Part shown: positions 1 through 32,026 of the stretch, piece by piece | How positions within the stretch are numbered: position 1 is the first letter of the stretch | Layout: each line of letters opens with the position of its first letter | NCBI GenBank assembly: GCA_027018875.1 | Contig: JALUYA010000050.1 | Coordinates: forward strand, 1-32,026 | From: Gammaproteobacteria bacterium | Lineage (GTDB): Bacteria > Pseudomonadota > Gammaproteobacteria > JAKDMP01 | Direction: 5' to 3' | Length of the DNA: 32,026 nucleotides | Program-made: the position numbers and the translations under genes | Notes under the pieces: generated by a model | The model's database searches: none | Seen by the model: the letters and a program-made list of their open reading frames with translations, nothing else | What the model was told of the DNA's origin: nothing

Positions 1-2486
1 TGGGTGAGATCGCTTGCCGGGACCTGGGCCTTGAGTTCGGAGGCCGAAACATAGCTCGTCACCAGCGCCGTCCCGTTCCACTCGATCCGGCTCGCCGTAA
101 CAAAACCACTTCCGCTCACGCTCAGGTCGAGTGCCGCGGCCCCTACGGTGGCGCTTGCGGGCGAAATCGACTGCAACACAGGAGCCGGGTTCGCGGCGCC
201 CACACTGCCATACCAAACACCACGTCCATTGGTGGCAAGGAGTAATTCGCGCGATTGGGTGTCGAACCACCTAACCTGGTTCACGGTGACATTGGCGGGT
301 CCGGCGGCGGCGGTACTCCAGGTCTTGCCGCCATCGGTGCTTACAAAGAATCCGACCGCGGTCCCAGCATAGAGAATACTCGCATTGGTCGGATCGATCG
401 CCGCGCTATTTACCGGCACCGGCGGCAGGCCCTGGGCGACATCGGCCCAGGTCTGGCCCCCGTTTTTGCTGAGCCAGAGGTTGCCCTGGGTGGTTCTCCC
501 CCAATAGGAGATCGCCATCTCCTGCGGATTGCCGGGCTGGAAGCTGATACCGGTAGGCAGCGCGTCCGGTAGCACCCCGCTTCCGACCCGGGTCCAGGTA
601 GGTGCCTGGGCCAGGGCGTTACTGCTCGCCCAGATCTGCCCGTTGTTCAGTCCCACCCAAACCGCATTGGCGTTCGCGGGCGAAACCCCGATGGCATTGA
701 TAAGGCTGGTTTTCGGTAGCGTAGTGCCGTTCAGGCTGCGCCAGGTCGGGTTGCCACTGCGAATTCCGGTGCCATACCACAACGATTGCCCCCCGGCGAA
801 CATCGCATTCGGCGTCGCTGGATCGAGCACGAAAGGAGCAATAAAGTTTGCCGTGGCGGCGCCATTGCTGTCGGTCGGCAAGGTAGAGAATTCCCGGGCT
901 TGCAGTCCCCCGTCACTCGAGTAGAAAAGATCGAGATTGGTATATTCGCCGTAGAGATAGTTCCCATCGCCGGGATCGACCGCGGTCTGGCCGCCGTCAC
1001 CGCCAAAGATAATGTTCCACCCGCTCGGAGTCGTGCGCTGTGCGTTATAAAGCTCGGTACCATTGTCTTGCGTGCCACCGATAACCGGCACGATACCACC
1101 GTTTTGCGAGGCCACCACCGCGGCATGCCCCGCGACTCCATAGAATTGGGTGACGGCAAGCCCGGTGTTGCGCTCGACCCAGCCGCTGCTCGGCGTCACG
1201 GTGTTGATGTTCGTCGCCTGCCACATACCGCCGTCATTGCCGATATACACCGTACTGTCGGTGCCGCCGTTGTATCCGGGCGAGGCGGCGATTGCATGTT
1301 GGTCGGCGTGTGGCGAGCGGGGATAATCCACCCAGTTGCCGATCATCGACCACTGGGCACCGCCGTCGCTGGACTGGAACAGGTCGATCCCGCCCGCCAC
1401 CAGGTGCAGGGCATTGGTCGGATCCACCCACAACAGATCGTCGTAGTTGCCCTGGCAGTACTGGTTGCCGCCCGAGCCGGCGCAGAGCAAAGCCGCCTGG
1501 CTCGCCTGGCTTACCTGGGCCCAGGTCTTGCCGTCATTCTTGCTGAGGAAGATCTCGCCGCTCGGCGGTTTGGAGGGGGAATTATCCACCAGGGCATAGA
1601 TCCAGCCCGCGTGGGCGACATCGTGGGCAAAAGCCAGGGCAATGCGCCCGCCGCCGGAGACCAATGTGACCGGCGCACTCCAACTCTGCCCGGCGTTACT
1701 CGAGGTGATTACGCTGCCGTTTTCAAGCTCGGCCACCGCATCAGAGGGTTGCCGCGGATCAAACACCACGTCGAGACTGGCCCCGGCCGCCACCCGGGTA
1801 AAACTTTGCCCCCCATCGGTGCTGCGGTAGATACCGCCCCAGGCCGTGTTGGAGCCGACCCCCGTGGCCACCAGCATCACGCCGTTGGGGTTGATGGCGA
1901 TGTGGTTGACGTAATACCAGTCGCTGTTGCCGGCCGGATCGGTGGCGGCCAGCGGATTCCAGCTCTGGCCACCGTCGGTCGAGGCAAGGATTCCCACGCC
2001 CCGGCGGGGGGAGTTGAACTGGTCCCCGGTGCCGGCGTAAAGCGTGCCGCCGGGAGCGCGGGCCAGGCTCGAAACGGCGAGGCTGGCAAGAAAATCATCG
2101 ACATTTTTCCACTGCGCACCCGCATCGGTACTCACGAACAGCCCGCCGCCAGCACTGCCGACGAGCAGATGCTGCGGGTCGGCGGGGTCGGTAAGAATCG
2201 CGTTGATGCGCCCGCCGATATTGCTTGGTCCCAGGAAGGTCCAACTGATCGGTACCGAGCCGGCGGCGCGGGTCAGCGCGTGGCGCACCCGCAGTGCCCG
2301 GATCAGTTGCGCCACATTGGTCTGCCCGGAGGGCAGGCGCATGACCGGGTAGTGATAGGCCGCAGCCCGCCGCTCGGTCAGCGGCGCCCTGGGAGCAAAA
2401 GGCGGCGCGCTCGCCGCCGCCGCGACATTGATGGCCAAGAGGCTCGCCATGACGGCGACCGTGTAACGAATTGCCCGGTGAATCAT
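1..2486 (-). CDS. Secreted Asp-box (BNR-like) beta-propeller protein with IPT/TIG domain, C-terminus beyond window
   Basis: The frame is open from an ATG at 2486 to the left edge (828 residues, no stop), so the protein is partial. The start is supported by a GGGAAGGGAG ribosome site and by a signal peptide (residues 1 to about 26, ending in an alanine-rich stretch). Ten or so Asp-box motifs (S-x-D-x-G-x-x-W) are visible, for example near residues 119, 169, 222, 262, 315, 372, 522, 672 and 715. GGTQDNGT at 470-477 is typical of sortilin/BNR-type propellers. Residues about 768-828 match an IPT/TIG immunoglobulin-like domain. I see only two cysteines (335, 344), which could form a disulfide after export. 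The family includes sialidase-like and xyloglucanase-like folds, but I see no catalytic signature, so carbohydrate or surface binding is only a guess. The opposite strand is also open over a long stretch, as expected in GC-rich coding DNA. Confidence 0.88.
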   Translation of the reverse strand, partial: MIHRAIRYTVAVMASLLAINVAAAASAPPFAPRAPLTERRAAAYHYPVMRLPSGQTNVAQLIRALRVRHALTRAAGSVPISWTFLGPSNIGGRINAILTDPADPQHLLVGSAGGGLFVSTDAGAQWKNVDDFLASLAVSSLARAPGGTLYAGTGDQFNSPRRGVGILASTDGGQSWNPLAATDPAGNSDWYYVNHIAINPNGVMLVATGVGSNTAWGGIYRSTDGGQSFTRVAAGASLDVVFDPRQPSDAVAELENGSVITSSNAGQSWSAPVTLVSGGGRIALAFAHDVAHAGWIYALVDNSPSKPPSGEIFLSKNDGKTWAQVSQASQAALLCAGSGGNQYCQGNYDDLLWVDPTNALHLVAGGIDLFQSSDGGAQWSMIGNWVDYPRSPHADQHAIAASPGYNGGTDSTVYIGNDGGMWQATNINTVTPSSGWVERNTGLAVTQFYGVAGHAAVVASQNGGIVPVIGGTQDNGTELYNAQRTTPSGWNIIFGGDGGQTAVDPGDGNYLYGEYTNLDLFYSSDGGLQAREFSTLPTDSNGAATANFIAPFVLDPATPNAMFAGGQSLWYGTGIRSGNPTWRSLNGTTLPKTSLINAIGVSPANANAVWVGLNNGQIWASSNALAQAPTWTRVGSGVLPDALPTGISFQPGNPQEMAISYWGRTTQGNLWLSKNGGQTWADVAQGLPPVPVNSAAIDPTNASILYAGTAVGFFVSTDGGKTWSTAAAGPANVTVNQVRWFDTQSRELLLATNGRGVWYGSVGAANPAPVLQSISPASATVGAAALDLSVSGSGFVTASRIEWNGTALVTSYVSASELKAQVPASDLT

Positions 2487-2529
2487 TGCATCTCCCTTCC
2501 CGGTATTATGTGGCTTACTCATCGGGGGG

Positions 2530-2558
2530 ATAATACGCCAGGAAATTCGGGATAACAA
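2530..2558 (-). promoter_or_regulatory. Candidate sigma-70 promoter for the beta-propeller gene
   Basis: On the minus strand TTGTTA (2558-2553) and TATTAT (2535-2530) are separated by 17 bases. They lie about 45 bases upstream of the propeller gene start and face it. Box quality and spacing are close to the sigma-70 consensus. Confidence 0.55.
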
Positions 2559-2696
2559 GAAATTGAACGGAACCGTCACCGGTGGCAATGTTGACGGGAG
2601 AAGCGGGGACTCGGGACAATCCCGCGTGGGGTGGGGCGAAGGCGGGATCGCTAAACTTCGCTCAAGAAGCCGAGAGACCGCGGGGCCGGTATAATT

Positions 2697-3131
2697 TCAG
2701 TGCGGCTTCCCAGCCGATCCTTGGGTAATTTGCGGATTGAGCAGGACGGGTCGCACCACCACGCCGTGCCCGGTTTTGATCACCAGCCGGGCGCGTAGCG
2801 CCGGGTTATCGCCGGGCTCGAGCAGGAAGGTACGAATCAGGCCTGGGGGCAGGGGATACGGTCCCCGGGGATTCCTCGCCGGAGGCGGCGCGGGCGGCGA
2901 GGCAAGATTGGCGAAGCGATACTTTGACGGGGTGACTCTCCAGCCCGGTGCCTCGAACCACAACACGGCGGCTCCCAGCGCCCGCGCCGGATGTAGGTGT
3001 ACTTCCACCCGTAATCCTCTGGCGCCGGCCGGCAACACCCGGTAGCCGAGCGTCACCGCGGGCGACGAGGGCAGCGCGGCCGAACAGCCCGTCATCAGCA
3101 AAATTGCCAGCGAGACAAACAGGGGACGCAC
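2697..3131 (-). CDS. Putative small outer-membrane lipoprotein, function unknown
   Basis: The frame is open further upstream, but a GTG at 3131 gives a typical lipoprotein signal: R2, a hydrophobic run from residues 4 to 14 and the lipobox LMTGC with Cys16 as the lipidation site. The product would be 144 residues. The mature part has a beta-rich look (alternating hydrophobics such as LRVEVHLHPA) and a central proline-rich loop with PPAPPPARNP. I do not recognise a family. It sits back to back with a Spy/CpxP-like periplasmic gene, which suggests both are envelope proteins, possibly expressed together under stress. No strong ribosome site precedes the GTG, so the start rests on the lipobox. 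The upstream extension of the frame runs through the intergenic hairpins and looks non-coding. Confidence 0.6.
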   Translation of the reverse strand: MRPLFVSLAILLMTGCSAALPSSPAVTLGYRVLPAGARGLRVEVHLHPARALGAAVLWFEAPGWRVTPSKYRFANLASPPAPPPARNPRGPYPLPPGLIRTFLLEPGDNPALRARLVIKTGHGVVVRPVLLNPQITQGSAGKPH

Positions 3132-3197
3132 ATTGGCACACTCGTAGCAGTTACCAAAAGCATAATCATGGTGGGGACAAGACGCAAGGCGGCCTCC

Positions 3198-3251
3198 GGC
3201 AGGCAGGGTCGATTCCTGCTTGCCAAGACTCCGGCCCTTCCGGTGGGAAGG
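3198..3251 (+). promoter_or_regulatory. Tandem hairpins in the leader of the Spy-like gene
   Basis: Two consecutive hairpins lie in the 213-base divergent intergenic region. The first is a 10-pair stem (3198-3207 with 3215-3224, one G-T pair) with a 7-base loop. The second is a 6-pair stem (3236-3241 with 3246-3251) with a 4-base loop. A GG-TCGAT-CC-like string recurs at the first loop and just after the second hairpin. They could be a leader structure or part of a small RNA; the role is unknown. Confidence 0.35.
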
Positions 3252-3344
3252 TTCGATGCCCGCCACCCTTGTCAACCTCACCGTCTTCCGCACGTTGTTT
3301 TTGTGGTATTCCGGCACTACCACCAATCCAGCAAGGAGACCCTC

Positions 3345-3896
3345 ATGACCCGATTGATCCGACCTGCTTTCACCCTGGGGTTATTCGCGTTTATCGCGCT
3401 CCCATTCGCGCTCGCTACCCCATCCGCAGAAACTATGCGCGTGCCAACCGAGACTCCCACCATGCCGCCCCCGGCTGCAGCGCACATGCGGCACTCGTTC
3501 CGACATCCGGGGCGATTTCGGCCCCACCCGTCCCTGGGATTGCAGATCGCCCGCCGGGTCAACCGTTATGCTTATGCTCTCGATTTGAGCAATGATCAAG
3601 CCGCCAAGATCGCCGTGTGGCGTAACGAAACCCTGCGCCGGGTGATCCCGCTCATGCAGGCGATGCGCAAGAGCCGGCTGCGGCTGCGTCACCTGCTGCT
3701 CACGGGAGCCTCTGCATCCCAGGTAAGCCTTGTCGTCCGACGACTGGACCAAGCCTATTCCCGGCTGTTGCGCATAAATATAGCTACCGTACAAAAATTC
3801 CGTACCCTGTTGAATCCACAACAATGGCGCCAGGTCACCAAGGGCCTGGAACCCCACAACCGGGACCGGGAACCTTTCGACGGCCGAAGCCACTGA
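3345..3896 (+). CDS. Spy/CpxP-like periplasmic protein (LTxxQ-type helical chaperone or metal-sensor family)
   Basis: The 183-residue product starts at the ATG at 3345, eight bases after AAGGAG, and begins with a clear signal peptide ending near residue 24 (LPFALA then TPS). A proline- and histidine-rich linker (about 28-65) is followed by a long helical region. That region contains LDLSNDQAAKI, reminiscent of the LTxxQ element, and a second such element near the C-terminus (LNPQQWRQV). This two-element helical layout is that of the Spy, CpxP and ZraP-like periplasmic proteins, which bind unfolded proteins or metals. The histidines near the N-terminus may bind metal, but that is inference. 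The frame stays open upstream to 3168, but no signal peptide or ribosome site supports that longer form. The gene is divergent from a small lipoprotein gene and is followed by a strong hairpin. Confidence 0.7.
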   Translation: MTRLIRPAFTLGLFAFIALPFALATPSAETMRVPTETPTMPPPAAAHMRHSFRHPGRFRPHPSLGLQIARRVNRYAYALDLSNDQAAKIAVWRNETLRRVIPLMQAMRKSRLRLRHLLLTGASASQVSLVVRRLDQAYSRLLRINIATVQKFRTLLNPQQWRQVTKGLEPHNRDREPFDGRSH

Positions 3897-3945
3897 TCGA
3901 AGCCTGTCGGATCGAGGCCGATCCCGCCGCACCGACGGAAAAGGC

Positions 3946-3969
3946 GGCTCCCCGCGTTACCGGGGAGCC
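3946..3969. terminator. Bidirectional hairpin terminator between the Spy-like gene and mutM
   Basis: A perfect 9-pair stem (GGCTCCCCG with CGGGGAGCC) has a 6-base loop. Read on the minus strand it is followed by GCCTTTTCC, giving a short U tract at the end of the convergent mutM operon. On the plus strand it lies 50 bases after the Spy-like gene stop. Confidence 0.6.
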
Positions 3970-4228
3970 CCGTGCGCTTTAAAGTCGCGAAAATGCGATC
4001 CGCCTGTCTTGCTCCGCCTGCACTAAAGTGGACGCCATTGTCAAGACAGAAAGCACCTGAATTTAAGCTGTGCATTCTGTCTCACCCGTAGCCGTAGCTA
4101 TGCGGAGCTGCTCCAAAGTAAGGACGCACCTATGTATGCGCCCGTTGTGCCGGGTTACCGGACTGGGCACATGGTTTATCCGGGATCACCCGGCCGGGAT
4201 CGGGGCTTGAATCCTCCGAGGGCGGGTT
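3970..4228. other. Gene-free interval with an 8-base inverted repeat
   Basis: The interval from the Spy-like stop (3896) to the mutM stop (4229) is 332 bases. Apart from the terminator at 3946-3969 I see no supported gene. CTGTCTTG at 4004-4011 is the inverse complement of CAAGACAG at 4042-4049, with 30 bases between. A short frame starting at 4132 lacks a ribosome site and runs antisense into mutM, so I do not call it. The interval could be the remnant of a mobile element, but no transposase is left. Confidence 0.4.
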
Positions 4229-5044
4229 TCAATGTTGGCAACGGGGGCAAAAGTAGCTTGCGCGCTGGGCGATGCGGCTGCATCGCAGGGGGGTGGCACA
4301 GCGCGGGCAGGGTTCTCCGGCGCGCCCATACACCTTGAGCTGAAGTTGAAAGTAGCCCGGCCGCCCGGCGGCGGTCACGAAGTCGCGTAGGGTCGTACCG
4401 CCCTGGGTGATGGCTTCTTCGAGTACCTCCCGCACGGCTTGCGCGAGGCGGGCGTAGCGTGATGCGGCGATGCGCCCGGCCGCCCGTGCCGGGTGAATGC
4501 CGGCACGGAATAGCGCCTCGCTGGCGTAAATATTGCCTACTCCCGCCACCGCGGTGGAATCCATGAGGAAGGCCTTGATGCACCTGCGTCGGGTGTGGCC
4601 CAGGCGGAACAGGTAGGCGCCGTCGAAGTCGTCGCCGAGGGGTTCGGGGCCGATCCGGGCGATGAGGGGGTGGGTTTCCGGTGTCGCTCCGGCCCAGAGA
4701 AGCAGGCCGAAACGGCGGGGGTCGCGGTAACGGATGCGCAGGCCCCGCTCGAGCACCAGGTCGTAGTGTTCATGGGGACCCGCTGGCGCGGGTGTGGCCA
4801 GTACCCGGAGCGACCCGGACATGCCGAGATGAATCAGGACGGTTCCGTGCTCGGTATCCAGCAGGAGGTATTTGCCCCGGCGGCGCAGGGAGGTGATGCG
4901 GCTCCCGCGCAGGTGGTTTTCCAGGTCGCCGGGTATGGGTTGACGCAGTCGGCGCTCGCGGATGGCGAGTGTCTCGATGCGCCGCCCGGATACATATGGT
5001 TCGAGTCCCCGGCGGGTCGTTTCGACTTCGGGTAATTCGGGCAT
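4229..5044 (-). CDS. mutM: Formamidopyrimidine-DNA glycosylase (8-oxoguanine DNA glycosylase)
   Basis: MutM removes 8-oxoguanine and formamidopyrimidines from DNA and nicks the abasic site by beta,delta-elimination. The 271-residue product begins MPELPEVE, where the proline after Met1 is the Schiff-base nucleophile and the following glutamate is catalytic. Lys58 in RRRGKY is the conserved binding lysine. The helix-two-turn-helix region is around YASEALFRAGIHP. A C-terminal zinc finger C-x2-C-x16-C-x2-C uses Cys246, 249, 266 and 269. Length matches the family. The frame extends 26 codons upstream, but the proline must follow the initiator, so the start is 5044. The gene is 10 bases downstream of the GldG-like gene and is probably in its transcript. 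Confidence 0.97.
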   Translation of the reverse strand: MPELPEVETTRRGLEPYVSGRRIETLAIRERRLRQPIPGDLENHLRGSRITSLRRRGKYLLLDTEHGTVLIHLGMSGSLRVLATPAPAGPHEHYDLVLERGLRIRYRDPRRFGLLLWAGATPETHPLIARIGPEPLGDDFDGAYLFRLGHTRRRCIKAFLMDSTAVAGVGNIYASEALFRAGIHPARAAGRIAASRYARLAQAVREVLEEAITQGGTTLRDFVTAAGRPGYFQLQLKVYGRAGEPCPRCATPLRCSRIAQRASYFCPRCQH

Positions 5045-5054
5045 GGGCCGGTGC

Positions 5055-6407
5055 TTATCCGCGGCGGCGGCGCAGCCACACGACCAAGGCCGCGAGTAGG
5101 AACGCCAGCGGCAGGCCGGCAAGAAATCCCAGGCCGATCCCGGCCTGCTCGGGAACGGACAGGGCCAGGGTGCGGTCCGGACTTGCCGGGGGGCTGATGT
5201 TCATGAAATGCCGGGCATTGACCAGCCAGTTGAACAGGTTGAGCCCGAGGCTGAGGTTGCCGCCGTAGTTGAGAAAGCCGTTGGCGAGGAAGCCGGCGTT
5301 GCCGATCACCACGATGCGCTGCATGCCCCGGGCCGTGGCGCGATTGAAGGCGACCGCAATCGGCAGTGGCCCGGCGATATCGCTTTCCGGGCGGTATTGC
5401 ACTACGCCCGTGCGCAGCGGCCCCCTGACCAGCCAGCTCACGGGGAGCCCGCGGCTGCGGATCAACACCTGGTGGTGCCAGCCGGTGGTTGGGCGTACCC
5501 GGAAGCCGGTGGTATCCGGAAACAGGGTGTTGAAATTGAAGTTTCGGGTAATGGGGGAACTCTCATACTTGGTAATGACCAGCGCGAGGGCGTTGTTGAT
5601 ACCGAAGCGGCTCGATGTGGCATCCAGGATGGTTCCGTCGAGCAACCCGAGGCCCAGTCGTTGCGCTATGGGCCCCAGCCCGTGGCCGGGTCCCGGGTTA
5701 CGCAGCCATAGGAGATTTCCCCCGTGTCCGATCCAGCGTTCCAGGGCCTTGACCTCGGCGGGCAGGAACCGGGTCCGCGGCCCGGCAATGACCACCAGGG
5801 CGGTCTTCGGCGGGAGGCGGGAGTCGCGGGCAAGATTGAGTGTCTTGATTCGGAATCCCTGCTGTTCCAGGGTGGCAGCGAAGCGGCCGTAGCTGTGATC
5901 CCCGGGTTGCCCGGGGTTGGCTTCGCCGTGACCGGTGGTGAACACGATCAAGGCGTGACGGGTTCGGACAAGGCGAAGCAAGGCATTGGTGATGCCGGTC
6001 TCGCTTACCCGCGTGAGCTTGAGACCGCGCTTGCCGTATTGCAGGTAGAGGGTGCCAACGGCGGTGATTCCCAGGGCGCGCATCTTGCCCAGGGCGGTGT
6101 CGGGGCCGAGGTAGCGGATGCGGATCCGGGGGTCGGCGCGATGATAACGTGAGAGCAGGATCCGTTCGGCGTTTGCGAGCGGGGTACCGGGGCGCACGAA
6201 GGCGGTGATGGTCACCATCCGGGTGAGCTTGGCGAGCACTTGGAGGCTGGCCCGGCGCAGGCTGTTCGCCCGGGTGTAGGTCCAGTCCGCATGCAGTACC
6301 CAGGTTTGGCTGGTCCAGGCTCCGAGCCCGGCGAACAGGAGCATCAGCCCGAGCAGCGACAGGTTGCGCAGGCGCAGGAGCGCGCGGGTTCGCCGGTTTC
6401 GGCTCAT
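5055..6407 (-). CDS. GldG-like ABC transporter auxiliary protein
   Basis: The 450-residue protein has one membrane segment near the N-terminus (about 14-35) and one at the C-terminus (about 422-444, followed by a WLRRRRG tail). A large extracytoplasmic domain lies between them. The TTGHGE motif (near residue 178) and the following glutamine-rich segment are characteristic of the GldG / ABC_transp_aux family, which occurs with ABC-2 exporters in gliding bacteria and, more widely, in proteobacteria that do not glide. Its role is probably as a periplasmic partner of the permease encoded just upstream; the substrate is unknown. It is the third gene of an ATPase-permease-GldG set, with a 36-base gap after the permease. 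Confidence 0.85.
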   Translation of the reverse strand: MSRNRRTRALLRLRNLSLLGLMLLFAGLGAWTSQTWVLHADWTYTRANSLRRASLQVLAKLTRMVTITAFVRPGTPLANAERILLSRYHRADPRIRIRYLGPDTALGKMRALGITAVGTLYLQYGKRGLKLTRVSETGITNALLRLVRTRHALIVFTTGHGEANPGQPGDHSYGRFAATLEQQGFRIKTLNLARDSRLPPKTALVVIAGPRTRFLPAEVKALERWIGHGGNLLWLRNPGPGHGLGPIAQRLGLGLLDGTILDATSSRFGINNALALVITKYESSPITRNFNFNTLFPDTTGFRVRPTTGWHHQVLIRSRGLPVSWLVRGPLRTGVVQYRPESDIAGPLPIAVAFNRATARGMQRIVVIGNAGFLANGFLNYGGNLSLGLNLFNWLVNARHFMNISPPASPDRTLALSVPEQAGIGLGFLAGLPLAFLLAALVVWLRRRRG

Positions 6408-6443
6408 CGGCGGACGCGGCGGGGAAAATATTTCGGCATCGGT

Positions 6444-7196
6444 TCAGGCACCGAGGCGATCCAGGTCGAGCTTCCAGGCCGCAAGGCCCAGGAAGAACGC
6501 CGTGACGATCAGGAAATAGGCGATGTCAGCGCTCGATACCTCGCCCGCCAGCAGCGGCATGAGATGATGCCCGGGGGACAGATAGGCCAGTGCCGAGTCG
6601 GCGCCGGCAGCCGTCTTGGAGGCCAGGTTGAATAGCCATAGAATCAGTAGAACGGCGAAGCTGCCGAAGGCGGCGGCCGCGGGGTGAGGCGCGAATGCCG
6701 ACAGGCACAGGCTGATGGCGCCGAAGGCGGCGGCGAGCAGGAGCAGGCCGACCGTGGCCGCCAGGAGGCGGCCGAAGTCGAGCGAGGTTCCGAGCTGAAG
6801 CGTCAGCGGCATGGCGATCGCCACGGCAATGACGAGCCCCAGGAGGCATTCGAGGGCGAGGTACTTCCCCAGCACGATGGCGGTGCTGGAGATGGGCGCC
6901 GTCCGTAGCAGGGCGAACGAACCGCGCGCCCGGTCCCCGGCGATCAGCCGCATGGCCAACAGCGGGGTGATCAGCACGAGCAGGATACCGGCCCAGAACA
7001 GCATCGGCGAGGCGACCAACGCGCTGACACCGGGACCGGCGGCGGGCAGCCGGGGTTGAAGTTCGAGAAACCGCTGAACGTACCAGAGAAAGACCCAGGC
7101 CATGACAAAGGTGCTTCCGGCCAGGATCAGCCAGGCCAGCGGGGTACGGAAAAAGGCGCGTAGTTCGCGGCGGCCGATCAGGAGCGTCGCTTTCAT
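6444..7196 (-). CDS. ABC-2 type permease (GldF-like)
   Basis: A 250-residue integral membrane protein with about six hydrophobic segments, beginning with an amphipathic stretch (RRELRAFFRTPLAW) typical of ABC-2 permeases, in which such a segment precedes the first membrane helix. The motif RARGSFALLRTAPIS lies in the cytoplasmic loop, as in Gld/CcmB/NosY-like permeases. The ATG overlaps the stop of the ATPase gene (ATGA at 7193-7196), so the two are translationally coupled. With the GldG-like partner it forms an exporter whose cargo cannot be told from sequence. Confidence 0.88.
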   Translation of the reverse strand: MKATLLIGRRELRAFFRTPLAWLILAGSTFVMAWVFLWYVQRFLELQPRLPAAGPGVSALVASPMLFWAGILLVLITPLLAMRLIAGDRARGSFALLRTAPISSTAIVLGKYLALECLLGLVIAVAIAMPLTLQLGTSLDFGRLLAATVGLLLLAAAFGAISLCLSAFAPHPAAAAFGSFAVLLILWLFNLASKTAAGADSALAYLSPGHHLMPLLAGEVSSADIAYFLIVTAFFLGLAAWKLDLDRLGA

Positions 7197-8137
7197 GCCG
7201 TTTCCCGCCCGGCGATGACGCGCAGGAAAAGATTTTCGAGTGAGGGGTGATGGGGCGCCAGGGCCAGGATTTTCCAGTGGTAGTCGAGGGCGGCCCGGAC
7301 AATGGCCTCGCGGGGGTCGTGCCCGGGTTCGGCAAGCAGCAGGAAGTTTCCGGCATCAAGAGTCTCGACCGCGGCGACGCCGGGAATTGTCCCGAGCCGG
7401 GATTCATCGGGCGGGGCGCCGAGATTGAGCCGCAGGCGCAGGGGCGCCGCGCCCGGGTGATCGAGCCGGGTTTCATGGACGATATGCCCATGGTCGAGAA
7501 TCAATACCCGGGTGGCGATCGCGGCGGCCTCGGCGAGTAGATGGGTCGAGAGTAAAATGCCGTGGTCCCGTCTCAGTTCGCCGATCAGGGCTCGTATGCG
7601 GTGAGCCTCCAGGGGATCCAGCCCCGCCGTGGGCTCGTCCAGGATCACCACTTCGGGTTGGTGCACCAGGGCCTGGGCAATGCCGGCACGCTGGCGATAG
7701 CCCCGGGAAAGGTGTTCGATCAAGCGGTTTTCGACCGCCGTCAGCCCCGTCAGGCGGCATGCCGTGGCAACGGCCGCCGGCGTTTCCCGGCGGCTTATAC
7801 CATGCAAGCGGGCACAGAATCCGAGATATTGCTTGATGGTCATTTCCGGGTAGAGCGGGGGGGGGTCGGGGAGATAGCCCAAGGCGCGTTTTGCCTGCCG
7901 TGGCGATCTGGCAAGATCGAACCCGGCGATTTGAATGCTCCCGCCGTGGGGGGCGAGCATGGTGCAAAGCATCGATAGCGTGGTGGTTTTCCCGGCCCCG
8001 TTGGGACCGAGAAGCACCAGGACTTCACCCCGATGGAGGGTAAAGTGTAGCGAGTGAACACCGCGCTGTTCGGGGTAGATGCGGCTCAGTCCGCGTACTC
8101 GAATCAGCGGGGGTTCCCGGGAATTACGATTCGACAT
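7193..8137 (-). CDS. ABC transporter ATP-binding protein (GldA-like)
   Basis: A 314-residue ATPase that powers the exporter encoded downstream. Walker A is GPNGAGKT (44-51), the signature is close to LSRGYRQR, Walker B is VVILDEPTAGLD and the H-loop is LLSTHLL. A C-terminal extension of about 80 residues follows the nucleotide-binding domain, as in ABC-2 type ATPases. The start is uncertain: the frame is open to 8323, with further ATGs at 8173 and 8221. I chose 8137 because the domain starts directly after it; no strong ribosome site decides the matter. The 269 bases between this start and adk hold no other gene I can support. Confidence 0.88.
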   Translation of the reverse strand: MSNRNSREPPLIRVRGLSRIYPEQRGVHSLHFTLHRGEVLVLLGPNGAGKTTTLSMLCTMLAPHGGSIQIAGFDLARSPRQAKRALGYLPDPPPLYPEMTIKQYLGFCARLHGISRRETPAAVATACRLTGLTAVENRLIEHLSRGYRQRAGIAQALVHQPEVVILDEPTAGLDPLEAHRIRALIGELRRDHGILLSTHLLAEAAAIATRVLILDHGHIVHETRLDHPGAAPLRLRLNLGAPPDESRLGTIPGVAAVETLDAGNFLLLAEPGHDPREAIVRAALDYHWKILALAPHHPSLENLFLRVIAGRETA

Positions 8138-8406
8138 GGGAGGCTCGGTTCGGTGGCCGGTTCGTGGGTTCATGCCTCGGCGCCCGCGGCCCTGCCGGGA
8201 CGGCAACCAGGGCCATTCCATGCTTTTGTTGCGCGTATGTTTCCATTCATTGCCCCTGGCTCGGCTCTCCTCAAAATACGGCGGATCATTCCCAGGTTCG
8301 ACCGGCTCTTGAGTGTAAGCCATTGCATGATTCTCGACCTGGCTTCAATTTCCCCAACCGGGTCGGGGGTGGAAACCGCCATGGCGAATCTGGCCGTTGG
8401 GAGGGA

Positions 8407-9078
8407 TTATTTTTTTATGGTTTTGCGGGAGACGTAAGGCCTGAGCGCCGCGCGGAGCCGTTTGGCGACCTCGTTAATCTCTCCTTCAGCATCAATCTTG
8501 ATGAGTTTCTCCCGGGACTCATAAAATTCCGCCACGGGCCGGGTGTGTGACTCGAACACGCGCAAGCGGTTGGCTATGGTGGTTTCGTTGTCGTCGCTGC
8601 GGGGCGTCAGCTCGGTTCCGTCGCGATCGCAGTGGCCTTCGATTCGGGGCGGCTTGGTGTAGATATTGTAGACCCGGCCGCAGGTCGGGCAAGTTAACCG
8701 CCCGGCAAGACGCTGGATCAGTGCATCGGGGTCCGCCTCGAGCAGTAGCGCCGTATCGAGAGGCTGCTCAATTTTGGCGAGCATTTTTTCGAGCGATTTC
8801 GCCTGGGAAATATTGCGGGGAAACCCATCGAGAATGAACCCGTCCTGGGCGTCGGGACGGGCCAGCCGCTCGCGAATGATCTCCAGCACGATATCATCGG
8901 AAACCAGGCGACCGGTGTCCATGGCTTCCTTGGCCCGCTGCCCGAGTTTACTGCCCGAATCCAAGGTTTCGCGTAATAAATCCCCCGTGGCTACCTGGGG
9001 GATTTTATAGCGGCTGCTGAGGAGCTTGGCTTGGGTGCCCTTGCCCGATCCGGGGGCTCCCAACAGGATGATACGCAT
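8407..9078 (-). CDS. adk: Adenylate kinase with zinc-type LID
   Basis: Adk catalyses ATP + AMP = 2 ADP in the cytoplasm. The 223-residue product has the P-loop GAPGSGKGT (7-15), the AMP-binding segment TGDLLRE and the DGFPR motif. The LID is the long form with a zinc ligand set C130-x2-C133-x16-C150-x2-D153, common in Gram-positive and some proteobacterial enzymes but absent from the E. coli protein. The start at 9078 follows GGAGGTT at the right distance; an earlier ATG at 9093 lies directly ahead of that ribosome site. The gene is divergent from the phosphofructokinase gene, with 129 bases between. Confidence 0.97.
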   Translation of the reverse strand: MRIILLGAPGSGKGTQAKLLSSRYKIPQVATGDLLRETLDSGSKLGQRAKEAMDTGRLVSDDIVLEIIRERLARPDAQDGFILDGFPRNISQAKSLEKMLAKIEQPLDTALLLEADPDALIQRLAGRLTCPTCGRVYNIYTKPPRIEGHCDRDGTELTPRSDDNETTIANRLRVFESHTRPVAEFYESREKLIKIDAEGEINEVAKRLRAALRPYVSRKTIKK

Positions 9079-9207
9079 GATTGTAACCTCCAACTAAAAT
9101 GGCTGGCGTCGGGATGACGCGAAGCGCAAAGGTAGCCGAGATGGTTTGATTCGTCAATCCGGGTCGACTGTGGCAGAATACCAACCCGTGTTTAAGGAGG
9201 CCGTCAA

Positions 9208-10467
9208 ATGGTTCGGCGCAACGCCTTTTATGCCCAATCCGGCGGGGTTACCGCCGTGATCAATGCCACGGCCGCAGCGGTGATTGAATCCTGCCGCGAG
9301 CACCGTGATGTTATCGGCCGACTCTATGCCGGGCGCAACGGCATCCTTGGCGCCTTGCGCGAGGAACTCATCGATACCGGGAAAATAAGGAAGCGGATGC
9401 TCACTGCGATGAAATATACGCCGGGCGGCGTTTTCGGCTCTTGCCGTTATAAACTCGGAAGTTTGGAAGAATCGAAAGCGCAATATGAACGGTTGATCGC
9501 GGTGTTTCGGGCGTATGACATCGGCTATTTCTTTTACAACGGCGGCAATGACTCGGCCGATACGGCCTATAAAATTTCCCGGTTGGGCCGGCGCATGGGC
9601 TATCCGCTGGCCTGTATCGGCATCCCCAAAACGGTGGACAATGATCTTGTGGTGACCGACAGTTGCCCGGGCTTTGGATCGGTGGCGAAATATGTCGCGC
9701 TGGCGACTCGGGAGGCCGCGCTGGACGTGGCCTCCATGGCCGAGACCTCGACACGGGTTTTCATTTTCGAGGTTATGGGTCGTAACGCGGGATGGATCGC
9801 CGCCGCCGCCGGGCTCGCGGGCGAAGGCGCCGATGCGGCGCCACACCTGATCTTGTTTCCTGAGCGCGCTTTCGATGAGGCAGATTTTCTGGCTCGGGTC
9901 GATGCCTGTGTGCGGCGCAATGGTTATTGTGTTGTGGTTGCCGCGGAAGGGGTGCGCGATGCAAGCGGCCGTTTTCTTTCCGAGGCCGGCACCCGGGATG
10001 CCTTCGGACATGCCCAGCTCGGTGGGTTGGCGCCTTACCTGGCGAGCCGGGTCAAGGATCGTCTCGGCTATAAGTACCACTGGGCGGTCGCCGATTACCT
10101 GCAGCGATCCGCACGCCATATCGCCTCCCAGGTCGATTTGGATCATGCCCTTGCTGTCGGGCACGCGGCCGTCGAGTTTGCCGTTGCGGGTGAAAATGCG
10201 GTGATACCCGTCATTGAACGCCGTGCGGACAGCCCCTATCGCTGGCGCGTCTCCAAGGCACCGCTGGCCAGGATTGCCAACCGGGAAAAGAAACTACCCG
10301 CGGGATTCATCCGCCGCGATGGCTATGGGATCACCGCGCGGGCGCGGCGCTATCTTGCGCCACTAATCCGTGGGGAGGCTTATCCGCCCTACGCCGAAGG
10401 GTTGCCGAAATATGCCACCTTGGCGCCGGAGCTGGCGGTGCGGAAGTTGCCCCCCTGGAAGGACTGA
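9208..10467 (+). CDS. pfp: Pyrophosphate-dependent 6-phosphofructokinase
   Basis: The enzyme converts fructose 6-phosphate and PPi to fructose 1,6-bisphosphate and Pi, reversibly. The 419-residue protein carries GGNDS (112-116), where ATP enzymes have GGDGS. The aspartate in place of the second glycine-side residue blocks ATP and is a known marker of PPi use. PKTVDND (140-146) has a lysine where the E. coli enzyme has glycine, the second marker of the PPi type. The substrate loop VMGRNAGW is present near residue 190. The asparagine in GGND, in place of the usual aspartate, occurs in some PPi enzymes as far as I recall. The start follows AAGGAGG. PPi specificity is a strong inference, not a measurement. 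Confidence 0.92.
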   Translation: MVRRNAFYAQSGGVTAVINATAAAVIESCREHRDVIGRLYAGRNGILGALREELIDTGKIRKRMLTAMKYTPGGVFGSCRYKLGSLEESKAQYERLIAVFRAYDIGYFFYNGGNDSADTAYKISRLGRRMGYPLACIGIPKTVDNDLVVTDSCPGFGSVAKYVALATREAALDVASMAETSTRVFIFEVMGRNAGWIAAAAGLAGEGADAAPHLILFPERAFDEADFLARVDACVRRNGYCVVVAAEGVRDASGRFLSEAGTRDAFGHAQLGGLAPYLASRVKDRLGYKYHWAVADYLQRSARHIASQVDLDHALAVGHAAVEFAVAGENAVIPVIERRADSPYRWRVSKAPLARIANREKKLPAGFIRRDGYGITARARRYLAPLIRGEAYPPYAEGLPKYATLAPELAVRKLPPWKD

Positions 10468-10473
10468 GTTTAT

Positions 10474-10502
10474 GGGTTCAGGAAATATTCAGCCGTGAAC
10501 CC
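10474..10502 (+). other. Hairpin after the phosphofructokinase gene
   Basis: GGGTTCA (10474-10480) pairs with TGAACCC (10496-10502) around a 15-base loop, starting six bases after the stop codon. There is no T tract, so it may be a transcript-end stabiliser rather than an intrinsic terminator. Confidence 0.3.
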
Positions 10503-10568
10503 GGCAGTAATCCCGGCGCGAGTCGGGGGTTGGCTATCCCGGTGCGATGTTACGGATTGGGATCGGGC

Positions 10569-10598
10569 TTGCGTGCCGTGCTGATCAACGCTTAAAAT
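10569..10598 (+). promoter_or_regulatory. Candidate promoter of rpmB-rpmG
   Basis: TTGCGT (10569-10574) and TAAAAT (10593-10598) are 18 bases apart and lie about 40 bases upstream of the rpmB start. The boxes are near the sigma-70 consensus. Confidence 0.5.
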
Positions 10599-10636
10599 AC
10601 AAAGTTCAAGTTTAAGAACCTTTCTGCGGAGCCGAT

Positions 10637-10873
10637 ATGTCCCGAGTCTGCCAAGTGACGGGCAAACATCCAATGAGCGGAAACAATGTTTCGCATGCGA
10701 ACAACAAAACGCGGCGGCGGTTTCTGCCCAACCTTCATTACCGCCGGTTCTGGCTGCCATCCGAGCAGCGCTATATTCGGCTGCGGGTTTCCGCGCACGG
10801 GTTGAGAATCATCGACAAGAAAGGCATCGAGGCCGTGGTTGGTGAACTGCGTACCCACGGCATGAAGGTCTGA
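10637..10873 (+). CDS. rpmB: 50S ribosomal protein L28
   Basis: A basic 78-residue protein starting [10 protein letters not shown], the standard L28 opening, with the [15 protein letters not shown] segment and a C-terminal helix. Length equals that of E. coli L28. It lacks the paired CxxC zinc motif, so it is the zinc-free form. GCGGAG lies six bases before the ATG. It is 11 bases upstream of rpmG, the usual partner, and the two form an operon. Confidence 0.97.
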
Positions 10874-10884
10874 GGAGTTAACGC

Positions 10885-11055
10885 ATGGCCAAGAACAACG
10901 CCCGGGAAAAGATTCGTCTGGTGTCCAGCGCCGGAACGGGGCATTTTTATACTACGACCAAGAATAAGCGCAATCATCCCGAGAAAATCGAAATCCGTAA
11001 ATTCGATCCCCGCGTGCGTCGGCATGTGATCTACAAGGAAGCGAAAATCAAGTAA
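10885..11055 (+). CDS. rpmG: 50S ribosomal protein L33
   Basis: A 56-residue basic protein beginning [20 protein letters not shown], with the family segment [21 protein letters not shown] and no cysteine, which is the zinc-free form. AGGAG is placed correctly before the ATG. An imperfect hairpin (11078-11084 with 11109-11115) follows the stop but lacks a good T tract. Confidence 0.97.
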
Positions 11056-11253
11056 TATCCGTCCCGGGGTTCGATGGGAGATGGGGGCATTGTTCCGGGA
11101 GTATCACTCCATCTCATTTCCGGATGTAGCGAACCGCCGCAGCCGCCCACGGTAGATTATTTCCAACTCCGGCAGGCTCCTAGGATATTATGAGCCTTGG
11201 CGGATGGGATCCGGAAGGAGACGGCGACGGAGACGGAGGCATATAAAGACTCG

Positions 11254-11886
11254 ATGCTGTTGGTACTGCGCCGCCGGGTGCAGGGCTGGATTGCGGGGGC
11301 CTTTGCGCCCCTGGTCAATTGGCTGGCGGTGCGGGGGGTCAAGCCGAACCAGGTTTCCTGGGGGGGATTTATCCTGGCGGTTCTGGCGGCGGTTCTGGCG
11401 GGGCTCGGCCTGTTTCTTATTGCCGGGCTGCTGTATTTCTTCAGCGGTGTGGCGGATTTGATCGATGGTGCGCTTGCGCGTCGGGCCGGCAGGGAGTCGC
11501 GTTTTGGAGCCTTCCTCGATTCGATCCTGGATCGGGCGGGGGAAGGATTGATTCATGTGGCGGCCGCGGTAACCTTTGCCCGGTGGGGCTTGTGGGCAGG
11601 CGTACTCGCCGTGTGCCTATCGCTATCCGGCTCCTATCTCACCAGCTATGCGCGGGCGCGGGCGGATGGTCTGGGGGAGGCGATCCATGAGGCCTGGTTC
11701 AGCCGGGGTGAGCGCGTGGTGCTGCTGGGGGCGGGGCTTGTGTTCCATTTTGCGCTGATCGCTTTTTGGGCTATCGCCGTCATGAGCTGGGCCACCGCGC
11801 TGCAACGAACTTGGATAGTCCACCGGCGCTTGGCGGTTCCCCCGCCCGGGCCGGAGCATGCGAAACCGGGGAAGCGGAATCCGTAG
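11254..11886 (+). CDS. CDP-alcohol phosphatidyltransferase family membrane protein
   Basis: Enzymes of this family transfer a phosphatidyl group from a CDP-lipid to an alcohol in the inner membrane. The motif D71-G72-x2-A75-R76-x8-G85-x3-D89-x3-D93 is complete. Several hydrophobic segments fit an integral membrane enzyme, and the segment VKPNQVS before the first helix is typical. The acceptor alcohol cannot be told; PgsA-like and inositol-phosphate synthase-like relatives share the motif. The start is uncertain: the frame runs upstream to a TTG at 11197, and the ATG at 11254 is preceded by GGAGG only at long range. I chose the ATG because homologues usually begin just before the segment LRRRVQGW. 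Confidence 0.85.
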   Translation: MLLVLRRRVQGWIAGAFAPLVNWLAVRGVKPNQVSWGGFILAVLAAVLAGLGLFLIAGLLYFFSGVADLIDGALARRAGRESRFGAFLDSILDRAGEGLIHVAAAVTFARWGLWAGVLAVCLSLSGSYLTSYARARADGLGEAIHEAWFSRGERVVLLGAGLVFHFALIAFWAIAVMSWATALQRTWIVHRRLAVPPPGPEHAKPGKRNP

Positions 11887-11900
11887 TATGCAATTTCCCG

Positions 11901-11928
11901 CCCGGTAACCGGGAGCCGATATTTTTTT
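11901..11928 (+). terminator. Intrinsic terminator after the phosphatidyltransferase gene
   Basis: A small GC hairpin (CCCGG, TAA loop, CCGGG; 11901-11913) is followed by AGCCGATA and seven T residues. It lies 15 bases past the stop and before the convergent rnd gene. Confidence 0.55.
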
Positions 11929-11947
11929 AGCCGGGATATGCGGAGTC

Positions 11948-12838
11948 CTACGGGATAGCGGGCGATTCGTCGGCAATGGGGGTCAACAGATCGAGGAGCA
12001 CGCGCCCATAGCGGTGGCGGGCCGCCGGGGAAAGCCCGCGAATCGCGGCCAATCCATCCAGGTCGGTCGGAGCAAGGCGAGCCAGCAACAGGAGAATGTC
12101 GTCGCGTACCAGCCACTGTCGCGGGCGGTCTTCGGCCATGGCCTGGCGTTCACGCCAAGCCGCCAATCGCTGCAGCCTCTCTCGGGCGGCGCCCGAGAGC
12201 CTCCGGGCGGCACGAATCCGGCGCCAAGCCTCATCCGGATTGGGTAAGTAGCGGGCGATATTGGTACATGTCTCCATCGCCGTTCTGAAGCTCCGGGCAA
12301 GGCCGTTATCCTCGAGGTCACGGCTTAGCATAGAGTAAAGAACCCCCAGGTAACGTACATCATCGGCGGCGTAGCGGATGGCGGTCTGCGAAAGCGGGCG
12401 CTTAAGCCAGTCGTAGCGGCCCAGCGGGGGGGCCGTGACGGCTTCCAGTCTGTCTCTGACCAGGGCGGTGTACCCGATCTGGTCCTGCCGCCCGAGATGT
12501 GCGGTTGCGGCCTGGGTGTCGAATAGCGGTGCCGGCACCCGGCCATAGTAGTGAGCGATAAGTTCGAGATCCTGATAGGCGGCATGAAGGATTTTTGTTC
12601 CCGGTGTAGCGAAAAGCAAGGCGGGAAACGCCGGGGATTCCCCGAGCGCCTGCGGGTCGACGAGCACAATGCGTTCGGGGATGGCGACCTGGAGCAGGCC
12701 GAAGCGGGGGTAATAGTTTCGGTCCCGTACAAATTCGGTGTCCAATCCGAGCCATGGGGCACCGGCGGCCTCGCGTACGAAGTTCTGCAGATCTGAGTTT
12801 CGGGTGATCAGTTCGGGAATCAGATTCATAGTTGGCAT
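11948..12838 (-). CDS. rnd: Ribonuclease D
   Basis: RNase D is a 3'-5' exoribonuclease that trims tRNA precursors. The 296-residue protein has the DEDDy catalytic set: Asp33 and Glu35 in LDTEF, Asp90 in AYQDLEL, and Tyr156/Asp160 in YAADD. An HRDC domain follows (about 210-285). It is shorter than E. coli RNase D (375), with room for one HRDC domain rather than two. A second ATG three codons in (12829) is equally possible; neither start has a strong ribosome site. The gene is divergent from mpl with a 54-base gap. Confidence 0.93.
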   Translation of the reverse strand: MPTMNLIPELITRNSDLQNFVREAAGAPWLGLDTEFVRDRNYYPRFGLLQVAIPERIVLVDPQALGESPAFPALLFATPGTKILHAAYQDLELIAHYYGRVPAPLFDTQAATAHLGRQDQIGYTALVRDRLEAVTAPPLGRYDWLKRPLSQTAIRYAADDVRYLGVLYSMLSRDLEDNGLARSFRTAMETCTNIARYLPNPDEAWRRIRAARRLSGAARERLQRLAAWRERQAMAEDRPRQWLVRDDILLLLARLAPTDLDGLAAIRGLSPAARHRYGRVLLDLLTPIADESPAIP

Positions 12839-12892
12839 AATACCCGGTATTTATTCCGGAGGATCCAGCCGCCGGATCCACGAGCTTCAACT

Positions 12893-14251
12893 ATGCACAT
12901 CCACATTCTGGGTATCGGCGGCACCCTTATGACCGGCGTCGCCCTCTTGGCCAAGGCGCTGGGTTTTACGGTGAGTGGGTCGGACGGCCCCCTGTATCCG
13001 CCGATGAGCGAGGTGCTGGCCGATGCGGGCATTTCGGTTTCCGCGGGCTACGATCCGCGCCGGCTTGAGCCGGCTCCCGGGCGGATCGTGATCGGCAATG
13101 CCCTGTCCCGGGGCAACCCCGAGGTGGAGCAGGTATTGAACCGGGGGCTGGATTACACTTCCGGCCCCGCGTTTCTCGCCGCGCAGGTGCTGCGCGGGCG
13201 GCGCGTAGTCGCCGTTGCCGGGACTCATGGGAAAACCACCACGGCGAGCCTGATCGCATGGATCCTGGAGGTTGCCGGTTATCATCCGGGGTTTCTCATT
13301 GGGGGGTTACCGGAAAACTTCGATATCCCGGCCCGGCTGGGGCGGGGCGAGGTGTTTGTGATCGAGGCCGATGAATACGACACGGCCTTCTTCGACAAGC
13401 GGGCCAAGTTTGTTCACTATCGCCCGCAGGTGCTCGTGCTGACCAACCTGGAATATGACCATGGCGACATCTACCCGGATCTGGCGGCGATCGAACGCCA
13501 GTTTCATCACCTGGTGCGCACCGTGCCCGGCCGGGGGAAAATCATTGCTCACGGCGGCGATGCCGCGTTGGCCCGGGTGTTGGCCCGGGGTTGCTGGACC
13601 CCGGTCGAGAAATTTGGCGGGGGATCACAGGCGCGGTTGACGGGGCAACCCATTACCCCGAAGCGTTTCGAGCTGTGGCTGGATGGGGAACCCCATACTA
13701 CCGTAACCTGGGGGTTGCGAGGCAACCATAACATGGAAAATGCGTTGGCCGCCCTGGCGGCAACCCGCACGTTGGGAGTGCCGCTGGAGACTTCGGTGCG
13801 GGCGCTGACGAGCTTTCGGGGGGTCCGGCGGCGCTTGACGCTGCTTGCCGCAGCAGGCGGGATCCGGATTTTCGATGACTTTGCCCATCACCCGAGTGCC
13901 ATTGCCCGGACGCTGGAGGCGCTGCGGACGGCGGAAAGGCGGTTGCTGGTGGCGCTTGAGTTCCGGTCAAATTCAATGCGCTCGGGCATCCATGCCGAGC
14001 GGCTCGCCACGGCGTTGGCGGCGGCGGATCGGGTCTTTGTGCTGCGGCGCTCGGATCTGGCCTGGTGCCCGAAAACTACACTGGCCCCGCTGGGCGCCAG
14101 GCTGTGCCTGGCCGCGACGCCGGATGATCTCGCCCGGTTGCTGCTGGCGGAGTTGCATTCGGGAGACGACGTGGTATTTATGTCCAATGGTGATTTCGCC
14201 TCCCTGGCCACGCGTATCGCCCAAGGCGTTCAATCCGCAGGTGCGACATGA
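12893..14251 (+). CDS. mpl: UDP-N-acetylmuramate:L-alanyl-gamma-D-glutamyl-meso-diaminopimelate ligase
   Basis: Mpl joins recycled murein tripeptide to UDP-MurNAc in the cytoplasm, saving cell-wall material. The 452-residue protein starts MHIHILGIGGT, has the Mur-ligase P-loop GTHGKTTT (from residue 110), the segment EADEYDTAFFDKR characteristic of Mpl, then the central NHNMENALAA and C-terminal DDFAHHP motifs. Length is normal for Mpl. No clear ribosome site precedes the ATG; initiation may depend on a short leader. The stop overlaps the ATG of a short cysteine-rich frame. Confidence 0.96.
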   Translation: MHIHILGIGGTLMTGVALLAKALGFTVSGSDGPLYPPMSEVLADAGISVSAGYDPRRLEPAPGRIVIGNALSRGNPEVEQVLNRGLDYTSGPAFLAAQVLRGRRVVAVAGTHGKTTTASLIAWILEVAGYHPGFLIGGLPENFDIPARLGRGEVFVIEADEYDTAFFDKRAKFVHYRPQVLVLTNLEYDHGDIYPDLAAIERQFHHLVRTVPGRGKIIAHGGDAALARVLARGCWTPVEKFGGGSQARLTGQPITPKRFELWLDGEPHTTVTWGLRGNHNMENALAALAATRTLGVPLETSVRALTSFRGVRRRLTLLAAAGGIRIFDDFAHHPSAIARTLEALRTAERRLLVALEFRSNSMRSGIHAERLATALAAADRVFVLRRSDLAWCPKTTLAPLGARLCLAATPDDLARLLLAELHSGDDVVFMSNGDFASLATRIAQGVQSAGAT

Positions 14252-14370
14252 AACGTTATCCGGGATCCGAATTCCGGGACTCGGGTTGCCGCTCGTGGTG
14301 CAACATCGGGTGCGTGATGCAGGAGTGCGGTTGCTTTCCCCCTCGGTGCAGCGACGGCTCGGCACCTTAG
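14248..14370 (+). CDS. Possible 40-residue cysteine-rich protein overlapping the mpl stop
   Basis: An ATG at 14248 overlaps the mpl stop in an ATGA arrangement, often a sign of translational coupling, and opens a 40-codon frame ending in TAG at 14370. It has six cysteines at positions 14, 18, 22, 27, 29 and 34 (pattern C-x3-C-x3-C-x4-C-x-C-x4-C), more than chance would usually give. I recognise no family, and a separate ribosome site is not seen. It could be a small metal-binding protein or simply an accident of GC-rich intergenic DNA. In many gammaproteobacteria ubiX lies after mpl; this is not a visible remnant of it. Confidence 0.25.
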   Translation: MKRYPGSEFRDSGCRSWCNIGCVMQECGCFPPRCSDGSAP

Positions 14371-14413
14371 GCGAAGATTCGAAACCGCCTGGAATAGGGC
14401 ATTGCGCCGGAGG

Positions 14414-14439
14414 GCACCCCGAGCTTAGGCTCAGGGTGC
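14414..14439. terminator. Hairpin at the convergent mpl/recX ends
   Basis: GCACCC pairs with GGGTGC and GAGC with GCTC around a TTAG loop, with one mismatch between. It overlaps the last codons of recX. Neither strand has a clear T tract, so termination is only likely. Confidence 0.4.
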
Positions 14440-14856
14440 CGACGGCTCCGAGAGAACTCGGGCAATCTGGGCGGCGCTATAGCCGCGACGTTCGAGAAAG
14501 CGCGCCTGGCGGGCCCATGCCCGGGAATCATTCGGTAGGGTATCGCTAAAATGTCTTTGCCTGGCCGCGGCGGCCCGTCTGATCCATTCATCCTCCTCGA
14601 TCGAGTCCAGGGGCTCCATAACCCCGGAATCGATTCCGTGTGAGCGCAGATCGGCACGAATGCGCAGGGGGCCATATCCCCGGCGCAGCCTGATTTGTAC
14701 CATTTGTTCGATGAATCGTTGCTCGCTGAGCAGGCCTTCGTCCTCGAGCCGTTTTGCAGTCGCTTCCGCCTGGGCGGCAGGTATCCCGCGACGCTCCAGT
14801 TTGGCAATCAGCTCCACCCGACCGTGTTCGCGCCGGGCCAGCAGGCGCAAGGCCAT
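14431..14856 (-). CDS. recX: Regulatory protein RecX
   Basis: RecX binds RecA filaments and limits RecA activity. From the ATG at 14856 the product is 141 residues, opening MALRLLARREHGR, the helix that starts the RecX fold. Later motifs ERRGIPAAQAEA, RLEDEGLLSEQRF and RRGYGPLRIRADL fit the three-helix repeats. RecX proteins are usually 150-170 residues, so a start slightly upstream is possible; a TTG at 14913 in the same frame would overlap the recA end and add 19 residues. With the ATG the gap to recA is 37 bases. The open frame continues upstream, opposite a real recA frame, and should not be counted. Confidence 0.9.
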   Translation of the reverse strand: MALRLLARREHGRVELIAKLERRGIPAAQAEATAKRLEDEGLLSEQRFIEQMVQIRLRRGYGPLRIRADLRSHGIDSGVMEPLDSIEEDEWIRRAAAARQRHFSDTLPNDSRAWARQARFLERRGYSAAQIARVLSEPSAP

Positions 14857-14893
14857 AGCCCGGGGGTCTGGTGATCCTGCCGGAGTCGCCGGA

Positions 14894-15931
14894 TCAGTCT
14901 TTTTCCGTCGCAACTGTTTCTTGCTTATCGGTCGGGTACGGCAGCAGCTTCTCACGCAGGGCGTGATCGATACGCGCGGCGATATCCGTATGCTCCTTGA
15001 GGAACTGGCGCGCATTGTCCTTGCCCTGGCCGATGCGCTCGCCCTCACAGCTATACCATGCGCCGGATTTATCGATAATGTTGTTGGCAACACCGAGGTC
15101 GATTAATTCCCCCTCGCGCGAGCTGCCTTCTCCGTAGAGGATGTCGAATTCGGCGACGCGGAACGGCGGTGCAACCTTGTTCTTAACTACTTTCACCCGT
15201 GTCTGGTTCCCGATAATCTCATCACCCCGCTTGATCGAACCGATGCGGCGAATGTCGAGGCGGACCGAGGCATAAAATTTCAGTGCGTTTCCGCCCGTGG
15301 TGGTTTCCGGATTGCCGAACATGACGCCGATCTTCATGCGAATCTGGTTGATGAAGATTACCAGCGTATTGGATCGCTTGATATTGGAGGTAAGCTTGCG
15401 CAGCGCCTGGCTCATCAGGCGAGCCTGTAGGCCGACATGCGAGTCGCCCATTTCACCTTCAATTTCGGCGCGTGGTGTGAGTGCGGCTACGGAGTCGACA
15501 ACCACTACATCCACCGCTCCCGAACGTACCAGCATATCGGTGATCTCGAGTGCCTGTTCCCCGGTATCGGGCTGGGATATCAGCAAATCCCCGGTATTGA
15601 CCCCCAATTTTTCCGCATAGATCGGGTCGAGCGCGTGCTCGGCATCCACGAAGGCGGCTGTACCGCCGATCTTCTGCGCCTGGGCCACGACCTGTAGGGC
15701 CAGCGTGGTTTTACCCGAGGACTCGGGGCCAAAAATCTCCGTTACCCGTCCGCGCGGTAAACCGCCGACGCCGAGGGCGATGTCGATGCCCAGGGATCCG
15801 GTGGAAACCACCTCGACGTCGGGTAGTGCCCCGCTGTCGCCGAGGCGCATGACTGAACCCTTGCCAAATTGCCGCTCAATTTGTCCTAATGCCGCCGCGA
15901 GGGCTTTTTTGCGATGTTCATCCATCCCCAT
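14894..15931 (-). CDS. recA: Recombinase RecA
   Basis: RecA forms filaments on single-stranded DNA, drives strand exchange and triggers LexA cleavage. The 345-residue protein has Walker A GPESSGKT (68-75), Walker [11 protein letters not shown], the L2-region signature [22 protein letters not shown] and an acidic-polar C-terminal tail. I chose the ATG at 15931 because a GAGGCGGG site lies just ahead; the ATG two codons later is the alternative. The gene is 31 bases after thpR, and I see no CTGT-N8-ACAG LexA box in that gap or in the region before it. Confidence 0.98.
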
Positions 15932-15962
15932 ATCCCGCCTCAGAAGTCTGCCCCCCATTATT

Positions 15963-16499
15963 TCATAGCCGGGTGCCGGGCCACTCGGCCAGTACCCGGT
16001 AGCATACTCCCGTGGCCGTGGACTCGCTCGCTATCAAGGAAAAACCGGCATAATTCCAGTGAATCGCGCGTACGGTCGGGAGGGGGCCATATGCGACCTT
16101 GCGCACCAAGCTCAGGTGTGCCCGCCAGTCGCGGACCGGGCCGGGGGGGCATAGATCCGCAGCAATCAGCATGCGGCGCAGTCGGTTGACATGCCGCGCA
16201 AGGAGTAATGGTGTACGCCGGGGACCATACCAGAGGACCCGTGAGGCTGCGAAGTAACCCAGCCGGTTTAGGATTAATTCGCCGTGGACCAGTGGCAGGC
16301 TTGCCGCGACGTCCATGATGGAAGCCAGGCGGTTGCGAGGTTGGCTCCCCAGGAAAACCAGGGTCAGGTGGAAATGCGATGGTGCTACGATCCGGCCGCC
16401 GCTGCTGCGGGTTACCTCACGGGTTGCCCACCGAATGGCCCGGCGCAGAGCCGCATCCGGCCACAAGGCAAAAAACAGTCGGAGGGATTCAGATGGCAT
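15963..16499 (-). CDS. thpR: RNA 2',3'-cyclic phosphodiesterase (2H family)
   Basis: ThpR hydrolyses 2',3'-cyclic phosphate ends of RNA and was first described as a 2'-5' RNA ligase. The 178-residue protein has both HxTx-type motifs: HLTL at 44-47 and HLSL at 128-131. It opens [10 protein letters not shown] as usual in the family. The start at 16499 has GGAAGG eight bases ahead and overlaps the last codons of pncC by 11 bases, so the two genes are probably translated together. The gene sits between pncC and recA, a position that puts recA downstream in the same transcript. Confidence 0.9.
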
Positions 16500-17007
16500 C
16501 GAGCAGACCTTCCAGGGCTCGGCGTACCGTCGCACGGCGTACCTGCTCGCGGTTTCCAGGGAAGGTTTCCAGCACACTCGATAACCGCTCCTTGGCGCCT
16601 ATCCAGGCAAGCCATACCGTGCCCACGGGTTTTCCCGCCGCGCCGCCGGAGGGCCCGGCGACCCCGGTGACAGCCACGATAAGGTCGGCACCGGTTCTGG
16701 CGTGGGCGCCTTGCGCCATCGCTACGGCGACTTCGCGGCTTACGGCTCCATGTCGTTCGATGCGGGAGGCCGGAACACCAAGGAGCGAGATTTTTTCTTC
16801 ATTGGCGTAGGCGACGATGCCGGCGCGAAACCAGGCCGAGCTACCGGGCACGTCGGTGATACACTTAGCTATCCAGCCCCCGGTGCAGGATTCCGCGGTG
16901 GCCAGCAGGATACCGGCGTGGGTGCAGATCGTACCGAGTTCATGAGCCAGGGTGTAGAGGCACCGATCATCGCCCGGCTTGCTCCCCGCTATCTCACTCA
17001 CTAGCAT
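16489..17007 (-). CDS. pncC: Nicotinamide-nucleotide amidohydrolase (CinA C-terminal domain)
   Basis: PncC deamidates nicotinamide mononucleotide to nicotinate mononucleotide in NAD recycling. The 172-residue single-domain protein carries ATAESCTGG (from about residue 36), GIVAYANEEKISLLGV and the TGVAGPSGG loop, all typical of this family. It lacks the N-terminal molybdopterin-like CinA domain, as in E. coli YgaD. The gene begins 31 bases from divergent mutS, and the close pncC-recA pairing is common in gammaproteobacteria. The region between holds no room for long regulatory sites. Confidence 0.93.
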   Translation of the reverse strand: MLVSEIAGSKPGDDRCLYTLAHELGTICTHAGILLATAESCTGGWIAKCITDVPGSSAWFRAGIVAYANEEKISLLGVPASRIERHGAVSREVAVAMAQGAHARTGADLIVAVTGVAGPSGGAAGKPVGTVWLAWIGAKERLSSVLETFPGNREQVRRATVRRALEGLLDAI

Positions 17008-17038
17008 GTGCCTTTACTTGATTCGAGGGAAATTGTAG

Positions 17039-19600
17039 ATGGCCGGTGGCAGTGCTGACCATACCCCCATGATTCGCCAGTACCTGGCCATCAAGGCGGA
17101 ACACCCGAATGACCTGTTGCTATATCGCATGGGCGATTTTTACGAGTTGTTCTACGCCGATGCGCGGCGTGCGGCGGATCTGCTGGGCATTGCCCTGACT
17201 ACCCGGGGGGAATCGGCCGGTGCTCCGATTCCGATGGCGGGGGTTCCGGTACACGCACTCGATGCCTACCTGCGCCGGCTTCTGGAGCGCGGGGAACGGG
17301 TGGTGATTGCCGAGCAGGTGGGAGCCGCCGAGGGCAAGGGCCCGATGCGCCGCGAGGTTACCCGGGTGCTCTCGCCGGGAACCGTTACCGACGAGGGCTT
17401 TCTGGCCGAGCGGGAATCGGTGCTGATTGCCGCGGTAACCGAGATCGAAGACGTGTGGGGGGTTGCGGTGCTCGATCTTGCCGGGGGGGAAATGCGTCTT
17501 CTCGAGTATGCCTCCCGCGTGGAGTGCGAGGCGGCCCTGGCCCGGTACTCCCCCGCTGAGGTGTTGCTACCCGAGGCATCCCCCGGTGGTTGGGTGGCGG
17601 GCGAGAGGAGGCGTCCGCCCTGGCATTTTGATTTGGTGGAGGGGCGCGAGGCACTTCTCAGGCAGTTCGGCCTGGCCGATCTGGCCGGTTGTGATGCGGC
17701 GGATTTGACGAGCGCCCTGGGCGCGGCCGGCGCCTTGCTGTCCTATGTCGCAGAAACGGGCGCACGGCGTTTACCCCACCTGGATCGCCTGGTTCGCGAA
17801 CGGGACGAGGCGGGTCTTGGCCTCGATGTGATGACCCGTCGGAATCTGGAAATCGAGGAAAATCTTGCCGGTAACTCCCGGGGTACTTTGCTCGCGGTAC
17901 TCGACCGGTGCCTGACCCCCATGGGTGCCCGCTTGCTGCGGCGGCGACTGCGCGAGCCGATCCGCGACCGGGGAGAACTGCGGCGGCGCCTGGACGCGAT
18001 CGAGGAGTTGATTGCGCAGGGCGGCGTGCAGCCGCTGCGCGAGTCCCTACGCGGCCTGGGCGATCTCGAACGGGTTTTGACGCGGGTCGGATTGGGTTCC
18101 GCTACCCCGCGCGATCTTGCCCGGTTGCGCGATGGCCTTGCCCGCCTGCCTGCCGTCCGGGCGACGGTTCCCGGGGGCGTGAGCGCATTAGCCGAGTGTG
18201 CCGCCAAGCTGGAGCCGCACACCGACCTGCACGGCGAGCTGAGCCGGGCCTTGGAGGAGGCGCCGCCGGCCGTGCTCAAGGATGGAAAGGTGATTGCGCC
18301 CGGCTACGACGAGGTGCTGGATGAGGCGCGGCGTCTGGATCAGGATGCGGGCGGACAACTGCTAGAATTCGAGCGGCGGGAGCGTGAACGCAGTGGACTG
18401 GCGAACCTGAAGGTCGGCTATAACCGGGTACAGGGTTATTACCTCGAGATTTCTCGGCGGGATGCGGCGCGGGTGCCGCCTGAATATGTTCGCCGCCAGA
18501 CCCTTAAGAATGTCGAGCGCTACCTCACCCCGGAACTCAAGGAGTTCGAAAATACCGTGTTTTCGGCTCGCGAGCGCGCCCGGACGCGGGAGCGCGAGTT
18601 GTTTTCCGCCCTGCTCGCGCGGGTGGCGGCGGAGCTTGCCGCCCTGCGGGTATTATCCCACGCCCTGGCCGAGCTCGATGTGCTTGCCACGCTTGCGGAA
18701 CGTGCGCTAACGCTCGGTTTCGTACGCCCGAAATTCGGCGACGAGCTTGGGGTAAGTATCGAGGCGGGCCGCCATCCGGTGGTTGAAGTGAACCGGAGCG
18801 AACCCTTTATTCCCAATGACCTCGAGTTGAACTCCGAGACCCGGATGTTGTTGATTACCGGGCCTAATATGGGTGGTAAGTCCACTTACATGCGCCAAAC
18901 GGCCCTGATCGTGCTGCTGGCTCATATCGGCAGTTTTGTGCCCGCCCGGCAGGCCGTGATCGGGCCGGTGGATCGGATCTTCACCCGCATCGGCGCGGCG
19001 GATGACCTGGCGAGTGGGCGCTCTACCTTTATGGTGGAAATGGTGGAAACCGCACGGATTCTCCACGGTGCGACCGTAAACAGTCTAGTGATCCTCGATG
19101 AGATCGGACGGGGTACGGGAACCTATGACGGGATCTCTCTGGCCCAGGCGGTAGTCGAGGAGCTGGCCGCAAGGGGCACGGCCACCCTGTTCGCCACCCA
19201 TTATTTCGAGTTGACCGAGTTGGCCAGTACCCTCCCCGGGGTCGCCAATGTGCATGTCGAGGCACGGGAACATGGACGCGGAATCGTCTTTCTTTACAGC
19301 GTGCGCCCCGGCCCCGCCCGGCAGAGTTACGGCCTCGAGGTGGCCCGCCTTGCCGGGGTTCCGGCTCGGTTAATCCGCCGGGCGCGGGAGATCCTGACCG
19401 AACTCGAGGCGGCTCGGCATCATTCCCGGCAGCCGGAGCTGTTCGATCCGCCGCGAGTTGCGCCCCCGTCGCCTGGTATCGACCCGCTGCGCCAGGTGCT
19501 TGCCGAGCTCGATCCTGATACGCTCAGTCCGCGTGACGCCCTGGAGATGCTTTACCAGTTACACCGCCGTGCCGGTGGGGAACGGCAGGATGAGTGCTAG
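17039..19600 (+). CDS. mutS: DNA mismatch repair protein MutS
   Basis: MutS recognises base mismatches and recruits MutL. The 853-residue protein has the mismatch-reading F34-x-E36 in MGDFYELF, the clamp and lever helices in the middle, Walker [10 protein letters not shown] (about 608-616), the Walker B-like [12 protein letters not shown], and a C-terminal segment ending LYQLHRRA that fits the dimer/tetramer region. Length equals that of E. coli MutS. GAGGG lies nine bases before the ATG. The gene is divergent from pncC. Confidence 0.98.
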
Positions 19601-19680
19601 GAAAATAATCTGCTGCTACCGCTACGGTGCCGCGGGCGGGGAGGCGTCTCGGGGCAGTGGCCCGGTTATCGCGGCGGTTA

Positions 19681-20763
19681 ATGCTCACGATTGTTGAACT
19701 TTGCCTTTCCACTGGCCGGGGGGGCCTGGAGGGCTATGCCGCGGGGCTGGTGCCGGCCCTGGCTGAGCGGGGACACAGGCTACGCGTGGTCGCATTTCCC
19801 GGGAGCGAGTTCGCCGCTCGCACCGGGAAAGGCGCGACGCTTGAGATCACCGCATCGCGGTGGACTCCCTGGCGCGGCGGCTTGCAACTTGCCCGGCTAT
19901 GCCGCGAGGCCGATATCCTGCATATCCATCGCAGTGCCGATCTGCCGCTCGCGGTATTGGCCAAGCGCCTGTCGGGGTGCCGTCCGGCCTTGATTTACAG
20001 CCGTCACATGGCCATTCCCCGTGACCGGCGCAACAGCCCGGTACATCGCCTGTTGCACCGGGAGGTGGACCGGATGCTGGTCGTTTCGGAACGATTGGCG
20101 GGGGAGGCGAGAAGCCGGCTGCCGATCGATCCGAGCCGGATTCAACTCCTGTATCCAGGGGTGGAACCGGGCCGGCCTGCGAGCGATTGCCGCGCCTTTC
20201 GCCCGCCGGGGGTGGATTTTGTCGTCGGCTGCTTTTCCCGCCTGGAAGCGGCGAAGGGACAGCGTACCTTACTTGCGGCGCTAGCGCGCCTGGTCGGCGC
20301 GGGCATCAACGCAGGGGGGGTTCTGGCCGGTCCGGTGATGGATTTCGGGTACGAGGAGAGCCTGCGGCGGATGTCGCAGAGCCCTGTTCTTGCCGACCGA
20401 ATTCGGTTTGTGGGGGCCTTGACGGATGCCCGGCCGGCGATGGCCTGCTGCGATGCGGTGGTGTTGCCCTCGGCGGCGGAGACCCTGGGGCTGGTACTTG
20501 TCGAGGCCCAGCTTATGGGAGTAGCCGTGCTCGGCGGCGATGCCGGTGGAGTCCGTGAAATTATCCGCGACGGGGAGACCGGGTTGCTATTCGCTCCGGG
20601 CGATGAGGCCGCGCTCGCGGCCCGGCTCGCCCGGCTTGCGCGTGAGCCCGGCTATGCTGCTACCCTGGCGCGGGCGGGCGCCGCCGCAGCGCGCATGCGC
20701 TTTAACCGGGCGGCGCATCTCGATCACCTGGAAGCCTTGTTCCGGGCCGTTACCCGGGGCTGA
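19681..20763 (+). CDS. GT4-family glycosyltransferase
   Basis: A 360-residue two-domain glycosyltransferase of the GT-B fold. The N-terminal domain has a glycine-rich loop (STGRGGLEGYAAGL) and the C-terminal domain has FSRLEAAKGQ and the GT4 E-x7-E motif in AETLGLVLVEAQ. It transfers a sugar from a nucleotide donor, probably in lipopolysaccharide or other surface-glycan synthesis, but donor and acceptor cannot be told. The frame is open upstream to 19627; I chose the ATG at 19681 because the fold begins there. It follows mutS by 80 bases and converges on aspS. I see no other sugar gene nearby. Confidence 0.85.
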   Translation: MLTIVELCLSTGRGGLEGYAAGLVPALAERGHRLRVVAFPGSEFAARTGKGATLEITASRWTPWRGGLQLARLCREADILHIHRSADLPLAVLAKRLSGCRPALIYSRHMAIPRDRRNSPVHRLLHREVDRMLVVSERLAGEARSRLPIDPSRIQLLYPGVEPGRPASDCRAFRPPGVDFVVGCFSRLEAAKGQRTLLAALARLVGAGINAGGVLAGPVMDFGYEESLRRMSQSPVLADRIRFVGALTDARPAMACCDAVVLPSAAETLGLVLVEAQLMGVAVLGGDAGGVREIIRDGETGLLFAPGDEAALAARLARLAREPGYAATLARAGAAAARMRFNRAAHLDHLEALFRAVTRG

Positions 20764-20892
20764 TCGGGCCTCGTTGTCGGCCCATCGCCAAGATCGGACC
20801 GGCGGGAAGATCGTCTGCACCGGGTGGGCGGTATAGCCCGTTCTCGCACTAGGATCGATTTCGGGTGCTGGCCGCGTGGGGGATCACCGGAT

Positions 20893-22662
20893 TCAGGCAA
20901 TACCGGGCTTGAGACGGATCGACAGTTCGTCGAGCTGGCGCGGTTCGACCCGATCCGGGGCGCCGGTCAACAGATCCTGCGCGGTCTGGGTCTTGGGAAA
21001 GGCGATGACTTCACGGATATTGGGGGCGCCGGTCATGAGCATGACCAGCCGGTCCAGGCCAAAGGCCAGGCCGCCGTGGGGCGGGGCGCCATAGCGCAAG
21101 GCCTCGAGCAGAAAACCGAATTTTTGCTCGGCTTCCGCGGCGCCGATTCCGAGCAGGGAAAAGACGGCCTGCTGGATTTCGGTTTGGTGGATGCGGATCG
21201 ATCCCCCGCCGATCTCGTAGCCGTTGAGGACGATATCGTAGGCACGGGAGCGGGACGCTGCCGGATCCGCCAGCAGGGCTTCGGGATCATCCACGGCGGG
21301 TGCCGTGAATGGGTGGTGCAGTGCCTGCCAACGATGTTCGGATTCATCCCATTCAAACATCGGAAATCCGGTTACCCACAAGGGATTCCACCCTTTGCGC
21401 ACCAGATCCCGATCTTCGCCCAGCCTGGTTCGCAGCGCTGCGAGGGAATCGTTGACCACCCCGGCCGGACCGGCACCGAAGAACAGGATATCGCCGGTCT
21501 CGGCCCCGACGCGTGTAAGGATAGCCTCGAGAACGGGGGAATCGAGGAATTTGACGATCGGCGACTGTAGCCCGTCCCGTCCGCCGTCGCGCCGGATTAC
21601 CTTGATCCAGGCGAGCCCCCTGGCGCCAAAGCGGGAGAGGTATTTGGCGTAGCCGTCGATTACCCCGCGGCTGAGCTGTGCGCCCCCCGCAAGGCGCAAC
21701 GCCGCGACTCGTCCGGCGGGATCGGCGGCGGGGGCGGCAAAGACCTTGAACGAACTTTTGCGTACGAGGTCGGCGATTTCGACCAGCTCCAGTGGGTTGC
21801 GTAGATCCGGGTGGTCAGAACCGTAGCGGCTCATGGCTTCGTGATACTCCATCCGCGGGAAGGGTGGCAGTTCCACGTCGAGAACCCGGCGGAAGAGGTG
21901 GCGAATCATCTCCTCCATTAGCGCCATCACGCCGGTTTCATCCAGGAATGAGGTTTCGATATCGAGCTGGGTGAACTCGGGTTGGCGATCCGCGCGCAGA
22001 TCTTCGTCGCGAAAACAGCGCGCAAACTGGTAGTAGCGTTCGAATCCGCTCATCATCAACAACTGTTTGAATAATTGGGGTGACTGCGGCAAGGCGAAGA
22101 ATCGACCCGGGTGGGTACGGCTCGGCACCAGGTAATCGCGGGCGCCTTCGGGCGTTGCGCGTGTCAGACAGGGGGTTTCTATTTCGGTGAAATCCGCCGC
22201 GTCCAGAAAGTCGCGCAGGATGCGGACTATGGTATGGCGGCGGCGCAGGCGTTGTTGCATTACCGGGCGGCGCAGATCGAGATAGCGGTAGCGCAGGCGC
22301 AGGTTTTCCCCGATTTCGGTGTCATCCGGGGTAAAGGGAGGTGTTTGCGCCGCCGCCAGCACCCGAATATGCGCGGCAAGCACTTCGACTTCGCCGCTGG
22401 CGAGCGCGGGATTGACCGTTCCTTCGGGTCGGGCGCGAACACTACCCGTAACTTCGATGACCCATTCGTTGCGCAGGCGTTCTGCGGTGGCAAAGGCCGC
22501 AGCGACGGCGGGATCGAAGACCACCTGTACCAGCCCGCTGCAATCGCGGAGATCGACAAAAATTACCCCGCCATGGTCACGGCGACGGTGAACCCAACCC
22601 GTCACCGTGAGGGTTTTGCCGATCAATCTGGCCGTAACCTTGCCGCCGTGATGAGTGCGCAC
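20893..22662 (-). CDS. aspS: Aspartate--tRNA ligase, probably non-discriminating (Asp/Asn)
   Basis: The enzyme charges tRNA with aspartate. The 589-residue protein has the OB-fold anticodon domain, class II motif 2 ([14 protein letters not shown]), the bacterial GAD insertion and motif 3 (GLAFGLDRL). At the positions of E. coli Leu30 and Lys81 it has His30 and Gly81. This matches the His/Gly pair known from the Pseudomonas aeruginosa enzyme that also charges tRNA-Asn. The start is a GTG at 22662 with ACGGAGC ahead; MRTHH is the standard N-terminus. It is downstream of the DUF502 gene with a 91-base gap. The dual specificity is inferred. Confidence 0.97.
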
Positions 22663-22753
22663 GTGTATGCTCCGTAAAATATAGTTAAATCCGGGGGTGG
22701 TCTCACCGTCCCAAGAAGCATATTCTAGCAGCCCAAGGCGATATGAAGCCCTT

Positions 22754-23407
22754 TCAGATCCGAGGCCGATCCCCCTTTACAGCGGTTTGCGGGGTGGTCT
22801 GCTGCGGCCATTCAGGCACGACCACGCCGATCGAGATGATCATTTTGAGCGCCTCATCCACCGTCATCTCGAGCGCTACCACGTCTTCGTTGGGAACCAG
22901 CAGGATGAATCCCGAAGTCGGATTGGGGGTGGTCGGGACGAATACGGCGGTAACCTTGGCGCCGGTTTTGTCCTGGACCTCGCCGAGGTGGGTGGCGGTG
23001 ATAAAACCAAGCGAGTAACAGCCGCGGTAAGGATAGGGCACCAGTACCGCCTGGCGGAAACCCTGGCCATCACTTGCCAGCAGGGTCTGGGCGACCTGCT
23101 TGGCGCTGCCGTAGATGGCGCGAACGAACGGAATCCGGCCGATCAGGCGTTCCGCCCAGCCGACCAGGCTGCGCCCGATCAGGTTGCTGGTGATGATGCC
23201 GGTCAGGATGAGCAGCAAAATGGCGATCACCAGTCCCAGGCCGGGGATACCAAAGCCGAAGAGTTGATGTGGTTGGTATTGCGCCGGGAGTATGTTGAGC
23301 AGTTTATCGAACAAGTCGAAAAGAAACCGGACGACGAATACCGTGACGCCGATGGGAACCCAGATCAGCAGGCCGTAAATAAACCAGCGTTTAAGGTGTG
23401 ATGCCAT
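22754..23407 (-). CDS. DUF502 family membrane protein
   Basis: A 217-residue protein with two hydrophobic segments (about 8-30 and 53-78), a conserved middle region containing [16 protein letters not shown], and [17 protein letters not shown], which together are typical of DUF502 proteins. The function of the family is not established. It occupies the conserved place between fmdB and aspS seen in many beta- and gammaproteobacteria. An AGG precedes the ATG. Confidence 0.92.
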
Positions 23408-23452
23408 AGGTTGCCTGCGGAGACGGTGCCGGGCGGGAAAGTGACGGGAGGC

Positions 23453-23806
23453 TCAACCGCTCGCCGATTTCTTGCCAGCGTTGCCGTCATTCCGGGACTT
23501 CGTTGCCGTGGCAGCCTTGTCGGATCCGGCTACGGGCTTGGCGGGTGAAGTATCGGCGATTTTCCCTTTTTCCGCCTTATCCGCGCTTTTGCTTTGCGCA
23601 GGGTCGGCCAGATTATGCCGGTTCTTGGTTTTGAAATCGGTTTCGTACCAGCCGTTTCCCTTGAGCCGAAAAGCGACGGGTGAGATCAGTCGGGAAACGG
23701 CCGCCGCACCACACTCGGGGCAGGCTTCGGGGGTGGGAGCAGAGATTTTTTGCAGGAGTTCGAAGGAGTGCCCGCATTTTTCACAGCGGTATTCGTAGAT
23801 CGGCAT
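23453..23806 (-). CDS. FmdB-type zinc ribbon protein
   Basis: A 117-residue protein starting MPIYEYRC, with C8-x2-C11 and C29-x2-C32 forming a zinc ribbon of the FmdB/CxxC_CxxC_SSSS family. After about residue 60 it has a low-complexity tail rich in lysine, alanine and serine. The family is linked to regulation of formamidase in one organism, but its general role is unknown. The start at 23806 is set by the conserved MPIYEY opening; the frame extends 29 codons further upstream without support. It heads the fmdB-DUF502-aspS group. Confidence 0.92.
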   Translation of the reverse strand: MPIYEYRCEKCGHSFELLQKISAPTPEACPECGAAAVSRLISPVAFRLKGNGWYETDFKTKNRHNLADPAQSKSADKAEKGKIADTSPAKPVAGSDKAATATKSRNDGNAGKKSASG

Positions 23807-23860
23807 GGTTTTGTTCCGAACAGATGAACTGGGAACATATTGGGGGGTAGGGGCTTTTTT

Positions 23861-23916
23861 CTCAAGGGCGCCCGAGGCGCTGCGTTGCGTCATCCTTCGA
23901 GGCTCGCCCCCTTGAG
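23861..23916 (+). promoter_or_regulatory. Structured element in the metK leader
   Basis: CTCAAGGG (23861-23868) pairs with CCCTTGAG (23909-23916), and inside it CGAG (23873-23876) can pair with CTCG (23903-23906). The interior resembles a partial SAH riboswitch core (CGAGGCGCTGCG and CGAGGCTCG), but the conserved GGAGCG and downstream ACGGCGCT strand are missing. A second A/T hairpin (23960-23965 with 23970-23975) lies closer to metK. It could equally act on the other strand as part of the fmdB leader. Confidence 0.3.
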
Positions 23917-24030
23917 CCGTTTCGGTCCCTGGTGCAGGGCTACACCTGGGCCCGGGTTCGAAGAAAAAATTCTTCCGTACACTCTGATATTATTTCGAGT
24001 CTATCTTGATCTAAAAGGCTGGGTTCGGCC

Positions 24031-25212
24031 ATGACTACAAGCTACCTTTTCACCTCTGAATCGGTTTCCGAGGGGCATCCCGACAAGGTTGCCGACCAAA
24101 TTTCCGATGCCGTGCTCGATGCCATCCTCGGCGCGGATCCGCAAGCGCGCGTGGCCTGTGAAACGATGGTCAAGACCGGGGCCGCCATCGTTGCCGGCGA
24201 GATCACTACTTCGGCCTGGGTGGAATTGGAAGAGTTGGTGCGCAAGGTGATTTGCGAGATCGGTTATACCAGTTCCGAGGTCGGCTTCGACGGGGGAACC
24301 TGCGGGGTGATCAACATCATCGGCAAGCAGTCTTCGGACATTGCCCTGGGCGTGGATCGAGAAGTGGGGGAACATCAAGGCGCGGGCGACCAGGGCCTCA
24401 TGTTCGGCTATGCCTCGAACGAAACCGATGTACTGATGCCGGCCCCGATCACCTATGCCCACAAGCTGGTCAAGCGCCAGGCCGCCGTGCGCCGCTCGGG
24501 GACCCTGCCCTGGTTGCGTCCCGACGCGAAGAGCCAGGTGACCTTCCGCTATGTGGACGGCCGGCCGGCCGGCATCGAAACGGTGGTGCTATCGACCCAA
24601 CACGCCGAGGATGTTTCCAATCACGTGATCGAGGAGGGGGTGCGGGAAGAGATTATCAAGCCGATGCTGCCTGCCGAGTGGATGAGCCGGGATACGCGTA
24701 TCCTGATCAACCCCACCGGGCGTTTCGTCACCGGTGGGCCGGTCGGTGACTGCGGCCTGACCGGGCGCAAGATCATCGTTGATACCTATGGCGGAATGGC
24801 GCGTCACGGCGGCGGAGCCTTCTCCGGCAAGGACCCGTCCAAGGTGGATCGTTCCGGTGCCTATGCCGTGCGCTACGTGGCGAAAAATATCGTTGCCGCG
24901 GGGCTTGCCGAGCGCTGCGAGATTCAGCTCTCCTATGCCATCGGCATCGCCGAACCCACTTCCGTATCCGTCGAAACCTTTGGTACGGGGGTGATCCCGG
25001 ATAAACGCATCGAGGCGCTGGTGTGGGAGCACTTCGATCTACGCCCCTGGGGGATTATCCAGATGCTTGATCTGATTCGCCCGATCTACCGCAAAACGGC
25101 CGCCTATGGGCACTTCGGGCGAGAAGAACCGGAATTTACCTGGGAGCGTACCGACCGGGCCGCCGAACTGGCGGATGCGGCCGGGGTGAAACAGGCTGCT
25201 GCGGTGCGCTGA
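24031..25212 (+). CDS. metK: S-adenosylmethionine synthase
   Basis: MetK makes S-adenosylmethionine from methionine and ATP. The 393-residue protein begins [14 protein letters not shown], has the signature [12 protein letters not shown], the [16 protein letters not shown] phosphate loop and a C-terminus ending TWERTDR. Length is standard. AAGG lies about 12 bases ahead of the ATG, so the ribosome site is weak. The gene is followed by the SAH riboswitch and ahcY, so production of the methyl donor and removal of its by-product are neighbours. Confidence 0.98.
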
Positions 25213-25229
25213 CGGTCAATCGATTTCGG

Positions 25230-25301
25230 CTTGCAAGGAGCGTTGCAACGGGGCTTGCCCCGCCAGGCTTGCAGGTCGGCTTTTTCCCAACGGCGCTTAC
25301 C
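25230..25301 (+). promoter_or_regulatory. S-adenosylhomocysteine (SAH) riboswitch upstream of ahcY
   Basis: The metK-ahcY gap carries the conserved SAH riboswitch elements in order: AAGGAGCGTTGCAACG (25235-25250), CCAGGCTTG (25263-25271) and AACGGCGCTTACC (25289-25301). P1 pairs TGCAAG (25232-25237) with CTTGCA (25268-25273). The inner stem CGGGGC/GCCCCG forms P2's tip. The pseudoknot joins AGCG (25239-25242) to CGCT (25293-25296). Members of this class bind SAH and switch on SAH recycling genes. The ahcY ribosome site GAGGAG (25309-25314) lies directly downstream, which suggests control of translation. Confidence 0.9.
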
Positions 25302-25319
25302 CGACAAGAGGAGAACGTT

Positions 25320-26744
25320 ATGAACGCTATTGTTCAAAAATCATCGTTCACCGATTACGTGGTGAGCGATATGGACCTGGCCGAATGGGGACGCAAAGAG
25401 ATCCGCATCGCCGAGACAGAAATGCCCGGTTTGGTGGCGACCCGGGAAAAGTATAGCCAGGAAAAACCCCTCGATGGCGCGCGAATCGCGGGTTCGCTGC
25501 ACATGACGATCCAGACCGCGGTGCTGATCGAAACCCTGGTTGCCTTGGGCGCGCGGGTGCGATGGGCATCCTGTAATATCTTTTCGACCCAGGACCATGC
25601 CGCCGCCGCGATCGCGCAAGACCGGATTCCGGTATTTGCCAAAAAGGGTGAAACCGTAGCGGAATACTGGGCCTATACCCACCGGATTCTTGATTGGGGG
25701 GATGAGTGCGGACCGAACATGATCCTCGACGATGGGGGAGATGCCTCGCTCGCACTTACCCTCGGGGCGCGCGCCGAAGCCGATCCCGGGCTGATTGCCA
25801 ACCCCGAGAATGACGAGGAGGCCGCGCTGTTCGGCGAAATCAGGCAACATCTTGATGCGGATCCCCGGTGGTACTCCCGGCGCGTGGTTGATGTACGCGG
25901 CGTGACCGAGGAGACCACCACCGGGGTTCATCGGCTCTACCAGATGGCGCAAGAGGGAATTCTTCCGTTTCCGGCTATTAACGTGAACGATTCGGTGACC
26001 AAGTCCAAATTCGATAACCTCTATGGATGCCGCGAATCCTTGGTCGATGGCATCAAACGGGCCACCGACGTCATGGTCGCGGGCAAGATCGCCATCGTCT
26101 GCGGCCATGGGGATGTCGGCAAGGGCTGCGCCCAAAGTCTGTGCAGTCTGGGAGCCACCGTGTGGGTGACCGAGATCGATCCCATCTGTGCGCTGCAGGC
26201 GGCCATGGAGGGTTACCGTGTGGTCGGCCTCGATGATCCGGACGTAGTCGAGCAGGCGGATATCTTCGTCACCGCCACGGGCAATTATCACGTCCTTACC
26301 CATGAGCACATGCGGCGCATGAAGCATCAGGCGATCGTGTGTAACATTGGGCACTTTGACTCCGAAATCGACGTCGCCTCGTTGCGGGGTTACGAGTGGG
26401 AAAACATCAAGCCGCAGGTCGATCATGTGATTTTCCCCGACGGAAAGCGCATCATCTTGCTCGCCGAGGGCCGGCTGGTCAACCTCGGTTGCGCCACCGG
26501 GCACCCGAGTTTCGTGATGTCCAACAGCTTCACCAACCAGGTGCTTGCCCAGATCGAACTCTTTACCCACCCCGGAGAGTATGACAAGCAGGTCTATGTA
26601 TTGCCCAAGCGCCTGGACGAGGAAGTCGCGCGGTTGCACCTCGACAAACTGGGTGCACGCCTTACGCAACTGACCGCCCGCCAGGCCGCCTACATCGATG
26701 TGCCGGTCGAGGGCCCTTACAAGCCGGATCATTACCGCTATTGA
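25320..26744 (+). CDS. ahcY: Adenosylhomocysteinase
   Basis: AhcY splits S-adenosylhomocysteine into adenosine and homocysteine using bound NAD. The 474-residue protein has [17 protein letters not shown] near the substrate site, the NAD loop [13 protein letters not shown], the signature [11 protein letters not shown] and the C-terminal KPDHYRY. It is the long bacterial form with the roughly 40-residue insertion. The ATG at 25320 has GAGGAG at the right distance. Expression is probably raised by SAH through the riboswitch just ahead. Confidence 0.98.
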
Positions 26745-26748
26745 CCCC

Positions 26749-26793
26749 CGCCGCCCGCGTCCGCCCTTTCGCGGTGGCGGACGCCGGGCGGCG
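26749..26793 (+). terminator. Long GC hairpin between ahcY and alaS
   Basis: A 17-base arm (26749-26765) pairs with 26776-26793 with a single bulged C, around a 10-base loop. It starts five bases after the ahcY stop. No T run follows, so it may stall or protect the transcript rather than end it alone. Confidence 0.45.
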
Positions 26794-26843
26794 ACCGGAA
26801 AACTGGGCGATAATAAGCCGTTCACAGGCAGTATCGGCAAGAT

Positions 26844-29471
26844 ATGACAACCAACGAGATTCGCCAGGCTTTTCTAGATTTCTTCTCCGCCCGGGGCCAT
26901 ACGGTGGTGCCCTCGAGCCCGCTGGTGCCCGCCAATGATCCGACCCTGCTGTTCACCAATGCGGGGATGGTGCAATTCAAGGATGTTTTCCTCGGGCGCG
27001 AGCAGCGTGGCTACACCCGGGCCACATCTTCGCAGCGGTGCGTGCGCGCTGGCGGCAAGCACAATGACCTGGAAAACGTGGGCTATACCGCGCGGCATCA
27101 TACCTTCTTCGAGATGCTGGGCAATTTCAGTTTCGGCGATTATTTCAAGCGCGATGCGATTTTCTATGCCTGGACCCTGTTGACCGAGGTTTTTCATCTC
27201 CCTGCAGAAAGGCTTTGGGCCACGGTATACGCGACCGATGACGCAGCCTATGACGTGTTTGCGAACGGGCTCGGGGTTCCCGCGGCGCGTATCGTGCGCC
27301 TCGGTGACAAGCCCGGCGGGCGGAAATTCGAAAGCGATAACTTCTGGCAGATGGCCGATACCGGGCCCTGTGGACCCTGTGCCGAGATTTTCTATGATCA
27401 CGGACCCGCAATTACGGGGGGACCGCCCGGCTCACCTACGGCCGATGGGGATCGCTACGTCGAGATCTGGAACCTGGTCTTCATGCAGTATGACCGGGCG
27501 GCCGATGGTACGATGACGCCGCTGCCCGCGCCCTGCGTGGATACCGGGATGGGGCTCGAGCGGATCGCCGCGGTACTTCAGGGGGTACATTCAAATTACG
27601 CGATCGACCTGTTTCGCGTCCTGATCGGCGAGGCGGCCGAGGTGACCGGCGTGCGGGATTTGAACTCCAGTTCACTCAAGGTGATCGCGGATCATATCCG
27701 TGCGAGTGCTTTTTTGATCGCCGACGGCGTCGTGCCCGCGAACGAAGGCCGGGGCTATGTGTTGCGCCGGATCATTCGCCGCGCGATCCGCCATGGCTAC
27801 AAGCTGGGTCGGACCGAGCCTTTCTTTTATCGGCTGGTTGAGCCGCTGGTTCGGGAGATGGGGGTGGCCTATCCATTGTTGGCTGAGTCCCGCTCCCGGA
27901 TCGAGGACGCGCTGCGCGAGGAAGAGAATCGCTTTGCGGCGACGTTGCACCGGGGGATGCACCTGCTCGAGGACACGCTCGATTCCCTGCCGGGAAAGAT
28001 ACTCCCGGGTACGGTGGCCTTCAAGCTGTACGACACTTACGGCTTTCCGGTGGATCTTAGCGCCGATGTCGCCCGCGAGCGGGGATTCACGGTGGATCTT
28101 GACGGGTTCGAGCGCGAGATGCAGCGCCAGCGCGAGCGGGCGCGGGCGGCTAGCCGGTTTGACGCCGATTACAGCCGCGGCGGACAGATCGAGGCCCGCT
28201 CGGAGTTTTCGGGCTATGAGCGGACCCAGGATCGGGCACGGATTGTCGCACTGTATTGCCAATCTGCGCCAGTGCTTAGGTTGGAACCGGGAATGGAAGG
28301 GCTGGTGGTATTGGATAACACCCCGTTCTACGCCGAATCCGGTGGCCAGGTGGGTGATACCGGTGTGATCGAGGCGGACGGTGGCTGCTTCCAGGTCCGC
28401 GATACCCAGAAACGAATGCCGGCGCATGTGCACTTTGGAACGTTGGAACGGGGCCACCTGGAAGTCGGCGACAGCGTTACTGCCCGGGTAGATGCCGAGC
28501 GGCGGGGGGAGATCATGCGGAACCATTCCGCGACTCACCTGTTGCATGCGGCGCTGCGCGAGATTTTGGGCACACATGTTGTTCAGAAAGGCTCGCTGGT
28601 CGCACCAAGTCGCCTGCGATTCGACTTTTCCCATCCCAGACCGATCGGTGCGGAAACCCTCGCACGGGTCGAGGATCGGGTAAATGAATGGATACGTGCC
28701 AACCTGGAGGGCGAGACCCGCCGGCTGCCCTATGCCGAGGCGCTCGCCTCGGGGGCACTGGCCCTGTTCGGCGAAAAATACGGGGATGTGGTTCGCGTTC
28801 TGCGCTTCGGCTCGGTTTCGGTGGAGCTGTGTGGCGGCACTCACGTGAAGCGCACCGGCGATATCGGCCTGTTCAAGGTCGTCTTCGAATCGGGTGTGGC
28901 CGCCGGGGTGCGGCGAATCGAGGCGGTAACCGGGCGTGGCGCGATCGCCTTCATGCATCGGCAAGAGCAGTGGCTGAGCGAGATTGCCGCAAATCTCAAG
29001 TCCAGTCGCGAGGATGCCGCGGCGAGGGTTCGCCAGTTGGCGGAGCGGGCACGGGAGTTGGAGAAGGAGCTGGGGCGGTTGCGCGAGCGCCTCGCTGGCG
29101 GCCGGGGTGCCGATCTGGCTTCTCGGGCCAAGGAGATAGATGGGCACCGGGTGCTGGCGGCGCGTTTCGATGGCGCCGACGCCAAGGGGCTGCGAGCGGC
29201 GGTGGACCGGCTGAAGGGGACACTGGGATCCGCGGCCATCGTGCTTGCCGCGGTCGAGGGCGGCAAGGTGCGGCTTGCCGCCGGGGTCACGCCTGACCTG
29301 GCGGCAAAAATACCCGCCGGTGAGCTGGTCAATACCGTCGCCGGTCAGGTTGGCGGGCAGGGTGGCGGCCGCGCCGATTTCGCCCAAGCGGGCGGAACCC
29401 GGCCGCAGGAGTTGGATGCGGCGCTTGCCAGGGTACCCGGGTGGGTACGGCAACGCCTTTCCGGCGGCTGA
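26844..29471 (+). CDS. alaS: Alanine--tRNA ligase
   Basis: AlaRS charges tRNA-Ala and edits mischarged serine and glycine. The 875-residue protein has the class II core ([29 protein letters not shown]), the editing-domain zinc site NHSATHLLH (HxxxH) with CGGTH, and the C-terminal glycine-rich C-Ala segment [10 protein letters not shown]. Length matches E. coli AlaRS (876). No strong ribosome site is visible. It leads the alaS-lysC-csrA order common in gammaproteobacteria. Confidence 0.98.
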
Positions 29472-29491
29472 TTCCGGCGTCTGGGTCCCGC

Positions 29492-30712
29492 ATGAGCCTC
29501 CTGGTACTTAAATTCGGAGGCACCTCCATGGCCCATGCCAGGAGCGTCGGATGTGTCGTCGAGCGGATAGACGGTGCCTATCGTGCCGGGCACCGGCTGG
29601 TGGTCGTGGTTTCGGCCGCCGACGGAGAAACCCAGCGGCTGATCGACGAAACCGTCCGGTTCACCACGCAACCCGATCCCGCCGCCGTGGATCTGCTGCT
29701 TGCGACCGGCGAACAGGCGAGCGTCGCCCGCCTGGTTCTGGCACTCGCACACCAGGGGGTTCCCGCCGAGCCGTTCACCGGCGCCCGCGCCGGCGTACTT
29801 ACCGATAGTGTGCATGGCAAGGCACGGGTCTGTCATTGCGATACCCGCCAGATCGAGCGAGTACTTGCCGCGGGGCGGATTGCGGTAGTCGCCGGATTCC
29901 AGGGGGTGGATACCGACGGGCGCGTGACCACCCTGGGACGCGGTGGCTCGGATACTACGGCCGTGGCTCTGGCGGCTGCGCTTCGGGCTGATGAATGCCG
30001 GATCTATACCGACGTCGATGGCGTCTATACTGCCGATCCGCGCATCGAACCCCGGGCTCGCCGCCTGGACTACATCCATTGCGAGGAAATGCTTGAATTA
30101 GCCGGGCTGGGCTCCAAGGTGCTTGCCACCGAGTCGGTGGATTACGCCGCCGAGCATCGCGTGCCCTTGCGGGTACTTTCGACCTTTAGCCCCGGGGCGG
30201 GCACGGCCATTCGACATCAGCCCGAGGTGCTGTCTCCTCCTGTTGTGGGGGTGGCCGCAAGTGCGGCCGAAGCCGAACTCGCGGCCATCGGATTGCCCGC
30301 GCGCCCGGGGCTGGTTGCCGAGTTGATAGCCCCCCTGGCCGAGGCCCGGATTGCAGTGGACGCAGTCCTTCAAAATGAAGTCCGCCAGGGCCGCAGCGAC
30401 GTGAGCTTTACTATGGCCCGGCGGAACCTGGTTATGGCCCGCCGGATTCTTTCCCGCGAGGCGGGGCGACTAGGTGCCGAGCGATTGATCGAGGATGCCG
30501 GCATTGCCAAGGTATCCCTGATCGGACGCGGGTTGCGATCCAATACCGTGATCCTGTCCCGGGCGCTTGCGGCGCTCGAGAGAGTGGGGGTAAGTGTCCG
30601 TGTCGTGGTTGCCAATGAAACCCGGTTATCGGTCCTGGTGCCCGAGGTGGAACTGGAGCAAGCGGTGCGGGTCTGGCATGCCGAATTCGAACTGGGGGAG
30701 CCTTCCGCCTGA
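29492..30712 (+). CDS. lysC: Aspartate kinase
   Basis: The enzyme phosphorylates aspartate, the first step to lysine, threonine and methionine. The 406-residue protein has KFGGTS (7-12), the catalytic segment LGRGGSDTTAVALAAAL, YTDVDGVYTADPR and two ACT domains at the C-terminus (about 265-406). The second ACT segment (VVVANETRLSVLVPE) differs from the usual TSEIK-type inhibitor site, so feedback control may be altered; that is inference. The start follows alaS by 20 bases. I prefer the ATG at 29492 over upstream codons inside alaS because homologues begin here. Confidence 0.96.
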   Translation: MSLLVLKFGGTSMAHARSVGCVVERIDGAYRAGHRLVVVVSAADGETQRLIDETVRFTTQPDPAAVDLLLATGEQASVARLVLALAHQGVPAEPFTGARAGVLTDSVHGKARVCHCDTRQIERVLAAGRIAVVAGFQGVDTDGRVTTLGRGGSDTTAVALAAALRADECRIYTDVDGVYTADPRIEPRARRLDYIHCEEMLELAGLGSKVLATESVDYAAEHRVPLRVLSTFSPGAGTAIRHQPEVLSPPVVGVAASAAEAELAAIGLPARPGLVAELIAPLAEARIAVDAVLQNEVRQGRSDVSFTMARRNLVMARRILSREAGRLGAERLIEDAGIAKVSLIGRGLRSNTVILSRALAALERVGVSVRVVVANETRLSVLVPEVELEQAVRVWHAEFELGEPSA

Positions 30713-30740
30713 CCCGCAAGAGCCGCAGTTTATAAGGCCC

Positions 30741-30768
30741 TTGTTATTTGTATTTTAGGCGCTACAAT
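30741..30768 (+). promoter_or_regulatory. Candidate csrA promoter
   Basis: TTGTTA (30741-30746) and TACAAT (30763-30768) are 16 bases apart and lie 40 bases ahead of the csrA start. Close agreement with sigma-70 boxes suggests csrA can be transcribed on its own, beyond read-through from alaS-lysC. Confidence 0.6.
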
Positions 30769-30808
30769 GCGGACATAAGTATTCTTTTATGGCACAGGGA
30801 GGAAAGCC

Positions 30809-31033
30809 ATGCTGATCCTGACGCGTCGGGTCGGCGAAGCCGTGAAAATCGGGGAAGATATCACCATCACGGTGCTGGGGATCAAGGGAGGGCAAGTGCG
30901 CCTCGGGGTCACGGCTCCCAGGGAGATTTCTGTTCACCGGGAGGAAATTTACCTGAGGATTCAGCGCGAGCGAAATGTACTCGAAGGGCACGAACTCGAT
31001 GGTTCGGTCGGGGAAGACTCCGGACAGGGCTAG
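30809..31033 (+). CDS. csrA: Carbon storage regulator CsrA
   Basis: CsrA is a small dimeric RNA-binding protein that binds GGA sites near ribosome-binding sites and controls translation. The 74-residue product starts [18 protein letters not shown] and has the [18 protein letters not shown] core with the RNA-binding arginine. An extra acidic tail follows the usual 60 residues. GGGAGGA is placed well before the ATG. Because that site contains GGA motifs, CsrA might act on its own message, as in E. coli; this is inference. Confidence 0.98.
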
Positions 31034-31085
31034 ATCTTGCATCGAAATGAGAGCCCCGGGCGATTCGGCTTCCAGGGCATGGTGT

Positions 31086-31155
31086 GTTATTCTCCTATCC
31101 CGAAGTTCCTCGGGGTGCGGCCCGTAGGGTGGAGCCCAGGGAAGGGCGGAATAAC
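31086..31155. repeat. Palindromic element, possibly a dispersed REP-like repeat
   Basis: GTTATTC (31086-31092) pairs with GAATAAC (31149-31155), enclosing an inner hairpin CCCGA/TCGGG (31100-31114) and the string GTAGGGTGGA. These strings resemble dispersed palindromic repeats seen between genes in many proteobacteria. Only one copy is visible here, so repeat status is a guess; it could be a structured RNA. Confidence 0.35.
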
Positions 31156-31167
31156 GCGCTCCCCTGC

Positions 31168-31185
31168 ACGGGCCGGGTGGCCCGT
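31168..31185 (+). terminator. Hairpin ahead of the tRNA-Ser gene
   Basis: ACGGGCC (31168-31174) and GGCCCGT (31179-31185) form a perfect 7-pair stem with a 4-base loop. The following bases are TGGTTAG rather than a T run, so it is a weak candidate for ending the csrA transcript. Confidence 0.35.
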
Positions 31186-31212
31186 TGGTTAGACTAGAAG
31201 TGGAAATAGGTA
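31185..31212 (+). promoter_or_regulatory. Candidate tRNA-Ser promoter
   Basis: TTGGTT (31185-31190) and TAGGTA (31207-31212) are 16 bases apart, with the tRNA starting 16 bases beyond. The spacing fits a stable-RNA promoter, but the boxes are only fair. Confidence 0.4.
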
Positions 31213-31228
31213 AGCAGGTTTGGACGAC

Positions 31229-31319
31229 GGAGAGATGGCCGAGTGGTCGAAGGCGCTCCCCTGCTAAGGGAGTAAGGGTCACAAGCCCTTCGAGGGTTCG
31301 AATCCCTCTCTCTCCGCCA
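31229..31319 (+). tRNA. tRNA-Ser(GCT)
   Basis: A complete 91-base class II tRNA. The acceptor arm GGAGAGA (31229-31235) pairs with TCTCTCC (31309-31315), followed by G and an encoded CCA. The anticodon loop CTGCTAA has GCT at 31263-31265, reading AGC/AGU serine codons. The long variable arm typical of serine tRNAs and the T arm GAGGG-TTCGAAT-CCCTC are present. A serine tRNA after csrA is common in gammaproteobacteria. Confidence 0.98.
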
Positions 31320-31478
31320 TTTGGCTTTATAAAATATTCGGCGAGGCAGAAACAGTATTATCATGCCGAGGTTGGTCAGGCGCATCCTCCTTTCCCGAGG
31401 AAGTTTTTCACCCTGGCCGGTCGTGCCGGGAAATTTGTCACCGGGATCCTGTCGGTGGTAGCCGGAATCAAGGATTTT

Positions 31479-31898
31479 TTAGTAGGGAAGAGCCGAACCT
31501 ATTGTCGGGAAGCCGGTCTTTTCGATCGCGGCCTTGGAGATGATCCATACTCCCGGTGTGGACGTTACACCCTGTTGATTCAGGATGGGAAGGTACACTT
31601 TTTGGCTTGTCAATCGCAGCAGTTCTCCCAAGTTCATGTTTCCTGAATCCTTGAGGGGATGGGCACCTATGGTAAGAATGATGCGTGTGTCCACGATGGA
31701 GTTGTCGTGGGAGGTATTTACATGATCTGCCCGTACCGAAAAAACGGGTATGGTACCGTGTGAGTCCTTACTTTCGTGGGCATAGGCAAAACCTCCGGCA
31801 ATGAGGAAGGCAAACGAACTTGCTGCGCAGATTAGCGTCGTTGATTTGAAGCAGGGAAGAAAGCGCATATCGAATCGACCTGTTCCGCCAAGTGGCAT
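31479..31898 (-). CDS. Hypothetical secreted protein, probably periplasmic
   Basis: A 139-residue frame with AAGAGG seven bases before its ATG; an inner ATG at 31868 is also possible. Residues about 11-40 form a signal peptide (MRFLPCFKSTTLI, a hydrophobic core, then AYAHES). The mature part of about 100 residues contains histidine, lysine and threonine-rich stretches (HVNTSHDNS) and ends GFPTIGSALPY. I recognise no family. Base composition is visibly less GC-rich than in the genes to the left, and it lies between tRNA-Ser and an insertion-sequence end, which suggests acquired DNA. Confidence 0.6.
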   Translation of the reverse strand: MPLGGTGRFDMRFLPCFKSTTLICAASSFAFLIAGGFAYAHESKDSHGTIPVFSVRADHVNTSHDNSIVDTRIILTIGAHPLKDSGNMNLGELLRLTSQKVYLPILNQQGVTSTPGVWIISKAAIEKTGFPTIGSALPY

Positions 31899-31926
31899 TA
31901 TTGCCTCTTTTGAAATCTGAGTGGGC

Positions 31927-32026
31927 GGCCCTATAGTAGCCGTACCTCACTGATAACGGACCGGACCCTGATGAACGAGCGGCTTTTCGAGACTGCCCTG
32001 GGGATTGTCGCCCCCTGGCACGTGGT
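31927..32026 (+). mobile_element. 5' end of a probable ISL3-family insertion sequence (incomplete)
   Basis: The start of a transposase-like frame lies at 31971, and the bases before it (GGCCCTATAGTAGCCG from 31927) could be the terminal inverted repeat. The other end is outside the window, so neither the repeat nor a target duplication can be confirmed. Confidence 0.4.
31971..32026 (+). CDS. Transposase N-terminus, ISL3-like (partial)
   Basis: Only 18 codons are inside the window. They read MNERLFETALGIVAPWHV, close to the N-terminal segment of ISL3-family transposases, which often open with a similar LFE-ALGL-PPW string. No ribosome site is clear. The call is from this short similarity only. 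Confidence 0.55.
   Translation, partial: MNERLFETALGIVAPWHV

Follow-up and report, generated by a model that had tools for sequence, protein, structure and literature searches.

A predicted SAH riboswitch for ahcY in the metK-ahcY gap of a gammaproteobacterial genome, with a possible alternative hairpin extending into the ahcY reading frame

We consider the short gap between metK and ahcY in a contig of Gammaproteobacteria bacterium (JALUYA010000050.1; the whole stretch of 32,026 nucleotides is called the window here). The question that this locus raises is "does the gap hold an SAH riboswitch, and if so, how would it control ahcY?" An earlier note, made from the letters alone, had placed such a riboswitch at 25230-25301. 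With cmscan and Rfam 15, the SAH riboswitch model RF01057 matches 25229-25305 on the forward strand over its full length (model positions 1-78 of 78) with 60.9 bits, where the gathering score is 37 bits (E 4.7e-9 for the whole window searched with all 4227 families). The interval of the earlier note is thus the same element, cut one nucleotide short at the 5' end and four at the 3' end. The only other family above its gathering score in the window is a tRNA (31229-31316), and RF01057 has this one match in the genome (54 contigs, 2.2 Mb).

The pairs of the aptamer can be read directly from the DNA. P1 has eight standard pairs, two of them G-U, and the pseudoknot has seven, three of them G-U, so that both helices pair as the earlier note had said. 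The joining region J1/2 reads GGAGCGUUGC, an AGGC follows at 25265-25268, and the conserved letters of the joining regions are intact in the covariance-model alignment. Covariation in relatives supports P1; the pseudoknot is nearly invariant. Among the 148 elements readable by a simple parser (two were dropped from the best 150 of 163 matches), the third P1 pair is CG in 95, UA in 42 and UG in 10, and further P1 pairs vary likewise while staying paired; the five core pseudoknot pairs, standard in 141-147 of the 148, hardly vary. Judged from its sequence, the element is clearly a true and ordinary member of the RF01057 class in the usual place; the class is known and the member is new. The same evidence supports its assignment as an SAH riboswitch for ahcY, with ligand and regulation predicted. 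The features are collected in Table 1.

Table 1. Coordinates of the features in the window and of the SAH elements found before metK in relatives
Feature	Position	Strand	Basis and remarks
metK, methionine adenosyltransferase (SAM synthetase); upstream gene	24031-25212	+	TIGR01034, 599 bits (cut-off 309)
SAH riboswitch aptamer (RF01057)	25229-25305	+	full-length model match, 60.9 bits
P1 5' strand	25229-25236	+	pairs with 25269-25276; sequence; P1 columns covary in 148 elements
P1 3' strand	25269-25276	+	sequence, model alignment, P1 covariation in 148 elements
P2 hairpin	25249-25262	+	five pairs, 25249-25253/25258-25262, CUUG loop; alignment and sequence
Pseudoknot 5' strand, GAGCGUU	25238-25244	+	pairs with 25292-25298
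Pseudoknot 3' strand, GGCGCUU	25292-25298	+	25294-25298 also in 5' arm of alternative hairpin
5' arm of proposed alternative (SAH-free) hairpin, CGCUUACC	25294-25301	+	duplex with 25361-25368
Shine-Dalgarno AGGAG of ahcY	25309-25313	+	sequence; begins 4 nt after aptamer end
ahcY, adenosylhomocysteinase (SAH hydrolase); target gene	25320-26744	+	TIGR00936, 590.8 bits (cut-off 497.6)
Proposed anti-Shine-Dalgarno arm, CGUUCACC, ahcY codons 9-11	25345-25352	+	pairs with 25310-25317 in MFE
Proposed anti-pseudoknot arm, GGUGAGCG, ahcY codons 14-17	25361-25368	+	ensemble helix probability
SAH element before metK	L053:160-242	+	cmscan, TIGR01034
SAH element before metK	L083:3003-3081	+	cmscan, TIGR01034
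SAH element before metK	L067:3003-3075	+	cmscan, TIGR01034
SAH element before metK	L107:3009-3080	-	cmscan, TIGR01034
SAH element before metK	L102:3003-3077	-	cmscan, TIGR01034

The gene order is equally legible, both flanking genes being confirmed by NCBIfam equivalog models. The ahcY product has strong matches to solved SAH hydrolases, and ahcY is followed by alaS and then by an aspartate kinase gene. The metK stop lies 16 nt before the aptamer, and 14 nt separate the aptamer end from ahcY, whose start codon comes 15 nt after that end. Consensus scans, which are weak evidence, detect no sigma-70-like promoter in 23400-27000, where shuffles would yield 1.2, nor anything terminator-like between the aptamer and ahcY. 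Because of the 16-nt spacing and the promoter scan, the switch most likely lies between the cistrons of one metK-ahcY message, and the shortness of that spacing makes an intercistronic translational ON switch the most likely form.

That metK stays outside the switch, as the earlier note had it, agrees with the single match in the genome and with the absence of an RF01057 hit before metK, even when E values up to 5 are admitted. A stretch at 23860-23930 that by eye slightly resembles a degenerate second SAH element falls under the same result, is single-copy, and was rejected. The surrounding region (23840-24030) is GC-rich with inverted repeats and occurs once in the genome, and no Rfam family reaches its gathering score there. 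Further upstream, a DUF502 protein (22754-23407) adjoins a Zn_ribbon_8 zinc-ribbon protein (23453-23893) and aspS (20893-22662), all on the reverse strand. The metF gene of this genome is on another contig, outside the metK-ahcY operon; with a single RF01057 match in the genome, its membership in an SAH regulon here was rejected.

Is this position unusual for the class? In a class-wide sample, 154 of 369 genomes have an SAH element, with 163 matches in all (nine genomes have two), of which the best 150 were examined and the 13 weakest left out; the counts are of sampled species and not of independent events. Among these best 150 of 163, metK is upstream and ahcY downstream in 114; ahcY is downstream with no metK seen upstream in 27 (in three of them the sequence before the element is shorter than 1300 nt); metK and then ahcY both follow the element in five; ahcY is absent in three; and one contig ends after metK. 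Between the metK match and the aptamer the median distance is 56 nt (104 loci, one orientation); the largest reach 1556 nt, and a few of the 114 elements are therefore not immediate neighbours of metK. The metK gap, which the earlier note had singled out as the point of interest, is therefore the commonest position of the class and nothing special. The family and order of this genome are represented in the collection by two genomes with one element each. In the second, the sister genome G001, no metK is found in any frame of the 156 nt before the element, and the only metK match (residues 1-49) is on another contig. Three loci (L054, L086, L099), from genomes with two elements, have metF downstream of the element, with no ahcY within the stretch examined.

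A 2014 survey covering some 200 proteobacterial genomes (PMC4239095) names ahcY and metF as the core of the SAH-riboswitch regulon and states that metK is not controlled by this class. The window element is the same as the RF01057 riboswitch of this gamma- and beta-proteobacterial regulon in its full-model match, its pairs and its target ahcY, and it agrees that metK is not under the switch; it differs in that metF is not in the operon and alaS follows ahcY. Another difference from the known class is that the predicted alternative pairing in the window extends into the ahcY reading frame. In five loci of relatives from three families, an SAH element lies directly upstream of metK, which is followed by ahcY (Table 1), and these loci run contrary to the survey. 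Two of them (L053, L083; genomes G075, G304) have a second SAH element between metK and ahcY; in both, the start codon of metK is a possible pairing partner for the pseudoknot strand of the first element. Two other motifs are comparable, and neither has a cmscan match above its gathering score in the window. RF01727, the SAM/SAH riboswitch that precedes metK in Rhodobacterales (PMC2864571, PMC4239095), shares the ligand family and SAM-cycle genes with the window element, but is a different family. The SAM-Chlorobi motif RF01724 is likewise associated with metK and ahcY, but it precedes the operon in Chlorobi, unlike the window element, and bound neither SAM nor SAH in preliminary probing (PMC2864571).

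We turn to the mechanism, for which we consider it highly probable that an SAH-sensing riboswitch inside the metK-ahcY message turns ahcY translation ON as SAH accumulates. In the 2008 description of the class, SAH binding reportedly raises expression of the downstream gene. The sole element of this genome sits at the gene whose enzyme clears SAH, which speaks for the proposed switch. The ligand would bind at the P1/P2 junction and stabilise the pseudoknot (25238-25244/25292-25298), whose 3' strand would then no longer be free for an alternative hairpin with ahcY codons 9-17. Without SAH, this hairpin would also pair the Shine-Dalgarno stretch; once that stretch is freed, the ribosome could load and SAH hydrolase would be made. 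The sequence itself establishes the aptamer, its pairs and the order of the genes, and statistics establish that the alternative pairing exists; from these we infer the ligand, the ON direction, control at translation and what the reading-frame arm does. The opening of the Shine-Dalgarno upon pseudoknot formation is likewise a proposed step, since the accessibility calculations given below return no such opening.

The alternative hairpin is built from two predicted helices. The duplex of 25294-25301 with 25361-25368 is equalled by 0.5% and 0.3% of dinucleotide shuffles of the downstream stretch in two runs, and its ensemble probability is about 0.95 in the window and about 0.58 in the sister genome, where the same hairpin has C-G in place of the U-G of the window. 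The pairing of 25345-25352 with 25310-25317 is in the MFE of the stretch from pseudoknot to reading frame in both genomes. From the pseudoknot strand to codon 22, the window folds at -26.9 kcal/mol, a value reached by 23 of 500 dinucleotide shuffles (mean -21.4 kcal/mol, sd 3.1) and by 62 of 3000 synonymous recodings (-21.0 kcal/mol, sd 2.8); the equivalent stretch of the sister genome is matched by 18 of 500 and 119 of 3000. In one other family, two loci that are alike in this stretch (L010, L031) follow the same plan with the arm at position +34 of the reading frame. Codons 9-16 are nucleotide-identical between the window and the sister genome, one of five runs of at least eight in ahcY; this identity is not exceptional within the gene and was rejected as proof of constraint.

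Does such pairing exist in the class at large? The pseudoknot 3' strand and the bases following it were compared with dinucleotide shuffles of the 60-nt downstream stretch. A downstream partner at p<=0.05 is found in 57 of 148 elements (58 when first run). Exchanging the partners among genomes lowers this to 18 of 147 (Fisher p 2e-7), and an 11-mer taken from the linker reaches 6 of 148. Statistically, then, the class does show alternative pairing by the pseudoknot strand. Three or more core bases take part in it in 55 elements. In 38 of these the pairing involves or encloses the Shine-Dalgarno or start codon, or lies in the early reading frame (in L116 the alternative stem contains the start codon); in the remaining 17 the partner lies before the Shine-Dalgarno, four of them with a U-tract. 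Accessibility was calculated from nearest-neighbour energies with the pseudoknot strand occupied. In the window, that of the Shine-Dalgarno does not rise (0.57 to 0.51) and that of the start codon hardly moves (0.40 to 0.42). Over 125 elements the Shine-Dalgarno again shows no rise (p=0.88) and the start codon a small one (0.357 to 0.396, p=0.0035); an earlier version with a shorter tail had no effect (p=0.25, 132 elements). With this negative or weak outcome, accessibility modelling was rejected as proof of an ON switch.

Two departures from the proposed mechanism seem very improbable to us. One is that the aptamer has decayed or changed its ligand and gives no SAH response, its pseudoknot being weakened by the three G-U pairs. 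The outer pseudoknot pair, G-C in 145 of 148 relatives, is indeed G-U in the window, and the duplex is weaker than the consensus (-8.5 versus -12.9 kcal/mol); against this, the joining-region letters are intact and the score of the element exceeds that of most members of the class sample among the matches listed. The other, transcriptional control of ahcY by a terminator, we rate just as low. It can point to four relatives in which an alternative helix before the Shine-Dalgarno is followed by a U-rich tract, and in two of these (L049, L082) the pseudoknot strand lies in the hairpin before the U-tract, which on the predicted folds makes them likely transcriptional versions of the switch. The window, however, has only the 14 nt noted above between aptamer and start, and the scan places no terminator-like site there.

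A closer contest concerns where the platform ends. It may be, though we put this at somewhat below even, an ordinary short translational platform confined to the leader, for example with the U-rich linker (about 25281-25287) pairing with the Shine-Dalgarno, and the pairing of codons 9-17 would then be a by-product of the protein sequence. Folds of 25213-25360, which ends before codon 14, and of 25223-25385 both pair the linker with the Shine-Dalgarno stretch, and in the MFE of the latter codons 9-16 fold on themselves; in these models the winning fold depends on the stretch taken. Moreover, the protein motif Asp-Tyr-x-Val-Ala-Asp is common at this site. A leader-only platform has against it the rarity of synonymous recodings as stable as the natural stretch, the similar pairing within the reading frame in the second lineage, and the hairpin shared with the sister genome. 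A platform lying partly within the ahcY frame is a reading we offer tentatively, as possible rather than probable: codons 14-17 would compete for the pseudoknot strand, codons 9-11 would cover the Shine-Dalgarno, the switch would have shaped the N-terminus of the protein, and at least one other lineage would have come to the same solution. Its Asp-Tyr-Val-Val-Ser-Asp is found in three of the 114 elements with a readable motif, two being the window and the sister genome, whereas the usual Asp-Tyr-Lys-Val-Ala-Asp is the commonest (57 of 114). As a refinement of the known class, the hairpin embedded in the reading frame is plausible but unproven.

SAH, which the ahcY enzyme clears, is a toxic by-product of methylation. 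The present element confirms the class in a little-sampled order, and the census makes metK, SAH element, ahcY the usual order, with the switch between the cistrons of a probable single message. Relatives with the class in front of metK are relevant to the coupling between SAM supply and SAH removal. If the arm within the reading frame is real, coding sequence and riboswitch would constrain each other.
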